From Tamlana sp. I1 (GTDB taxonomy: Bacteria > Bacteroidota > Bacteroidia > Flavobacteriales > Flavobacteriaceae): DNA of 64,000 nucleotides. Numbering within the stretch: the stretch's first letter is position 1; each line of letters begins with the position of its first letter. Made by a program: the position numbers and the translations under genes. Location: the NCBI RefSeq assembly GCF_015355625.1, contig NZ_JACLAF010000010.1, positions 62,001 to 126,000 of the forward strand, written 5' to 3'. Under the pieces are notes generated by a model. The model did no database searches and was not told where the DNA came from. It saw only the letters and a list, made by a program, of their open reading frames with translations. Shown piece after piece: positions 1-64,000 of the stretch.

Positions 1-294
1 TGAGTAAATCCCTTTGTCGTCGTAAACCACAATAGCACTATCGGTGTTTACCCCTAAAATACGGGCTTCTTTTTGAAATTGTTCTGCGGAAGGAAACGCG
101 CTTGGAAAGGCATCTTCAATATTGCTGAATTTTTGTTTAATATCAAAAAAACGCGCATTCGGAATTTGTTCTGAAGCATCATTAAATACTTTAGCAATGG
201 TTCCGTCTAGAACCACAAGGTTTGGTGCCTCTATATGCTTAGACAACCATGAAACAGAAACAACAGGTTCGGTTAATGTTAATTTATTGGACAT
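1..294 (-). CDS. Rhodanese-type sulfurtransferase, N-terminal part (cut by window edge)
   Basis: Reading on the minus strand from an ATG at 294 gives 98 codons with no stop before the window ends, so the C-terminal part is missing. The protein begins MSNKLTLTEPVVSVSWL and continues with LVVLDGTIAKV and ARFFDI, then SAIVVYDDKGIYS. This is the pattern of the inactive N-terminal rhodanese domain of thiosulfate/3-mercaptopyruvate sulfurtransferases, which move a sulfane sulfur to a thiol acceptor or cyanide. The catalytic cysteine sits in the second domain and is outside the window, so activity cannot be judged. The family assignment is made by eye; the fit of start codon and conserved spacing is good. 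Confidence 0.8.
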   Translation of the reverse strand, partial: MSNKLTLTEPVVSVSWLSKHIEAPNLVVLDGTIAKVFNDASEQIPNARFFDIKQKFSNIEDAFPSAFPSAEQFQKEARILGVNTDSAIVVYDDKGIYS

Positions 295-348
295 GAGCGT
301 TTAAATTGATTATTTATTATTGAAGGGGTGTTGGATATTGATTACTAG

Positions 349-390
349 TTATTTGTTATTTGTTGTTGGTTGTTGGTTGTTGGTTTTTAG
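349..390. repeat. Phased heptamer array (TTATTTG/TTGTTGG)
   Basis: Two TTATTTG units are followed in phase by three TTGTTGG units and a TTTTTAG unit, giving a strict 7-base period from 349 to 390. It lies in the short gap between the sulfurtransferase start and the end of the next gene. The tail TTGGTTTTTAGC recurs at 60889-60900 next to an OsmC gene. No coding role is visible. Confidence 0.75.
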
Positions 391-418
391 CATATTGCCT
401 CCTGCATAAAGTAATTTA

Positions 419-673
419 TTATTCAAATGGTTCCTTAGGTAGAGCTAATAAATTCTTAACATATCTCTTATTATTATACGGTTTACCGTTTTTCATTACT
501 TCAAATAATTCAACAGCTAAACATTGTCCAATCAGTTGTCTTGATTGAAAATCATCAAAACCTTCCTTTTTCAACCTATCAAATGTTTCTTTTGTTTCTG
601 GAGGAGTATTATCCTTTAGTTGATTCTTTATTATATCAAAAATCTGCTCTCTTAACTTCTCATTTGTTTCCAT
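419..673 (-). CDS. Small conserved hypothetical protein (84 aa)
   Basis: The protein starts METNEKLREQIFDII and ends LPKEPFE. It is mostly charged and predicted helical, with no signal peptide, membrane segment or cysteine-rich motif, so it is probably a soluble cytoplasmic protein. The pattern of amphipathic helices (NPP-type turn at DNTPPETKETF, then LIGQCLAVELFEVM) looks like a real, selected protein rather than chance. I recall similar short proteins as common in Flavobacteriaceae but no function. It lies alone on the minus strand between the sulfurtransferase and the symporter, with short repeats on both sides. A function cannot be assigned from the sequence. Confidence 0.7.
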   Translation of the reverse strand: METNEKLREQIFDIIKNQLKDNTPPETKETFDRLKKEGFDDFQSRQLIGQCLAVELFEVMKNGKPYNNKRYVKNLLALPKEPFE

Positions 674-810
674 TTACTTTAAAAATATTAAGGCAATCGT
701 GTTTTGTTTTCCCTTTAAACAGTCAAAAAACACTACGTTTTATGAGTTATTCGTCACTAGTTTTCAACTTATAGCATACAGTATAAAACATAACGCTTAT
801 CGCTTACTCC

Positions 811-845
811 CAACTTTCCACTTTTAATTTCTAACTTTTAACTTT
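811..845. repeat. Phased heptamer array (YAACTTT type)
   Basis: Five units in strict 7-base phase: CAACTTT, CCACTTT, TAATTTC, TAACTTT, TAACTTT. The array ends five bases before the stop codon position (851) of the minus-strand symporter gene, so it would lie just beyond the end of that reading frame. No hairpin with a T-run is visible. Confidence 0.7.
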
Positions 846-850
846 CAAAA

Positions 851-2176
851 TCATCTAACTGCTTCATAATTATCATCCCATTCTTCAGGTTTTGGCTCAT
901 GTAATTTTCCTAAAGATTTGGCAACCATCATAGAAACGGTAGCATCACCAGTTACATTTACCACAGTTCTTAACATATCTAAAGGCCTATCAACAGCAAA
1001 AATTAAGGCAATTCCAATAGGTAATAATTCCGCAGGAAAACCAATCGATTCTAATACAATAACCAACATAACTAGTCCAGCACTTGGCACGGCAGCACTA
1101 CCAATGGAAGCCAATAAAGCGGTAACAATAATAACCAACTGATTGGTAAACGTTAGCCCTTCTGGCCAAATAACTTGCATGATAAAAACCGCTGCAATCC
1201 CTTGATATAGACTGGTTCCATCCATATTTACGGTAGCCCCAACAGGCAGCACAAATCCAGAAACTTCTTTATCGACTCCCAAATGTTCTTCAACACGTTC
1301 CATGGTTACAGGCAAGGTTGCCGCACTACTGCTGGTTGAAAATGCTAACAATTGCGCCGGACTTATTTGTTTTAAAAACCACATAGGTGATTTCTTTACG
1401 TAGACGCCAACTAAAAGCAGATAAAAACAAATCATTAATACCAGTCCGCCAATAACACAAAGTGAATATAAAAGAAGCTTAAGAAGTATTTCAACATCAT
1501 CGAAAGCCACAATAACATTGGCTAATAAAGCAAAAACAGCATAAGGTGCAAATAACATGATTAAATCTACCATTTTCATTACCACATCGTTTAAAGAATC
1601 GAAGAAATCTACTAATGGTTTTGCTTTCTTTTCACCAATTAAAAGCAGACAAATACCAACAAATAAGGCAAAAAAGATGATTTGAAGCATGGAAGCTTCT
1701 GTAAATGATTTAAAAATATTGCTTGGAAAAATATCAATTAAAGCCTGTAATGGTCCTGCATCTTTTTGGGCATGCGCTTTCATGAGTTTATCGGTAACTC
1801 CGGCATCATTTTCATATTTTAATTTAATTTTTTCAATAGTATCTTGTGGCATACCATCACCAGGTTTAACCAAATTTACTATGCTTAACCCAATAATAAT
1901 GGCCACTAAAGTTGTAGAAATATAAATGGAAATGGTGCGCAAGCCCATAGATTTTATTTTGGAAATATCTTTTAAATCTGAAATTCCTTTAATTAAAGAC
2001 GCTAGAATTAAAGGCACTGCAATAAGCTTAAGCAAATTGATGAAAATGGTTCCAAAAGGCGCTATCCAATCTGATACAAACCCCTTTCCTCCATTTATAG
2101 AATTCATTATGAAGCCAAAAATGACTCCTAAAACCATGCCTATTATAATCTTCCAATGTAATGCTAGTTTCTTCAT
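851..2176 (-). CDS. Dicarboxylate/amino acid:cation symporter (DAACS family)
   Basis: A 441-residue membrane protein of the sodium/proton:dicarboxylate (glutamate transporter) family, which imports C4-dicarboxylates or acidic amino acids across the inner membrane. Hydrophobic segments run through the whole length, starting LHWKIIIGMVLGVIFG. The first re-entrant hairpin shows the serine-rich STSSSAATLPVT motif (about residues 282-293), followed by VGATVNMDGTSLY in TM7, and AVPSAGLVML then DRPLDMLRT near the C-terminus. All are family hallmarks. Length is normal. Substrate cannot be read off: GltP-, GltT- and DctA-type proteins share these motifs. It is a single-gene unit on the minus strand. 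Confidence 0.93.
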   Translation of the reverse strand: MKKLALHWKIIIGMVLGVIFGFIMNSINGGKGFVSDWIAPFGTIFINLLKLIAVPLILASLIKGISDLKDISKIKSMGLRTISIYISTTLVAIIIGLSIVNLVKPGDGMPQDTIEKIKLKYENDAGVTDKLMKAHAQKDAGPLQALIDIFPSNIFKSFTEASMLQIIFFALFVGICLLLIGEKKAKPLVDFFDSLNDVVMKMVDLIMLFAPYAVFALLANVIVAFDDVEILLKLLLYSLCVIGGLVLMICFYLLLVGVYVKKSPMWFLKQISPAQLLAFSTSSSAATLPVTMERVEEHLGVDKEVSGFVLPVGATVNMDGTSLYQGIAAVFIMQVIWPEGLTFTNQLVIIVTALLASIGSAAVPSAGLVMLVIVLESIGFPAELLPIGIALIFAVDRPLDMLRTVVNVTGDATVSMMVAKSLGKLHEPKPEEWDDNYEAVR

Positions 2177-2359
2177 TTGCTATGTTCTTTCTAAGTAGTG
2201 AGCAAGATAAGTATTTTTAATTTTTTTGGAATTCTAAATAGTATATTTCTATAGATTGGGGCATTTTAGGTTTTAGATTTTATATAAATACTATGAATTT
2301 ACTAAATCGCAACATATTGCATATATCTATAACAATCTAACATTTGAAAAAAAGCGAAA

Positions 2360-2541
2360 ATGAATAAGAGACTATTGGAAAGAATAATGGAAAGTTAAGC
2401 GAAGGAAAAGTAAAAATCATTAAACGGCAATTAAAAAATAAGAGAACCAGAATTAATATGATTGCCAAACGTTTTGGAGTTTCCGATACCCAAATTCATA
2501 GGATTAAAAGAGGAGAAAATTGGAGTTCTGTAACGGAATAA
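2360..2541 (+). pseudogene. Broken small helix-turn-helix gene
   Basis: An ATG at 2360 opens a frame that stops after 12 codons (MNKRLLERIMES). A second frame, offset by one base, runs from about 2389 to a TAA at 2539-2541 and encodes GKLSEGKVKIIKRQLKNK, then IAKRFGVSDTQIHRIKRGEN and WSSVTE. The last part is a textbook helix-turn-helix (resolvase/HNH-endonuclease-tail type). This second frame has no ATG upstream: it is closed by a stop at 2365-2367. Joining the two frames by a one-base shift near 2392-2397 would give a complete protein of about 60 residues. It is therefore called a frameshifted remnant; a sequencing error or a programmed shift are alternatives. Confidence 0.55.
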
Positions 2542-2609
2542 AAATCTAGCTTCAGCTCAAAAAAAAAACATAAAGACATTATTTTCAACCAATTAAATTT
2601 TAAAACACA

Positions 2610-2657
2610 CCACGAATTCACTAATTTTTTATTCGTGTACTCGCGGCAAATTATTTA
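2610..2657. repeat. Dispersed 48-bp intergenic repeat, copy 1
   Basis: Begins CCACGAATTCACTAATTT and ends GGCAAATTATTTA. It differs at four positions from the copy at 3916-3963. The ends form an imperfect inverted pair (CCACGAAT near the left, ATTCGTG and GCGG inside), as in REP-like elements. The two copies flank the T9SS-secreted protein gene. Confidence 0.8.
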
Positions 2658-2724
2658 ACAGATTACGCAAAGTGCGCAAATCTTATATATTATTTGGGAT
2701 TTTAACGAAAACTACGAAAGTCCC

Positions 2725-3756
2725 TTAGCGTTTAATAAATTTAGATACTTGAATAACACCTTTAATTTTTAAATAATACATGCCTTGAACTAAGCTTTCA
2801 ATAGAAAGCAGTTCTCTTTTAATTTCACCTGAATTAACGACTTTTCCTAATGTTGAAAATATTATATAATCTTTACCAATTAAAGAAGTAGGCAGTTTTA
2901 TATAGGATTCAGCTGGGTTTGGAAAGATTATTATAGGCTCAAGAGTTTCATCCGGAGCCACAGCTAACACATTACTTATTTGGTACGAAGGCGAAGAAAC
3001 CGTAACAGTTTGAGTTGACCTTAATTGACTCTCCTTTTGATAGCTTTTACTTGTAACAACTGGAATTGTCACCTCCATTTCTACGCGATATTCTCCTTCA
3101 TCGGTAGCGTTAAATATATGATTGGTTTCTCCATCAATCGGTTTTTGTGTGGTAACGTTAATCCACTGATAACTGTCGGCATCTGAATTTGCTATTAGTA
3201 CATTTCCGTTTACAATAACCGAGTTATCAAAATCAACTTGATTTACGGTTACAGTTTTAGTTACAGAACAGCCATTGTCGTCTAATACAATAACCGCGTA
3301 TGTTTTTGGTTCTAAATCTGATACCAAATGATTACTAATAAAACTCCCTCCATTGATCGTGTAATTGTAAGGAGCGGTCCCTCCTGATGCAGACATATTA
3401 AGAATTCCGCTTGGGGAATTCCCTGATGCCAAAACGTCTATTACAGGTTCTAAAACAGCAGGTTCTGAAATATCAACATTTAAAAAAGCCTCTAAACCAT
3501 TAGAGTCTCTAACAAATATTTCATAATGCCCTGGACATAAATCACTAAAAATTTCGCTATGCTGAAAAAAAGGATACGAACTATAATTCAAACTGTATTC
3601 ATAAGGAGGCACGCCATTTTCAGCAAAAACAATTATCTCACCATCACAAGCTCCCTCACAACTAATATTTTGCAGATCCAAAGCAACATTTAACTCTTGT
3701 GAGAAACTAAAACAAGAAACTAATAAAAAACAAAAAAGAATATATTTTTCTCTCAT
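2725..3756 (-). CDS. Secreted SprB-repeat protein with T9SS type A sorting domain
   Basis: A 343-residue extracellular protein. Residues 1-19 are a signal peptide (REKYILFCFLLVSCFSFS, cut before Q). Two SprB-like repeats follow, each with a Gly/Pro-Tyr turn: GVPPYEYSLN about 48-57 and GGTAPYNYTINGG about 129-141, each ending in a D-x-NG turn (RDSNGLEA, LDDNGCSV). Residues about 275-343 match a type IX secretion C-terminal domain: IIFPNPAESYIKLP, then IIFSTLGKVV, then LVQGMYYLKI and a basic KFIKR end. The protein is expected to be exported through the outer membrane and anchored or released. It is much smaller than the adhesin SprB, and a specific ligand cannot be named. It stands alone between two copies of a 48-bp repeat. 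Confidence 0.85.
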   Translation of the reverse strand: MREKYILFCFLLVSCFSFSQELNVALDLQNISCEGACDGEIIVFAENGVPPYEYSLNYSSYPFFQHSEIFSDLCPGHYEIFVRDSNGLEAFLNVDISEPAVLEPVIDVLASGNSPSGILNMSASGGTAPYNYTINGGSFISNHLVSDLEPKTYAVIVLDDNGCSVTKTVTVNQVDFDNSVIVNGNVLIANSDADSYQWINVTTQKPIDGETNHIFNATDEGEYRVEMEVTIPVVTSKSYQKESQLRSTQTVTVSSPSYQISNVLAVAPDETLEPIIIFPNPAESYIKLPTSLIGKDYIIFSTLGKVVNSGEIKRELLSIESLVQGMYYLKIKGVIQVSKFIKR

Positions 3757-3915
3757 AACTAAAAATCATATTTCAAAATCCTACATATGAACGGCGAATA
3801 TAATTCTAGAAAATCAAAGAAAAATCGTATTAAGTTATATTTCGTTCAAATACACCAAAATATTTTCTAACAAAAAGATTAAAGTTTATTTTCTACAGTT
3901 GAAAGCATAAAAATG

Positions 3916-3963
3916 CCACGAATTCACTAATTTTTTATACGTGTATTCCTGGCAAATTATTTA
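3916..3963. repeat. Dispersed 48-bp intergenic repeat, copy 2
   Basis: Same orientation and 44 of 48 positions identical to 2610-2657. It sits about 160 bp beyond the other side of the T9SS-protein gene, so the gene is bracketed by direct copies about 1.3 kb apart. Confidence 0.8.
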
Positions 3964-4033
3964 TAATTAATATATTTTAACTAAACTTTCGAGCACTTAA
4001 ATTCATTGGGAGGCAGAATGTTTAATAAAAAAA

Positions 4034-4058
4034 CGTTTCGACTGCACTCAACGTGACA
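4034..4058. repeat. REP-like fragment (TTCGAC-N6-CA type)
   Basis: CGTTTCGACTGCACTCAACG followed by TGACA. The outer CGTT/AACG ends are complementary. I know this kind of short TTCGAC...TGACA sequence as a frequent intergenic repeat in Bacteroidetes. A degenerate relative lies at 60981-61003 on the other strand. Confidence 0.45.
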
Positions 4059-4101
4059 AAAAACAAAACATTTTTAAAGAAATATTTTAACAAACAAGCC
4101 T

Positions 4102-4245
4102 AGCCCCGATTGAAACGGCATCCTTTTTTGTGCTTAAGCTTATATTTCAATTTAAAGCTTTAATTAAATTGTATGCTACTCACATAATAAGATACTGAAA
4201 CAAGTTCAGTACAAAAAAGATATAGTGTAAAGCGGGAAATAGCTA
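4102..4245 (+). ncRNA. Flavo-1-like structured element, copy A
   Basis: The left part reads TAGCCCCGATTGAAACGGCA then TCCTTTTTTGT; the right part reads ACAAAAAAGATATAGTG then TAAAGCGGGAAATAGCT. AGC pairs with GCT, CCCG with CGGG, and the T-run with the A-run, closing a long variable loop of about 90 bases. The same blocks (CGGCATCCTTTTTT ... AAAAAAGATATAG ... AAAGC) occur at 17164-17247. I believe this matches the Flavo-1 RNA motif described from Flavobacteria, but that is from memory. It starts exactly where aroC ends, on the opposite strand, and could also act as a transcription stop for either direction. Confidence 0.55.
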
Positions 4246-5307
4246 CTAATGATACATTTTATTTATTAAAAAGAAATCGGCAATAACTAAGGCCGCCATG
4301 GCTTCTACGATAGGCACTGCACGTGGTACAACACATGGATCGTGACGTCCTTTGCCTTGCATTTCAACAGTGTTTCCTTCTTTATCAATCGTTTCGTATT
4401 TCTGAATAAGGGTTGCCACAGGTTTAAAAGCCACGTTAAAATAGATATCCATACCGTTACTTATTCCGCCTTGAATACCTCCAGAAAAGTTTGTTTTAGT
4501 AGTTCCGTCGTTATTAAATTTATCGTTGTGATCGCTTCCGTACATGGTGCTTCCCTCAAAACCACTACCGTACTCAAAACCTTTTACAGCGTTTATAGAC
4601 AGCATGGCTTTACCTAATTCGGCATGTAATTTATCGAAAACCGGCTCACCTAAACCAACAGGTACATTTTTAATCACACAACTTACAATTCCACCAACGG
4701 TATCTCCTTTTCCGCGGACTTCTTTAATATAAGTTTCCATTTTAGCTGCCATATCTTGATCTGGACAACGCACAATATTAGATTCTATTTTTGTAAGATC
4801 TAATTCGTTGTATGGTTTATCCAGTTTCATAGTACCAACGCCCGAAACATAAGCTGTAAACTCAATATTTTTAAGCATTTGTTTGGCTATGGCCCCAGCA
4901 ACTACTCGACATGCCGTTTCGCGCGCAGAACTGCGTCCGCCACCACGATAATCACGAATGCCGTATTTTTTATCGTAAGTGTAATCGGCGTGACTTGGCC
5001 TGTAACTATCTTTTATATGCGAATAATCGTGAGATTTTTGGTTGGTATTTTCAATAACAAAACCAATGGAAGTTCCTGTAGTTACCCCCTCAAAAATCCC
5101 TGAATGAAACTTTACGGTATCTGGTTCTTTACGTTGTGTAACAATGGCAGATTGCCCTGGTTTACGTCTATCTAATTCATTTTGAATTGCATCTAAATCT
5201 AATTCGATTCCAGCAGGACAGCCGTCTATAACACCGCCTAAAGCAGGTCCGTGAGATTCGCCGTAAGTGGTTAAATTAAATAGTTTTCCGAAGGAATTAC
5301 CAGCCAT
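4246..5307 (-). CDS. aroC: Chorismate synthase
   Basis: A 353-residue enzyme catalysing the last shikimate step, conversion of 5-enolpyruvylshikimate-3-phosphate to chorismate using reduced FMN. The N-terminal [20 protein letters not shown] carries the first family signature and the catalytic histidine region. [14 protein letters not shown] and [20 protein letters not shown] (about residues 104-140) hold the phosphate- and FMN-binding residues, and [18 protein letters not shown] near the C-terminus is the third signature. Length is normal for bacteria. It is transcribed alone; a Flavo-1-like element begins at its stop codon. Confidence 0.98.
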
Positions 5308-5494
5308 AATATATTTTTTTTGCTAAAGTAAATCTATTCTTAGAAATACGAAAACTAAAATCCACTATGCCAACAATTATTTACAAAACCGCACTTAACA
5401 ATATAATAACAATAGACTCATATTTAGATAATTATGTCTTAATATTCAATTCATACTTAAGCGTTTAATTTATGTAATTCTAAAAGTCAAGCCT

Positions 5495-6337
5495 TTGAAA
5501 ATTAAACGAAAAATTGAAATTGCAGTCATTTCCGATGTGCATTTGGGCACTTACGGTTGTCATGCCAAACATTTACTCACCTACCTAAACAGTATTGCGC
5601 CTAAAAAACTCATTCTTAATGGCGATATTATTGATATATGGCAATTTAGTAAACGGTATTTCCCAAAACCACATTTAAAAGTCATTAAAAAAATCATGTC
5701 TATGGCAGCCAATGGTGTTGAAGTGATTTACATTACGGGAAATCATGATGAAATGCTTCGGAAATTTAGCAATACCACCATTGGAAATATTTCAATTGTT
5801 GACAAATTGGTTTTAGAACTCGATGGCAAAAAAGCTTGGTTTTTTCATGGTGATGTATTCGATATTTCTATTCAAAATGCCAAATGGTTAGCGAAACTAG
5901 GGGGCTATGGTTACGATTTGCTTACCCTACTTAACAAAATGGTGAATTGGTATTTAGAAAAACGCGGGAAAGAACGGTATTCCTTATCTAAAAAGGTGAA
6001 AAACGGTGTAAAAGGCGCTGTAAAATATATTAACGATTTTGAAAAAGTAATTGCTGAAATTGCTATTGAAAACAGTTACGACTATGTGATTTGCGGACAT
6101 ATTCATCAGCCAAAAATGACATATATTGAAAACAAACAAGGCAAAACCATGTATTTGAATTCTGGCGATTGGGTTGAAAATTTTACGGCTCTAGAATATC
6201 AATTTAAACGATGGAAAATTTACAATTTTAGTCAGGATAAATTAGCACCTTTTATTGTTCATGATGATTTTGCCGAAATGGAAATTAAAGACTTAATTGC
6301 TGCCATTACCATATTACCACAAAATTCAAATGAATAG
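5495..6337 (+). CDS. LpxH-like metallophosphoesterase
   Basis: A 280-residue calcineurin-like phosphoesterase. Metal-binding blocks are in order: AVISDVHLGTYG (DxH, about residues 11-22), LNGDIIDIW (GDxxD, 41-49), YITGNHDEML (GNHD, 79-88), and VICGHIHQPK (GHxH, about 206-215). Families of this kind include UDP-2,3-diacylglucosamine diphosphatase, which acts in lipid A synthesis at the inner-membrane surface, and that is the likeliest role. The protein is longer than E. coli LpxH, so another phosphoesterase role remains possible. The start is TTG: no in-frame ATG occurs before the DxH motif. It is a single gene between divergent and convergent neighbours. Confidence 0.85.
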   Translation: MKIKRKIEIAVISDVHLGTYGCHAKHLLTYLNSIAPKKLILNGDIIDIWQFSKRYFPKPHLKVIKKIMSMAANGVEVIYITGNHDEMLRKFSNTTIGNISIVDKLVLELDGKKAWFFHGDVFDISIQNAKWLAKLGGYGYDLLTLLNKMVNWYLEKRGKERYSLSKKVKNGVKGAVKYINDFEKVIAEIAIENSYDYVICGHIHQPKMTYIENKQGKTMYLNSGDWVENFTALEYQFKRWKIYNFSQDKLAPFIVHDDFAEMEIKDLIAAITILPQNSNE

Positions 6338-6384
6338 CTTATTTTGAAGGTTTGCCTCTATTTTCAGTTGAAAACTATTAATTA

Positions 6385-9297
6385 TTAAACCAATGCTTCT
6401 CTTAAAATAGTAACTGGGTGTTTGGCTTCGCGTTGTGCGCCATCTTTTATTTGATGCCTGCAACTGGTACCATTGGCTGCTATAATTGTGTCTTTTGAAG
6501 CCTTTCTAACTGCAGGAAGTAAAGTTTGTTCGCCTACGTTCATGCTCACTTCGTAATGTTCTTTTTCGAAACCAAAACTTCCAGCCATACCACAACAGCC
6601 GCTTGGAATAATGGTGGCTTTATAATTTTGCGGAAGATTTAATAATTTAAAAGTAGACATTTGATTGCTCAATGCTTTTTGATGGCAGTGCGCATGTATT
6701 TTTACAACTTTTGAATCTGATTTAAATTGTTTTTCTGAAATGTTACCTTTTTCAAGTTCTGAAAGCAGAAAATCTTCAATAATATAGGAATGTTTTGCAA
6801 TTTCTTTTGCTGCTTCAACATCGTCTGCCAACATTAAATATTCATCTTTAAACGTATAAATAGCTGAAGGTTCTATACCTATTAACGGGGTTTCTTCTGA
6901 AATTAAACCTTTAAAAGCTGCCACATTTGTTATGGCACAAGTTTTAGCCTGATCTAAAAAACCTTTAGATATAAAAGCACGACCCGATTCGGTATGTTTA
7001 ACATATTTCACATCATAATTTAAAGCTTGCAATAAGGCAATGGCATCTAAACCTATCGAAGTTTCTAAAAAATTGGTAAACTCATCAACAAATAAATAAA
7101 CGGTTTTAATGTAATTGGTTTTAATCGTTTCCTTTTTAAAGGCTTTAATATGACTGTTTAAACTTTTGGATGACAATAAAGGCATACTGCGGTCTGGCGC
7201 AATTCCAAATGCTTTCTTGATTAAACTGGAAGTGGTTTTATTTTCAAAAAAGAAATTAGTAATGCCTGAAAAGTTAGAAGCTAAAGTATTCACCTTATTA
7301 TTATAGGCAAATAATTTAGTGCGTAAATCGGTACCGTTAACTTTTTGGTATTGGTATAAAAATTCAGCTTTCATAACAGCAATATCTACCGTGCTTGGGC
7401 ACTCATTTAAACAAGCTTTACAACTTAAGCACAAATCAAGCACTTCTTTAAGCTCTTTATGATTAAAAGGGTTCTCGCCTTCTTTGGTATTGGTTAAAAA
7501 TTCACGCAAGGCATTGGCGCGCGCACGGGTAACATCCTTTTCGTTTCGTGTCGCTCTGTAACTTGGACACATGGTCCCTCCCATTTCTGGAGATTTTCTG
7601 CAATCGCCACTGCCGTTACATTTTTCTGCTTGACGCAAAATACCTTCTGAATGGGAAAAATTCATTAAGGTTTTAATTTCAGGTTCCTTTCGGTCTGAAA
7701 CATAACGCAGTTTTTCATCCATTGGAAAGGCATCTACTATTTTACCTTGATTAAATATATTTTCTGGATCGAAAACAGTTTTAATACGTCTTACAATATC
7801 ATAATTTTCCTGACCAATCATTAACGGAATAAACTCGGCTCGAACAATACCATCGCCGTGTTCTCCAGACATGGAACCGCCATATTTTTTAACCAAATGT
7901 GCCACATCGGTGGTTATTTTCCTGAAAAGTTTGACATCTTCACTTACTTTTAAATTTAAAACAGGCCTTAAATGCAATTCGCCTGCGCCGGCATGAGCGT
8001 AATAAATGGCTTTTTGATTGTAACCATCCATAATCGCTGTAAATTCATTGATGTAATTAGCAAAATCTGATAAAGCGACTGCGGTATCTTCAATACATGC
8101 CGCCGATTTTTTATCTCCAATAATATTTCCCAATAACCCCAATCCGGCTTTTCTTAGCTCAATAGCTTTATCGATATCTTCATCAAAAAGCACTACATTA
8201 GCATAACTTAAGCCTTCTTTTTCAAGTGATTTAACCAAAGCTTCTGCCAAAATTTTTACGACTTCAATCGTGTCTGCTTTAAGTTCACACATTAAAATAG
8301 CTTCTGGATCACCAACAATAAATTGTCGGTTTTCCTGCTGTTTTAAATTGTTTTTGGTGCAATCTAAAATGATTTTGTCCATCATTTCGCACATATATAA
8401 ATGGTGCGCCATACATGTTGTAGTGTCTACCAAAGCATCTTCAATACTTTTAAAATGTGCAGCCACCATAATACGTTCTGTTGGTGGTAAAGGGTCTAAT
8501 TTTAAAGTAATTTCAGTAGTAAAAGCTAATGTGCCTTCACTTCCCGATAATAAATTACATAGATTAAAAGGTTTGTTCGATCCTGAAAACACTTCAGAAT
8601 CAATTAATTTATCTAAGGCGTAACCTGTATTTCTTCTATGTATTTCTGGTTTTGGGAAATTATCGTGAATCTGTTTTTTTACAGTATCACTTTGTAACTC
8701 ATTATATATGGTATTATAAATAGTACCTTCTAAAGATTGTAAAGCTAACTTTTCTTTAAATTGGTTCGGAGTTAAATCGCTAAAAACAGCTTCATCGCCA
8801 TTACTTAAAATCGTTTTCAATGCTACAACTTTATCGCGTGTCACTCCGTATTGAATAGACGTTGTTCCCGAGGAGTTATTGCCTACCATACCGCCAATCA
8901 TACAACGGTTAGAGGTTGATGTATCTGGAGAGAAGAATAATTTATAAGGTTTTAAAAATAAATTTAGTTCATCTTTTACAACACCTGGTTGAACTGTTAC
9001 CGTTTTTGCCGTTTCATCTACACTTATAATATTTGCAAAATGCTTCGAAACATCAACAACAATACCTTCTCCAACACATTGTCCCGCTAAAGATGTTCCA
9101 GCGGTTCTAGGAATTAAAGTCGTTGCATTTTCCTTAGCAAACTGAATTAGTAATTTTATGTCTTCTATGGTTTTTGGGTACGCAACCGCCTGTGGAAGTC
9201 TTCGATACACTGATGCATCGGTCGCATAAATAGCTTTTATTAAATCATCATAAAACAGTTCTCCTGATAATTTAGATTTTAAAATCTTTAATTCCAT
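6385..9297 (-). CDS. Fused FAD/Fe-S oxidoreductase (D-lactate dehydrogenase / GlcD-GlcF type)
   Basis: A 970-residue fusion. Residues about 1-470 are a vanillyl-alcohol-oxidase-type flavoprotein: PRTAGTSLAGQCVGEGIVVD is the FAD loop, GMVGNNSSGTTSIQYGVTRD the second FAD block, and MSGEHGDGIVRAEF the C-terminal FAD-oxidase signature. Residues about 540-650 carry two Fe-S motifs, CNGSGDCRKSP...MCPSY and CLSCKACLNECP. The end has CCG-type cofactor motifs HAHCHQKAL and SGCCGMAGSFGFEKEHY. Family members oxidise D-lactate, glycolate or D-2-hydroxyglutarate and pass electrons to a quinone or cytochrome. Which substrate is used here cannot be read. It is a single-gene unit, convergent with the LpxH-like gene. 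Confidence 0.9.
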   Translation of the reverse strand: MELKILKSKLSGELFYDDLIKAIYATDASVYRRLPQAVAYPKTIEDIKLLIQFAKENATTLIPRTAGTSLAGQCVGEGIVVDVSKHFANIISVDETAKTVTVQPGVVKDELNLFLKPYKLFFSPDTSTSNRCMIGGMVGNNSSGTTSIQYGVTRDKVVALKTILSNGDEAVFSDLTPNQFKEKLALQSLEGTIYNTIYNELQSDTVKKQIHDNFPKPEIHRRNTGYALDKLIDSEVFSGSNKPFNLCNLLSGSEGTLAFTTEITLKLDPLPPTERIMVAAHFKSIEDALVDTTTCMAHHLYMCEMMDKIILDCTKNNLKQQENRQFIVGDPEAILMCELKADTIEVVKILAEALVKSLEKEGLSYANVVLFDEDIDKAIELRKAGLGLLGNIIGDKKSAACIEDTAVALSDFANYINEFTAIMDGYNQKAIYYAHAGAGELHLRPVLNLKVSEDVKLFRKITTDVAHLVKKYGGSMSGEHGDGIVRAEFIPLMIGQENYDIVRRIKTVFDPENIFNQGKIVDAFPMDEKLRYVSDRKEPEIKTLMNFSHSEGILRQAEKCNGSGDCRKSPEMGGTMCPSYRATRNEKDVTRARANALREFLTNTKEGENPFNHKELKEVLDLCLSCKACLNECPSTVDIAVMKAEFLYQYQKVNGTDLRTKLFAYNNKVNTLASNFSGITNFFFENKTTSSLIKKAFGIAPDRSMPLLSSKSLNSHIKAFKKETIKTNYIKTVYLFVDEFTNFLETSIGLDAIALLQALNYDVKYVKHTESGRAFISKGFLDQAKTCAITNVAAFKGLISEETPLIGIEPSAIYTFKDEYLMLADDVEAAKEIAKHSYIIEDFLLSELEKGNISEKQFKSDSKVVKIHAHCHQKALSNQMSTFKLLNLPQNYKATIIPSGCCGMAGSFGFEKEHYEVSMNVGEQTLLPAVRKASKDTIIAANGTSCRHQIKDGAQREAKHPVTILREALV

Positions 9298-9576
9298 TTG
9301 TTTATAAAATTTGATATACCGCTAATTCATTCAATATTCCCGCTGCTGAAAACTTATCCTAACGGACGAGGAATATACTATATATATTCATATTTTAAAC
9401 GAACTTATTAAATATTTCAAAACACTAAAATTTGAATTTCTCCACGATTTTATAATATTAACTGATAACCAACATCATACAAATTTGTAAGATTACCCAG
9501 AAATAAACACGTAAGCCGTTTAAGGCAAAAATTTGCGTTCTGTCTAAAATACTCTATACCGTTTTAAAAATATCCC

Positions 9577-9584
9577 TATATTTG
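9577..9584 (+). promoter_or_regulatory. Bacteroidetes -7 element for the small beta-barrel gene
   Basis: TATATTTG is an exact TAnnTTTG match, 24 bases before the ATG at 9609. No clear TTTG box is present 19-21 bases upstream. The rest of the 311-base gap (9298-9608) shows no gene, hairpin or repeat that I can support. Confidence 0.6.
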
Positions 9585-9608
9585 TTTTAAACTTATACAC
9601 TATAAATT

Positions 9609-10043
9609 ATGAAAAAAATAACTTTATTATTTGCTTTAGCTCTATTATTTGCAGCTCAAAATGTAACTAGCCAAGCTAGAAAAGAATTAAACTTTGGACT
9701 TGTAGGTCTTAATTATGAAATCCCTGTTAGTAAAAACATTACTATTGCTCCTGGTGTTGGAACTAGTTTAGATTTTGATTGGGTAAACTTAGGCGTTAAA
9801 GCTAATTATTATTTCGATAATTTATTCGGTATTACTGCTGAAGCATGGGATGTTTACGGTGGTGCTAACGCAGGTTACTCTATTTGGACGGGTGACGGTG
9901 ATGCTCATAGTAGTGATATTGATTTTGGATTACAAGTTGGTGGCCGTTGGTTCTGGAATGATAAATGGGGTGTGTACATAGAACTTGCTGGCGGAAACGT
10001 TGCTGGTTTATCTCCAGGAATTGGGGTTACAATGAAGCTATAA
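9609..10043 (+). CDS. Small secreted beta-barrel-like protein (144 aa)
   Basis: Residues 1-21 are a signal peptide (KKITLLFALALLFAAQNVTS, cut before Q). The mature part is made of alternating polar and hydrophobic strands rich in Gly and aromatics: NFGLVGLNYEIPV, ITIAPGVGTSLDF, WVNLGVKANYYF, FGLQVGGRWFW, WGVYIELAGGN, ending LSPGIGVTMKL with a hydrophobic last strand. That is the look of a small outer-membrane eight-strand barrel in Bacteroidetes. A transport or adhesion role is not visible. It has its own promoter element and terminator, so it is transcribed alone. The strong, compact signals suggest a well-expressed gene. Confidence 0.75.
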   Translation: MKKITLLFALALLFAAQNVTSQARKELNFGLVGLNYEIPVSKNITIAPGVGTSLDFDWVNLGVKANYYFDNLFGITAEAWDVYGGANAGYSIWTGDGDAHSSDIDFGLQVGGRWFWNDKWGVYIELAGGNVAGLSPGIGVTMKL

Positions 10044-10065
10044 AACATTTATATTTTTATATACA

Positions 10066-10096
10066 ATGCCTTGAGATTTTCTCAGGGCATTTTTTT
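10066..10096 (+). terminator. Rho-independent terminator after the beta-barrel gene
   Basis: ATGCCTTGAGA pairs with TCTCAGGGCAT (one T:G pair) across a tiny loop and is followed by a run of seven T. It starts 22 bases after the stop codon. Confidence 0.88.
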
Positions 10097-10204
10097 GCTA
10101 TATGAATTACTGATATTTATTTAAAACATCATACAAGCTAAATGATATCTGATTTTTTATTATATTTAATTGAAATTCAATCCATAAACTTAAAATCAAA
10201 AAAC

Positions 10205-11173
10205 ATGAGTACAAACAAATTCTTGATTCTTTTTTTAACCTTAATTACCTTAACTAGCTGTAAGGATAATAAAAAGGAGAATACAAATTCCGAACAATCA
10301 AATGAACCAACAGCAACAAAAACTGAAGCCGCAAGCTCGCAAGACATTGCTGGAAACTACGCAACTGCAGAATATAGCAAACGAAATGAAGGTTATGATT
10401 GGATTGGAGTAAATGTGAGCCAATTAAATGAAAACGAAATTAATATTCGTGTTCGTTCTAGAGCCGACAAAAAAAAGCCTACCTGTACATTCGACACTAA
10501 AGCACACAAAAAAAGTAATAATACCTATTATACTGCTGTAGATGGAAAAACTGTACTTTTTACATTTAACGCAGGTAAATTAACTATCGCAACTGAAAAT
10601 GCTTCAGACGATTCAGCACTTTATTTTTATTGCTCTGGAGGTGCAACATTTGCTGGTGAATACAGTAAAATTGATGGCGCATTAGATGCTTCACAAGTCG
10701 ATAAAACTGCTTTCACCAAAATACTAAATCTCCAAGATATTGGATTTAATGTAAAATCGGTTGAAAAAGGTGGCCAAACAGAATTAACAGTTCTAGCTTT
10801 TGGTTTAGATGAAAACCACGGTAACCCACAAAAAGCAACATTTAAAGGTCATGTTGTTGATGCTGAAGTTGAAGATTTAGATTCTGATGGTTCTCCAGAA
10901 CTTGTGGTTTACACTAAATCTAATGATGGTTATGGAAGTGTATTAGGTTTTTCTACCCTAAAGAAAAAATCTATGGTTCCTATTTATTTCCCTCCTACTA
11001 GCGAAAATTCTAAAATAAATGAAGGCTATAAAGGTCAAGATGAATTTTCTTTAATTGAAACAACATTAGGGCAACGTTTTCCTACCGCAAACGGTACGAG
11101 ACAAGTTAGCTATAAACTTAAAAACGGAGAAGCTTCAAAAGTATTTGAAGTATCTAATGTTTCTGATTATTAA
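10205..11173 (+). CDS. Lipoprotein of unknown function (322 aa)
   Basis: The chosen ATG at 10205 gives MSTNKFLILFLTLITLTSC, a lipoprotein signal with lipobox LTSC at residues 16-19. An upstream in-frame ATG at 10142 would bury this signal behind 21 residues and is rejected. After the cysteine comes a Lys/Asn/Glu/Ser-rich linker (KDNKKENTNSEQSN), then a globular part with ANYATAE-type beta strands and a DLDSDGSPELVVY segment (about residues 230-242) that resembles a calcium-binding FG-GAP/EF-type turn. I do not recognise the family. It is likely anchored in the outer membrane. A strong terminator follows directly. Confidence 0.8.
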   Translation: MSTNKFLILFLTLITLTSCKDNKKENTNSEQSNEPTATKTEAASSQDIAGNYATAEYSKRNEGYDWIGVNVSQLNENEINIRVRSRADKKKPTCTFDTKAHKKSNNTYYTAVDGKTVLFTFNAGKLTIATENASDDSALYFYCSGGATFAGEYSKIDGALDASQVDKTAFTKILNLQDIGFNVKSVEKGGQTELTVLAFGLDENHGNPQKATFKGHVVDAEVEDLDSDGSPELVVYTKSNDGYGSVLGFSTLKKKSMVPIYFPPTSENSKINEGYKGQDEFSLIETTLGQRFPTANGTRQVSYKLKNGEASKVFEVSNVSDY

Positions 11174-11194
11174 TATCATCTAATAACTAAGCAT

Positions 11195-11226
11195 AAAAAA
11201 AGCGTCAAAATTTGACGCTTTTTTTT
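11195..11226. terminator. Bidirectional rho-independent terminator
   Basis: AAAAAAAGCGTCAAA pairs perfectly with TTTGACGCTTTTTTT. The A-run on one side and T-run on the other let it work in both directions, fitting its place between the convergent lipoprotein gene and bshA. Confidence 0.93.
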
Positions 11227-11259
11227 ATATAAATTCTTCTAGAAAAATAGTTATTGTAG

Positions 11260-12393
11260 TCATAAACTTTTGGCTAATGTCTCCTCATAAATAGCTTCAT
11301 ATTTGGGTACAATAGCTTGCAAACCAAATTTCATTGCTTCTTTTCTTGCGTTTAGTTTAAATATATTTAATCGATCTTCATCACTCAAGATGTATAAGGC
11401 ATTTTTGCTCATATCTTCAACATCGCCAACATTACTTAAAAATCCAGATTTACCATGAATGTTAACTTCTGGTATACCACCTGTATTACTCGAAATTACA
11501 GGAACACCAGAGGCCATAGCTTCTAGAGCAGCTAATCCAAAACTTTCTGTTTGTGAAGGCAATAGAAATAAATCGCTAAAACATAAAATTTTATCAATTT
11601 CATTACTTTTTCCGAAGAAAATCACCTTGTCTGAAATACCTAATTCCTGGCAACGTAGCTCTACAGCTTCTTTATCAGGGCCTTCACCAATAAACATCAG
11701 TTTAGCTGGAATTTCCTTTTGAATATTATAGAAAATACTAATCACATCCTGCACACGTTTTACTGGTCGCAAATTACTAATGTGTGTGATTATTTTTTCA
11801 TCATCCTTTGCCATCATTCCACGCTGACAATCAGCTAATTTATGGGCATTATGTTTAACTAAATCTATAAAGTTAGGCACTACATTGATTTCATTTTTAA
11901 TATCAAATAAACGTAAAGTGTCTTCTTTTAAACTCTCTGAAACTGCGGTAACCGCATCTGATTTATTAATACTAAAGGTGACTGCTGGTTTATAAAACGG
12001 GTGGCTACCAACTAAAGTAATGTCGGTACCATGTAGTGTAGTTACAATTGGTACGTAAATACCATCTTCTTGCAACATTTTTTGCGCCATATAAGCTGCA
12101 TAAGCATGAGGAATAGCATAATGTACATGTAAGATCTCTATTTTATGCAATTTAACCATATCAACCAATTTGCTTGACAAAGCAAGCTCGTATGGTTGGT
12201 AATGAAATAACGGATATTCTGGAACGGTTACTTCGTGATAATGCACATTATTACTTAGTAACTCTAAACGCACAGGCTGATTATAGGTAATAAAATGTAT
12301 TTCATGACCTCGTTTAGAAAGTTCTAAACCTAATTCTGTAGCCACTACGCCACTACCTCCAAAAGTTGGATAACAAACAATCCCTATTTTCAT
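11260..12393 (-). CDS. bshA: N-acetyl-alpha-D-glucosaminyl L-malate synthase
   Basis: A 377-residue GT4-family glycosyltransferase that joins GlcNAc from UDP-GlcNAc to L-malate, the first step of bacillithiol synthesis. The N-terminal KIGIVCYPTFGGSGVVATEL is the BshA acceptor-side glycine loop, HVHYAIPHAYAA and TTLHGTDITLVG follow, and the nucleotide-sugar site shows the EX7E pattern in PSQTESFGLAALEAMASGVP with NTGGIPEV. Length is right for BshA. Other bacillithiol genes (bshB, bshC) are not in the window. It follows the GH3/beta-lactamase fusion gene after 148 bases, an order I recall from other Flavobacteriaceae. Confidence 0.93.
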   Translation of the reverse strand: MKIGIVCYPTFGGSGVVATELGLELSKRGHEIHFITYNQPVRLELLSNNVHYHEVTVPEYPLFHYQPYELALSSKLVDMVKLHKIEILHVHYAIPHAYAAYMAQKMLQEDGIYVPIVTTLHGTDITLVGSHPFYKPAVTFSINKSDAVTAVSESLKEDTLRLFDIKNEINVVPNFIDLVKHNAHKLADCQRGMMAKDDEKIITHISNLRPVKRVQDVISIFYNIQKEIPAKLMFIGEGPDKEAVELRCQELGISDKVIFFGKSNEIDKILCFSDLFLLPSQTESFGLAALEAMASGVPVISSNTGGIPEVNIHGKSGFLSNVGDVEDMSKNALYILSDEDRLNIFKLNARKEAMKFGLQAIVPKYEAIYEETLAKSL

Positions 12394-12397
12394 TTAA

Positions 12398-12425
12398 TAA
12401 GTTTTAAGTGTCTAAAGTTAAAAGT
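12398..12425. repeat. Phased heptamer array upstream of bshA
   Basis: Four 7-base units in phase, TAAGTTT, TAAGTGT, CTAAAGT and TAAAAGT, lie directly upstream of the bshA start codon. They would therefore be in its leader or promoter region. The units are more diverged than in the other arrays. Confidence 0.5.
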
Positions 12426-12541
12426 ACTTAATGTTTTACTGAAAACTTTAAATACTTAGAAATGGATATAAAATAAAAAAAACTTGTTATATCAAGTTCT
12501 GTTTTACAAATAATAAATTAATCTCGGCTCTATTATAGGTT

Positions 12542-15460
12542 TTAATCTTCTATGGCTTCGTATATCAAACTCTGAATATTGGTTCTAATATCTGCTCGCA
12601 ATAATAAGTTTATGGCCGCACTTGGATACGTTCGGTTTGCTAAAAACACATAAACAATTTCCTTATCCGGGTCTGCCCATGTGTAAGTTCCTGTAAAACC
12701 AGAGTGTCCAAAACTACTCATAGACACACATCCACAGGTTGGACCACCGCCTCCCGGCTCTGGTTTATCGAATCCTATAGCCCTTCGGTTACCTTTATCA
12801 AGGAAATAGCGTGTATTAAACTTATCAATAGTTTCTGCTTTAAAATACCTTTTCCCGCCATAAAATCCTTTTTGCAAATACATTTGCATAATTTTCGCCA
12901 CATCATTGGCATTGCTAAAAACTCCAGCATGTCCGCCTACCCCATTTTGCATAGCTGCTCCCATATCATGAACATAACCATGAACCGTTTGGTATCTATA
13001 ATAATCATCAACCTCGGTAGGTACAATTTTCTTACTGCTTATACTGTGATAAGGATTATACATGGTATGGTTTGCTCCTAAAGGGTCGTAAAAATGTGAT
13101 TTTGTTAACTGGTCTAGTGTTCTGTCGTAATGTTGCTCAATAAATTTCTTTAAAATGTAATATGGAAAATCACTGTAACGGTATCTTAGCCGACTTAACA
13201 GTTCTGAGTTTTTAATGATTTCAGGAATAGAATCCTGATAATCAGCACGCATATAAAGGTTTTTTGCAACTTCAACCGTGAAATTGTCTACTTTTTCTTT
13301 TCTATAATAGGTAGCACTAGGATGTTTCGTTGCAGGATCTAAGGTGTGATAATAAAAAGGCTCCCATGGCTTTAAACGCGCATAATGAGACAGCATGGTT
13401 TTAATGGTAACATCTTCTTTATTGGAACCTATATATTCTGGTAATAATTCCGAAAGTTTAGAATCTAAACTTATTAAACCTTGTTCTTCAAGCTCCATAA
13501 CTAAGGGTAATGTGGCTAAAATTTTAGTTAACGAAGCCACATCATAAATATCATCAAAAGCTACTTTTTCTTTGCCTTCATAAGTGTGCTTTCCAAAGTT
13601 TTTAGAATAAATAACTTTTCCTTTTCTTGCAACAAGCATTTGAATTCCAGGTGTCATTTTTTTAGCAACAGCATAATTGGCAATAGAATCAATTTTCATT
13701 AATTTTTTAGAATTTACGCCAACACGTTCTGGAATGGTATATCCCAATCTTTTAATATTTGGTGTTAGAATACCTGTATTCATTGGAAAATAATAACCAA
13801 CTGTAACAGGTAACATTCCCTTTGAAGCCAAGGCTCCAAAAATTATTTGAGCCGACTTTTGCTGAGCAATTTCACTATTTTGATAGCTTACAACAATGCC
13901 TTCTATATTTAATATACTTTTTAAATCTGCTAGCGCATAAGGTTTTACAAAAACATCTAATATAACAGTATGATTTTTAGCGATTTCTTCAATCCAAATC
14001 AATTCCGCTTCACTAAACTCGTAAGCTTTCCATGGGTTTTTATTTGAACGGTGAAAACCGATTACCACCGTATTATAAGCCTGTAATTTTCCTTCAAGTT
14101 CCCCTAATGTGGACCCTGAAATGGCGTGTACTTTAGTGTATTTTTTAAGTTCATTAAAAAAGGCTGAACCAGAATCGTCTCCCATAGCTACATAAGCGAT
14201 AGACTTGGTTTCTAATTCTTTAAGAGGTAGTAAATCATTATCATTTTTAACAATGGTAATTGCATTTTCAAGGAGTTCTTCATAAAGAATATCATCCTCT
14301 AGGCGGTTTAAATCCTTAGAAAGATTCGTTAAAGAAATAGGTTTGTAATGATTTAAGCCTACTTTATATTTTGCTTGAAGAATTTTTTTAACCGAATGTT
14401 CCAAACGTGCTTCAGTTATCTTTCCTTTTTTATAAGCATTCATCAATTTAGAAACACCAATACCAACGTTTTCAGACATGAGCATCACATCATTTCCGGC
14501 TAAAAATGCTGCCAAATCGATATCGCCAGTTTCACTGAAATCGGCAGCTCCTTTCATGGTTAAAGCATCGGTAAAAATAAGCCCTTTAAATCCTAATTTA
14601 TTCTTTAAAATATCAGTTACAATATGTTTTGAAAGTGACGAGGGCAATCCTGCTTCGGGCTCTAGACTTGGCACATTTAAATGCGCCACCATCACGCTAG
14701 AAAGATTTTCTTTAATTAATTTTTTATAAGGATATAATTCAACAGAATCAATGCGTTTTTCATCAAAATTAATGGTTGGTAAGGTTTTATGTGAATCTTG
14801 AGAAGTATCACCATGACCAGGAAAATGTTTCGCATTCGCCAAAACCCCTGCGCCTTGCATCCCTTTCATAAAAGCTTCGGCTTTTTCGGTTACGTTATCC
14901 CGATCTTCACCGAAAGAACGGTTCCCAATAATCGGGTTTTTAGGGTTCGTATTGATATCTACAACTGGAGCAAAATTAAAATGCACCCCTAAACGTTTAC
15001 AATGTTCACCAATATGTTTTCCTGCGCGTTCTACTAATTTATTATCTTTAATGGCACCTAAAGTCATATTCCAAGGAAAGGCATAAGTAGAATCTAAACG
15101 CATGCTTAACCCCCATTCTGCATCCATTCCAATAAGCATTGGCACCTTAGCTAAAGCTTGTAATTCATTATCTAATTTAGCTTGTCTATAAGGCCCTCCT
15201 AGGGAATATATAATACCACCAATATGATGTTTTTTAATATCGTTAATTACTTTTTTCTTTGAAGCTTCACTTTGATTGGACATGACTTGAACCATATATA
15301 ATTGACCAACTTTTTCGGCCAAAGACATGGAATTATAAATACTATCTACCCATTTTTTTTGAGCATTTACGTCTTTTGCTAATAGTGGATTGGGGGTGTT
15401 TTGACCAAAACTAAAAAGAGTTGCAATACAAAAGAAACTTAATAAAAAAATATGACGCAT
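12542..15460 (-). CDS. GH3 beta-N-acetylhexosaminidase fused to a class C beta-lactamase-like serine hydrolase
   Basis: A 972-residue exported protein (signal peptide RHIFLLSFFCIATLFSFG, residues 2-19). Residues about 30-380 are a NagZ-type GH3 domain with the signature AKHFPGHGDTSQDSHKTLP and the catalytic-Asp region FTDALTMKGAADF. A GH3 C-terminal-like domain follows (about 400-570). Residues about 590-965 form a serine-hydrolase/penicillin-binding fold: SLTK (SxxK) in YDVASLTKILA, YSD in YRYSDFPYYI, and HSGFTGT near the end. The expected job is removal of GlcNAc from muropeptides in the periplasm plus a peptide-cleaving or esterase activity. This fusion is known in Bacteroidetes; its exact substrate is not. 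Confidence 0.92.
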   Translation of the reverse strand: MRHIFLLSFFCIATLFSFGQNTPNPLLAKDVNAQKKWVDSIYNSMSLAEKVGQLYMVQVMSNQSEASKKKVINDIKKHHIGGIIYSLGGPYRQAKLDNELQALAKVPMLIGMDAEWGLSMRLDSTYAFPWNMTLGAIKDNKLVERAGKHIGEHCKRLGVHFNFAPVVDINTNPKNPIIGNRSFGEDRDNVTEKAEAFMKGMQGAGVLANAKHFPGHGDTSQDSHKTLPTINFDEKRIDSVELYPYKKLIKENLSSVMVAHLNVPSLEPEAGLPSSLSKHIVTDILKNKLGFKGLIFTDALTMKGAADFSETGDIDLAAFLAGNDVMLMSENVGIGVSKLMNAYKKGKITEARLEHSVKKILQAKYKVGLNHYKPISLTNLSKDLNRLEDDILYEELLENAITIVKNDNDLLPLKELETKSIAYVAMGDDSGSAFFNELKKYTKVHAISGSTLGELEGKLQAYNTVVIGFHRSNKNPWKAYEFSEAELIWIEEIAKNHTVILDVFVKPYALADLKSILNIEGIVVSYQNSEIAQQKSAQIIFGALASKGMLPVTVGYYFPMNTGILTPNIKRLGYTIPERVGVNSKKLMKIDSIANYAVAKKMTPGIQMLVARKGKVIYSKNFGKHTYEGKEKVAFDDIYDVASLTKILATLPLVMELEEQGLISLDSKLSELLPEYIGSNKEDVTIKTMLSHYARLKPWEPFYYHTLDPATKHPSATYYRKEKVDNFTVEVAKNLYMRADYQDSIPEIIKNSELLSRLRYRYSDFPYYILKKFIEQHYDRTLDQLTKSHFYDPLGANHTMYNPYHSISSKKIVPTEVDDYYRYQTVHGYVHDMGAAMQNGVGGHAGVFSNANDVAKIMQMYLQKGFYGGKRYFKAETIDKFNTRYFLDKGNRRAIGFDKPEPGGGGPTCGCVSMSSFGHSGFTGTYTWADPDKEIVYVFLANRTYPSAAINLLLRADIRTNIQSLIYEAIED

Positions 15461-15765
15461 AAAACGGAGTAATTAATAAGGGATTAGTCGTAATTCGTGT
15501 ACATTAATAACCATGCCAAAATACCACTTTTAAAAAGAAGATAAAAAAACTTTATGATAGAATTATAAAGAAGGTTGTGAACATAACTTTGGTTTTTTAC
15601 CCGTTTACATTCACAAATTTTGAAAATCTTCTATTATAGAGAGACGCTTAATTAATCACCATCATTATCTGTTGGTAAAACTGTAACAGACAAAACACTT
15701 GCGGCATCTACTGACAAATATTTAACCAAATAACAGGAATATAAAACAGCTTTAATGGAAGACAC
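15461..15765. other. Intergenic gap (305 bp)
   Basis: Lies between the start of the GH3 fusion gene and the end of the next minus-strand gene. No repeat, hairpin with T-run or exact promoter motif was found. Directly after the TAA of the 15766-16251 gene, the same frame continues from a GTG for 36 codons (to 15655) and ends PTDNDGD; this is noted as a possible short frame or readthrough extension, not as a gene. Confidence 0.5.
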
Positions 15766-16251
15766 TTATTTAATAAAACGACTGTGCCAGCTATCGCTTG
15801 CAGGAACCTCCCAACTTTCATTAAATTCGGCAACGGTAGTCACTAAATTATTGAAAACAATGGTGTTTTTTGAAACGGCTTTATCTTTTGCCATTTTTCT
15901 GAAATCGGTAAGGGATTTATAAGCCACATACTCGCCTTGTTTGTAAGATACATTCATTTTATCCATTAAATCGACGTTGTAATCTTTTTCTAGTTGCTGA
16001 ATGAAATTCACTGAACTATCGATTGAACATCCTGTGGCTTTATTAGCTGTTTGATCTAAACCAATCACTATAAAGCGCTTATATTTAATGGTGTAACCTG
16101 CTTGTAGATCACTACCGTGAGCTGCCCAGTTTTCTATAAAAACATTTAATTTAGACTGAATTTCTTCAATTTCTTCTTCGGAAAATGAACGATTAGCTTG
16201 ATAAATCCAAACTCTTGACTCTTCTGGTAATGTATTAAAATCTACTAGCAT
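15766..16251 (-). CDS. Conserved hypothetical protein (161 aa)
   Basis: The protein begins MLVDFNTLPEESRVWIYQ and has a central YKRFIVIGLDQTANKATGC segment and a C-terminal ASDSWHSRFIK. It is soluble with no signal peptide or membrane segment. No P-loop is present, so the label 'ABC transporter ATPase' sometimes given to such proteins would not be supported by this sequence. The conserved aromatic and Asp/Gln pattern suggests a real enzyme-like or binding fold that I cannot name. It lies 48 bases after the CCG-type Fe-S protein gene on the same strand, so it is probably the last gene of the same operon. Confidence 0.75.
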   Translation of the reverse strand: MLVDFNTLPEESRVWIYQANRSFSEEEIEEIQSKLNVFIENWAAHGSDLQAGYTIKYKRFIVIGLDQTANKATGCSIDSSVNFIQQLEKDYNVDLMDKMNVSYKQGEYVAYKSLTDFRKMAKDKAVSKNTIVFNNLVTTVAEFNESWEVPASDSWHSRFIK

Positions 16252-16299
16252 TTTTTTTGAATTAAAATTTATTTGATGCAGATATCCGTATAAAAATGA

Positions 16300-17091
16300 T
16301 TACAAACCTAAAGCGTTAGCAATTAATTCTGCAACATCCAGAACTTTTACTTCGCTTTCTTTTTCTTTTACTTTAACGCCATCGGTCATCATGGTATTGC
16401 AATACGGGCACCCTGTTGCAATAACATCTGGTTGTGTTTCTAGGGCATCTTCAGTTCTAAGCACATTAACATCTTTGTCGCCTTTTTCGGGTTCTTTAAA
16501 CATTTGTGCGCCGCCTGCACCACAGCATAAAGCAGTACGCTTATGCCTTTTCATTTCTACAATGTTAGCCTTTGTTTGGCTTAAAATGTTTCTAGGCGCA
16601 TCGTATTCATTATTAGCACGACCTAAATAACAAGGGTCGTGAAACGTTATTTTTTTGCCTTTATATAAATCGCCTTCCACTTTTAATTGTCCGGAAGCGA
16701 TTAGGTTGTTTATAAACTGCGTGTGATGAATAACTTCATATTTCCCACCTAAGCTTGGGTATTCATTTTTTAAACAATTAAATGAATGTGGATCGCAGGT
16801 TACTATTTTTTTTACTTCGTAAGCGTTTAATATTTCGATATTGGTAACGGCTTGCATTTGAAACAAAAACTCGTTTCCGGCTCGTTTTGCAACATCTCCT
16901 GTACAGCTTTCTTCGGTACCTAATACAGCAAAATCGACATTGGCTTTGTTTAATATTTTAACGAAAGCTTTTGTTATTTTTTTGGCTCTATCATCAAAAC
17001 TACCCGCAGAACCTACCCAAAATAATATTTCTGGTTGTTTTCCTTGAGCCATGCAGTCTGCCATGGTTGGTACTTTGAGTAAATCGCTCAT
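16300..17091 (-). CDS. CCG-domain Fe-S protein (HdrB/GlcF-like)
   Basis: A 263-residue protein with two cysteine-rich CCG modules. The first shows EESCTGDVAKRAGNEF (about residues 60-75) and CDPHSFNCLKNEYP; the second shows FHDPCYLGRANNEYDAPR (about 149-166), LCCGAGGAQMF (about 187-197) and ATGCPYCNTMM. Such domains hold an unusual Fe-S cluster in heterodisulfide-reductase subunit B, glycolate oxidase and LutA/LldE-like proteins. It follows the membrane ferredoxin gene 17261-18568, and the two probably form one electron-transfer complex. The physiological donor and acceptor are unknown. A structured element lies in the 169-base gap between the two genes. Confidence 0.85.
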   Translation of the reverse strand: MSDLLKVPTMADCMAQGKQPEILFWVGSAGSFDDRAKKITKAFVKILNKANVDFAVLGTEESCTGDVAKRAGNEFLFQMQAVTNIEILNAYEVKKIVTCDPHSFNCLKNEYPSLGGKYEVIHHTQFINNLIASGQLKVEGDLYKGKKITFHDPCYLGRANNEYDAPRNILSQTKANIVEMKRHKRTALCCGAGGAQMFKEPEKGDKDVNVLRTEDALETQPDVIATGCPYCNTMMTDGVKVKEKESEVKVLDVAELIANALGL

Positions 17092-17163
17092 TTGTTATTG
17101 GTTTAAAAGTTTAAACCTGCTGTATTTTAAAATATTGCAGGATTATTGTTTTATGTTGCGTGT

Positions 17164-17247
17164 GCGTTAGGGATTGTAGCGGCATCCTTTTTTGCCATTA
17201 AAAGCAAAAAAGATATAGCGGAAAGCCCGACCCTTTTCGGGTAACGC
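17164..17247 (+). ncRNA. Flavo-1-like structured element, copy B
   Basis: Outer stem GCGTTA (17164-17169) pairs with TAACGC (17242-17247); GGG pairs with CCC; TTTTTTGC pairs with GCAAAAAA around a short loop; and a side hairpin ACCC-TTTTC-GGGT lies near the right end. The blocks GTAGCGGCATCC and GATATAGCGGAAAGC match copy A at 4102-4245. I believe this is the Flavo-1 RNA motif, from memory. It sits inside an apparent minus-strand operon in the opposite orientation. The strand given assumes the Flavo-1 direction. Confidence 0.6.
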
Positions 17248-17260
17248 CCAAATTACTTTT

Positions 17261-18568
17261 TTATTCGTTTTTCCAGTTTAATCGGTCCATTTGATTGTAT
17301 GGCCATGGTGCGCCATTGTTCTCGATATTCGACATCATATTATTAAGCTCGGTTGGTGCTGCGGATTGCTCCATAACCAAATAACGACGCATTTCTAAAA
17401 TGATTGACAAAGGATCGATACTCACTGGACATTCTTCTACACAGGCATTACATGTGGTACATGCCCAAAGCTCTTCGGCGGTAATGTAATCGCCTAAAAG
17501 TTGTTTTCCATCGTCTTTAAACTCGCCTTTATTAGCATCGATGTTTTTGCCTACCTCTTCTAAACGGTCTCGGGTATCCATCATGATTTTTCGAGGCGAC
17601 AATTTTTTGCCTGTTAAATTTGCAGGGCATGAAGAGGTGCATCTACCGCACTCGGTACAGGTATATGCGCCCAAAAGTTGTACCCAGTTTAAATCTTGTA
17701 CGTCGCTGGCTCCAAATTTTGCAGGAACTTCGTCTTCTGCTCCTTCTGGAGCTGCTGCAAATGGATCGGCATTTGGATCCATCATCATTTTTACTTCTTT
17801 GGTTACGGCTTCAAGGTTATTAAATTCGCCTTTAGGTTTTAGTTTCCCGTAATAAGTGTTAGGAAAGGCCAATAAAATATGAAGGTGCTTAGAAAAATAT
17901 AAGTAGTTTAAAAATATTAAAATACCTATAATGTGCAGCCACCACGCTCCTCTTTCGATAACATGCAATGTTGTTTCTGGTAACCCGCTAAATAAAGGGG
18001 CTATATATTGACTGATAACATTTCCTGTGTTCATGGCTTGAAAATGCACATCGGTAGCATTCATAACCAAAAACAGCGTCATAAGCACCATTTCAAAATA
18101 AAGGATGATATTTCCGTCGCTTTTTGGCCAACCTTTCATTTCGCTTTTCCAGAAACGTGCCAGTTTAATGATGTTTCTCCTAATCCAGAAAACAGTAACC
18201 GAAACGAAAACTAAAGCTGCCAAAATTTCGAAAAATCCAATAAGAAAACCATAAGGAGCACCTATTGATGAAAATATACGATGGGTGCCTAATAGGCCAT
18301 CGATTATAATTTCTAAAACTTCTATATTTATAATGATGAAGCCTACATAAACAATAATATGTAAAAATCCTGAAACCGGACGACGCACCATTTTGCTTTG
18401 CCCCAAGGCAACGCGAGCCATGTTTTTAAAACGTTGGGATTTATTATCGCTAACATCGACATCCTGCCCTAACTTTATATTTCTAGTAAGTTTTTTTACA
18501 TTTTTTACAAAATAGCCAACCCCTAAAATAAGTATAACAGCGAATATAATATTTGGTAGAAACTGCAT
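17261..18568 (-). CDS. Membrane-bound 4Fe-4S ferredoxin protein (DsrM/HdrE-HdrC-like)
   Basis: A 435-residue protein. The N-terminal 240 residues contain about five membrane segments (FLPNIIFAVILILGVGYFV; GFLHIIVYVGFIIINIEVL; FFEILAALVFVSVTVFWI; ILYFEMVLMTLFLVM; WWLHIIGILIFLNYLYF), as in NarI-like heme-b subunits. Residues about 295-400 carry two 4Fe-4S motifs, CTECGRCTSSCPANLTGK and CTTCNACVEECPVSIDP. The usual role is passing electrons between a quinone pool and a soluble CCG-type partner, here encoded next in the operon. It follows the MCE gene by 10 bases. The pathway served is not known. Confidence 0.85.
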   Translation of the reverse strand: MQFLPNIIFAVILILGVGYFVKNVKKLTRNIKLGQDVDVSDNKSQRFKNMARVALGQSKMVRRPVSGFLHIIVYVGFIIINIEVLEIIIDGLLGTHRIFSSIGAPYGFLIGFFEILAALVFVSVTVFWIRRNIIKLARFWKSEMKGWPKSDGNIILYFEMVLMTLFLVMNATDVHFQAMNTGNVISQYIAPLFSGLPETTLHVIERGAWWLHIIGILIFLNYLYFSKHLHILLAFPNTYYGKLKPKGEFNNLEAVTKEVKMMMDPNADPFAAAPEGAEDEVPAKFGASDVQDLNWVQLLGAYTCTECGRCTSSCPANLTGKKLSPRKIMMDTRDRLEEVGKNIDANKGEFKDDGKQLLGDYITAEELWACTTCNACVEECPVSIDPLSIILEMRRYLVMEQSAAPTELNNMMSNIENNGAPWPYNQMDRLNWKNE

Positions 18569-18578
18569 GGTTATTTAA

Positions 18579-19523
18579 TTAGTTAGATTCTGGGTTCTCT
18601 TCGTAAGGAATTTCTTTTTTAGATAAGATTCGAGTATATCTGTTTGGATGTAATTTGATATCTCTAATAAGCTCCTCTAGTTCACTTGAAGCAGCTTCAA
18701 GGTTATTGTATAAGGCATCTTCTTTTATAAGTTTCCCCATACTACCTTCTCCGTTCTGTATGGCTCCAATAATATTATCGAAGTTTTTAAGCGTCGATTC
18801 TAAATTTTTAAGGATATGATCTAAGTTAGATTCAGACAATTTATTTGTAACCACAGCTAGATTGCCTGTAATTTTATCGGCATTTACTAAAATGCTATCT
18901 AGATGCTCTTGATTACTAACAATAACATGATTTAAAGACTGAGATGTTTTTTTAAACGAACCAATGGTTGAACTTAGCTCGGCAATACTTTTTTTAAGAT
19001 TTGCCTTTGCTTCATCATCAAAAACATCGTTTAAATTGTTTAATAAGATATCGGCACTTACTATCATTTTTTCAGCACTTTCTTGAATTGGCGTTAGTTT
19101 TTCACCAACCAAATCTAGAATACCTTCTTTTATGTTACTCTTTAAATAGGCGCCATCTTTAGCAACTGCAGCACCATCAAAAGCTGGTACGATAGCAACC
19201 GCTTTTCCTCCAATAAGACCTGTATCGTAAAGTTGGGCCACACTATTTTCTGAAAATTTAAAGTCGGTATCGATCATAAGAGTTACCACTAATTTCCCAG
19301 AACCGTCGTTTTTAAAACTAATATCTGTGACTTTCCCAACGTTTAATCCGCTTATTGTAACGGGTGTAGACGACACTAAGCCTTCTACATTTTTAAATTC
19401 GGTATAATATGTTTTGGAAGATTCGAGCAGATTTTGCCCTTTTAAAAAATTAAACCCAAAAATAAATAGGATGATTCCTAAAATAACGAGTACGCCTGTT
19501 TTTACTTCTCTTGATATCTGCAA
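18579..19523 (-). CDS. MlaD-family (MCE) lipid-transport protein
   Basis: A 314-residue protein anchored by one N-terminal membrane helix (GVLVILGIILFIFGFNFL, about residues 10-27). It is followed by a single MCE domain (YYTEFKNVEGLVSSTPVTIS, then GLNVGKVTDISF, about 38-120) and a long helical C-terminal part with repeated NLES/NLKK-type heptads (about 150-290). MCE proteins form rings or tubes that carry phospholipids between inner and outer membranes. An ABC ATPase and permease are not next to it. Instead it lies between the cell-wall amidase (51 bases upstream) and the membrane ferredoxin (10 bases downstream), so it is co-transcribed with an envelope and a redox gene. Confidence 0.9.
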   Translation of the reverse strand: MQISREVKTGVLVILGIILFIFGFNFLKGQNLLESSKTYYTEFKNVEGLVSSTPVTISGLNVGKVTDISFKNDGSGKLVVTLMIDTDFKFSENSVAQLYDTGLIGGKAVAIVPAFDGAAVAKDGAYLKSNIKEGILDLVGEKLTPIQESAEKMIVSADILLNNLNDVFDDEAKANLKKSIAELSSTIGSFKKTSQSLNHVIVSNQEHLDSILVNADKITGNLAVVTNKLSESNLDHILKNLESTLKNFDNIIGAIQNGEGSMGKLIKEDALYNNLEAASSELEELIRDIKLHPNRYTRILSKKEIPYEENPESN

Positions 19524-19574
19524 AATGATTGTATTTATTAAGGCAAATTTAATATAAATTTAAAAAGAACTACC

Positions 19575-20699
19575 TTAATTACTTATTGATTTTAAAGCAG
19601 CGTCTAAAGCAATTTTTTTACCATCTTTAAAAGCAACAATAAAACTAGAGGGGTACCCCCTTTTCTTTGCTTCTGCTTCAAGCCTTTTAACGTCTTCATA
19701 ACTTGAAGTGTTTCCATAAAAATACTTGTAGAGATTGCCTGATTTTATATTAGAAATAGAATTTAAACCATTAAAGTTATAGGATTTGTTTTCTAAAAAT
19801 TTGGAACTTGCTGCAATTTGAACCTTAAAAATAACGTTTGATGCAGTTGCTGCTTCGGTTGAAGGTGAAGTTGATGTTGTTTCTGGTGAAAACTCTTCAA
19901 CAATAGGATATTCATGAACGTTTTTATCTAAACTCTTTTTGTATTCGATAATAGCATTATAAATAGCTTCTGAAATTTGTTTTTGCCCTTTTGAAGAATT
20001 TAAATACGCGCCTTCCTTTTTATAGCTTAAAAACCCCGTTTCAACCAAAACGCTAGGCATTACCGTTTGATGTAAAACGATAAATCCTGCTTGTTTAACG
20101 CCTCTATCTTTTCGCTTTAAGTTGTTGGTGAACGCTTTTTGAATTAGGCTCGCTAACATAATACTTTGGTCTAAATACTCCTCTTGGCTAAGCAAGATAC
20201 TCATCACCGATTCTGGTGAGTTCGGATCGAAACCTGCATAATTGCTTTTATAATCATCCTCCATAAAAATTACAGAGTTTTCTCGTTTAGCCACTTCAAA
20301 ATTGGTATTATTTCTATGGGTTCCTAAAACGAAAGTTTCGGTTCCATGTGCTGAAGAATGGTGCGCATTACAATGTACCGATACAAATAAATCGGCATTA
20401 GCCTCATTAGCTATTTTACCACGCACGAACAAATCGATAAATTTATCTTTTTTTCTAGTGTAAATCACTTTAATATCGGCGTTCTTTTCAAGCAATCTCC
20501 CCACTTCTAAAACAACGTTTAAGGCAATATCCTTCTCTTTATAACCGTTACCCATGTTGCCTGGATCGTGTCCACCATGTCCGGCATCTAAAACCACAAC
20601 GAACTTTTTAGAAAGATCGTTGGATTTAAAACTAACAAACGAGGAGCATGTTAATACAATTATAATGGATACGAAAAATATAATTTTATGCGTTTTCAT
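19575..20699 (-). CDS. N-acetylmuramoyl-L-alanine amidase
   Basis: A 374-residue exported zinc amidase that cuts the bond between N-acetylmuramic acid and the stem peptide. A signal segment lies at residues 7-25 (FFVSIIIVLTCSSFVSF). The Amidase_3 domain covers about 33-255: VVLDAGHGGHDPG holds the first zinc His, KEKDIALNVV the Glu ligand, FVSVHCNAHHSSAHGTETF the second His, and PSVLVETGFLSYKKEG the catalytic Glu. After a Ser/Thr-rich linker, residues about 290-365 resemble a SPOR-like domain (FKVQIAASSKFLENKSYNF). It is divergent from LptD. Confidence 0.95.
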   Translation of the reverse strand: MKTHKIIFFVSIIIVLTCSSFVSFKSNDLSKKFVVVLDAGHGGHDPGNMGNGYKEKDIALNVVLEVGRLLEKNADIKVIYTRKKDKFIDLFVRGKIANEANADLFVSVHCNAHHSSAHGTETFVLGTHRNNTNFEVAKRENSVIFMEDDYKSNYAGFDPNSPESVMSILLSQEEYLDQSIMLASLIQKAFTNNLKRKDRGVKQAGFIVLHQTVMPSVLVETGFLSYKKEGAYLNSSKGQKQISEAIYNAIIEYKKSLDKNVHEYPIVEEFSPETTSTSPSTEAATASNVIFKVQIAASSKFLENKSYNFNGLNSISNIKSGNLYKYFYGNTSSYEDVKRLEAEAKKRGYPSSFIVAFKDGKKIALDAALKSISN

Positions 20700-20889
20700 G
20701 TGGTAAATCCTATTTTTTTTATGGCGCTATAAAACATAACATAAATTTATTTTACTTAATAAACTCTATTGAAAGTGTTTTATTTAGTTTTATTAGTTAA
20801 AATTCACCATTTAAAACTCGTGCCTATTGCGTAAAATTTAAAATTTTAATTTTTAAGTGAATATTAAATCAATCCCAAAAAAATATATG

Positions 20890-20897
20890 TAATTTTG
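20890..20897 (+). promoter_or_regulatory. Possible -7 element overlapping the lptD TTG start
   Basis: TAATTTTG matches TAnnTTTG exactly. Its last three bases are the TTG at 20895 taken as the lptD start. If it is a working promoter, translation must begin further on, for example at the in-frame TTG at 20946. Confidence 0.4.
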
Positions 20898-23669
20898 GCT
20901 TTTCAAAAACCGAGCCATACTTTTACAAAAATACATTTAAAAGCGTTGCGTACAAACCACTTTAAAATACTTTTTGCATTAAGTTTTACAGTGTTTATTA
21001 ACACATTTAGCTTTGCACAAGACCTACCTAAAAAGGAAACGAAAATTAACCGAAAGGTTAGCATCCCTCCTATTAAAGATAGTTTAGTGGTTAAATCTGA
21101 CAGTCTTGCTACTACCGAACTTTCAGAAAAAAGTCAGGATTCCATTTTAACAGATTCTATTAAGCCTAAAAAAGAACTTTTAGAAAACATTGTTAATTAT
21201 CATGCCGACGATTATACCAAATTTAACCAGAAAGAACATAAGTTATACCTCTATAATAACGCCAAAATAGTTTACGGCGATATGAATATTACAGCGGGCG
21301 ATATTACTATTGATTATAACAACAATACGGTATATGCCAAAGGAGTAACCGATAGTATTGAAGGGTATACCCAAAAACCTGTTTTTACACAAGGTAGTAA
21401 TGTTGTAGAGCCAGATTCTATTGTATTTAATACCGAATCGCAAAAAGCGCTTATTTACAATTCTAAAACGGCACAAGGTGAAGGTACTGTAATAGCAAAT
21501 ATCACTAAAAAAGAAAACGATTCCGTTTACTTTGTAAAAGACGCTAAATATACCACAGCAAAAGATCTTGAAGACCCAGATTACTACATAAAATTGCGAA
21601 AAGCTAAAATTGTTCCTGGGAAAAAAATTGTAACCGGTCTCGCCAATATTTTTATTTATGATGTACCTACTCCGGTGGGTTTACCTTTTGGGTTTTTCCC
21701 GCAAACGGAAACCCAAACCTCTGGGGTTATCATTCCTACTTTTGGTGAACAAAACGACCGTGGATACTTTTTACAAAATGGTGGGTATTATTTTGCCATT
21801 AGCGATTATATCGATTTAACGCTTTTAGGAGACTACTATACTAATGGTAGTTACGGATTACGATTTGAGAGTTCCTACGCAAAACGTTACCGTTTTAGAG
21901 GTAATTTTGGCTTTAGATACGAAAACCAAATTATTAGCGAACGTGGATTCCCAGACTACGCAAGAAGCACCATTTATAACTTGCGTTGGTCGCATAGTCA
22001 AGACTCTAAAGCCAATCCTAGTTCACGATTTTCGGCTTCGGTTAACTTAGGTAGTAGTCAGTATTATCAATTATCAAATAACCAAGTCAATATAAGTAAC
22101 CGTTTAAATAACACCTTATCGTCTTCGGTTTCATATTCTAAAACTTTTCAAGGGCAACCACAAGTAAACTATAGTGTTACAGCAACACATTCGCAAAACA
22201 CACAAACGCAAGCGATAAATATGACGCTACCAACATTTCAAGGTAGTATTGGTAGAATGTATCCTTTTGCATCAAAATCTGGTTCTAAAAAAGGAATTAT
22301 TGAAAATATAAATTTACAATATAACCTTCGTGCTGAAAACAGAATTGAAACTACCGATTCTTTATTTTTCAAAAAACAAATGTTTGACGATGCTAAAGCT
22401 GGCTTTAAACACACCATTCCGCTTACTACAAACTTTAAAGTATTTAAGCATTTTAGTGTAAGTGCCAACACCAGTTATAATGAAGTTTGGACTTTTAAAA
22501 CCATAAACAAACATTATGACCCAGTTGAAGATGAAGTTGTTACCGAAACCGTAAATGGCTTCGATTCTTTTAGAACTTATAATTTTAGCACAAGTATGGG
22601 AACGACCATTTATGGTATGTTTAATTTTGAAAAAGAGGGTGAAGACCGCAAAATAAAAGCCATACGACATGTTATGAGACCTTCGGTGAGTTATAACATA
22701 AATCCATCTTTCAGTAAATATTACGATACTTATGAGGTTATAGATGCCGATGGAAATACTACCGCCGATGTAGAATACACACGATTTGAAGGCGGTATTT
22801 TTGGAACCCCGAATAAAACCTTTTCTAGCGCCGTAGGGCTTTCGCTTTCAAATAATTTTGAAGCCAAAGTACGTGATAAGGATAGTACGGCTACGGAAGC
22901 TAAAAAAATTGTTTTACTTAATAATTTAAATTTCTCAACAGCATATAACGTCGCTGGCGATTCTTTAAACTGGAGCCCTATTCGTATGAGTGGCGGAACA
23001 CAATTATTTAAAAACCAATTAAACATAAACTTTGGCGCGACTTTAGACCCGTATGCCTTAGACAATAACAATGTTAGAATTGATAAGTTTAATATTGATA
23101 ATGGAGGTAGCTTATTTAGGTTAACTAGCGGAAATTTAACAGCTAGCTGGTCTTTATCTAATAAAGGTAATAAGGTTGACAAAAGTGGCTTAAGCAAAGA
23201 AAACCTTGAAGAAAACTTACAAGGTGGTGGTCGTGACGATGATTTATTTGGAGTTTCTGAAGATTATGTAAACGAACAAATGCGGGATTATGACGATGAT
23301 GATGAAGACGATACTCCAAGCGAATTTTACCATCATAAAATCCCTTGGAGCTTAAGGCTTGCTTATGCGATAAATTATGCGAATTCTCGAAGGCAAAACG
23401 AAATATCATCAAATTCCCTTATGTTCTCGGGAGACATCCAATTAACAGATAAATGGACGGTTGGTGCATCATCGGGATACGATTTTAAAAATCTTGGTTT
23501 TACAGCAACACAATTACGTTTTGAACGCGATTTATTAAGCTGGCGAATGAACTTTAGCTGGACACCTTTTGGTCCGTACAAATCATGGAATTTCTTTATT
23601 GGAATAAAATCGAGTCTTTTAAAAGATCTTAAATACGAAAAGCGACGTCAGCGCGATATTACTTTATAA
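20895..23669 (+). CDS. lptD: LPS-assembly protein LptD-like
   Basis: A 924-residue outer-membrane protein that inserts lipopolysaccharide into the outer leaflet. A hydrophobic signal segment, HFKILFALSFTVFINTFSFA, ends near residue 41. The N-terminal part is OstA-like: YLYNNAKIVYGDMNITAGDI, TVYAKGVTDS and FNTESQKALIYNSKT. Then PTPVGLPFGFFPQTETQTSG marks the start of a long barrel rich in aromatic strands that ends SFNFFIGIK...YEKRRQRDITL. Start choice is uncertain: TTG at 20895 gives a 17-residue longer N-terminus than TTG at 20946, and a TAnnTTTG motif overlaps the first. It faces the amidase across about 195 bases. Confidence 0.9.
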   Translation: MAFQKPSHTFTKIHLKALRTNHFKILFALSFTVFINTFSFAQDLPKKETKINRKVSIPPIKDSLVVKSDSLATTELSEKSQDSILTDSIKPKKELLENIVNYHADDYTKFNQKEHKLYLYNNAKIVYGDMNITAGDITIDYNNNTVYAKGVTDSIEGYTQKPVFTQGSNVVEPDSIVFNTESQKALIYNSKTAQGEGTVIANITKKENDSVYFVKDAKYTTAKDLEDPDYYIKLRKAKIVPGKKIVTGLANIFIYDVPTPVGLPFGFFPQTETQTSGVIIPTFGEQNDRGYFLQNGGYYFAISDYIDLTLLGDYYTNGSYGLRFESSYAKRYRFRGNFGFRYENQIISERGFPDYARSTIYNLRWSHSQDSKANPSSRFSASVNLGSSQYYQLSNNQVNISNRLNNTLSSSVSYSKTFQGQPQVNYSVTATHSQNTQTQAINMTLPTFQGSIGRMYPFASKSGSKKGIIENINLQYNLRAENRIETTDSLFFKKQMFDDAKAGFKHTIPLTTNFKVFKHFSVSANTSYNEVWTFKTINKHYDPVEDEVVTETVNGFDSFRTYNFSTSMGTTIYGMFNFEKEGEDRKIKAIRHVMRPSVSYNINPSFSKYYDTYEVIDADGNTTADVEYTRFEGGIFGTPNKTFSSAVGLSLSNNFEAKVRDKDSTATEAKKIVLLNNLNFSTAYNVAGDSLNWSPIRMSGGTQLFKNQLNINFGATLDPYALDNNNVRIDKFNIDNGGSLFRLTSGNLTASWSLSNKGNKVDKSGLSKENLEENLQGGGRDDDLFGVSEDYVNEQMRDYDDDDEDDTPSEFYHHKIPWSLRLAYAINYANSRRQNEISSNSLMFSGDIQLTDKWTVGASSGYDFKNLGFTATQLRFERDLLSWRMNFSWTPFGPYKSWNFFIGIKSSLLKDLKYEKRRQRDITL

Positions 23670-23710
23670 TTATTTTGAAGGTTGATGCGTTAAATTAAAA
23701 ACGTTTTAAA

Positions 23711-24091
23711 ATGAAAACAATCATTACAACTCCAAATGCCCCTGCTCCTATTGGGCCTTATAATCAAGCTATTTTAACTGGAAATACGCTATATACATCA
23801 GGGCAAATTGCAATAAACCCTAAGTCTGGAGAACTGGTTTTGGATAACATTGAAGCAGAAACGACTCAGGTTATGCAAAATGTTGAGGCCATTTTAAATG
23901 CTGCAAATATGACTTTTAGTAACGTGATTAAGACTTCTATATTTATAAGTAATATGGACGACTTTCAAAAAATTAATACTGTTTACGGCAGCTTTTTTGA
24001 TGACGAATCTGCTCCTGCTCGTGAAACCGTTCAAGTAGCACGATTACCAAAAGATGTTAACGTTGAAATAAGCGTGATTGCTGTGAAGTAA
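23711..24091 (+). CDS. ridA: RidA family enamine/imine deaminase
   Basis: A 126-residue protein of the RidA/YjgF family, which hydrolyses reactive 2-aminoacrylate and related imines made by PLP enzymes. The signature blocks are present: APAPIGPYNQAI at residues 10-21, LYTSGQIAINPKSGEL, TQVMQNVEAILNAANM, KTSIFISNMDDF, and APARETVQVARLPKDVNVEI at about 99-118, which holds the catalytic Arg. Length is exactly as expected. It lies 41 bases after lptD on the same strand and may be co-transcribed with it. Confidence 0.96.
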   Translation: MKTIITTPNAPAPIGPYNQAILTGNTLYTSGQIAINPKSGELVLDNIEAETTQVMQNVEAILNAANMTFSNVIKTSIFISNMDDFQKINTVYGSFFDDESAPARETVQVARLPKDVNVEISVIAVK

Positions 24092-24140
24092 ACTTTTTAA
24101 TGCCGAATTAATAGAGAATATTTTAGAGTTCCTTTTGTCT

Positions 24141-24605
24141 TTATTCACCTTTAATTAATGCCTTATTAATATAATCGGGTGTTTCCTTTTTTACCATTTC
24201 CAACTTATGTTTAAAGTGTTTGGTTAGAAACTCCTTTTCCTTTGAATTTAAGCTATCTAGGGTGCCAATTGGCCCACAAAAACTAATATTTTCATCATTC
24301 TTGTGAATGAAAATTATAATAGGATAACCATTTTCTATAGATTTAAAATAGAAGCCATTATTTATTTCCATCATGTCGAGGTTTTTTTCAATCCCTTTTT
24401 TAGGAATTGACCGATCTAAAAAATAAGTGTATTTTACATTTTTTAATCTCGGACTATCAAAAGGGTTCCTATTCGGTGTTATATTATCAATTATTCCTTG
24501 AACTTCATAAAAGTCGGTTTCGTTGTAGTCTGAATATTTTTTTTCGAACTTACAAGAAAAAAATACAAATGGAAGAATTAATAGTATGGTTAATGTTTTT
24601 CTCAA
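24141..24605 (-). CDS. Hypothetical lipoprotein (154 aa)
   Basis: MRKTLTILLILPFVFFSC is a lipoprotein signal with lipobox FFSC (cysteine at residue 18). The rest is a soluble domain with alternating charged and aromatic stretches (YFLDRSIPKKGIEKNLDMME, GYPIIIFIHKNDENISFCGP) and a helical Lys/Glu-rich C-terminus. No known family is recognised. It is transcribed alone on the minus strand, convergent with ridA. Local base composition looks a little more AT-rich than the neighbours by eye, which could point to an accessory gene. Confidence 0.65.
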   Translation of the reverse strand: MRKTLTILLILPFVFFSCKFEKKYSDYNETDFYEVQGIIDNITPNRNPFDSPRLKNVKYTYFLDRSIPKKGIEKNLDMMEINNGFYFKSIENGYPIIIFIHKNDENISFCGPIGTLDSLNSKEKEFLTKHFKHKLEMVKKETPDYINKALIKGE

Positions 24606-24785
24606 AATGACAGATATCGTATTTTTACATAAACTATAGCAATAAATTAATTATCCATTTTCTGTTTCAAGAGAAGATTTTTCAATTTCTTTACATTGGT
24701 CAATGGACAAATAATTACAAAAGTCAGCGGTTTTTGATTTCTTATTTTTTTTATAGATTCAATGATTTTCGGGTTCTAAAAGCAA

Positions 24786-25115
24786 TTATTTAATCGTTTG
24801 AATTTCTTCTTTTAATTTTGTTATATGACGGTTTAGAATTGCCCAGACAATCGTGTTATCTATACTGTCATATGCATGAACCAATCTGTTTCTAAATCCA
24901 ATTATCTGTTTAGCATTCTCGATTTCAAAACTTGGCTTTTCTTTTTTGAATTTGTTTAATGCTTCACCAATGATGACTAATTGTCTTTCTACAGCACTTT
25001 GTGTTTTTAAATCATCTTGATATGAGTTGTAGTCAGAGATATCAACTGTAAATTTTTCTATTAAATCTATAGCCATTAATATATCAGATAGATATTTCTT
25101 GCTTTTGTCCATCAT
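24786..25115 (-). CDS. hepT: HepT-like toxin (HEPN domain, DUF86)
   Basis: A 109-residue all-helical HEPN protein. The RNase motif Rx4HxY is visible as RNRLVHAY at about residues 74-81, after SAVERQLVIIGEALNKF, the usual dimer helix. HEPN toxins cleave RNA. The gene overlaps the upstream MntA-type nucleotidyltransferase by 32 bases in the same direction, the classic MNT-HEPN toxin-antitoxin arrangement, in which the nucleotidyltransferase inactivates the toxin by adding AMP to the motif tyrosine. Both key parts are intact here, so the pair is probably functional. The 180 bases downstream hold two short open frames without start codons. Confidence 0.92.
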   Translation of the reverse strand: MMDKSKKYLSDILMAIDLIEKFTVDISDYNSYQDDLKTQSAVERQLVIIGEALNKFKKEKPSFEIENAKQIIGFRNRLVHAYDSIDNTIVWAILNRHITKLKEEIQTIK

Positions 25116-25419
25116 AGATTAATATTTTGGTCGAGTCAATATTATTTTTTAGAACAGGATTTTTTATCGAAGCGTTGGTTAGTAAATCTACTTTTCTTTG
25201 AAAAAAATGTTCAAATTTATCCCAAATACTCATAAGACTTTCTCCTCGTTCTATTGGGTCGTCATTATCTATTTCAATTAACAAATCAATGTCACTGGTA
25301 TTTTCGTCGAATTCATCAGTAATAGAAGAGCCAAATGCATATAAACTCTTAACATTATGTGTTTTGCATAATATTAAAAAATCTGCAACTTTATATTTTA
25401 TAGATTCTTTTAAGTTCAT
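25084..25419 (-). CDS. mntA: MntA-like nucleotidyltransferase antitoxin
   Basis: A 111-residue minimal nucleotidyltransferase. The fold signature is YAFGSSITDEFDENTSDIDL (about residues 28-47), with GS then 11 residues before DID; the often-quoted spacing is 10, so there is one extra residue in this loop. A third acidic position is likely in VDLLTNASI (about 77-85). It would transfer AMP to the HepT tyrosine and silence the toxin. It is the first gene of the pair and overlaps hepT. The neighbouring genes (a lipoprotein and a hybrid kinase) are unrelated, in line with a mobile two-gene module. Confidence 0.9.
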   Translation of the reverse strand: MNLKESIKYKVADFLILCKTHNVKSLYAFGSSITDEFDENTSDIDLLIEIDNDDPIERGESLMSIWDKFEHFFQRKVDLLTNASIKNPVLKNNIDSTKILIYDGQKQEISI

Positions 25420-25569
25420 AATGCTAATATACTTTATTTTTTTTCAAGTTTCATTAGCTCCCATCCAGCTATCATTAACTTACAATTTTCAATTATCAGG
25501 CATTCGATATAATCTTTTATAATCCAGCTTAATCAAAACTAAAAGCAATAAACACTGTTATTTATTTAC

Positions 25570-26973
25570 TCATTTTGAATACTTTATCAAAAGTGCTTTA
25601 AGTTTTGAAATTTCAATAGGTTTGGCTAGAAAATCATCAATTCCAGATTCTTTAGCTCTTATAATATCTTCTTCAAAAGCACTTGCTGAAACTGCTATTA
25701 TTGGCGTTTTATTTGTTATGTATTTGTTTGTTTCTTTTATAAGTTTTGTTGCTTCATAACCATCCATATCTGGCATATAAATATCCATAAATATTAAGTC
25801 GAAATCTAAAATTTTATAAAGTTCAACAGCTTCTAAACCATTTTTAACAAAAGTACAATCGGCACCTTGTTTCTCTAATAATGCTTTAATAACTTTTTGA
25901 TTTGTTCTGCTGTCTTCCGCAACTAATACATCTAACTTATTTCGTAATACAGGTTTGCTTTCTATTACATCTGTTTTTACATTTAAAGTCTTCTTCAGTT
26001 GTAATCCAAAATAGAACGCCGAGCCTTCATTTTCTTTACTTTCAAGCTGAAGTTCGCCTCCCATAAATTCAACAAGTTGATGCGAAATTGAAAGCCCCAT
26101 ACCTCCACCACGATAATCACGATATAAAACCGATTGAGATACATCGTCATGGTTATTAAAAATATAGTGTACTTCATCGGGACGCATACCTACGCCTGTG
26201 TCTTTAACATAAAAAGTTAAAAATAAATCATCATTATCTGCAATGGTTTGATCGACAATTACAGAAACTGTCCCCGAATTTGTAAACTTTATAGCGTTAT
26301 TTATTAAGTTAATAAGCACTTGCTGTATTTTAGAAGAATCGGCTAAAACTAAAAATTTCCCTTTTTCTTCTGATAAAAATTTATATTCAAAACCTAAGCC
26401 TTTCTCTAAAGCTTGGTATTCAAAAACTTTAAAAAGTTTTAATAAATCGGCTTTTAAATCAACCGATTTCAAATTCAATTTTAAATTTCCGCGTTCAACC
26501 AAAGCATTATCGGCTATCATATTTACCAATTGCAAGATGTGTAGTGAAGAATACTCGGCTATTTCTACTTCAGCCATTTGATCGGTGTCTAAATCGGCTT
26601 GTTTCAACATATTTAGCATACCTAAAACGGTACTTAACGGCGTACGAATTTCGTAACTCATATTCGCTAAATAAATGGATTTTTGATCGGCAACAATTTC
26701 GGCAGTTTCTAAATTGCGCTTCAATTCATCAATACGCAATTTTAAATTTGCTCTAACCACATCATTTTTTAGCTGATTTTTAAAAAAATATTGCAAGCCA
26801 AATACCTGAAGTACAGCAAGAACAAATAAAAATCCTGCAGCACAATCTGTGTATATTTTTTTCTCTAAAAAAAGAAATCCAATACTAAGAATTGATACGA
26901 TACTTAAAAAAATCAAGAATGATAATTTGTATTTTTTCTTAATGGATTTAATGAATTTTGGGACTAACCTCAT
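25570..26973 (-). CDS. Hybrid sensor kinase-like protein lacking the phospho-accepting histidine
   Basis: A 467-residue protein. Two membrane helices (about 18-35 and 42-61) are followed by a coiled segment, an H-box region, a HATPase_c domain and a receiver. The H-box reads ANMSYEIRTPLSTVLGML; the usual SHEIRTPL has a histidine where this protein has Tyr107 (codon at 26653-26655). The ATP-binding boxes look intact: INLINNAIKF (N), VKDTGVGM (G1), GGGMGLSISHQLVE (G2). The receiver (about 348-466) keeps Asp397 in FMDIYMPDMDG and Lys in FLAKPI. It may be a pseudokinase, a phosphatase, or a receiver fed by another kinase. There is no periplasmic domain to speak of. Confidence 0.9.
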   Translation of the reverse strand: MRLVPKFIKSIKKKYKLSFLIFLSIVSILSIGFLFLEKKIYTDCAAGFLFVLAVLQVFGLQYFFKNQLKNDVVRANLKLRIDELKRNLETAEIVADQKSIYLANMSYEIRTPLSTVLGMLNMLKQADLDTDQMAEVEIAEYSSLHILQLVNMIADNALVERGNLKLNLKSVDLKADLLKLFKVFEYQALEKGLGFEYKFLSEEKGKFLVLADSSKIQQVLINLINNAIKFTNSGTVSVIVDQTIADNDDLFLTFYVKDTGVGMRPDEVHYIFNNHDDVSQSVLYRDYRGGGMGLSISHQLVEFMGGELQLESKENEGSAFYFGLQLKKTLNVKTDVIESKPVLRNKLDVLVAEDSRTNQKVIKALLEKQGADCTFVKNGLEAVELYKILDFDLIFMDIYMPDMDGYEATKLIKETNKYITNKTPIIAVSASAFEEDIIRAKESGIDDFLAKPIEISKLKALLIKYSK

Positions 26974-27017
26974 GGAGCATCGCTTTTAGCAAACATATCT
27001 CTAATATACTAAATTAA

Positions 27018-27025
27018 CAAAACTA
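27018..27025 (-). promoter_or_regulatory. -7 element for the hybrid kinase gene
   Basis: On the minus strand the bases read TAGTTTTG, an exact TAnnTTTG match, 44 bases before the start codon at 26973. No TTTG box lies at the usual spacing. Confidence 0.4.
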
Positions 27026-27070
27026 ATAATGGCTTACAAAAGACCTTTTTATGCTAAATTTCATTATTTT

Positions 27071-27078
27071 TAGTTTTG
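27071..27078 (+). promoter_or_regulatory. -7 element for guaC
   Basis: TAGTTTTG matches TAnnTTTG and lies 26 bases before the ATG at 27105. It lies downstream of the earlier in-frame ATG at 27051, which supports the shorter protein. Confidence 0.55.
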
Positions 27079-27104
27079 GCAAAGAAATTAATACAAGAGA
27101 ATTT

Positions 27105-28145
27105 ATGAGAATTGAGTATGATATTAAATTAGGTTTTAAAGATGTGATGATAAGACCAAAAAGGTCGACTCTAAAAAGTAGATCTGAAGTTAGTTTAGAA
27201 CGTGATTTTAAATTTCTACACAGCCCAGTTACCTGGTCTGGAATCCCAATTATTGCAGCAAATATGGATACTGTAGGGACTTTTGAAATGGCCAGAGCCT
27301 TATCGAATAAAAATATATTCACGGCCATTCATAAACATTATTCTATAAAAGAATGGACTGCCTTTTTAACAAATCCACCAAAAAACATAGAAAACAATAT
27401 TGCGGTAAGCACAGGAACTAGTGAAAACGACATCCAGAAGCTTATTGAAATCTTTAAAATTAACCCGAATTTAAATTTTATTTGTATTGATGTTGCCAAT
27501 GGCTATTCTGAACATTTTACTGAATTTGTAAGAAAGACCAGAGCTCAATTTCCTGAAAAAGTAATTATTGCAGGCAATGTGGTTACTGGCGAAATGGTTG
27601 AAGAATTACTTATTTCTGGTGCCGATATTGTAAAAGTTGGCATAGGCCCTGGCTCGGTTTGTACAACGCGTGTAAAAACCGGTGTTGGTTATCCGCAACT
27701 TTCCGCTATTATTGAATGTGCCGATGCAGCTCATGGCTTAGGAGGCCAAATTATAAGTGATGGTGGTTGCTCCACGCCAGGCGATATTGCCAAGGCTTTT
27801 GGAGCTGGAGCAGATTTTGTTATGCTTGGTGGTATGTTAGCTGGCCATGATGAAAGCGGCGGCGAAATTATTGAAAAAAATGGTCAAGCTTATAGAAAAT
27901 TCTACGGAATGAGTTCTGCAACCGCGATGGAAAAACATGTAGGCGGCGTTGCTGAATATAGAGCTAGTGAAGGCAAAACGGTTGAAGTACCCTATAAAGG
28001 TGCTGTTGAAAATACTCTACAAGATATTTTAGGTGGTTTACGAAGTACATGCACCTATGTTGGCGCTTCAAGGTTGAAAGAACTCACCAAACGCACTACG
28101 TTTATTCGTGTTAATGAACAAGAAAACAGGGTGTATACGAATTAA
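27105..28145 (+). CDS. guaC: GMP reductase
   Basis: A 346-residue NADPH-dependent enzyme that deaminates GMP to IMP in purine salvage. The start at 27105 gives [20 protein letters not shown], matching the usual N-terminus and length (E. coli has 347). An upstream ATG at 27051 would add 18 hydrophobic residues and precedes the promoter element. The catalytic cysteine is in [20 protein letters not shown], the flexible region is [20 protein letters not shown], and [16 protein letters not shown] is the IMP-binding loop. The lack of CBS domains and the CTTR sequence separate it from IMP dehydrogenase. It is transcribed alone. Confidence 0.96.
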
Positions 28146-28149
28146 GTCT

Positions 28150-29367
28150 TTAAATAATTTCGCCTGTAGAACCTGTTTTATGTGGCGTTAATTTGAAAAC
28201 ATAATCGGGGTTTAAAAGGCCTTCTTCCTTTCGGTGTGACACATATAAAATCGCTGTTTTACTTTCGGAAGCTATTTTATTGACTAGCTCCGAAAATATT
28301 TCGGCATCAGAGTCGTCTAGACCATTTGTAGGTTCATCTAAAATAAGTAAAGGCGGATGTTTCACCATGGCTCTTGCAATTAAAACCAAACGTTGATGCC
28401 CTATGGACAAAGATAAAAAGTCTTTGTCTTTAACCTCAAACAACCCCAACATACGCAACCAATCATGAGCTATAAAACGTTGTCGCTCGGTTGGGAATTT
28501 ATACAGTCCGATGGAATCATAAAAACCTGATAATAGCATTTTTTCAACCGAATCTAATCTTCGAAAACCTCGTAATACTTCAGCAGAAAAATGTCCGATA
28601 TTATTTTTTATCTCCCAAACGCTTTCCCCCTGCCCTTTTTGCATACCAAACAACACAATATTTTGTCCGTATGCTTTAGGATTATCACCTGTAATTAAGG
28701 TAATAAGCGTACTTTTTCCCGAACCATTAGGCCCCATGAGTTGCCAAAATTCGCCAGGTTTAATTTCCCAACAAATTTCATTTAAAATAGCTCGATCTCC
28801 GTAATGAATTTTAACATGGTTGAATTTTACCAAAGAATCAAAACGAGCTTCAACCAGGTGTTCTGGTTTTGGTAAAGCATTAATGAAGACTTTCTTTTTT
28901 GAAGTTTTTTGTAAATCTTCAACTTTTACAAATTGCTTATTCTGTATTTGATAAATTTCAGAAATAAAAGGTAAAATATCTCGTTTTCTGGTTGAAATTT
29001 GAACTATTGAAACCATTTCACTTAAATACGAGAAAGCTTTTACAATAGCAACTTGTGAAGCGGCATCTAAACTATCAAACACATTATCCACAATAATACA
29101 TTCCGGATTTTGAGCAATGATATGATTTAGCAGTGCTTTTTTTCGTTCGCCTTCCGAGGAAAACTGCAAACTATTTTTTGTGCTTGTTTCAACATCAAAA
29201 TGACCATGACGCATTTCTTCTTGAATGAATTTATTAAGGGTAATTTCAGAAAAAAGCATGGCTTTTAAATCTGCTAAACTTTCAATAAGTTCACCATTAA
29301 GAATTTTATCAATAAGTTGATGCTTATCATCTTTATTAGAAATATAAAGCGCGATATGTTTCATCAA
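28150..29367 (-). CDS. Two-half ABC ATPase (ModF-like), first half without P-loop
   Basis: A 405-residue cytoplasmic protein of two ABC halves. The second half (about 180-395) is complete: GPNGSGKSTLITLITG (Walker A), LSIGHQRLVLIARAMV (signature, with I for the usual G), LLILDEPTNGLD (Walker B) and a switch His in LYVSHRKEEG. The first half (about 1-165) keeps a signature-like FSSEGERKKALL and a Walker-B-like CIIVDNVFDSLD, but no Walker A motif is present. ModF/PhrA-type proteins have this two-half layout. No permease gene is nearby, so the partner or role (transport, repair, translation) is unknown. It is convergent with guaC, with four bases between them. Confidence 0.85.
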   Translation of the reverse strand: MMKHIALYISNKDDKHQLIDKILNGELIESLADLKAMLFSEITLNKFIQEEMRHGHFDVETSTKNSLQFSSEGERKKALLNHIIAQNPECIIVDNVFDSLDAASQVAIVKAFSYLSEMVSIVQISTRKRDILPFISEIYQIQNKQFVKVEDLQKTSKKKVFINALPKPEHLVEARFDSLVKFNHVKIHYGDRAILNEICWEIKPGEFWQLMGPNGSGKSTLITLITGDNPKAYGQNIVLFGMQKGQGESVWEIKNNIGHFSAEVLRGFRRLDSVEKMLLSGFYDSIGLYKFPTERQRFIAHDWLRMLGLFEVKDKDFLSLSIGHQRLVLIARAMVKHPPLLILDEPTNGLDDSDAEIFSELVNKIASESKTAILYVSHRKEEGLLNPDYVFKLTPHKTGSTGEII

Positions 29368-29402
29368 AATATTGAAATAAGATAATTACCTAAATAGGGA
29401 AA

Positions 29403-30263
29403 TTACAAATTTTTTGTGTGAAATGGCACTAAGCCTTCTATAGGTCTACGTTCAAAATTACCAACTTTAAAGCCCATTTCTTCTGCTACAGCATGAATTT
29501 CGTCTTGAGCAAAAAATGCGATAGATCCAGCAAAATGAACAGGAACGGTTTTAAGTTCTTCCTTATACTGCATGATCATATTTTTAGCAAAAAGTCTGAT
29601 ACCATCTTTAATTAAATTTACAATGTATTCAGAATCTTTATTTAAAAACATAAACTCGGCAAAATTTGCTAAATAAGCATTCGCATTAGGTTGTTTGTAA
29701 ATATTGTATTTGATGTAATCGGACTCTAAATTATATTTTGAACCAAAGGCTAGCTTCACGGTTTCTGGCATGTGATCAAAATAATAATCTCTTATTAATT
29801 GTTTACCGTAATAGTTTCCAGAAGCATCGTCCATTAATATATAACCTAAAGAATTTATACGTTGATGAAGTTTTTCACCATCGTAGTAACTGCAGTTAGA
29901 CCCTGTTCCCATTATACAAACAACAGCAGCTTCAGTAGGATTGCTAATTGTGGCGTAAACAGCAGCTAAAGTATCTTCGTTTACTTCTACTTCTGCATTT
30001 ACAAATATTTTTTGAAGCACACTTTTTAATAAAAGTCTTGGTTTTTCGGTACCGCAGCCTGCTCCATAGAAAAAAATATGGGTAACACTATCTCTATTCT
30101 TTTTTAAGTCTTTATTTTTTTTAATTATTTTTTCGAGTTTCTTCTCGGGAAGTATAGCCGGGTTAAGACCTTTAGTTCGAATTTTTTCTAATAATTGGTT
30201 TCCATTATTATCAACTGCAATCCAATCGGATTTTGTAGAACCACTATCAACAATTAAAATCAT
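29403..30263 (-). CDS. N-acetylglucosamine kinase-like protein (BadF/BcrA ATPase family), paralogue 1
   Basis: A 286-residue sugar kinase of the BcrAD/BadFG superfamily. The ATP-site phosphate-1 loop is IVDSGSTKSDWIAVD (residues 4-18); the sugar-binding segment includes KGLNPAILPE, YGAGCG and VVCIMGTGSNCSYYDG; HFAGSIAFFAQDEI is the adenosine loop. The second phosphate region reads LMDDASGNYYGK, whereas its paralogue at 43013-43864 has the more usual LMDEGSGNYFGK, so a conserved Glu-Gly pair is changed to Asp-Ala. It follows pfkA-gap on the same strand but a terminator separates it from gap. Substrate could be GlcNAc or another amino sugar. Confidence 0.85.
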   Translation of the reverse strand: MILIVDSGSTKSDWIAVDNNGNQLLEKIRTKGLNPAILPEKKLEKIIKKNKDLKKNRDSVTHIFFYGAGCGTEKPRLLLKSVLQKIFVNAEVEVNEDTLAAVYATISNPTEAAVVCIMGTGSNCSYYDGEKLHQRINSLGYILMDDASGNYYGKQLIRDYYFDHMPETVKLAFGSKYNLESDYIKYNIYKQPNANAYLANFAEFMFLNKDSEYIVNLIKDGIRLFAKNMIMQYKEELKTVPVHFAGSIAFFAQDEIHAVAEEMGFKVGNFERRPIEGLVPFHTKNL

Positions 30264-30280
30264 AAGTTTAGTTTAGAGAT

Positions 30281-30329
30281 AAAAAAACTCCACAGATCAC
30301 TGTGTTTTAAACACAAAACTCTGTGGAGT
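30281..30329 (-). terminator. Rho-independent terminator downstream of gap
   Basis: On the minus strand ACTCCACAGA pairs with TCTGTGGAGT; an inner TGTGTTTAAAACACA hairpin strengthens it, and seven T follow. It would end pfkA-gap transcripts, fully or in part, before the downstream kinase gene. Confidence 0.88.
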
Positions 30330-30348
30330 TGTATTAGTTTAATATAAA

Positions 30349-32357
<2,009 letters not shown>

Positions 32358-32502
32358 TAGTTTTGTTATTTAGTGTTGTAAAATTAGTAAACTAAAACCA
32401 TATTTCTATAACATAAATCATATTTTACAACGACAACTAAAACTACAACGTTTTAGTTGATAAAAAAATTCTAATAATCTAAAAATGACCATAAAAAGTA
32501 AG

Positions 32503-35500
32503 CTATTTATCGGTTTTTTCTTTGACTGAAATGTAATTTGGTAGCGCTTTTTCTTCTTTTGAATCTAGATTTTCATCAGTTTGAAGGGGTTCTGATTTTG
32601 AGCTTTTAAGAATTTTATAAATCAGTTCTTTGAAGGTGTCAAAATCGACACTATATGCAATTCCTATACCTTGCGTGTAGCCTATTTTTTCTCCGAAATT
32701 TCGAATACTATTTTCTCTATTAAATACATTGGCTGTTAAATTGCCTTCATCATTTAATAAAAAGGCTATTTCAACATCGCCAGCAACCACAGATTGCGTA
32801 GCACCGCTTCCGCCTACTGGCACCCCTACTTTACCATTAATAACCACGCGGTCGGTAATTTGAGTTTGTAAGGTTACCCCAACCCGATCTTCCGATTGGT
32901 AATCTGGCGTTGTTTGCCCAGCTTCATAATTTAAGCCTATATTTAATTTACTATCGCCTCCTGTAAAAATACCATTAATGATACCGTTAAGTCGCTCTGC
33001 AATGGTTCCTGAAAAACTAAGATCATTTAATCCGCTAGAAAATGATGACGTGGATAATAAATATAACGCCTGATTTTGTTTATCTTCTTTAGATTGTAAT
33101 CGGTAATTTAACTCTGATTTTACGGTTGAATTCACATTTGGAAATTCGAAACTAAATTCTGGTTCTGGCTGTTCCAAATCTCCAACCAAAGCAATATGTA
33201 ACTCGACAGGAATACTTCTACTAATTGGTGTATCTAATAAAGGAGAAGGATTAGCTCGTGTTTTATATATGGCCGACATATCTATTTGAGCTTTTAATGG
33301 GTCGCCTTCCCAAGCAATGGTTCCACCGGGTTGTACGATAAATTCCTTTTGAACCAAACCACCATAAGCAAAATTATAAACCCCTTCGAATACGGAAAAA
33401 TCACCCCACATATTAAATTTTCCGTTGGTGTTAATTTCAACTAATAATCCGCCACGACCACGTCCTTTTAATGAATGTCCTGTACTTTTATCGATGATAA
33501 GCTGGACTTCAGCATCTTCAGTAACATCTAAATCAAAATCTAGTTCAAGTCCTGTTATTTCCTTAAATACTAATTCTATACCTTGTTCTTTAGCTAATTT
33601 TTCTTCTTTAGTAATAAAGTGCATATATGAATTATCGCCAAATGATTCCGAATCACTTAGCGGGATATTAAACACCGTTCCTTTTTTTGTTTCACCCGTA
33701 ACTTTTATAACGAGTTGCTCGGTTGGCCCATAAATGCTAGCACGACCACCTATAAAACCTGTTCCGAAATACAAGGCATCTTCAGATTCTTTGGTATCTA
33801 AAACCACTAATCGTGGCGTATTAATATCTAAACCCAAATTCCATTTGGAAAAATTAACATGTTTAATAAAACCGTTTAATTGGCCTCCTGAACCATATTT
33901 ACTATCTGTTATATCAATTTTATTAAAATTAAATGTTTGATTTTTTAAAGTAAGTGAAGACCCTTCAGCAAAATCGTAATCTACATTTAAATACGGTACT
34001 CCTAAGCCTGCGTTATTTAAGATTAATTCACCATTAAAATCTGGACGCTTTAAATTACCAACAATATTAACTTTACCAGTAGCATTTCCTCGAATATCAG
34101 ATAAAACGGTATACAACAGCGCATTTAAAGGATTTAAATCGAAATCTTCAAAATCTAGATCGACATCTATATTCGTTTGTTTTCCTATAATATTTATACC
34201 GCCTTGGGCGTGAAAAGATTTCTCTAAATCGTTTTTTATTGTAGCATCGACATTATAATGGGTTAGCGATTCGTTTCCTGTAATTTCAGCATCAAAAGAC
34301 CCTAAATTAAATTCATTAATTTTTAAATCGTTAATTACAATAGCAGAACTTGGTATGTAACTCCCATTTTGCTGTAAAATTTCCAACTTACCATTAACAC
34401 GACCTTCAAATTTTAAACTATCTAATTCGGGAAGCACCTTATCTAAGTTGATGTTTGCAAAATTGAGTTTAATATCTTTTTGCGTAGAATCTTTAACAAA
34501 ACCAGACAAATTAATGACTTCATTACCGTGGTTTACAACAAACTTCTCGATATCAAAATGTGCTAATTTTTTATCGAAAATGATTTTATGGAATTTGTCA
34601 TTTCTTTCATTAATATTCCATTTGTGATTCTTAATTGTAAAATCGGATTTTTTAAAGCCCACAACCGATTCGTTGATGTCGTTTATAGTATGATAAAAAT
34701 TCAAATTATATGTATCATCATTACGCTTACCACCAACAATTTCGGTACGCATAAAAAGTGTATCATTAACCGTAACATTTAATAAACTGAATTTAGACAA
34801 ACTGTAATACTTTGTATTTAAGCTATCGGCTTCCAAATAGGTATCAAATAGAGGGTTGCCGTTATCGGCTTGTATTTCAACATTATTTATAAAGTAATCT
34901 TTGTATTCAATTTTTGGCGACCTGAAAGTGAGTTTAAATTTGCTCTCGTCGCTCTCTACATGACCGCGAATAAAAGTGTTTGTAGCAAGTTTAACTTCGG
35001 GGTAAAGCACTTCAACTATTTTATTATAAATTCTGAAATTAAAATCTATATGCTGATCTAGCGCGACTTCATCTCGTAAATAATTAGAGTAAACGTAACC
35101 AATGGAGTTTTTAAATATTTTCTTTAAATCTTTTAAGAAAAATCGGCCATTAAAATCGCCTTGAATAATGTCTGGGGAATTAAAAGAAACATAACGTTCT
35201 TCATTTTCAAATCTAGAAGTTACTTCAAATTTATCAAAAGAATAACTATCATTTTCATTAGTATAAACCGTGTTTCTAAAGGTTATTTTACCGTAAGCAT
35301 CATCAAAACTTCCAGCATTCATATTCATATTTACTCTACTTTTTAGAATAGAAATGCTATCTCTTTTTATAAAATTTAAAGTGTTTAAATCGGCATAATC
35401 AACAACCGCTTCGAAATCGTATTTTTTAACCTTTTCAGAAAAATCTACCAACCCTAAAAAATTAAGTTTTAAATTTTGATCGTTAACAATTAGGCTTCCG

Positions 35501-36984
35501 TCGAAAATATTATTCATCACATTACCTGCGACTTTAATGCCACTGTAATTGTAATTATTAAATTCTACCTGAAACACATCGCCTTTAACTTGAGTATCGA
35601 TTTTTTCGGGGGTAAATCCTTTTCCGTTAACATCAAAATTTAATGAGCCAATACCAACTTTCGGGTTGTTTAAAAAGGAGCCAAAATCGAAGTTTTCAAA
35701 AATGATATTTCCTTTATAGGCACCATTATCGATATCGTTAATTTTATCGATTTCAAGGTTTGAATCAACAATACCTATATCGGTATTTACCCTTATATCG
35801 GCGACTACTTTTTTTGAAGTAATAACTGTATTTCCGCGAATATTAAATTTCCCAACCCTATCAAAAGTCGAAGGGATTGCACGCCCTAAAATATTAGGAA
35901 GCAAATGATTTAGTTCGCTATAGGTTGAAGACAAATTGGAAAAATACCCGTTCATATAAAAATTATCGGGCTCTTTATTAAACAGGTTTTTAAATAAAAT
36001 GTTTCCGTTAACTTTTGTTCTAGAGCTAGTAGATAAGTTCAAATTTGTCATTTGCAAATCGTTCAAAGTACCCGATAATTCCACATCAAATTTTGCATGA
36101 AGATTATGCCCGAACTCATTATATAAAACATTCAACTCGTCTAACAAAATATCAGAATTTGTAAATTTTGCTGAAATTAAAACCTTATCTGTAAAAAACT
36201 GTAAATCTTCACGCTTGTAATCAAATCGCAAAGTGCCTTTTAAAATAGAATTTGCTGTTTTAATTTGAAGGTTATCAAAGGTCATATCGGTTAAGGTGTA
36301 TGCGAAATTGGTCATCATATTCTTAACCACCAAGCCTCTACTATCTTCAAAAGACAGGGTATTTATTCGCGTACTTACATCACTGCCATCAATTAAAAGA
36401 TTTGTAGCATTTATATTTAAATCCTTTAGAAACAGTAATCTTGGGTTGTCTCTATTTTCATCAGTAAAACTAAAAATGGAGTTGTATATTGAAATATCGC
36501 TAGACGATAATAAAAAGTTACTTTTTACTTTTTCGGGGTTATCACTTTCAAATTTATGAACAAAAACATCTAAATTAGTTTCGGTTTCATCTTTATAAGT
36601 CTTCACATTAAAGGCTAGTCCTTCAACATCGATATCGCCGAATACTAAATTGCCTTGTATTAAATTTCTAAAACTTAAAACCGATGTGTTTAATTCTTCA
36701 ACACTAATTAAAGTGTCCTTTTTATAATCTTCTATGTAAATTTTCTTCAACTCAATATCGCCGTTAAGCTGCATACTAAGTTTATTAATGAAAATATGCG
36801 TTTTATATTGTTTGTTTAATTTTTCGGTAGCGTAATTCCCAAGGCGTGTTTGTACAAATGGAATAGAGAGAATCAGCACCAAAATGATGAACAACAGCAG
36901 AATAATACCCGCTATTTTTGATAGTATTTTTAGAAATTTCTTGATAGCTGTTAAAATTATAACATTATTAAGGATAAACGGCAT
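32503..36984 (-). CDS. TamB-like translocation/assembly module protein
   Basis: A 1493-residue envelope protein. An N-terminal membrane anchor lies at about residues 23-45 (IAGIILLLFIILVLILSIPF). The following AsmA-like segment (TRLGNYATEKLNKQYKTHIF) leads into more than a thousand residues of beta-rich repeats. Residues about 1050-1460 form the DUF490/TamB C-terminal domain, with FNMWGDFSVFEGVYNFAYGG, PGGTIAWEGDPLKAQIDMSA and LLSTSSFSSGLNDLSF. TamB bridges the periplasm and helps outer-membrane protein insertion or phospholipid transfer. A TamA/BamA partner is not adjacent. It is divergent from tsaD, a gene order I recall from other Flavobacteriaceae. Confidence 0.92.
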   Translation of the reverse strand: MPFILNNVIILTAIKKFLKILSKIAGIILLLFIILVLILSIPFVQTRLGNYATEKLNKQYKTHIFINKLSMQLNGDIELKKIYIEDYKKDTLISVEELNTSVLSFRNLIQGNLVFGDIDVEGLAFNVKTYKDETETNLDVFVHKFESDNPEKVKSNFLLSSSDISIYNSIFSFTDENRDNPRLLFLKDLNINATNLLIDGSDVSTRINTLSFEDSRGLVVKNMMTNFAYTLTDMTFDNLQIKTANSILKGTLRFDYKREDLQFFTDKVLISAKFTNSDILLDELNVLYNEFGHNLHAKFDVELSGTLNDLQMTNLNLSTSSRTKVNGNILFKNLFNKEPDNFYMNGYFSNLSSTYSELNHLLPNILGRAIPSTFDRVGKFNIRGNTVITSKKVVADIRVNTDIGIVDSNLEIDKINDIDNGAYKGNIIFENFDFGSFLNNPKVGIGSLNFDVNGKGFTPEKIDTQVKGDVFQVEFNNYNYSGIKVAGNVMNNIFDGSLIVNDQNLKLNFLGLVDFSEKVKKYDFEAVVDYADLNTLNFIKRDSISILKSRVNMNMNAGSFDDAYGKITFRNTVYTNENDSYSFDKFEVTSRFENEERYVSFNSPDIIQGDFNGRFFLKDLKKIFKNSIGYVYSNYLRDEVALDQHIDFNFRIYNKIVEVLYPEVKLATNTFIRGHVESDESKFKLTFRSPKIEYKDYFINNVEIQADNGNPLFDTYLEADSLNTKYYSLSKFSLLNVTVNDTLFMRTEIVGGKRNDDTYNLNFYHTINDINESVVGFKKSDFTIKNHKWNINERNDKFHKIIFDKKLAHFDIEKFVVNHGNEVINLSGFVKDSTQKDIKLNFANINLDKVLPELDSLKFEGRVNGKLEILQQNGSYIPSSAIVINDLKINEFNLGSFDAEITGNESLTHYNVDATIKNDLEKSFHAQGGINIIGKQTNIDVDLDFEDFDLNPLNALLYTVLSDIRGNATGKVNIVGNLKRPDFNGELILNNAGLGVPYLNVDYDFAEGSSLTLKNQTFNFNKIDITDSKYGSGGQLNGFIKHVNFSKWNLGLDINTPRLVVLDTKESEDALYFGTGFIGGRASIYGPTEQLVIKVTGETKKGTVFNIPLSDSESFGDNSYMHFITKEEKLAKEQGIELVFKEITGLELDFDLDVTEDAEVQLIIDKSTGHSLKGRGRGGLLVEINTNGKFNMWGDFSVFEGVYNFAYGGLVQKEFIVQPGGTIAWEGDPLKAQIDMSAIYKTRANPSPLLDTPISRSIPVELHIALVGDLEQPEPEFSFEFPNVNSTVKSELNYRLQSKEDKQNQALYLLSTSSFSSGLNDLSFSGTIAERLNGIINGIFTGGDSKLNIGLNYEAGQTTPDYQSEDRVGVTLQTQITDRVVINGKVGVPVGGSGATQSVVAGDVEIAFLLNDEGNLTANVFNRENSIRNFGEKIGYTQGIGIAYSVDFDTFKELIYKILKSSKSEPLQTDENLDSKEEKALPNYISVKEKTDK

Positions 36985-37069
36985 TTACGCAGCTAATATC
37001 TCATAATAAATTTAAAATTATTGATAATGATATAAACCTTTTTACGCTTTTATTAAAAAAATAAATGAG

Positions 37070-37077
37070 TAGTTTTG
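37070..37077 (+). promoter_or_regulatory. -7 element for the tsaD operon
   Basis: TAGTTTTG fits TAnnTTTG and lies 76 bases before the tsaD ATG. No clear TTTG box lies 19-21 bases upstream. Confidence 0.45.
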
Positions 37078-37152
37078 TACCTACGAATAAATCCTTTTTA
37101 AGGATGTCTATTTGTTGTCAAAATTAACAATTATTGTGCCTAATATAAATTA

Positions 37153-38175
37153 ATGTCTTCAGAAAATATATATATACTAGGAATTGAGTCTTCATGCGAC
37201 GATACTGCAGCATCTGTACTCGTAAACGGGAAAATTTTAAGCAATGTGGTAGCCAACCAAAAAATACACGAAGAATTTGGTGGCGTCGTTCCAGAATTAG
37301 CTTCTAGAGCGCATCAACAAAACATTGTTCCTGTAATACATCAAGCCCTTAAAAAAGCCAATATTACTAAAGAACAACTTCATGCTATTGCATTTACAAA
37401 AGGACCTGGATTAATGGGAAGCTTATTGGTTGGAACTTCTTTTGCTAAGTCTTTAGCTTACGGATTAAATATACCTTTAATTGATGTTAACCACATGCAG
37501 GGGCATATTTTAGCCCATTTTATAGATGAAGAAGGTTATAATAAACCACCTTTTCCGTTTTTAGCGATGACTATTTCTGGCGGACACACCCAAATTGTGA
37601 AGGTTGATAGCTATTTTGACATGACTGTTATTGGCGAAACTATTGATGATGCCGTTGGTGAAGCTTTTGATAAAAGTGGAAAAATTTTAGGCCTAGGTTA
37701 TCCTGCTGGTCCAGAAATTGACAAACGTGCCAAATTAGGAAACCCCAAAGCTTTTCAATTCACGAAGCCCAAAGTCGATGGCTTAAACTTTAGTTTTTCT
37801 GGTTTTAAAACAGCCATTCTGTATTTTATTCAACGTGAAGTAAAAGCAAATCCTAATTTTATTGAAGAAAACCTAAACGATATTTGTGCCTCCATTCAAT
37901 ACACTATAATTGGTATTTTAATAGATAAACTAAAATTAGCTTCTAAAGAAACTGGTATTAAGCATATTGCTATTGGCGGTGGAGTTTCTGCAAATTCTGG
38001 AATCCGACAAGCTTTAAAAGATGGCGAACAAAAATTTGGTTGGACAACTTATGTGCCTAAATTTGAATTCACTACCGATAATGCAGCTATGATTGCTATT
38101 GTTGGCTATCTTAAATATTTAGAAGGCAATTTTGCCAAGCAAGATGTTGTGGCCTCGGCACGATTAAAAATATAA
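37153..38175 (+). CDS. tsaD: tRNA N6-threonylcarbamoyladenosine transferase subunit TsaD
   Basis: A 340-residue Kae1/Qri7 family protein that, with TsaB and TsaE, transfers the threonylcarbamoyl group to A37 of ANN-decoding tRNAs. IESSCDDTAASVLVNGKI (about residues 11-28) is the N-terminal nucleotide site, NHMQGHILAHF (about 113-123) the metal-binding HxxxH, TISGGHTQIV, DDAVGEAFDKSGKILGLGYPAG, and GGGVSANSGIRQAL the later signature. Length is normal. First gene of a plus-strand cluster of RNA-modifying enzymes (tsaD, rsmE, TrmH-type) with one unrelated gene among them. Confidence 0.98.
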   Translation: MSSENIYILGIESSCDDTAASVLVNGKILSNVVANQKIHEEFGGVVPELASRAHQQNIVPVIHQALKKANITKEQLHAIAFTKGPGLMGSLLVGTSFAKSLAYGLNIPLIDVNHMQGHILAHFIDEEGYNKPPFPFLAMTISGGHTQIVKVDSYFDMTVIGETIDDAVGEAFDKSGKILGLGYPAGPEIDKRAKLGNPKAFQFTKPKVDGLNFSFSGFKTAILYFIQREVKANPNFIEENLNDICASIQYTIIGILIDKLKLASKETGIKHIAIGGGVSANSGIRQALKDGEQKFGWTTYVPKFEFTTDNAAMIAIVGYLKYLEGNFAKQDVVASARLKI

Positions 38176-38192
38176 TTATTGAAATAAAATAC

Positions 38193-38897
38193 ATGCAGCT
38201 TTTCTACTACCCAGAAATAAATGAAACCACAACACAGTTTACTTTAGATAAAACTGAAAGTAAACACATTGTAAAAGTGCTACGAAAAACTGCTGGCGAT
38301 ATTTTACATATTACCAATGGCAATGGTTGGTTGTTTACTGCAGAAATTACCATACCAAATCTAAACAAATGTACAGTCAAAATTATTTCTAAAACCCTAC
38401 AAGCTAAACGCGATTACAATTTACATCTTGCGGTGGCTCCCACAAAAATGAACGATCGTTACGAATGGTTTTTAGAAAAAGCTACCGAAATAGGCATAGA
38501 AAGCATTACCCCTATTATTTGCGATCATAGCGAGCGAAAAACGATAAAACCAGAGCGTTTTGATCGTATTTTACAATCGGCCATGAAACAATCTTTAAGT
38601 TGCTATTTGCCAAAGCTAAATGATGCCGTTAATTTGAAAGACTTTTTAAAACAAGATTTTCAAGGCGATTTATTTATTGCGCATTGCGAGGAAACCGATA
38701 AAAAATCTTTAAAACAAGCCCTGAAACAAAAAACAGATGTTACCATTTTAATAGGTCCCGAAGGCGATTTTTCGGCTAAAGAAATAGAACAGGCCCTTGA
38801 AAGTAATTTTATTCCTGTAACTTTGGGAGAAACCAGATTACGCACAGAAACTGCTGCCATTGTAGCTTGCCATTCTGTAGCCTTTACCAACGAATAA
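38193..38897 (+). CDS. rsmE: 16S rRNA (uracil-1498-N3) methyltransferase
   Basis: A 234-residue SPOUT methyltransferase. The N-terminal PUA-like part contains ESKHIVKVLRKTAGDILHI (about residues 22-40); the trefoil-knot SAM site is LIGPEGDFSAKEIEQAL (about 184-200) followed by PVTLGETRLRTETAAIVA, which is diagnostic of RsmE. It methylates U1498 of 16S rRNA in the 30S subunit. The gene follows tsaD by 17 bases and is followed within six bases by the DUF4159 gene, so they probably share one transcript. Confidence 0.96.
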   Translation: MQLFYYPEINETTTQFTLDKTESKHIVKVLRKTAGDILHITNGNGWLFTAEITIPNLNKCTVKIISKTLQAKRDYNLHLAVAPTKMNDRYEWFLEKATEIGIESITPIICDHSERKTIKPERFDRILQSAMKQSLSCYLPKLNDAVNLKDFLKQDFQGDLFIAHCEETDKKSLKQALKQKTDVTILIGPEGDFSAKEIEQALESNFIPVTLGETRLRTETAAIVACHSVAFTNE

Positions 38898-38903
38898 TTT
38901 AAT

Positions 38904-39545
38904 ATGAGGTTTATTTTAATTTTCGCTTTTTCACTTTTAACATGTAGCGCATTTTCTCAAGATTTAGCGATTTTAAAATATAAAGGCGGCGGCGATTGGT
39001 ACAGTAACCCTACAGCCTTACCTAATTTAATAACCTTTTGTAATAGCCATATTAACACGAAAATAAACCCAAAACCCGAAACGGTTGAAGCTGGAAGTCT
39101 TGATATTTTTCAATATCCTTTTTTGCACATGACGGGGCACGGCAACGTGTTTTTTAATGACGAGGATGCCGAAAACCTTGGAAATTACTTACTTTCAGGA
39201 GGTTTTTTACATATTGATGATAATTATGGTATGAAACCTTATTTGGAGAAAGCCTTAAAAAAAGTGTTTCCAGATAAAGATTTAATTGAATTACCTACCA
39301 ATCATCCTATTTTTAACAGCCCTTATAAATTCCCAAACGGCTTACCAAAAATTCATGAACATGATGGTAATCGCCCGCAAGCTTTTGGAATTTTTAATGA
39401 CGACCGATTAATTTTGTTATTCACTTTTGAAAGTGATTTAGGCGATGGCTGGGAAGACCCCGAAGTACATAACGACCCTAAAGCTATTCGAGAAAAGGCG
39501 CTACAAATGGGTGCTAATATTGTGAAATATGCTTTTGAGAATTAG
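38904..39545 (+). CDS. DUF4159 domain protein, exported
   Basis: A 213-residue protein with a signal peptide at residues 1-18 (RFILIFAFSLLTCSAFS). The mature part has LKYKGGGDWYSNPTALPN at its start, FLHMTGHGNVFFNDEDAENL, YLLSGGFLHIDDNYG and HPIFNSPYKFPNGLPKIHEH, which match the DUF4159 family, a class I glutamine amidotransferase-like fold of unknown role. The pattern GGFLHIDD is well conserved in the family as I recall it. The stop codon TAG at 39543-39545 is the first three bases of a long TAGACGG repeat array, so changes in that array touch the very end of this gene. Confidence 0.88.
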   Translation: MRFILIFAFSLLTCSAFSQDLAILKYKGGGDWYSNPTALPNLITFCNSHINTKINPKPETVEAGSLDIFQYPFLHMTGHGNVFFNDEDAENLGNYLLSGGFLHIDDNYGMKPYLEKALKKVFPDKDLIELPTNHPIFNSPYKFPNGLPKIHEHDGNRPQAFGIFNDDRLILLFTFESDLGDGWEDPEVHNDPKAIREKALQMGANIVKYAFEN

Positions 39546-39645
39546 ACGGTAGACAGTAGACGGTAGACGGTAGACGGTAGACGGTAGACGGTAGACGGTA
39601 GACGGTAGACGGTAGACGGTAGACGGTAGACGGTAGACGGTAGAC
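39543..39645. repeat. Perfect heptamer tandem array, TAGACGG x about 14.7
   Basis: Units of seven bases run from 39543 to 39645 without a break; the second unit is TAGACAG, all others are TAGACGG. The first unit supplies the TAG stop codon of the DUF4159 gene. The minus strand reads as (YRLPSTV)n, which is only a translation of the repeat and not a gene. Confidence 0.97.
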
Positions 39646-39703
39646 AAAAATAAAATTTCGTAATCTAATACTCTAGAAAACTGAATATATTTCAAAATAA
39701 TTA

Positions 39704-39778
39704 ACTGCAAACTGAGACTGAAAACTGAGACTGAAAACTGAGACTGAAAACTGAAAACTGAGAACTGAGAACTGAAAA
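39704..39778. repeat. CTGARAA array, second short-period repeat
   Basis: Units CTGAGA, CTGAAAA and CTGAGAA alternate, with seven-base units and three six-base variants, ending 20 bases before the ATG of the TrmH-family gene. It differs in unit from the TAGACGG array only 58 bases away, so the gap holds two independent arrays. Confidence 0.9.
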
Positions 39779-39797
39779 CCCAATACTAAAACAAACC

Positions 39798-40298
39798 ATG
39801 CAACTTAACCATTACAATACCAACTTCGAAAAACGTAAATTCCCGATTGTATTAGTTTGTGATAATGTGACAAATGCACCAAATATTGGGAGTTTATTTA
39901 GAATTTCTGATGCTTTTGGTATTGAAAAATTAATTTTGTGTGGACAACATATTACGTTGGGTAGAAAAATGGCAAAAACCTCTAGAGCTACCGAAAAAGT
40001 GGTCCCTTATGAAATTTGCGAATCGGCTTCAAAGGTTGTAGAAGACTTAAAAAACAAAGATTATCAAATCATTTCTATTGAAATTACTAAAGAAAGCTGT
40101 CCCATTCATAACTTTCATTTTTTAAAAGAAAAGCCATTAGCCCTTATTATTGGTGATGAAAATTTTGGTGTTTCTGAAGCACTTTTAACGCAATCAGATT
40201 TTGTGATTCATATCGATATGTATGGCCAAAATAGTAGTATGAACGTGGTTCAAGCTACAAACATTATCCTTTATGAAGCTACTAAACAACTGCTTTAA
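39798..40298 (+). CDS. TrmH-family (SpoU) RNA methyltransferase
   Basis: A 166-residue SPOUT-class 2'-O-ribose methyltransferase. Motif 1 is NVTNAPNIGSLFRISDAFG (about residues 24-42), motif 2 LALIIGDENFGVSEALL (about 112-128) and motif 3 HIDMYGQNSSMNVVQATNII (about 138-157); together they form the SAM-binding knot. The protein lacks the N-terminal substrate-binding domain of RlmB, so it is of the short TrmH/TrmL type acting on tRNA or rRNA. The target nucleotide cannot be deduced. It sits downstream of two repeat arrays, which may separate it from rsmE transcription. Confidence 0.92.
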   Translation: MQLNHYNTNFEKRKFPIVLVCDNVTNAPNIGSLFRISDAFGIEKLILCGQHITLGRKMAKTSRATEKVVPYEICESASKVVEDLKNKDYQIISIEITKESCPIHNFHFLKEKPLALIIGDENFGVSEALLTQSDFVIHIDMYGQNSSMNVVQATNIILYEATKQLL

Positions 40299-40390
40299 AC
40301 GCAACTAATTAAAATATTCAACTTAATTAATTAACCGCCTTTTTGTATGTTATTTTAATTGATTAGTTTTACTTATCTAATCTTCATTTT

Positions 40391-41488
40391 ATGCATCATT
40401 TAAAATCGAAAACTATTGCCAATGGTATATTAAAAGCCGTTGTTACCATTGTTAGTGTAACGCTACTTTTATATCTACTTTATCAAATACGCTCTGTAAT
40501 TGCGTATGTTACTATTGCAGCAGTTACCTCTTTAATTTGCCGGCCAATGGTTAACTTTTTTGAGAAAAAGCTAAAGTTAAACGACAATATAGCTTCGGTA
40601 ATCACACTTTTTATCCTTTTAGGATTCATGGTTGGGCTTGCCGGTTTGTTTATACCACTGGTTGTTGAGCAAGGCCAAAACTTATCGTTGCTTGATGTTA
40701 ATAAAATTGAAGGCAATGTTGAACAGATTTACAATCATTTCATTTTAAATTTCAATCTGCATCAGGAGGAAGTTTCAGAGACTTTTAAAGGTGCCAAATT
40801 TCTTGAAAAGCTAGATTTTTCATTTATACCACAAGTTTTAAACTCTTTAATTAGTGGTTTAGGAAGTTTTAGTATAGCAGTTTTTTCAATACTTTTTATT
40901 TGCTTTTTCTTCTTAAAAGACCGAAAACTACTAGAAAACACCCTTTTAATTTTTGTGCCAGAACGTAGCGAAAAACACTTTAAAAACTCATCTGAAAAAA
41001 TTAAAAGCTTACTATCCCGCTACTTTGTTGGCCTAATTTTTCAAATTTCTATTCTATTTATTATTTACACTATAGGTTTACTTATAATTGGAGTTGAAAA
41101 CGCCATTGTTATTGCCTTTTTATGCGCTTTACTAAACTTGATCCCTTATATAGGTCCGCTTATTAGCGTTTTATTAATGATTATTTTAACTTTGACTAGT
41201 AATATCGGACAATCATTCACTATGGTTGTTTTACCAAAAACGACATGGGTTTTTATCGTCTTTATAATCGGACAACTTATAGACAATTTTGTGAGCCAAC
41301 CTGTTATTTTCTCTAAAAGCGTGAAATCACATCCGCTTGAAATATTTTTAGTTATTTTAATTACAGGCGTATTATTTGGCGTTATCGGATTAATAATTGC
41401 CATTCCAGCATACACCTCTATAAAAGTAATTTTAAAAGAATATCTCTCTGAAAACAAAATAGTAAAACGAATTACCCAAAACCTATAG
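40391..41488 (+). CDS. AI-2E family transporter
   Basis: A 365-residue integral membrane protein with about eight hydrophobic segments: AVVTIVSVTLLLYLLYQI, VITLFILLGFMVGLAGLFIP, IAVFSILFICFFFL, ISILFIIYTIGLLIIG, AIVIAFLCALLNLIPYIGPL and others. The LLNLIPYIGPLISVLL stretch (about residues 248-263) and VFGKxxKSHPLEIFL-like block SKSVKSHPLEIFLVILITG are family signatures. The family was named for autoinducer-2 export but also includes sodium/proton antiporters and permeases of unknown substrate, so the role here is open. Six bases separate it from the next gene. Confidence 0.9.
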   Translation: MHHLKSKTIANGILKAVVTIVSVTLLLYLLYQIRSVIAYVTIAAVTSLICRPMVNFFEKKLKLNDNIASVITLFILLGFMVGLAGLFIPLVVEQGQNLSLLDVNKIEGNVEQIYNHFILNFNLHQEEVSETFKGAKFLEKLDFSFIPQVLNSLISGLGSFSIAVFSILFICFFFLKDRKLLENTLLIFVPERSEKHFKNSSEKIKSLLSRYFVGLIFQISILFIIYTIGLLIIGVENAIVIAFLCALLNLIPYIGPLISVLLMIILTLTSNIGQSFTMVVLPKTTWVFIVFIIGQLIDNFVSQPVIFSKSVKSHPLEIFLVILITGVLFGVIGLIIAIPAYTSIKVILKEYLSENKIVKRITQNL

Positions 41489-41494
41489 AGCCCT

Positions 41495-42673
41495 TTGAAT
41501 TACAGCATTTTAAATACTGAAGTTCAGAGTTTTATTAAGGCTAATTTAAAAGCAAATATCCCTTCGCTTTTACTTAAAGGGGCCTCGTTTCCAGATGTAG
41601 ATATTAAGGAAATTATCGAGCAGATTGAAGCTAAAAACCGTTGTGAAAATAAATTACCAACTTGGTTTCAATCTGAAAACATTTGTTTTCCTAATAAATT
41701 AAACATCGAACAAACCTCTTCTGAAATTACAGCCAAATATAAATCGGAGCTCCTAACAGGAGATTCAATAATCGATTTAACGGGCGGTTTTGGAGTAGAT
41801 TGTTTTTACTTTTCAAAACGCTTTAAAAATGTAACACATTGCGAAATTAACGAATCGCTTTCTGAAACTGTGTCGCATAATTACAAGCAATTAAATATTG
41901 AAAATGTTAAGTGCTTAAAAGGCGATGGTTTGGCCAATTTACAAACCACCAACAATTTTTACGATTGGATTTATATCGATCCCTCGCGACGTCATGACAG
42001 TAAAGGCAAGGTGTTTTTTTTAAACGACTGCCTGCCTAATGTGCCACAAAATTTAGAGTTACTCTTTAAACACACCCGTAACATTTTAATTAAAACTTCG
42101 CCGCTATTAGATTTAAGCATTGGTATTAATGAGTTAAAATATGTGAAAACCATTCATATAGTTGCTGTAAATAACGAAGTGAGAGAATTACTATGGGTTT
42201 TAGATGAAACATTTGATGGTGAAATAAACATTGAAACTGTTAATCTGAAGAGCAAGAACAACGACTATTTTAGTCTGAGTTTAAATGCTGAAAAAGCTGC
42301 CGAATCGGAATACAGCCAACCACTCATCTATTTATACGAACCCAATGCTTCGGTTTTAAAAGCAGGGGCTTTTGATAGTATTTCAAAACAATTGAAGGTT
42401 TTTAAACTTCATAAACATTCTCATTTATACACAAATTCTACTTTAATCGATTTCCCTGGAAGATGCTTTAAAATTGAAAAAGTGCTTTCATACAACAAAA
42501 AGGAATTAAAAACTTTAGGCATAACAAAAGCCAATATTAGCACACGAAACTTCCCTGAAACCGTACAGCAAATCCGTAAAAAACTTAAAATAAAGGATGG
42601 TGGCGATAACTATTTGTTTTTTACGACCAATTTAAATAACGACAAAATAGTTATAGTAGGTTCTAAAATTTAA
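41495..42673 (+). CDS. THUMP-like domain SAM-dependent methyltransferase
   Basis: A 392-residue class I methyltransferase. SIIDLTGGFGVDCFYFSKRF (about residues 91-110) is the SAM-binding motif I, then HCEINESLSETVSHNYKQ is the acidic loop, and WIYIDPSRRHDSKGK (about 157-171) is the DPSRR catalytic motif. The C-terminal part resembles the THUMP-like domain seen in a Bacteroidetes family of methylases. The true substrate is unknown; RNA is likely. The start codon is TTG, six bases after the AI-2E gene; its end is only seven bases from the convergent amino-sugar operon. Confidence 0.85.
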   Translation: MNYSILNTEVQSFIKANLKANIPSLLLKGASFPDVDIKEIIEQIEAKNRCENKLPTWFQSENICFPNKLNIEQTSSEITAKYKSELLTGDSIIDLTGGFGVDCFYFSKRFKNVTHCEINESLSETVSHNYKQLNIENVKCLKGDGLANLQTTNNFYDWIYIDPSRRHDSKGKVFFLNDCLPNVPQNLELLFKHTRNILIKTSPLLDLSIGINELKYVKTIHIVAVNNEVRELLWVLDETFDGEINIETVNLKSKNNDYFSLSLNAEKAAESEYSQPLIYLYEPNASVLKAGAFDSISKQLKVFKLHKHSHLYTNSTLIDFPGRCFKIEKVLSYNKKELKTLGITKANISTRNFPETVQQIRKKLKIKDGGDNYLFFTTNLNNDKIVIVGSKI

Positions 42674-42680
42674 ACCTCAT

Positions 42681-43016
42681 TTAATGATGCAATTCCAATT
42701 TATAAACTTGATTTAAGACCTCGATAGTTTGATTGAAAATTCGAGTCCCGTAAAGTTTATTTTGACATTTAACATCTATTTGAAACTGAATAAAATTAGC
42801 ATCAGATTTAACACATTGAATACATAAACTTCCCGAAGGAAAAAAAACAACAAAATTCTTCGAGAAGTCCTGTAAATACAATTCAAATTCGCCACTCACC
42901 CAATTTATAAATTTATGATACAAAGCCAAATTTGGCATTGTTTCAATTTTTGAAGCTTCAAAAGCAAAACGTTTCACTTGAGGTTTCTTTTCAAAATTCA
43001 TGGTTAATGCATTCAT
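42681..43016 (-). CDS. Small unknown protein at the end of the amino-sugar operon (111 aa)
   Basis: The start overlaps the stop of the N-acetylglucosamine kinase gene by four bases (ATGA), strong evidence for co-translation. The protein reads MNALTMNFEKKPQVKRF, then ASKIETMPNLALYHKFINWV, a hydrophobic FVVFFPSGSLCIQC and an ending YKLELHH. It has no signal peptide, metal motif or membrane helix. I recognise no family; a small alpha+beta domain is the most I can say. Its position as last gene of an operon for GlcNAc use suggests a role with the kinase or deaminase, but that is inference. Confidence 0.7.
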   Translation of the reverse strand: MNALTMNFEKKPQVKRFAFEASKIETMPNLALYHKFINWVSGEFELYLQDFSKNFVVFFPSGSLCIQCVKSDANFIQFQIDVKCQNKLYGTRIFNQTIEVLNQVYKLELHH

Positions 43017-43864
43017 TTTAAAAAATCTATTTGTTGCTTAATAATATTATCTATTGGACTTTTAACAAAGCTACCCGCCTGAATGCCTCTTGTTTTAAGC
43101 GCTTGTTTTATATAATCTTGAGCAAAAAAAGCGATAGAACCCACAAAGTGAATGGGCACATGTTTTAAGGTTTCTCTGTATTTTAAAACGTGATTTTCTA
43201 TAAAAACGCCCATACCTTTTAATAGCATGTCCTTAAAGAATGGATGATTTTTATGCGCTAATAAAAAGGGCGCAAACGATGCCAAATATTTATTAGGTGT
43301 ATTCGATTTATACAAGTGTTTTATTACCTCTTTTTCCTTTAAATTAAAAGATTCAGCAAATAAAACTTGTAATTCTTTAGGCATGGTATCGTAATAATAC
43401 GCTTTAAGGAGTTCCTTTCCGAAGTAATTTCCGCTACCTTCATCCATAAGCAAATATCCCATAGATGGGGTTTTTAAATGGATGTTTTTTCCATCAAAAT
43501 AACAACAATTGGAGCCTGTACCTAAAATACAAACTACCGCTGGATCTTGCGTAGTAGCCATAACGGCAGCCATAGTATCTTCATTAGAATAGGCTATCGC
43601 ATTTTGAAAAAAGGATTCTAAAATAGCATTCACTTTTTTCTGATTACGCTTTGTACCACAGCCAGCGCCAAAAAATTTAATATCGGTAACCGTATCTTTA
43701 ATACGATTTAATTCATCACTTTTAGATAAAACTTTCTCGAACTGCTTTTTAGTTAAAATCGCTGGGTTTAAGCCCTTTGTTTTTATCTGAATTGGCTCTG
43801 TATTTAAGGCATCGCAAAGAATCCAATCGCATTTTGTAGAGCCACTATCTGCTATTAAAACCAT
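43013..43864 (-). CDS. nagK: N-acetylglucosamine kinase, paralogue 2
   Basis: A 283-residue BcrAD/BadFG-type sugar kinase. IADSGSTKCDWILCD (residues 4-18) is the phosphate-1 loop, KGLNPAILTKKQFEKV and FFGAGCGTKRN the sugar side, VVCILGTGSNCCYFDG the connect region, LMDEGSGNYFGKELL (phosphate-2) and HFVGSIAFFAQDYI the adenosine loop. The expected job is ATP-dependent phosphorylation of imported GlcNAc to GlcNAc-6-phosphate. It is two bases from the GH20 gene and overlaps the small unknown gene, so it is firmly inside the operon. A paralogue at 29403-30263 is clearly related, with similar motifs in the same order. Confidence 0.9.
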   Translation of the reverse strand: MVLIADSGSTKCDWILCDALNTEPIQIKTKGLNPAILTKKQFEKVLSKSDELNRIKDTVTDIKFFGAGCGTKRNQKKVNAILESFFQNAIAYSNEDTMAAVMATTQDPAVVCILGTGSNCCYFDGKNIHLKTPSMGYLLMDEGSGNYFGKELLKAYYYDTMPKELQVLFAESFNLKEKEVIKHLYKSNTPNKYLASFAPFLLAHKNHPFFKDMLLKGMGVFIENHVLKYRETLKHVPIHFVGSIAFFAQDYIKQALKTRGIQAGSFVKSPIDNIIKQQIDFLK

Positions 43865-43866
43865 AA

Positions 43867-45915
43867 TTATTTTTTTAAATAGTTTGACTCACAATAATGA
43901 GATAAATCATTTAAAGCATCAATAAGAGCTACCTCAACATCAACCACAGGTGCTTTTAATAATTCTATGGTGTTTTTAAGGGTTTGAAGGTTTTTAGCAG
44001 TAATATTTTTTGTTTGTATGGCTTCTAACAGCAATTTAGAAACCTCAGCCACATTTTTAGATAAAGGCTCTAATGCATTTATTTTCGGATTTTTTTCAAG
44101 CTGAGAGAATGCCTGATAATTTTGAGACCAAGGTTTTAAATACTCTAAAACGGTGTTGCTGTATTTTTTAGAATCCTTTACAAAATTTGAAACCGCTTTA
44201 TTAAAACCATAAGCATCGGCAGCATCGGCAATACATGCATCGGCAAATAAATTAAATGATGAATAAGTTTTATACTCTATACCATCTTCATTTCTAGCAT
44301 ATATTTTTAAAGGCTCACAAATTTTGGTTAGCGTAAGTAATGATGAAATATCCTGATTATTCGTCATACTTCTTAAAATCACCGCTTGATTTTTAATATG
44401 TGTAATGCCTAATTCTTCTAGGTTAACCGACACGGTTTCTAGACGTTTTTTCATATTATCTAAGTCGTTAACCGATTTAGGCGACCAAAAACGTTCGGCA
44501 ATAGCAGCTGTTCGTGGCCAAATTCTAGAGTCTATGGTTACCGAGGTGGTTAACTCGCTCCACATAGTAGCTTCGCCCCCTAAAACATTGGCACGTTCCT
44601 GTTTAGTTAATTTTACATCGCCAATCGGGTCTACGCCATAATGGTAGGCAATAGACTGCATCCTATCAATATAATAACCGTTGGATAGGACTGTTTGATA
44701 ACCTTGTTTTGCAGCCTCAATTAATGCTCCCCCTTTGGTTAAACCTTCGTTCTCACCACGCCACGCATGAATTACTGCCGTAGTCGGCATATCGGGTGTC
44801 ATAATTTCATCCCAGCCCATAAGGCGTTTGCCTAATTTATTTAGAATTTTTTCAAGCTTTACATTAAAATATGTCTGTAAATCGTGATTTGTTTTTAAGT
44901 TATGTTTTTGCTTAAACTTTTGAATCTCTTCATTTTCATCCCAATGTTTACCTTCATTTTCATCGCCTCCGATATGGAAATAATCATCTGGAAACAACGG
45001 TGTTATTTCTTTAAATAAATTTTCTAAAAAGGTATAAGTAATATCTTTTGTTGGATTTAAAGTAGGGTCGAAAACACCAGAAAAACGTTCGATGCTATAG
45101 GTGTAATCATCTTTACTTCCTAATTCTGGATATGCTGTTAAGAAAGCCGTAGCATGCCCAGGCACATCAATTTCAGGAATAACGCGAATGCCTAAACGCC
45201 CTGCGTATGCAACTACATCTTTAATCTGTTCGTGGGTGTAGAATAAACCATCTGAAGCTAATTCTGTTAATTTAGGATAGGTTTTCGATTCAAACCGAAT
45301 GCCTTGATCGTCGGTTAAATGCCAATGAAACACATTCATTTTTACTGAAGCCATAGCGTCTAAATTGCGTTTAAGTACTTCTACCGAATGAAAATGCCTA
45401 GACACATCAATCATTAATCCTCTCCAAACAAATCTTGGAGCATCGGTAATTTTTACGCCTTGAAAGAAATATTCTGAAGCATTATGTGCTGTTAATTGTA
45501 ACAATGTTGCTAAACCACGAAGGGCGCCAACATCGGTTTTAGCTTTTATGTGAATGGTTGCATTCGATACCTCTAAAGTATAGGATTCGTCGTTTTGTAT
45601 GTTAAGTTTTGAGATTTCATCAAAATGAATTTGAATGCTTCCTTTTTTGTTTTTCACGGGAAAACCTTCATTTAAAAATACGCCTGTTCTATCGGTTAAG
45701 CGTCTTAAAAACTGAACTGCGCCATGATGCACCCGTTCTGAATTCTCTGGATGAATCGAGATGGTAAGGTTGCTGTCTATAACAAATTTAGACTGGTTTT
45801 CTCTAATTTCTTTTGGCCAAGGCATTAAATCATACTTATCAGCTATTGCCTTTTGCGCAAATGCAAGTGGCCCTGTTAAGTTTATGATTAATATGAATAG
45901 TATAATTTTTTTCAT
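43867..45915 (-). CDS. Beta-N-acetylhexosaminidase, GH20
   Basis: A 682-residue exported glycosidase that removes terminal GlcNAc or GalNAc. The chosen ATG at 45915 gives a signal peptide (MKKIILFILIINLTGPLAFA, residues 1-20); an earlier ATG at 45936 would add seven residues and overlap the upstream lipoprotein gene. The GH20b domain is followed by the barrel: RGLMIDVSRHFHSVEVLKR, NVFHWHLTDDQGIRF, PEIDVPGHATAFL and FHIGGDENEGKHW, whose Asp-Glu pair is catalytic. YFNVKLEKILNKLGKRLMGW and HAWRGENEGLT follow. It fits the locus as the enzyme that trims chitooligosaccharides in the periplasm. Confidence 0.96.
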   Translation of the reverse strand: MKKIILFILIINLTGPLAFAQKAIADKYDLMPWPKEIRENQSKFVIDSNLTISIHPENSERVHHGAVQFLRRLTDRTGVFLNEGFPVKNKKGSIQIHFDEISKLNIQNDESYTLEVSNATIHIKAKTDVGALRGLATLLQLTAHNASEYFFQGVKITDAPRFVWRGLMIDVSRHFHSVEVLKRNLDAMASVKMNVFHWHLTDDQGIRFESKTYPKLTELASDGLFYTHEQIKDVVAYAGRLGIRVIPEIDVPGHATAFLTAYPELGSKDDYTYSIERFSGVFDPTLNPTKDITYTFLENLFKEITPLFPDDYFHIGGDENEGKHWDENEEIQKFKQKHNLKTNHDLQTYFNVKLEKILNKLGKRLMGWDEIMTPDMPTTAVIHAWRGENEGLTKGGALIEAAKQGYQTVLSNGYYIDRMQSIAYHYGVDPIGDVKLTKQERANVLGGEATMWSELTTSVTIDSRIWPRTAAIAERFWSPKSVNDLDNMKKRLETVSVNLEELGITHIKNQAVILRSMTNNQDISSLLTLTKICEPLKIYARNEDGIEYKTYSSFNLFADACIADAADAYGFNKAVSNFVKDSKKYSNTVLEYLKPWSQNYQAFSQLEKNPKINALEPLSKNVAEVSKLLLEAIQTKNITAKNLQTLKNTIELLKAPVVDVEVALIDALNDLSHYCESNYLKK

Positions 45916-45932
45916 GGTATTGTATTTAAGGC

Positions 45933-46358
45933 TCAATTAATTTTTATATACTTTTCGGTTATAATTCTATTAATGCCTGCCTCTTTTATTTGTTCTAAAC
46001 CCGTTTGAATTAACGTGTCCCCTTTCATTTGAATTTTAAAAGGAAACTTATGGTTTCTAATGTTTTCTACTGATGTAAAACTTAGCGTTTCTACATAATC
46101 GTTTCCTACTAAACTGTAGGTTCCTCCACCGCCATAAAAACGATCACTTTTATTAATTTCCTGATTGAAAAAAGCAAAATGCGAATCGTTAATAATTTTT
46201 ATGAATGCTGTATTTTTTAAATCTTTTATTTTGATAGAATCGTTCTCAATAATTTCAGCATAAACCATTTTCCAAGTTCCTGAGATACTAATTTCTGAAG
46301 CTTTCTTTTTACAGCTGAAATAGAATAATGCTAAAATTATTAAGATTGATCCTTTCAT
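45933..46358 (-). CDS. Lipoprotein in the amino-sugar operon (141 aa)
   Basis: From the ATG at 46358 the protein begins MKGSILIILALFYFSCKKK, a lipoprotein signal with lipobox FYFSC. An earlier ATG at 46403 would put 15 residues in front of the signal and overlap nagB, so it is rejected. The mature part has a lipocalin/META-like beta pattern: ISISGTWKMVYAEII, AFIKIINDSHFAFFNQEI, RFYGGGGTYSLVGNDYVETL and KFPFKIQMKGDTLIQTG. The GTW and the GGTY...YVE strand pair remind me of small Bacteroidetes lipocalin-like lipoproteins. The gene lies seven bases after nagB and 17 before the GH20 gene. Confidence 0.78.
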   Translation of the reverse strand: MKGSILIILALFYFSCKKKASEISISGTWKMVYAEIIENDSIKIKDLKNTAFIKIINDSHFAFFNQEINKSDRFYGGGGTYSLVGNDYVETLSFTSVENIRNHKFPFKIQMKGDTLIQTGLEQIKEAGINRIITEKYIKIN

Positions 46359-46365
46359 ATTCTTT

Positions 46366-48288
46366 TTAAAAATGATAACGTTTGAAGGCTTCAATAGCTG
46401 CATAATCTGCTAAACCTAAGTCGTTATACTTTTTGGCTGTTAAACGGTTTCTATCTTCTGCACGAACCCAGAATTCTCTAGAATCGCCACCTTGAAACAT
46501 CACCCCATCTTTTTGTGATTGGTGATAAAATATAGCATGACGCTTTCTTAATACTTGATCTGGACTCATAGGAACAGCCATTTCAATTTGGTATGATTCC
46601 CACTCATGCCAAGCTCCACGATACAACCAAACCCAGCAATCGTTCATGTAAGGTTTTGGTTTTAATATTTTTAAAGCTTCAAACAAAGAATCTAAACAAA
46701 CTTTATGTGTGCCATGTGGGTCTGCTAAATCGCCCGCAGCATAAATTTGGTGTGGTTTTATCGTATCAATTAAATCGCACATGATTTGAATATCTTCTTC
46801 CGACAAATTATTCTTTTTAATTGTGCCAGTTTCGTAAAAAGGTAAATCTAAAAAATGTACATTTTCATCTTTTAATCCGAAATATCTTGTAGCTCCTAAA
46901 GATTCGCTACGCCTTATTAATCCTTTTAATTGACGCACCTCAACAGAATCAATATCGTTATCGGTTTTAATTTTAAGGAAGTTAATAATGCTTTGTGTTT
47001 CTTCACATTCTGGACAAAGTGATTTTGTGATTTCAGCAAATTTTAAAGCTTCTTCATCAGAAACAGCAATATTTCCAGAGGTTTGATAGGCTACGTGTAC
47101 TTCATGTCCTTGTTCGACTAACCTATCGAAAGTGCCTCCCATTGAAATGACATCATCATCGGGATGCGGACTAAAAATAATCACGCGTTTCTTAGGAATG
47201 CTTGCACGTTCTGGTCGGTTAGAATCATCGGCGTTTGGTTTTCCACCTGGCCAACCTGTAATGGTATGCTGTAGTTTATTAAACATTTTTATGTTTAAAT
47301 CGTAAGCAGTACCTTCTTCAGTAAGTAAACCAGACATCCCATTATTATTATAATCTTTGTCTGTTAACTTTAAAAATGGTTTTCCGGTTAATTCGCTTAA
47401 CCAAACAACAGCTTTAAGTTTTAAATCGTCATCCCAAACACAATTGGTGACTAACCAAGGCGTTTTTACGCGCGTTAATTCTGAAGCAGCAGCTTCATCA
47501 ATAACAAAAGTTGTATTGGTATGATTTTGTAAATAGGTTGCTGGAACTTCTGGAGTTATCTCACCTTCAATAGTCGCTTTAAGTATTTCAGCCTTGTTTC
47601 CTCCCCAAGCTAATAATACAATTCTCTTGGCTGCTAAAACTGTACCTATTCCCATGGTAATGGCTTTTCTAGGCACGTTTTCAATACCTAAAAAAGATGG
47701 CGCTGCATCTACGCGTGTAATATGATCTAAAGTAATGCTTCTGGTTCCAGAATTGTAATGTGACCCTGGTTCGTTAAAACCAATATGACCGGTACGACCA
47801 ATACCTAATAATTGAAAATCTAAACCACCAACAGCCTTTATTTTCATCTCGTAATCAATGCAATATTGATATAAATCTTCGGTGCTTACCAGACCATCAG
47901 GAATGTTTATATTTTCTGGTAAAATATCGATATGATTGAACAAATGCTCATGCATAAAATAGAAGTAACTCTGTATGTTACCTTTATCCATAGGATAATA
48001 CTCATCTAGGTTAAAAGTAATGACGTTTGCAAAACTCAATCCTTCTTCCCTATGCATACGCACCAATTCTTCGTATACTTTAATAGGTGACGAACCTGTG
48101 GCTAAACCTAAAACACATGGTTTGTTTTGGGCTTCTTTCTCTCGAATTAAATCTGCAATTTCTTTGGCTACAAGCACAGAAGCTGCATTCGATTCCGTAA
48201 AAATAACATTGTGTATTTTTTCGAATCGGGTTTCTTCAAACATACCTGCTTTGGTGTATGTTATATTTTTATGATTTGCAATTTTCAC
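46366..48288 (-). CDS. nagB: Glucosamine-6-phosphate deaminase fused to a PIG-L-type deacetylase
   Basis: About 640 residues. The N-terminal half is a NagB isomerase/deaminase: VLGLATGSSPIKVYEELVR, FNLDEYYPMDKG, LLGIGRTGHIGFNEPGS and RKAITMGIGTVLAAKRIVLL, converting glucosamine-6-phosphate to fructose-6-phosphate and ammonia. The C-terminal part (from about residue 390) is a PIG-L/LmbE zinc deacetylase with FSPHPDDDVISMGGTFDRL and, near the end, AADLADPHGTHKVCLD-type His/Asp (AAGDLADPHGTHK). It could remove the acetyl group from GlcNAc-6-phosphate. Start: GTG at 48288 is preferred; ATG at 48243 gives 625 residues; an ATG at 48369 lies upstream of a hairpin and is unlikely. Confidence 0.92.
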   Translation of the reverse strand: MKIANHKNITYTKAGMFEETRFEKIHNVIFTESNAASVLVAKEIADLIREKEAQNKPCVLGLATGSSPIKVYEELVRMHREEGLSFANVITFNLDEYYPMDKGNIQSYFYFMHEHLFNHIDILPENINIPDGLVSTEDLYQYCIDYEMKIKAVGGLDFQLLGIGRTGHIGFNEPGSHYNSGTRSITLDHITRVDAAPSFLGIENVPRKAITMGIGTVLAAKRIVLLAWGGNKAEILKATIEGEITPEVPATYLQNHTNTTFVIDEAAASELTRVKTPWLVTNCVWDDDLKLKAVVWLSELTGKPFLKLTDKDYNNNGMSGLLTEEGTAYDLNIKMFNKLQHTITGWPGGKPNADDSNRPERASIPKKRVIIFSPHPDDDVISMGGTFDRLVEQGHEVHVAYQTSGNIAVSDEEALKFAEITKSLCPECEETQSIINFLKIKTDNDIDSVEVRQLKGLIRRSESLGATRYFGLKDENVHFLDLPFYETGTIKKNNLSEEDIQIMCDLIDTIKPHQIYAAGDLADPHGTHKVCLDSLFEALKILKPKPYMNDCWVWLYRGAWHEWESYQIEMAVPMSPDQVLRKRHAIFYHQSQKDGVMFQGGDSREFWVRAEDRNRLTAKKYNDLGLADYAAIEAFKRYHF

Positions 48289-48329
48289 GATAAACTTGTT
48301 TTTTTCTTTTAAATAACATTTTTGTTTAA

Positions 48330-48359
48330 GCAGACGAAAAACCGAAGTTTTCCGCCTGC
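48330..48359 (-). promoter_or_regulatory. Hairpin between susD-like gene and nagB
   Basis: On the minus strand GCAGGCGGAAAA pairs imperfectly with TTTTTCGTCTGC around a CTTCGG-like loop (the loop reads CTTCGG). There is no T-run beyond it, so it is more likely a stability or processing element that separates SusC/SusD expression from the enzymes than a full terminator. Confidence 0.6.
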
Positions 48360-48399
48360 ATATCAACAAACTAAACTAACTGATTAATTAAAACCACAA

Positions 48400-50010
48400 T
48401 TAAAAATTAGGCAGTCCAGTGTCCCACCATAATCTTGTACCACCAGTATCTGGTCCTTTTAAATATCCTACAGCAATATCTACGTTTGCACCATTTACGT
48501 CTTTTTCGGCTTGTACGAAATTAATACGACGTATTTGTATGTCCGTATCAATTGTACCACCACTATTATTTACTACTACAGGAAATTTTCTTGGGTAACC
48601 TGTACGTCTAAATTCACTCCAAGCCTCTTGTCCATCAGGAAACATGGCAATCCATTTTTGGGTGATAATTTGCTCTAATTGTTCTTCTAGTGTTCCTGCT
48701 GCATTATAAGCAATTTTAACATCGCTAGGATACGCATAATTATTTGCAGGATTATTAGCATCAACATAATCGGCTGGGGTACTCGTTGTATCGGCTAAAT
48801 AAGCATCAACATTACTAGCACTTGCAAGATTGAATGCCGCTCTTACTCCAGCCTCATAGTTCGCTTTTGCATCACCTGCTCCTGCCCAACCTCTTAAAGC
48901 GGCTTCGGCTTTTAAGAAATGTACTTCAGCTTGAGTCATCCAGATTTTTGTTGGTTCAGCAATAAAAGGACCTAATAAGGAATGTGAACCATATTCTGAT
49001 TTTGCATCAATTTTAATACCTTGACGAACACCTTTAAAGTTACCTAAAGTAACATCAGCAGGAGCCGAAAAATAACTTGAAATTCTAGGGTCGTTAAAAC
49101 CTTTTAAAATAGATTCCATTTCTGCACTCATGGCAATATCGCCCCAACCATTACTAATTTCCATTAGCGGATGAGAAAAACCATTCATACCAACACGCAT
49201 ATCGCCGTTTTCTAAGAATCCGGCATTACTTGATAAGGATTTCTCCCCTTCAGTTTTTGCTAAAACAGGATCTACTTTAGACACTCTTATCGCTAAACGT
49301 AAGCGTAAAGCATTAGCAAAACCACGCCACCTTGCTATATTCGCTTTTCCTACTTCTGCTTTAGAAAAATTAGATTTATCAAAAGGAACAAACTGTAAGT
49401 TGCCCTCAAAAGCTTCTAGTCCATCAACTGCTTCATCTAATTCTTTAAAAAATGTTTTATAAGCTACTTCCTGAGAGTCGTATTCCCCTGTGGTCTCATA
49501 ATCACCATATTTAGAGTAACGTATTGGACCAAAAATATCAGATACACGATGCATCCCCATAACTTTAATCGTGTTTGCTAAATAAATGAATAACATACTA
49601 TTAGCATTCCCTGAAGCTTCTACAATATCATTTATACGTTGTCCAAATGGAATAACTCCATTTCCGTCATTCCCATCGTAAGCATCGTTCCATATAAAAC
49701 CGTTCCAACCATCAACTAAACTATACGTTTGGTTATTAATATTACCTGCAAAAGGTGTTGGTGAAGCCATATACCCTGAAAAGATATCGGCATTAAGGTT
49801 TTGTTGTAATTGGTAGTTCCAACCTGGATTTGTTCTAATAATATTATCGAACATTGTTGAAAACCCAGATCCTATATGATTGTTTTGTTGTGTTAATTCT
49901 TCATCAGAATATCCATACCTATTGGTATTGATTTCTTCAAAATCTCCAGTACAGTTTGATAAACTTATGGCTGCAACTGCTGCCAAAGTATATTTTATAA
50001 TATTTTTCAT
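48400..50010 (-). CDS. SusD/RagB-family nutrient-binding outer-membrane lipoprotein
   Basis: A 536-residue lipoprotein: signal with lipobox LSNC at residues 17-20 (KNIIKYTLAAVAAISLSNC). The next part, TGDFEEINTNRYGYSDEEL, and later GWAGAGDAKANYEAGVRAAF and IITQKWIAMFPDGQEAWSEF with RTGYPRKFPVV are typical SusD-like features (TPR-type helices, TrmK-like C-terminus). SusD proteins cap the SusC barrel and capture oligosaccharide. The downstream NagB fusion and GH20 enzyme suggest GlcNAc-containing glycans (chitin or mucin-like). Four bases separate it from the SusC gene, so the two are translated together. Confidence 0.92.
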   Translation of the reverse strand: MKNIIKYTLAAVAAISLSNCTGDFEEINTNRYGYSDEELTQQNNHIGSGFSTMFDNIIRTNPGWNYQLQQNLNADIFSGYMASPTPFAGNINNQTYSLVDGWNGFIWNDAYDGNDGNGVIPFGQRINDIVEASGNANSMLFIYLANTIKVMGMHRVSDIFGPIRYSKYGDYETTGEYDSQEVAYKTFFKELDEAVDGLEAFEGNLQFVPFDKSNFSKAEVGKANIARWRGFANALRLRLAIRVSKVDPVLAKTEGEKSLSSNAGFLENGDMRVGMNGFSHPLMEISNGWGDIAMSAEMESILKGFNDPRISSYFSAPADVTLGNFKGVRQGIKIDAKSEYGSHSLLGPFIAEPTKIWMTQAEVHFLKAEAALRGWAGAGDAKANYEAGVRAAFNLASASNVDAYLADTTSTPADYVDANNPANNYAYPSDVKIAYNAAGTLEEQLEQIITQKWIAMFPDGQEAWSEFRRTGYPRKFPVVVNNSGGTIDTDIQIRRINFVQAEKDVNGANVDIAVGYLKGPDTGGTRLWWDTGLPNF

Positions 50011-50014
50011 TTTC

Positions 50015-53000
50015 TTAGAAATTTATGTTAATGTTTAACCCGATACTTCTAGTAGACGGTTGGTTATAAATATCCACCCCTTGTAATCCCATACCTGTAC
50101 TAGAAGTGATGTTTGGGTCGAATGGTGCCTTTTTATAGAAAAAGAAAAGGTTGTTAGCTATTAATGAGAAGTTAACATTTTCAATGGCGCTGTCTTGCAA
50201 TTGTAATTTGTAACCTACTGATAATTCACGTAAACTTACGTTTGTAGCATCGTAAACATATTCACCCAACATACCTGCACGGCCCCCAACGGCATTGTAA
50301 TAATCTTGCGCTGTAATTTGTGCATCAACACCATTTTGATCAACTACATTTACCATTCCATTATTAGTATTTCTTATATTGGCAGAGTTTTGAGACACAC
50401 CATATTGGTCGTTAATTGCCTCGGTTACACTCATAACCTGTCCTCCAAACTTACCATCTACAAGAAAGTTTAAGTGGAAGTTTCCAAATTCGAAATCGTT
50501 ATTCCATCCTAATGTAAAATCTGGTTGTGCGTGAGCAACAGTTTCAAATTCGGTAGATTGTAATGCATAACTAATTGACCCATTATTTTCAACTGTTGAA
50601 GTTACTACTGGCACTCCGTTTTCATCTCTAATTAGAGATCGTGCTTTAATACTACCAAAGTCTTCACCTTCAATTAATGAATACCCATAACCGTTTACTC
50701 CAGGTGCCGTAATTATAGCTTCTCCTCCTTCTAATGAAGGGTGAACAGACACCACTTTGTTATCATTTTGTGCATAGTTAAATGCAGTACTCCATGAGAA
50801 CTTATCTGTAACAACAGGTTTAGCATTTAAAACAATCTCGTAACCTGCATTAGAAATTTCACCTGCATTAACGATGTTCTGAGAATAACCATGTAAATTA
50901 GGTTCAGCTCTAATGAAAAATATCTGATCGTAAGTTTTAGAGTTATAATACGTAAAATCTAACCCTAAACGGCTTTGGAAGAAACGCCATTCTGTACCAA
51001 TTTCATAACCTTTTTGTCTTTCAGGCTTTAATGTTTCACCTTCAATTGGTGCAAATGGCACAATTGAAATATTGGTGTTAGTTTGATTAATATAATATAA
51101 AGGTGATGTTGCGCCTACTGGAATATCTTTACCTACTTCCGCATAAGATCCTCTAATTTTCGCAAAAGAAACTCCATCGCCCATATCAAACATTTCAGTT
51201 AAAACAGCTGTTAAACCTACTGAAGGATAAAAGAATGAGTAACTATCGGTATTTGCTAAAGTTGAAGACCAGTCGGTACGACCCGTAACATCTAAAAACA
51301 ACATGTCTTTAAACCCAAAGTTAGCAGATCCGAACACAGATTGTACTTCTCTATCAGAAACACCTTGGCGAATATTATTAGTATTTTCAAAATTTTGAAT
51401 AGCAAAGAAGTTAGGGTAATTAAGTCCTTTTCCATCACGACCAGAATCTAAAAACGTTTGATCTCCAATTTTATATTTTGTTAAACTAGTTCCTAAAAGT
51501 CCTGTGAACGTAAAGTCATCTGAAAAATCTTTAGTATAACTCGCAATTAAATCGATGTACTGTTGTGTATTCTCTGTTTTTTCAAGAATATAACGTCCGT
51601 TTGATCCTGAGTTAGCAATATCTGTTCCTGCATATTGTTTCTTCTCGTAGGTGTAGAATGATTTATCAAAACTCGCTCTAGATTGTAAAGAGAAGGCATC
51701 GGTAATATTATATTTTACAGATACGTTTGCTAATACACGTTGTGCTATATCTTTACTCGGGCTACGGTTAATTAACCAATATGGATTTTGTTGAATATTT
51801 TCAGCAAAAGATGTTGCGTACTGATCCATTTGGTTTAAATCTTTATCAAAATACTCATATTTATTTTTATAAGTATCTCTACTAATTCCCACTGGATTTA
51901 AATATACGGCAGTTAATGGGTTGGCGTATAAACCATTTGTTGGACGGTTACCAATACGTTGATCTGATAAGTTAATGCTTGCAGAAACATCAATTTTATC
52001 TTTTAAAAACTTAGCCGTTTCTCTTAATGTAATATTGTTTTTTATAAGGGTATTCCCTGGAATAACACCATCGCCAACCGTATTGGCATAAGAGAAATAC
52101 GTTTGTGCTTTAGCATTACCTGCAGTTAAAGACAAGGCATTAATTGAGGTATATCCCATTTGGAAAAAATCTCTAGCCTCGTTAGTTAAACCACTTGTTT
52201 TAGCGCCCCAAGACATTGGGTCTGAAACATTTCCGTTTTGAGCAACAGGTTGTCCTACAGATTTACTTTGGTATTCAGATTGTAATTTTGGTAATGAAAC
52301 TACATTATCTACAGTAAAACTAGAGTTGAAATTTACGGCCAATGCACCGTCTTTTCCTTTTTTAGTGGTGATTAAAATCACCCCGTTTGCACCTTGACTT
52401 CCGTAAAGCGCCGAAGCTGATGCTCCTTTTAAAACAGTCATACTCTCTACATCGTCTGGGTTAATTAACGACATAGCATCACCACCATCACGGTTACCTG
52501 TTTGACTACCAAAAATATCGGTTCCAGGTTCATTACCGTTAGAGCCATTACCACTATTTAACATAGGAATTCCATCAATAACATATAAAGGATCGTTATT
52601 TGACGTAGATGAATTACCCCTTAATACCACTTTAGTAGCACCACCTAATCCTGAAGAACTTCTTGTAATAGTTAATCCGGCAGATTTACCAGATAAACTA
52701 TTAATAGGGTTGGTTTGCTTAACGCGGGTTAATTCGTCGCCTCCAACCTCTTGTGCAGAATATGTAAGTGCTTTTTTCTCCTTTTTAATACCTAAAGCCG
52801 TTACAACAACTTCATTAAGTTGCTCGGCATCTTCAACTAGTTGTGCATTAATCGTGTCCGATTGGCCAACAGTAACCAAAACATCGGTCATTCCTAAATA
52901 AGAAAAACTTATAACATCGCCAGCATTTGCTGTAAGCGAATAATTTCCATCAAAATCTGTTTGTGTACCATGAGTTGTTCCTTGTACTATTACATTAACT

Positions 53001-53128
53001 CCAGGTAGCGGAATACCATCTGCTTTCGAAGTTACTGTTCCCTTAATTACCCGCTCTTGTCCAAATGATATTTGAACAGCCAAGACTAGGAAAGAAAACA
53101 AGAGTAGTTTTTGTAAGTTTTGTTTCAT
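50015..53128 (-). CDS. SusC/RagA-family TonB-linked outer-membrane protein
   Basis: A 1037-residue barrel. From the ATG at 53128 the signal is MKQNLQKLLLFSFLVLAVQ then ISFGQ; an ATG at 53161 would add 11 residues. A carboxypeptidase-regulatory-like domain follows (VIKGTVTSKADGIPLPGVNV, DFDGNYSLTA), then a TonB-box/plug region (LNEVVVTALGIKK; DPLYVIDGIPMLN; GVILITTKKGKDG), then the strands, ending LQGVDIYNQPSTRSIGLNIN. It imports oligosaccharides bound by SusD using TonB energy. It is first in the operon and divergent from the LytS-type sensor, with a 233-base shared control region. Confidence 0.95.
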   Translation of the reverse strand: MKQNLQKLLLFSFLVLAVQISFGQERVIKGTVTSKADGIPLPGVNVIVQGTTHGTQTDFDGNYSLTANAGDVISFSYLGMTDVLVTVGQSDTINAQLVEDAEQLNEVVVTALGIKKEKKALTYSAQEVGGDELTRVKQTNPINSLSGKSAGLTITRSSSGLGGATKVVLRGNSSTSNNDPLYVIDGIPMLNSGNGSNGNEPGTDIFGSQTGNRDGGDAMSLINPDDVESMTVLKGASASALYGSQGANGVILITTKKGKDGALAVNFNSSFTVDNVVSLPKLQSEYQSKSVGQPVAQNGNVSDPMSWGAKTSGLTNEARDFFQMGYTSINALSLTAGNAKAQTYFSYANTVGDGVIPGNTLIKNNITLRETAKFLKDKIDVSASINLSDQRIGNRPTNGLYANPLTAVYLNPVGISRDTYKNKYEYFDKDLNQMDQYATSFAENIQQNPYWLINRSPSKDIAQRVLANVSVKYNITDAFSLQSRASFDKSFYTYEKKQYAGTDIANSGSNGRYILEKTENTQQYIDLIASYTKDFSDDFTFTGLLGTSLTKYKIGDQTFLDSGRDGKGLNYPNFFAIQNFENTNNIRQGVSDREVQSVFGSANFGFKDMLFLDVTGRTDWSSTLANTDSYSFFYPSVGLTAVLTEMFDMGDGVSFAKIRGSYAEVGKDIPVGATSPLYYINQTNTNISIVPFAPIEGETLKPERQKGYEIGTEWRFFQSRLGLDFTYYNSKTYDQIFFIRAEPNLHGYSQNIVNAGEISNAGYEIVLNAKPVVTDKFSWSTAFNYAQNDNKVVSVHPSLEGGEAIITAPGVNGYGYSLIEGEDFGSIKARSLIRDENGVPVVTSTVENNGSISYALQSTEFETVAHAQPDFTLGWNNDFEFGNFHLNFLVDGKFGGQVMSVTEAINDQYGVSQNSANIRNTNNGMVNVVDQNGVDAQITAQDYYNAVGGRAGMLGEYVYDATNVSLRELSVGYKLQLQDSAIENVNFSLIANNLFFFYKKAPFDPNITSSTGMGLQGVDIYNQPSTRSIGLNININF

Positions 53129-53159
53129 AATTTGATTATTTTGTTTTATTAGTTTAGCC

Positions 53160-53184
53160 AAACTATCTATTATTAAAATAGTTT
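53160..53184. promoter_or_regulatory. Candidate operator upstream of the susC-like gene
   Basis: AAACTAT (53160-53166) and ATAGTTT (53178-53184) form a perfect 7-base inverted repeat with an 11-base spacer, 32 bases before the SusC start. AAACTAT occurs again at 53260-53266. It is a plausible site for the LytTR regulator encoded beside it, but that is inference. Confidence 0.4.
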
Positions 53185-53361
53185 TAAAAAAATTTATATA
53201 AACGACAGCATTTTACACACAGACAACATTTAATATTCGATAAGTGATTTTCGCTAAATAAACTATTTACTATTTTATTGCTAGTTAATGAATATATCAC
53301 TAAAATTGTTGAATATTAATAGCGTTTTTTCACCAAAACTCGCAAAAACCTAAGAATCATT

Positions 53362-54408
53362 TTGTCATCAGATAAAAAATTTCCGTCTACAACCATCCCT
53401 ATCAGATACCATGTTATGTTTTGGTTGGTGTACTTTACTTTAAATGTTTTAAGGTGGGGAAGCTATTTTGATGATTATCTATATTCCTTCAAATCTAATG
53501 TAGTAGAATTTACCATCCATATTATTATAGTATATGGGAACATCTTTTATTTAATCCCGAAATTCATCCTTCGCAAAAAGTATAAAACCTATTTATCGAT
53601 TATGGTGTTAATCTTAATTCTGGTTTATATTGTTAGAACCGGATTAAATTACACCTTAGTAACCGAAGAAATTTTTCCAGAATCTAACTTGCCTTCCAGT
53701 TTTTTCGACATTAATTATATTGTAGATGTGATTATAGGCGAATTGTATGTGATTTCGTTTGTAACCGCCATAAAATTTGTAGTAGAATGGTTTTTAGAAA
53801 AAAAGAAAAACGAAAACTTAGCCAAACTTCAATTAAGCACCGAACTTAAATATTTGCGAACACAAATTCAGCCACATTTCTTCTTCAATACACTTAACAA
53901 TTTATACGCATTAACGCTTCAAAAGTCCGATAACGCTCCAAAACTCGTTATAAAACTATCAGAATTAATGCAATATGTGCTTTATGATATTGATGGCTCT
54001 AAAACCAATTTATTAAATGAAATAAGTCATATTAACAACTATATCGATATTGAACGTTTACGATTTGATGATCGCGTGGAAGTTGAAATGGACATTACAG
54101 GCAATCTTGAAGATGTTTATGTACCGCCATTATTACTCCTTTCCTTTGTTGAAAACTGCTTTAAACACGGCATGAAAGGCTGCGATAAACTAAAGTTAAA
54201 AATGAGCTTTGAAGTATTAAACACAGGCTATTTGGAAGTAACCCTAATAAATAATTTTAACCCCAATTTACCCTATGAAGAAAACCGAGGTATAGGTAAT
54301 GAAAATGCTAAACGACGCTTATATTTGATGTTTTCGAAAAACTTTGTTTTAGACTCTAAAATTGAAGGTGATATTTATAAACTGTATTTAAAAATCCCGA
54401 TTTCATGA
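53362..54408 (+). CDS. LytS/YpdA-like sensor histidine kinase
   Basis: A 348-residue membrane sensor. About four membrane segments lie in residues 18-150 (MFWLVYFTLNVLRWG; EFTIHIIIVYGNIFYLI; YLSIMVLILILVYIVRT; VIIGELYVISFVTAIKF). The catalytic part is the His_kinase (PF06580) type: LRTQIQPHFFFNTLNNLYAL (about 167-186) carries the phospho-accepting His in the QPHF motif, and LLSFVENCFKHGMKGCDK and NRGIGNENAKRRLYLMF form the ATP lid. Start is TTG. It overlaps the next gene by four bases. It is divergent from the SusC operon, so it is likely the sensor for an amino-sugar signal. Confidence 0.93.
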   Translation: MSSDKKFPSTTIPIRYHVMFWLVYFTLNVLRWGSYFDDYLYSFKSNVVEFTIHIIIVYGNIFYLIPKFILRKKYKTYLSIMVLILILVYIVRTGLNYTLVTEEIFPESNLPSSFFDINYIVDVIIGELYVISFVTAIKFVVEWFLEKKKNENLAKLQLSTELKYLRTQIQPHFFFNTLNNLYALTLQKSDNAPKLVIKLSELMQYVLYDIDGSKTNLLNEISHINNYIDIERLRFDDRVEVEMDITGNLEDVYVPPLLLLSFVENCFKHGMKGCDKLKLKMSFEVLNTGYLEVTLINNFNPNLPYEENRGIGNENAKRRLYLMFSKNFVLDSKIEGDIYKLYLKIPIS

Positions 54409-55127
54409 AGATTAAATGCCTAATTATTGACGACGAACCTTTAGCAATAACAGTGATTGAAAATCATTTGAAGAATTTTGATCATGTCGAAATTGTTGAA
54501 ACCTTCAATAACCCGCTAAAAGCTTACCGTGTTTTAGAACAAGAAAAGATAGACGTTATCTTTCTGGATATTAATATGCCACAAATGACGGGTTTTACCT
54601 TTATTGAAAACCTAAGTTACAAGCCTTTAATCGTTATTACCACGGCGTATCGTGAATATGCTGTAAAAAGTTTCGAACTCAATATTTTAGATTATTTGGT
54701 TAAACCCATTCCGTTTAATCGCTTTCTAAAAACAATGAATAAAATCTATCAGCAGGTTTATGTAAATAGCGCTTCCGCGGATGCAAGCCTGCAACAAGAA
54801 CCACATATCTTTTTAAAAGTTAATAAGAAGTTACTCAAAATCAATTTAAACGACATTCTATACATTGAAAGTTTAAAGGATTACATCAAAGTAATTACCA
54901 AAATTGGCGATTATGTGGTGCATAAATCACTTTCTGCCATTACTGAAGAATTACCCCAATCAAATTTCATGCGTATTCATCGCTCTTACACGGTTTCCAT
55001 TAATAAAATAAGTGCTTTAGAAGGCAATACTGTTGAAATTTCAAATCGGAAAATCCCCATAGGGCGCAATTACACCAAACAAGCTAAAGAGCGCATTTTT
55101 AATATAAACGACGATAAAGAAAACTAA
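54405..55127 (+). CDS. LytTR-family response regulator
   Basis: A 240-residue cytoplasmic regulator. The receiver (residues 1-118) shows LIIDDEPLAITVIENHL with the acidic pair, VIFLDINMPQMTGF with the phospho-accepting Asp, and ITTAYREYAVKSFELN then YLVKPIPFNRFL with the conserved Lys. The C-terminal LytTR DNA-binding domain (about 140-235) has DILYIESLKDYIKV, NFMRIHRSYTVSINKI and RKIPIGRNY. LytTR proteins bind pairs of short direct or inverted repeats. It follows the sensor directly and presumably controls the amino-sugar locus. Confidence 0.95.
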   Translation: MKIKCLIIDDEPLAITVIENHLKNFDHVEIVETFNNPLKAYRVLEQEKIDVIFLDINMPQMTGFTFIENLSYKPLIVITTAYREYAVKSFELNILDYLVKPIPFNRFLKTMNKIYQQVYVNSASADASLQQEPHIFLKVNKKLLKINLNDILYIESLKDYIKVITKIGDYVVHKSLSAITEELPQSNFMRIHRSYTVSINKISALEGNTVEISNRKIPIGRNYTKQAKERIFNINDDKEN

Positions 55128-55157
55128 CATAAATAAATAAAATTTAAAAACTTAACC

Positions 55158-56474
55158 ATGACTAATAACCAACAAAACAAAAACAGCTTAGTCCCGATAA
55201 TGATTATAGCTGGACTCTTTTTCATCTTCGGATTTGTAACCTGGATTAACGGTGCCCTTATCCCCTTCATGAAAACCATTAACGAGCTTACCGATGCGCA
55301 ATCGTATTTAGTCGCTTCTGCCTCCTATATTTCTTTCGTGGTTATGGCACTGCCTGCCTCATACATCATCAATAAAATTGGCTATAAAAAAGGCATGTCT
55401 GTTGGCTTAATTATTATGGCATTAGGCGCCTTAGTCTTTATTCCTGCTGCCGAAGCTAGAACCTATTGGATGTTTTTAACCGCTATTTTTATTCAAGGTG
55501 CGGGTATGACCTTATTACAAACAGCATCAAACCCATACATTACCATTTTAGGACCAATTGATAGTGCTGCAAAACGCATCGCTATTATGGGTATTGCCAA
55601 CAAAGTTGCTGGTGCTTTAGGATCTGTGATTTTTGGAGCGATATTATTATCGGGAATCGATGAAATTAAAGACAAACTAACCCTTGTTGATGCTGCCGAA
55701 AAAGACACTTTATTAAACACCATGGCCGATAGCGTAGTTACACCATATATCGCTATGGCTATTGTGCTATTTTTATTGGGAGTTTTAATCTTAAAAGCAC
55801 CTTTACCAAATGTTGAAGCAGAACCTTTAAAGCCTTCTGAAACTGGCGAAAAAACAAAATCTAGTATTTTTCATTTTCCGCATTTATGGTTGGGCGTTTT
55901 AGCTTTATTCCTTTATGTAGGCGTTGAGGTAATTGCCGGAGACACCATTATTTCTTATGGTATTGCCTTAGATATTCCTGTAGAACAGGCGAAATATTTC
56001 ACCCTATACACGCTTATGTTTATGGTGGGTACTTATGCCTTAGGTGTGTTTTTAATTCCGAAATACGTAAGTCAGTCTATGGCCTTAAAAGCCAGTGCTA
56101 TTTTAGGAGTTATCTTATCTTTTTGTATTGTGTTTACAACAGGATTTACATCGGTGTTTTTTGTTGCAGCTCTTGGTATTGCAAACGCTTTAGTTTGGCC
56201 TGCCATTTGGCCTTTAGCATTAACAGGTTTAGGGAAATTCACAAAAACAGGCTCTGCCCTACTTATTATGGCCATTTCTGGTGGCGCTATCCTGCCCGTT
56301 TTATATGGGAAACTGGTAGATATTTTTAAAGCCGATTTAATTCTTAATGGCGTAAGTGAAGCTGAAGCAACAGTGACTTCTGCAAATTCAGGCTATTGGA
56401 TTTTATTACCATGTTACCTCATTATTCTTTACTATGCCTTTCTAGGACATAAAGTAGGATTAAAAAAATCTTAA
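55158..56474 (+). CDS. nagP: Sugar MFS transporter, NagP/FucP-like
   Basis: A 438-residue inner-membrane permease with about 12 membrane segments (IMIIAGLFFIFGFVTWINGA at residues 13-32, then VAGALGSVIFGAILLSG and WLGVLALFLYVGVEVIAGDT). The G-F-V-T-W-x-N-G motif near the N-terminus, LQTASNPYITILGP and the GVEVIAGDT(I) block are typical of FucP-type sugar:proton symporters, and family members in amino-sugar loci have been named NagP. Its place next to GlcNAc genes favours N-acetylglucosamine as the substrate. It lies 30 bases after the LytTR gene, so the regulator and permease are probably one operon. Confidence 0.85.
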   Translation: MTNNQQNKNSLVPIMIIAGLFFIFGFVTWINGALIPFMKTINELTDAQSYLVASASYISFVVMALPASYIINKIGYKKGMSVGLIIMALGALVFIPAAEARTYWMFLTAIFIQGAGMTLLQTASNPYITILGPIDSAAKRIAIMGIANKVAGALGSVIFGAILLSGIDEIKDKLTLVDAAEKDTLLNTMADSVVTPYIAMAIVLFLLGVLILKAPLPNVEAEPLKPSETGEKTKSSIFHFPHLWLGVLALFLYVGVEVIAGDTIISYGIALDIPVEQAKYFTLYTLMFMVGTYALGVFLIPKYVSQSMALKASAILGVILSFCIVFTTGFTSVFFVAALGIANALVWPAIWPLALTGLGKFTKTGSALLIMAISGGAILPVLYGKLVDIFKADLILNGVSEAEATVTSANSGYWILLPCYLIILYYAFLGHKVGLKKS

Positions 56475-56487
56475 ATACCATTTCAAA

Positions 56488-57579
56488 ATGACAGCAAAAA
56501 AGCGCATAGAATCCGTTGATATTTTAAGAGGCATAACCATTATTGCCATGATTTTGGTAAACACTCCTGGAGACTGGGGGCATGTCTATGCGCCTTTATT
56601 GCACGCCGAATGGCATGGGTTAACCCCTACCGATTTAATTTTTCCGTTCTTTTTATACATTGTAGGCATCTCTATTTATTTTGCCTATAAAAACAAACCC
56701 AATTCAACTTCAACTTATAAAAAAATTGCCGTACGAAGTTTAAAACTTATTGGTTTAGGGTTATTCCTTAACATTTTTACGCCACTTTTACCTTTTATAG
56801 TCGATTTAGAAACCGTACGAATTCCAGGGGTTTTACAGCGTATTGGTATCGTTTTTTTTATCGCTTCTGTACTTTACCTTAATTTCAATTGGAAAGTTTT
56901 ATTGGGCATTAGCATAACCATTTTATTGGCCTATTGGTTGTTTTTAGGTTTTGTGCCTTTTGAAAACGGTATAGCTCCAACCTTCAACAGAGCTCCAAAC
57001 AATTGGGCAAATTACATCGATTCTACTATTTTAGGAAGCCATATGTGGCAACCAGATTACGATCCAGAAGGCTTGATTAGCACCATTCCATCCATAGTGT
57101 CTTGTCTTATTGGTGTTTTAATCGGAAAGGTTTTAGACAGTCTTAAACATATAAAAACACTTTTTGGAATCGCAGGCATTTTACTTGTTTCTGGCTATCT
57201 ATTCAATATCATTTTTCCAATAAACAAAGCCATTTGGAGCAGTAGTTTTGTATTGGTAACCAGTGGTTGGGGCACTTTATTTTTGGCTATTATTTATTAT
57301 CTTAAAGACATTAAACACTACCAATTTGGGACGCTTTTTAAATACGTGGGCACCAATGCCATTACCATTTATTTTCTATCGAGTTTCATCTCTAAAATCA
57401 TGTATACCATTAAACTGGGAGAAAACCACAATATCCATTCATGGCTTTACCAAACCTTATTTTTCCCTGAACTTATTAGTGCTAAACTCGCTTCGTTATT
57501 TTACGCACTTGTTGTGGTTGCTTTTTATGTGCTTCTAGGGTATATTATGTTTCAGAAAAAGATATTTATAAAGGTTTAA
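56488..57579 (+). CDS. nagX: NagX-like membrane acyltransferase (DUF5009/HGSNAT family)
   Basis: A 363-residue membrane protein with about ten hydrophobic segments. It opens RIESVDILRGITIIAMILVN (about residues 6-25), and the sequence HAEWHGLTPTDLIFPFFLYI (about 39-58) holds the conserved His-rich and aromatic motif of the heparan-glucosaminide N-acetyltransferase family. VDLETVRIPGVLQRIGIVFF and YDPEGLISTIPSIVSCLIGV follow. In amino-sugar loci this protein is called NagX; it may move acetyl groups or help uptake of GlcNAc oligomers, but its reaction has not been shown to my knowledge. It follows nagP by 13 bases. Confidence 0.85.
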   Translation: MTAKKRIESVDILRGITIIAMILVNTPGDWGHVYAPLLHAEWHGLTPTDLIFPFFLYIVGISIYFAYKNKPNSTSTYKKIAVRSLKLIGLGLFLNIFTPLLPFIVDLETVRIPGVLQRIGIVFFIASVLYLNFNWKVLLGISITILLAYWLFLGFVPFENGIAPTFNRAPNNWANYIDSTILGSHMWQPDYDPEGLISTIPSIVSCLIGVLIGKVLDSLKHIKTLFGIAGILLVSGYLFNIIFPINKAIWSSSFVLVTSGWGTLFLAIIYYLKDIKHYQFGTLFKYVGTNAITIYFLSSFISKIMYTIKLGENHNIHSWLYQTLFFPELISAKLASLFYALVVVAFYVLLGYIMFQKKIFIKV

Positions 57580-57757
57580 GTAGGAAGCGAAGACGACAAC
57601 ATAGAGTGTTGATATAAAAATACTTATAATCTACGCTCCAAAGACCGTTACCTTTTAAATTTAAGGTAAAATCTAAAATTTTTTATTAGGGTGTTCGAGC
57701 GGAGAAGAGCACATTTTCCACCTTTTAAAAATAATAGTTTTAAATCGTAACGCTTTG

Positions 57758-57788
57758 TTTGAATGCTTGCTTCAATATTTTATCTTTG
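57758..57788 (+). promoter_or_regulatory. Near-consensus Bacteroidetes promoter for pheT
   Basis: A TTTG box at 57758-57761 (-33) lies 19 bases before TATCTTTG at 57781-57788 (-7, exact TAnnTTTG). Start of transcription should be near 57794, about 20 bases before the ATG. It is the best promoter match in the window. Confidence 0.85.
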
Positions 57789-57814
57789 CAGCCTTTAATT
57801 TAGGATAGACATTT

Positions 57815-60244
57815 ATGAAGATTTCATACAATTGGTTGAAACAATTTATAAAAACAGATTGGACACCAGAACAAACTAGCGAATTACTTACCGATTTAGG
57901 ACTTGAAGTTGAAGGGCTTGATGCGTTTCAATCTGTAAAAGGCGGATTAGAAGGCGTTGTTGTTGGCGAGGTATTAACCTGCGAAAAACACCCTAATGCC
58001 GATAAGTTAAAAGTAACTACGGTAAATATTGGTGAAGCTGAACCTATTCAAATTGTTTGTGGAGCACCTAATGTTGCTGCTGGGCAAAAAGTGCCTGTTG
58101 CCACTATTGGCACAACGCTTTATACTGAAGAAGGCGAAGCATGGACCATTAAAAAAGGAAAAATTAGAGGCGAATCAAGTCATGGAATGATTTGTGCCGA
58201 AGACGAATTAGGCTTAGGAAAATCGCATGATGGTATTCTTGTTTTAGATGAAAATGTAGTAGTAGGAACCGCTGTTGCCGAGTTATTTGATATTGAAAAC
58301 GACCAAGTTTTTGAAATTGGATTAACACCAAATCGCGCCGATGCCATGAGTCACCTTGGAACGGCTAGAGATTTAAAAGCTGGTTTAGCACAAAAAGATA
58401 TTAACGTTGAATTAATTACCCCATCGGTTAGTGCTTTTGGAGTAGATAGTCGCATCTTAAAAATAGATGTCGATGTACTAAATAAAGATTTGGCGCCACG
58501 TTACTGCGGTTTAACCATTTCTGGAATAAAAGTAAAACCATCGCCGTCTTGGTTACAAAACCGCTTAAAAGCCATTGGTTTAAGTCCGATAAACAATATT
58601 GTTGATGCAACTAATTATGTGCTTCACGATTTAGGTCAGCCCCTACACGCTTTTGATGCTGCTAAAATTACAGGCAATAAAATTGAAGTAAAAACACTTC
58701 CTGAAGGCACCAAATTTGTGACTTTAGATGGTGTGGAACGTGAATTACATGAAGATGATTTAATGATTTGCGATGCAGAAAAACCTATGTGTATTGCTGG
58801 GGTTTTTGGTGGCGCACATTCTGGTGTTTCAGAAGGAACGACAAGCATCTTTTTAGAAAGTGCTTATTTCAACCCTGTTAGCGTTCGTAAAACAGCAAAA
58901 CGTCATGCTTTAAATACCGATGCGTCATTCAGATTTGAACGTGGTATCGACCCAAATATCACCGAATATGCTTTAAAACGTGCAGCGCTTCTTATTCAAG
59001 AACTTGCTGGCGGTGAAATAACTAGTGATATTGTAGATTTCTACCCAACTAAAGTTAAAGATTTTGAAGTGCGTTTAAGTTTCGACAATGCTAAAAAATT
59101 GATTGGTGAAGAAATTCCGAAGGAAGTCATAAAACGTATTTTATCTTCATTAGAAATTAAAATAAACAATGTTACCGAAACTGGCTTAGGTTTAACCGTA
59201 CCTGCATACCGAAATGATGTGCAGCGTGAAGCTGATATTATTGAAGAAATTCTTCGTGTTTACGGTTACAATAACATAAAAACAACCGAGAAATTAAACG
59301 CTTCAATTTCAACAACCTCTCGCTTTGAAGATTATAAAATCCAGAATATTATAGGTAATCAATTAGCGTCTCAAGGGTTTTACGAGATTCTTTCAAACTC
59401 GTTAACCACACCTAATTATGTGGCTTTAAGCGAGCAATTAAAGGAGGAACATAACATTAGCATGCTAAATCCTTTAAGTGGCGATTTATCGGTATTAAGA
59501 CAATCATTATTGTTTTCTGGATTAGAATCTATTTCATTTAACATCAACAGAAAACGAGGCGATTTAAAATTTTTCGAATTCGGAAAAACCTACCATGGTT
59601 ACGGCGATGATAAACGTGAAGAATTTAAGCATTTATCGCTTTTTGTAACTGGAAACCAAAGTGCCGAAAAATGGCACGCTCCAAGTAAAAGAAGTGATTT
59701 CTTTTTAATGAAAGGGCTTATTATTGGCATTTTAGAGCGTTTAGGTATTTCTAGAATAAAAGAAACCCCAATTGCAAACGATTTATTTTCAGAAGGATTA
59801 ACCATCAGCTTAGGAAAAAATAAGTTGGTTGATTTTGGTATTGTTAAAAAACAAATTCTGAAGCATTTCGATATTTCACAAGAAGTAATTTACGCCGATT
59901 TTAACTGGGATGCGATTTTAGAAGTGGTAAAACACAATAAAATCAAGTTTAAGGCCATTCCTAAATTTCAGGAAGTACGTCGCGATTTCGCTTTGTTATT
60001 AGATGAAAACGTAACATTTGAAGCGATTTACAAGCTTGCAAAACAAAGTGAAAAACAAATCCTTAAAGACGTTAATTTATTTGATGTGTATCAAGGTAAA
60101 AATCTGCCAGCAGGTAAAAAAAGTTACGCCGTTAGTTTCACTTTATTAGATGAAAACAAAACGCTTAACGACAAGCAAATTGATAAAATAATGAAGAAGC
60201 TTCAAAACAGTTTTGAAACACAACTGGGAGCAGAATTGAGGTAA
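57815..60244 (+). CDS. pheT: Phenylalanine--tRNA ligase, beta subunit
   Basis: An 809-residue subunit of the heterotetrameric enzyme that charges tRNA-Phe. The order of domains is standard: KISYNWLKQFIKTDWTPEQT at the start; a tRNA-binding (OB) domain with CEKHPNADKLKVTTVNIG and IVCGAPNVAAGQKVPVATIG (about 53-110); B3/B4 editing region with TPNRADAMSHLGTARDLKAG and NIVDATNYVLHDLGQPLHAFD; B5 domain; and the C-terminal anticodon-recognition FDX-ACB domain (PKFQEVRRDFALLLDENVTF). The alpha subunit (pheS) is not adjacent. A strong promoter precedes it and a 16-base-stem hairpin follows. Confidence 0.98.
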   Translation: MKISYNWLKQFIKTDWTPEQTSELLTDLGLEVEGLDAFQSVKGGLEGVVVGEVLTCEKHPNADKLKVTTVNIGEAEPIQIVCGAPNVAAGQKVPVATIGTTLYTEEGEAWTIKKGKIRGESSHGMICAEDELGLGKSHDGILVLDENVVVGTAVAELFDIENDQVFEIGLTPNRADAMSHLGTARDLKAGLAQKDINVELITPSVSAFGVDSRILKIDVDVLNKDLAPRYCGLTISGIKVKPSPSWLQNRLKAIGLSPINNIVDATNYVLHDLGQPLHAFDAAKITGNKIEVKTLPEGTKFVTLDGVERELHEDDLMICDAEKPMCIAGVFGGAHSGVSEGTTSIFLESAYFNPVSVRKTAKRHALNTDASFRFERGIDPNITEYALKRAALLIQELAGGEITSDIVDFYPTKVKDFEVRLSFDNAKKLIGEEIPKEVIKRILSSLEIKINNVTETGLGLTVPAYRNDVQREADIIEEILRVYGYNNIKTTEKLNASISTTSRFEDYKIQNIIGNQLASQGFYEILSNSLTTPNYVALSEQLKEEHNISMLNPLSGDLSVLRQSLLFSGLESISFNINRKRGDLKFFEFGKTYHGYGDDKREEFKHLSLFVTGNQSAEKWHAPSKRSDFFLMKGLIIGILERLGISRIKETPIANDLFSEGLTISLGKNKLVDFGIVKKQILKHFDISQEVIYADFNWDAILEVVKHNKIKFKAIPKFQEVRRDFALLLDENVTFEAIYKLAKQSEKQILKDVNLFDVYQGKNLPAGKKSYAVSFTLLDENKTLNDKQIDKIMKKLQNSFETQLGAELR

Positions 60245-60253
60245 AAATATTTA

Positions 60254-60299
60254 TTCGTTTAGTTGTGGAGGTGTTTAATCGTTTCCACAACTAAACGAA
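60254..60299. repeat. Perfect 16-bp inverted repeat after pheT
   Basis: TTCGTTTAGTTGTGGA (60254-60269) and TCCACAACTAAACGAA (60284-60299) are exact complements with a 14-base loop. No T-run follows, so it is not a standard terminator, though it starts nine bases after the pheT stop codon and lies between convergent genes. Confidence 0.8.
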
Positions 60300-60305
60300 C
60301 ATACC

Positions 60306-60345
60306 GTTGAAAAGTTTAATAGTTATAAGGTTACACAGTTATACC
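60306..60345. repeat. Phased octamer array (GTTATAAG type)
   Basis: Five in-phase eight-base units: GTTGAAAA, GTTTAATA, GTTATAAG, GTTACACA, GTTATACC. The same kind of octamers (GTTATAGG, GTTAAAAA, GTTACAAT, GTTATAAA) appears inside the 121-bp duplication about 790 bases away. Confidence 0.7.
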
Positions 60346-60404
60346 TAAACGAATACACGATTAAGCAGTTAAACGCTTAAACGAATCAACAAAAAATCCC
60401 TTTT

Positions 60405-60872
60405 TCAAAAAACAACTTCCGCGCGATGCGAAATCGGGAAATTACAAGAATTGGCAATAAAACATAATTTGTTTGCCTTTTCATGTAAACGCAAAGCAAG
60501 TTCCTTTTGCGAAGCATCTTTTATTCGAACTACAGGATTTAAAACAACACTTTTAAAACTTCCTTTTCCACTCGATTCAACTTCTAAAACAGCTTCAGCC
60601 TCGTCAGAGTAGGCTAAAACTTCAATTTTATGTTGGGCACAAACATATAAATAAGACATCATGTGGCAGGACACCAATGCGGAAAGCAAAAGATCTTCCG
60701 GATTATAACATGCTTCATCACCATGAAAAGCCTTTGCTGCCGATACTTTTAAATCTGCTTTATTGGTGATTTTCACTGAATGATTTCTACTAAACCCTCT
60801 TGATGTTTTCGTAGTTTCTCCTTCAGATAAATTCCAATTTACAAGCGCTTTAAAAATATGGTTGGAGGTCAT
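60405..60872 (-). CDS. OsmC family peroxiredoxin-like protein
   Basis: A 155-residue OsmC/Ohr-fold protein. FHGDEACYNPEDLLLSALVS and CHMMSYLYVCAQH (about residues 49-81) contain the first reactive-cysteine helix, and ANKLCFIANSCNFPISHRAE (about 132-151) the second conserved cysteine. These thiol-dependent proteins reduce organic hydroperoxides and protect against oxidative stress. In this organism a bacillithiol-like thiol (from BshA) could be the reductant, which is inference. It is convergent with pheT; its upstream side is a 464-base repeat-filled gap. Confidence 0.92.
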   Translation of the reverse strand: MTSNHIFKALVNWNLSEGETTKTSRGFSRNHSVKITNKADLKVSAAKAFHGDEACYNPEDLLLSALVSCHMMSYLYVCAQHKIEVLAYSDEAEAVLEVESSGKGSFKSVVLNPVVRIKDASQKELALRLHEKANKLCFIANSCNFPISHRAEVVF

Positions 60873-60878
60873 GGGGTG

Positions 60879-60899
60879 TTATTGGTTTTTGGTTTTTAG
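60879..60899. repeat. Heptamer array next to the OsmC gene
   Basis: Three in-phase units TTATTGG, TTTTTGG and TTTTTAG lie six bases before the OsmC start codon. The sequence is a relative of the array at 349-390 (shared TTGGTTTTTAGC). Confidence 0.6.
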
Positions 60900-60980
60900 C
60901 TGTTTGCCCTTATCCCTTAGAAATATACAACTAAGAGTTTATTATTCAGTTATTTACAAAATACATTAGAGCTCCGATAA

Positions 60981-61003
60981 GTCAGGCAGCGCATGTCGAA
61001 GCC
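60981..61003 (-). repeat. Degenerate REP-like fragment
   Basis: On the minus strand it reads GGCTTCGACATGCGCTGCC followed by TGAC, a decayed form of the TTCGAC...TGACA repeat family seen at 4034-4058. Confidence 0.4.
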
Positions 61004-61080
61004 TTTTTCAATTGAGTTGGTTTTTATTTATAAGGTTACAGCTTACCCAAAGCACTAGATTAAACAGTTAAATGAATAAA

Positions 61081-61322
61081 AACTAAAAAGTTATAGGGTT
61101 AAAAAGTTACAATGTTATAAACTAATTACAAATACACGGTTAAACGTAAAAACAATTAAACCTATCCACAAATACACGATTAAACAATTCAACGTATAAA
61201 CAACTAAATAGTTATAGGGTTAAAAAGTTACAATGTTATAAACTAATTACAAACACACGGTTAAACGTAAAAACAACTAAACCTATCCACAAATACACGA
61301 TTAAACAATTCAACGTATAAAC
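61081..61322. repeat. 121-bp direct tandem duplication
   Basis: Copy 1 (61081-61201) and copy 2 (61202-61322) differ at three positions as far as I can count. Each copy contains octamer stretches starting GTTA and the words CACGATTAAAC and CACGGTTAAACG. It ends 14 bases before the stop codon of the RNA methyltransferase gene (minus strand) and fills most of the 464-base gap 60873-61336; the rest of the gap shows only the short repeats listed here. Confidence 0.92.
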
Positions 61323-61336
61323 GTATAAACAACAAT

Positions 61337-62497
61337 CTACTTATTCATATACTTCCCCTTCTTACTTCCTTCATACATCACATATTTAACCAAACGCGAT
61401 TCTAGTTTAGCATTAAATAATTGTATTTTTCGCGAAGGACGTAAGCCTACAAACTTAAGTGCATCAAGGTTTGAGGTAATAAACCAAGCATCGGTTCCTG
61501 GGTAATTCTGTTTTAAGGTATCTCCAATATTAGCGTAAAACTGCTCCATGTCGATATTTAAACGTTCGCCATATGGCGGATTAAATACCATGTGTAATTT
61601 TTCGTCGCCACCTTTTTGAGTTTTAAAGAAGTCTTCGTGTTTTACTTCTATAAAATCTTCTAATTGGGCGTTTTTCACGTTTTCTTTAGCTTTAGCAACT
61701 GCACTTGGCGCTTTATCGTAACCTATTATTTTATGATGAAAGTCGCGTGTCTTTCCTAACAGAGATTCTTCAATTTTTTCAAATAATTCCACATCCCAAT
61801 CTTCCCAACGTTCAAAAGCAAACTCTTTACGCATTAAGTTTGGCGGAATATTACACGCAATCATAGCAGCTTCAATAAGCATGGTTCCAGAACCACACAT
61901 CGGGTCCATAAAATCGGTTTGACCATCCCAACCTGATAACATAATTAATCCTGCTGCTAAAACTTCATTTATAGGTGCAATGTTGGTTGCTGTTTTATAA
62001 CCGCGTTTATGTAACGAATCGCCCGACGAGTCTAAGGAAATCGTACAACGGTTTCTATCAATATGCACGTTTATTTTTAAGTCTGGGAATTTTAAATCGA
62101 CATTCGGACGCTGTCCATCGGTGTCTCTAAATTTGTCTACAATGGCATCTTTGGTTTTTTGAGCAATGTATAAGGAATGTGAAAACAAATCGGAATGAAT
62201 CGTAGCATCAACCGCTAAAGTACCTGTGGGTTTAAGGTATTTCGACCAATCCATTGCATAGATTTTATCGTATAAATCCTTTTCATTTTTAACGTTAAAA
62301 GCATGAATGGGTTTTAAAATTTTAACTGCGGTACGCAAAGCTAAATTGGCTTTATACATAAAACCTTTATCGCCTGAAAAAGACACGTTTCGCACGCCTT
62401 TTTTCACATATTGTGCACCCAATTGCGTTAATTCTCTTTCTAATAAATCTTCAAAGCCAAATAATGTTTTGGCAACCATATTGAAATTTTCTCCCAT
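61337..62497 (-). CDS. THUMP-domain RNA methyltransferase (RlmL/TrmN-like)
   Basis: A 386-residue methylase. The N-terminal THUMP part begins NMVAKTLFGFEDLLERELTQ and contains DKIYAMDWSKYLKPTGTLAV. The catalytic Rossmann domain has DPMCGSGTMLIEAAMIACN (about residues 199-217), then NLMRKEFAFERWEDWD, IIGYDKAPSAVAKAKENVKN and the N6/N2-type motif IV NPPYGERLNIDMEQFY (about 302-317). Such proteins modify guanine or adenine in 23S rRNA or tRNA. This one corresponds to the N-terminal half of E. coli RlmL in length and layout. The start is ATG at 62497. It is divergent from the SAM methyltransferase gene. Confidence 0.9.
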   Translation of the reverse strand: MGENFNMVAKTLFGFEDLLERELTQLGAQYVKKGVRNVSFSGDKGFMYKANLALRTAVKILKPIHAFNVKNEKDLYDKIYAMDWSKYLKPTGTLAVDATIHSDLFSHSLYIAQKTKDAIVDKFRDTDGQRPNVDLKFPDLKINVHIDRNRCTISLDSSGDSLHKRGYKTATNIAPINEVLAAGLIMLSGWDGQTDFMDPMCGSGTMLIEAAMIACNIPPNLMRKEFAFERWEDWDVELFEKIEESLLGKTRDFHHKIIGYDKAPSAVAKAKENVKNAQLEDFIEVKHEDFFKTQKGGDEKLHMVFNPPYGERLNIDMEQFYANIGDTLKQNYPGTDAWFITSNLDALKFVGLRPSRKIQLFNAKLESRLVKYVMYEGSKKGKYMNK

Positions 62498-62534
62498 TTT
62501 TTAAGTCTGTTGGCTTTTTACGCCTAATAGATTG

Positions 62535-62553
62535 CAAAAATAATGTAATTTTG
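62535..62553. promoter_or_regulatory. Overlapping divergent promoter elements
   Basis: TATTTTTG on the minus strand (62535-62542) faces the methylase gene 37 bases away. TAATTTTG on the plus strand (62546-62553) faces the SAM methyltransferase, whose ATG is about 190 bases further, so its leader would be long. Both match TAnnTTTG. Confidence 0.45.
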
Positions 62554-62740
62554 TGGCAAACGTAAAGTTTATTGATAATTCGGGTTAAGGACTAAAAATG
62601 ACGTCTTTTATTTATGGCATTCGCCCCTAAATAATTTGAAAGTTTCAGCATCCTTTTTTAATAAGGAAACACAAAAACTTAGTCCGCAAAAGTTCTCGAG
62701 CTAACCCAAAAACAAAAAGAGATTCCTGTTTACACAGGAT

Positions 62741-63478
62741 ATGTTTATGACAAACGATACAGCAAATTGGTTCACCTCTTGGTTTGACACGCCATTTTAC
62801 CACATTTTATACAAAGACAGAGACGATAGCGAGGCCCATGCCTTTATGGACACCCTGACCGACTATTTAAACCTTCCAGAACACGGAAAAATTTTAGATT
62901 TAGCCTGCGGAAAAGGGCGCCATGCCCGTTATCTTAATAAAATTGGCTACGATGTTACAGGCGTAGATTTAAGCGCTAACAGCATTAAATTCGCCAAACA
63001 ATTTGAAAACCACCGCTTGCATTTCGCAGAACATGATATGTGCAAACCGTACCACAAGCAGTTTGACGCCGTTTTTAATCTGTTTACTAGTTTTGGTTAT
63101 TTTGAAAATGATGCCGATAATTTAGAAACCATAAAAGCGATTAAATCCGATTTAAACGAGTTTGGTTTTGGGGTTATCGATTTTATGAACAGTGAGTTTG
63201 TTATAGATAATTTAATTCCTGAAGAAACCAAAACCGTTGATGGCATTGATTTTTATCTAAAACGTTTTGTTGAAAATGGATATATTATAAAAGATATTAC
63301 CTTTACAGTCGATGAAAAAGTTTACAATTTTCAAGAACGTGTTCGTGCCTTTACTTTAGCCGATTTTGAAGCGCTTTTTGAAGCAGCCGACGTGTTTTTA
63401 TTGGATGTTTTTGGCGACTATAAATTGAATAAATTTAATGCTAAAACATCAGAACGATTAGTCATGATTTTTAAATAA
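62741..63478 (+). CDS. Class I SAM-dependent methyltransferase
   Basis: A 245-residue methyltransferase of unknown target. KILDLACGKGRHARYLNKIG (about residues 50-69) is motif I with the glycine-rich SAM loop, YDVTGVDLSANSIKFAKQ holds the acidic residue, and FDAVFNLFTSFGYFENDADN is motif IV. The N-terminal NWFTSWFDTPFYHILYKDRD is conserved in a Bacteroidetes family of small methylases. Two ATGs lie two codons apart (MFM), so the start could be 62741 or 62747. It is preceded by a 180-base leader and followed by the ZIP transporter gene 47 bases later. Confidence 0.9.
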   Translation: MFMTNDTANWFTSWFDTPFYHILYKDRDDSEAHAFMDTLTDYLNLPEHGKILDLACGKGRHARYLNKIGYDVTGVDLSANSIKFAKQFENHRLHFAEHDMCKPYHKQFDAVFNLFTSFGYFENDADNLETIKAIKSDLNEFGFGVIDFMNSEFVIDNLIPEETKTVDGIDFYLKRFVENGYIIKDITFTVDEKVYNFQERVRAFTLADFEALFEAADVFLLDVFGDYKLNKFNAKTSERLVMIFK

Positions 63479-63525
63479 GTGGATGTTCCACATTTAATTT
63501 TACGCACGCTTACGTGTTTTATTGA

Positions 63526-64000
63526 ATGAATAAATTTTTATTTCCCATACTGGCAGTTATTTTAGGCTTTATTATAGCCTTACTTAGTAAAAAACAAAAA
63601 TCCTGGAACACCAAACTCCTACTCTCTTTTAGTGGTGCTTTTTTATTAGCCCTAACTCTTTTCGAGTTGTTACCAGAAGTTTATCATCATTTGGACACCA
63701 AACTTGCTGGCTTATTAATTATGGGCGGTATTTTGCTTCAAATTACCTTAGAGTTATTCTCGAAAGGAGCCGAACACGGGCATGTTCATATTCATAAAGG
63801 AAATTCAACATTTCCATGGACACTTTTTGTTAGTTTATGTATTCATAGTTTATTAGAAGGGTTTTCAATACACGACCACAACGATATGGTTTACGGCGTT
63901 TTAGTGCATAAAATCCCGATCGCAACTGTAATTACTTTGTTTTTAATGCAATCAAATTACAGCAAAACTCAAATTGGTGCTTTTCTACTCATTTTTGCAT
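63526..64000 (+). CDS. ZIP-family metal transporter (cut by window edge)
   Basis: From ATG at 63526 the frame stays open for 158 codons to the window end. It begins MNKFLFPILAVILGFIIALLS, followed by LLLSFSGAFLLALTLFELLP, AGLLIMGGILLQITLELF, a His-rich loop GAEHGHVHIHKG, and CIHSLLEGFSIHDH and HKIPIATVITLF. The HSLLEGF and HKIP motifs in TM4 and TM5 are the metal-binding signature of ZIP transporters, which bring in zinc, iron or manganese. The C-terminal part is outside the window. It is not likely to be a pseudogene since no stop is seen. Confidence 0.93.
   Translation, partial: MNKFLFPILAVILGFIIALLSKKQKSWNTKLLLSFSGAFLLALTLFELLPEVYHHLDTKLAGLLIMGGILLQITLELFSKGAEHGHVHIHKGNSTFPWTLFVSLCIHSLLEGFSIHDHNDMVYGVLVHKIPIATVITLFLMQSNYSKTQIGAFLLIFA

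Follow-up and report, generated by a model that had tools for sequence, protein, structure and literature searches.

Few histidine pseudokinases have been studied to our knowledge. Replacement of the phospho-accepting histidine by tyrosine is already known from DivL and from the chloroplast sensor kinase (CSK) of some algae; neither of these proteins is known to have a fused receiver domain. DivL is described from alphaproteobacteria as neither a kinase nor a phosphatase. It stabilises DivK~P, and binding of DivK~P requires its residue R553 (PMC4211667). In CSK, the acceptor position is Tyr or Gln in green algae and Glu in higher plants; the Arabidopsis Glu form is reported to bind a nucleotide analogue and to show no autophosphorylation in vitro, the Tyr forms not being those assayed (PMC5054060). 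RetS of Pseudomonas, as described, drains phosphate from GacS, dephosphorylates the GacS receiver and blocks GacS autophosphorylation (PMC5992135). An evolved pseudokinase form of ChrS, with a frameshift in the CA domain, is reported to act via a partner kinase (PMC9491836).

The residues required for the two activities of HisKA proteins differ. In the proteins reported as tested, the acidic residue at H+1 is needed only for kinase activity and the Thr or Asn at H+4 only for phosphatase activity (PMC3510030). For example, CrdS H371A still dephosphorylates its partner quickly (half-life 2.6 min, compared with 0.7 for the wild type and 53.5 with none added), N375A, which alters H+4, shows no fast dephosphorylation (47.6), and the H+1 acid is required for the kinase but not the phosphatase activity (PMC3510030). 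In PleC, a His-to-Ala change abolishes both activities (cited in PMC3510030). The phosphatase activity of EnvZ and HK853 is reported to be stimulated by nucleotide in the CA domain (PMC7005713).

The window, which is the whole 64,000-nucleotide stretch of Tamlana sp. I1 DNA analysed, encodes a hybrid pseudo-histidine kinase of 467 amino acids at 25570..26973 (-), with the order TM1-TM2-HisKA-HATPase_c-receiver; the open reading frame, strand and coordinates are all exact. Pfam places HisKA at residues 98-153 (38.1 bits, cut-off 26.9), HATPase_c at 212-327 and Response_reg at 349-461, all above their cut-offs. It finds no PAS domain in the 467-residue protein, and a DUF6677 match in the transmembrane region was disregarded, as its score is below the cut-off. 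Among the best 25 of 142 NCBIfam families nearly all are kinase models, each scoring below its own cut-off. DHp helix alpha-1 and the H-box NMSYEIRTPL occupy residues 98-124 (26602..26682, -). Codon 107 is TAC, read from 26655 to 26653 on the minus strand (26653..26655), and puts Tyr at the phospho-acceptor site in place of His. A sequence-only reading of the window had reported an H-box SYEIRTPL with this Tyr107, and the open reading frame, the codon and the Pfam HisKA match bear it out. The H-box Thr (ExxT) is kept as Thr111 (26641..26643, -), the H+4 residue, reported to be phosphatase-specific in HisKA proteins (PMC3510030).

An AlphaFold2 model of the protein has a mean pLDDT of 82.2 and a pTM of 0.72. 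Its input was 51 sequences; the structure alignment used all the 52 named-genome orthologs except L035 and L052 (50 sequences). The N-terminal helices of the model (residues 7-36 and 42-124) are joined by a loop of about five residues, and the protein is therefore assigned two transmembrane helices and no periplasmic sensor domain, which agrees with the earlier description of two membrane helices and no large sensor. TM helix 1 runs over residues ~16-36 (26866..26928, -), with limits set by eye from the sequence and the model, and TM helix 2 over residues ~43-65 (26779..26847, -), also by eye. The CA domain (residues 212-327; 25993..26340, -) keeps the key N-box and G1-box residues. Its ATP lid, F-box and G2 region (residues 262-293; 26095..26190, -) is eroded; there is no Phe at F-box position 275, and G2 position 290 is Gly, not Thr. 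The receiver (residues 349-461; 25591..25929, -) has D397 and K451. The claim that the ATP and receiver sites are intact thus holds for the key N and G1 residues, D397 and K451, but fails for the eroded lid, where Phe275 and Thr290 are missing. Ranked by Foldseek against the model, known structures place ShkA first, GacS second, the RetS HK region third to sixth and DivL (4q20) 47th.

DivL shares with the window protein the HisKA-HATPase core, an inherited and conserved Tyr at the acceptor position, and an Arg matching R553; it differs in having N-terminal PAS domains, whereas the window protein has two transmembrane helices and a receiver. The Tyr of DivL is reported as conserved in the homologs compared, with one Ala (PMC4211667); the present locus, in contrast, has both His and Tyr forms. 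RetS is likewise a hybrid with a kept H-box Thr and a receiver, which in RetS is a working one. The ATP site of RetS is described as degenerate (PMC5992135); in the window protein the lid is eroded but the key N and G1 residues remain. RetS also retains its His, has a periplasmic sensor and carries more than one receiver (PMC5992135); the window protein has Tyr in place of the His, a single receiver and no sensor. CSK likewise lacks the acceptor His, but it is a plastid redox sensor with G1 and G2 boxes reported as modified in plants (PMC5054060). The next closest family consists of long flavobacterial hybrid kinases (L128-L136; ORFs of ~750-800 aa) of the same HisKA-HATPase-receiver type, which are 39-44% identical to the window protein. 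Unlike it, they have the acceptor His (9/9) and, by alignment column count, Phe275 (9/9) and Thr290 (8/9), as well as a large N-terminal region between the transmembrane helices, judged by eye. In a search of open-licence papers with narrow terms, none of the titles and abstract openings listed describes the window protein. Several of its features are apparently new, not having been seen described: the bacterial group, the sensorless protein with a fused receiver, a locus shared by His and Tyr orthologs, a change made repeatedly, and the TM2 motif discussed below.

Tyr is widespread among the relatives of this protein. A family draw covered 397 Flavobacteriaceae genomes, of which 63 have a match at E <= 1e-60; there are 71 matches in total, and 70 were read (one, G367:C75, was left out). 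With 54% identity or more, 47 matches are taken as orthologs: 36 have Tyr, the window genome included, and 11 have His. All 23 read among the 24 weaker matches (33-45% identity) have His. A second set of 52 orthologs (~52-80% identical), which partly overlaps the first, contains 43 Tyr and 9 His forms and includes Tamlana, Algibacter, Flavivirga, Flaviramulus, Mariniflexile, Seonamhaeicola, Aestuariibaculum, Confluentibacter and other genera. His forms are found in Confluentibacter, Marixanthotalea and two uncultured 'Flaviramulus'; three other Flaviramulus have Tyr. After 22 identical or contained sequences are taken from 108, there are 86 distinct rows (61 Tyr, 16 His and 9 outgroup), and position 107 is only ever Tyr or His (61 and 25, outgroup included). 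Tyr codons in 44 Tyr rows are TAT (33) and TAC (11). In the Tamlana sp. I1 genome, the family search finds 18 HisKA domains; 17 have His, and Tyr occurs only in the 467-residue protein. In five relatives, the 30 HisKA matches read out of 84 all have His; the known Tyr genes of these genomes are not among the 30.

The sequence-only reading proposed asking whether Tyr is fixed in close relatives: it predominates among the 47 orthologs, but 11 carry His. It also named two objections to itself. The first, His within the same genus, is not seen, as all nine Tamlana-titled orthologs and the same-genus genomes L082 and L083 have Tyr; the second, a sequencing error at 26653-26655, is excluded, since Tyr is present in 36 of the 47 orthologs from separate genomes. 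Judged by these sequences, Tyr107 is kept by selection and not by chance or error.

The gene has convergent RidA (Ribonuc_L-PSP; 23711..24091, +) and LptD (LptD_2; 20895..23669, +) as neighbours. Both are conserved: they lie near the gene in 50 of the 52 loci of the second set (not in L017 and L037) and in 18 of 18 further loci, L110-L127, which cover His forms as well as the Tyr forms L110, L125 and L126, the last two of them long. Neither was found in the nine outgroup stretches, which extend ~3 kb each side and less at contig ends. Because they share the LptD-RidA locus, His and Tyr forms are taken as true orthologs. No signalling gene is seen among the neighbours.

The least probable explanation of all is that this is a decaying ordinary kinase or a sequencing error, without a selected function. 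An in-frame TGA in L109 and damaged G2 regions in L122 and L109 are of the kind that decay would give. However, Tyr is shared by 36 of the 47 orthologs from the separate genomes counted above, the receiver and key N and G1 residues are invariant, and the locus is retained in the 50/52 and 18/18 loci. Median dN/dS is 0.094 for 34 Tyr pairs and 0.070 for 7 His pairs, these being the pairs with pS < 0.62 (34/946 and 7/36, respectively). A relaxed pseudogene is contradicted by this low dN/dS and by the invariant motifs. L109 itself is a Tyr ortholog near a contig end, with its TGA in the matched stretch; it may be a copy in decay or reflect a fault of assembly.

The history of the change was followed on a tree of the 86 distinct proteins, built with position 107 omitted and rooted on the nine long kinases. 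A minimum of three changes between His and Tyr is required, and three to four over 200 bootstrap trees. The simplest account of the sequences would be three His-to-Tyr changes: one in a main clade of 58 rows (all Tyr, window included), one in L110, and one in L125/L126. L110 is nested among the His forms L111, L112 and L114. AU tests reject all Tyr forms as a single clade (p 9e-62), the main clade with L110 (p 4e-5) and the main clade with L125/L126 (p 0.02); these groupings were named after the tree had been seen. L125/L126 is the weakest of the three origins. The rooted tree should be read with regard to long branches that meet (L131, L133, L136, and L115 with L122) and to the odd make-up of L131. 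With no outgroup, an unrooted tree of 53 rows required a single change and thus one Tyr origin; it is superseded by the count of at least three obtained with outgroups and more His forms. Since support for the main clade branch is weak (75/33), an alternative is possible in which His was regained in one subgroup, L044/L047/L111/L112/L114. By eye, the stretch between the transmembrane helices is ~130-145 residues in L125/L126 and larger in the outgroup, and has few residues in the other members of the locus. As this stretch is found only there, the sensor would have been lost along the way, if the outgroup represents the older state.

All 61 Tyr forms keep E108, R110, N222, N226, D258, G260, G262 and G293, together with E353, D354, D397, S429 and K451 of the receiver. 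The ATP lid is different. By column count, Phe275 is present in only 3 of the 58 main-clade Tyr forms (L015, L023 and L028; absent in 55) and 3 of the 16 His forms (L117, L121 and L127; absent in 13), and the G2 Thr is missing in most forms of both kinds. L125 and L126 have no Phe275 but keep Thr290. A loose F-x-x-F text search in the lid finds 4/61 Tyr, 9/16 His and 9/9 outgroup rows; the column count is preferred because the text search also matches unaligned Phe. Since erosion of the lid extends to nearly all Tyr and most His forms, the kinase may already have been weakened before Tyr appeared.

DHp alpha-1 changes most slowly by parsimony counts (3.85 changes per site in Tyr and 1.37 in His forms). 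As ratios of total changes to those in the receiver, Tyr and His forms have 1.78 and 1.72 for CA, 0.629 and 0.627 for the ATP lid, 0.141 and 0.177 for alpha-1, and 0.293 and 0.220 for DHp alpha-2. The CA ratio is alike in both, so there is no sign of a relaxed nucleotide domain in Tyr forms; alpha-2 may be somewhat relaxed in them.

These observations bear on two catalytic alternatives. A trans-acting kinase, whose ATP-binding CA domain phosphorylates the His of a second histidine kinase within a heterodimer, so that Tyr107 removes only its own acceptor, would be consistent with the key N, G1 and G2 residues present in nearly all Tyr forms, with invariant E108 and with a CA rate no higher than in His forms. 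It is nevertheless unlikely, as loss of the F-box Phe and G2 Thr from most Tyr and His forms suggests a weak kinase before Tyr arose. A tyrosine autokinase, with Tyr107 itself as phospho-acceptor, could explain why each replacement gives Tyr and no other residue, and why the kinase-specific E108 is invariant. It is very improbable. One transition turns CAY into TAY, which makes Tyr an easy replacement as well; erosion of the ATP lid also argues against an autokinase, and wild-type DivL is reported without autophosphorylation (PMC4211667). Phospho-Tyr, moreover, is not known to transfer phosphate to a receiver Asp in the way that phospho-His does.

The sequences support a kinase-dead protein whose receiver would be charged by something else, because the acceptor His is lost, the receiver active site is invariant and the ATP lid is eroded. 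This much stands of an earlier choice between a pseudokinase, a phosphatase-type protein and an externally driven receiver. An Hpt protein was not found in the Tamlana sp. I1 genome or in four of five other genomes of the genus, where a divergent Hpt may escape the search. Hpt is patchy, being present in 15 of the 40 genomes searched (own included) and in one of the five other genus members. Its absence from the window genome and four of five genus mates argues against the usual His-Asp-His relay. We infer that a receiver with neither its own His nor an Hpt obtains its phosphate from another kinase or a small phosphodonor.

The favoured proposal, held with somewhat less than even confidence, is a selected, sensorless, membrane-bound pseudo-histidine kinase that acts as a RetS-like phosphate sink or phosphatase restraining a partner kinase. 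The Tyr107 protein would not autophosphorylate on His, and phosphate would reach its receiver from a small phosphodonor or another kinase. The DHp-CA core would dock a phosphorylated receiver, either its own or that of the partner kinase, and speed its dephosphorylation. A built-in sink and phosphatase of this kind would restrain a partner kinase held through TM2 and DHp. By analogy with EnvZ and HK853, nucleotide stimulation of the phosphatase is a possible reason for keeping the N and G1 boxes. T111, which is Thr in 58/61 Tyr forms and in 7/16 His forms, and the invariant receiver site speak for this proposal, as does CrdS H371A, which dephosphorylates its partner quickly without the His. 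Against it are Ile at position 111 in the other three Tyr forms (L025, L031 and L084), the somewhat greater change of alpha-2, relative to the receiver, in Tyr than in His forms, and the two precedents of DivL, reported as neither kinase nor phosphatase, and PleC, which loses both activities with its His. E108 (H+1), present in 61/61 Tyr forms, is unexplained by the sink or phosphatase and argues against a pure phosphatase. No partner kinase has been identified for the window protein, which also counts against it.

E108 poses no difficulty for a DivL-like allosteric reader, in which the core would bind a phosphorylated receiver, fused or free, and leave it unchanged, while its conformation alters the activity of a partner kinase. 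Tyr107 occupies the same position as Y550 of DivL, which is described as non-catalytic and as sensing DivK~P (PMC4211667). R110, present in 61/61 Tyr forms, lies at the same distance from the Tyr as R553 of DivL; as it is also kept in all 16 His forms and the 9 outgroup proteins, it is only compatible with a reader. On its own, such a reader leaves the retention of T111 in 58/61 Tyr forms unexplained. Moreover, the PAS domains described for DivL (PMC4211667) have no counterpart found in the window protein, and DivL is described from another group, the alphaproteobacteria. The reader, though the main rival, is regarded as doubtful, and the RetS-like sink or phosphatase is favoured over it.

Of the 16 His forms, 7 have Thr and 9 have Ile at position 111. 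Ile (HEIRIPL) is seen in the His forms L049-L052, L054, L055, L057, L121 and L127, a loss opposite to that in the Tyr forms. On the sequence evidence, several lineages with the kinase His have lost the HisKA residue needed for phosphatase activity.

The main Tyr clade has a distinctive TM helix 2. The motif of this helix in the window protein comprises L49, Q56, L60, Q61, F63 and K65; in the clade, Q56 and L60 are found in 57/58, Q61 and F63 in 58/58, and K65 and K69 in 56/58. The helix averages 11.2 changes per site, despite the near-invariant Gln-Gln motif. Among the 19 other proteins of the locus Q56 occurs once (L124) and Q61 in none. The motif is absent from the Tyr lineages L110, L125 and L126, and is therefore characteristic of the main clade, not part of the His-to-Tyr change itself. 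Membrane-buried Gln pairs can drive helix-helix association, so it is reasonable to infer that the motif mediates partner binding or a tighter dimer. A longer history, possible and rather doubtful, would be that the hybrid kinase of this flavobacterial locus shed the periplasmic sensor and the lid Phe and changed His to Tyr in at least three lineages, the largest of which gained a partner-binding Gln-Gln pair in TM2, and that it reads or drains the phosphate of another kinase without sensing.

The reported conservation of the DivL Tyr in the homologs compared (PMC4211667) leaves little with which to compare DivL. Here, orthologs with His and Tyr in related species at the same locus offer a direct test of the effect of the change. 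They show what persists (the H+4 Thr and the receiver) and what both have largely lost (the ATP lid), and bear on the general question of how kinases evolve into pseudokinases. In this group of marine Flavobacteriaceae, the Tyr protein probably restrains or reads other signalling proteins and does not act as a kinase.

Two minor features of the window locus may be noted. A HepT-like (HEPN) and nucleotidyltransferase (MntA-like) gene pair lies between the kinase and RidA at 24786-25419 (-). Neither gene has a match (E 1e-8) at the 52 ortholog loci, most of which have the kinase and RidA nearly side by side; the pair is possibly a lineage-specific toxin-antitoxin insertion. Adjoining this pair, at 24141-24605 (-), is a gene for a 154-residue protein with a lipoprotein-like start, which has no Pfam match and no match in the 52 loci. 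In L044, the LptD match starts ~2 kb farther from RidA than in most of the 52 loci; this reflects either extra DNA or a match that covers only part of LptD.
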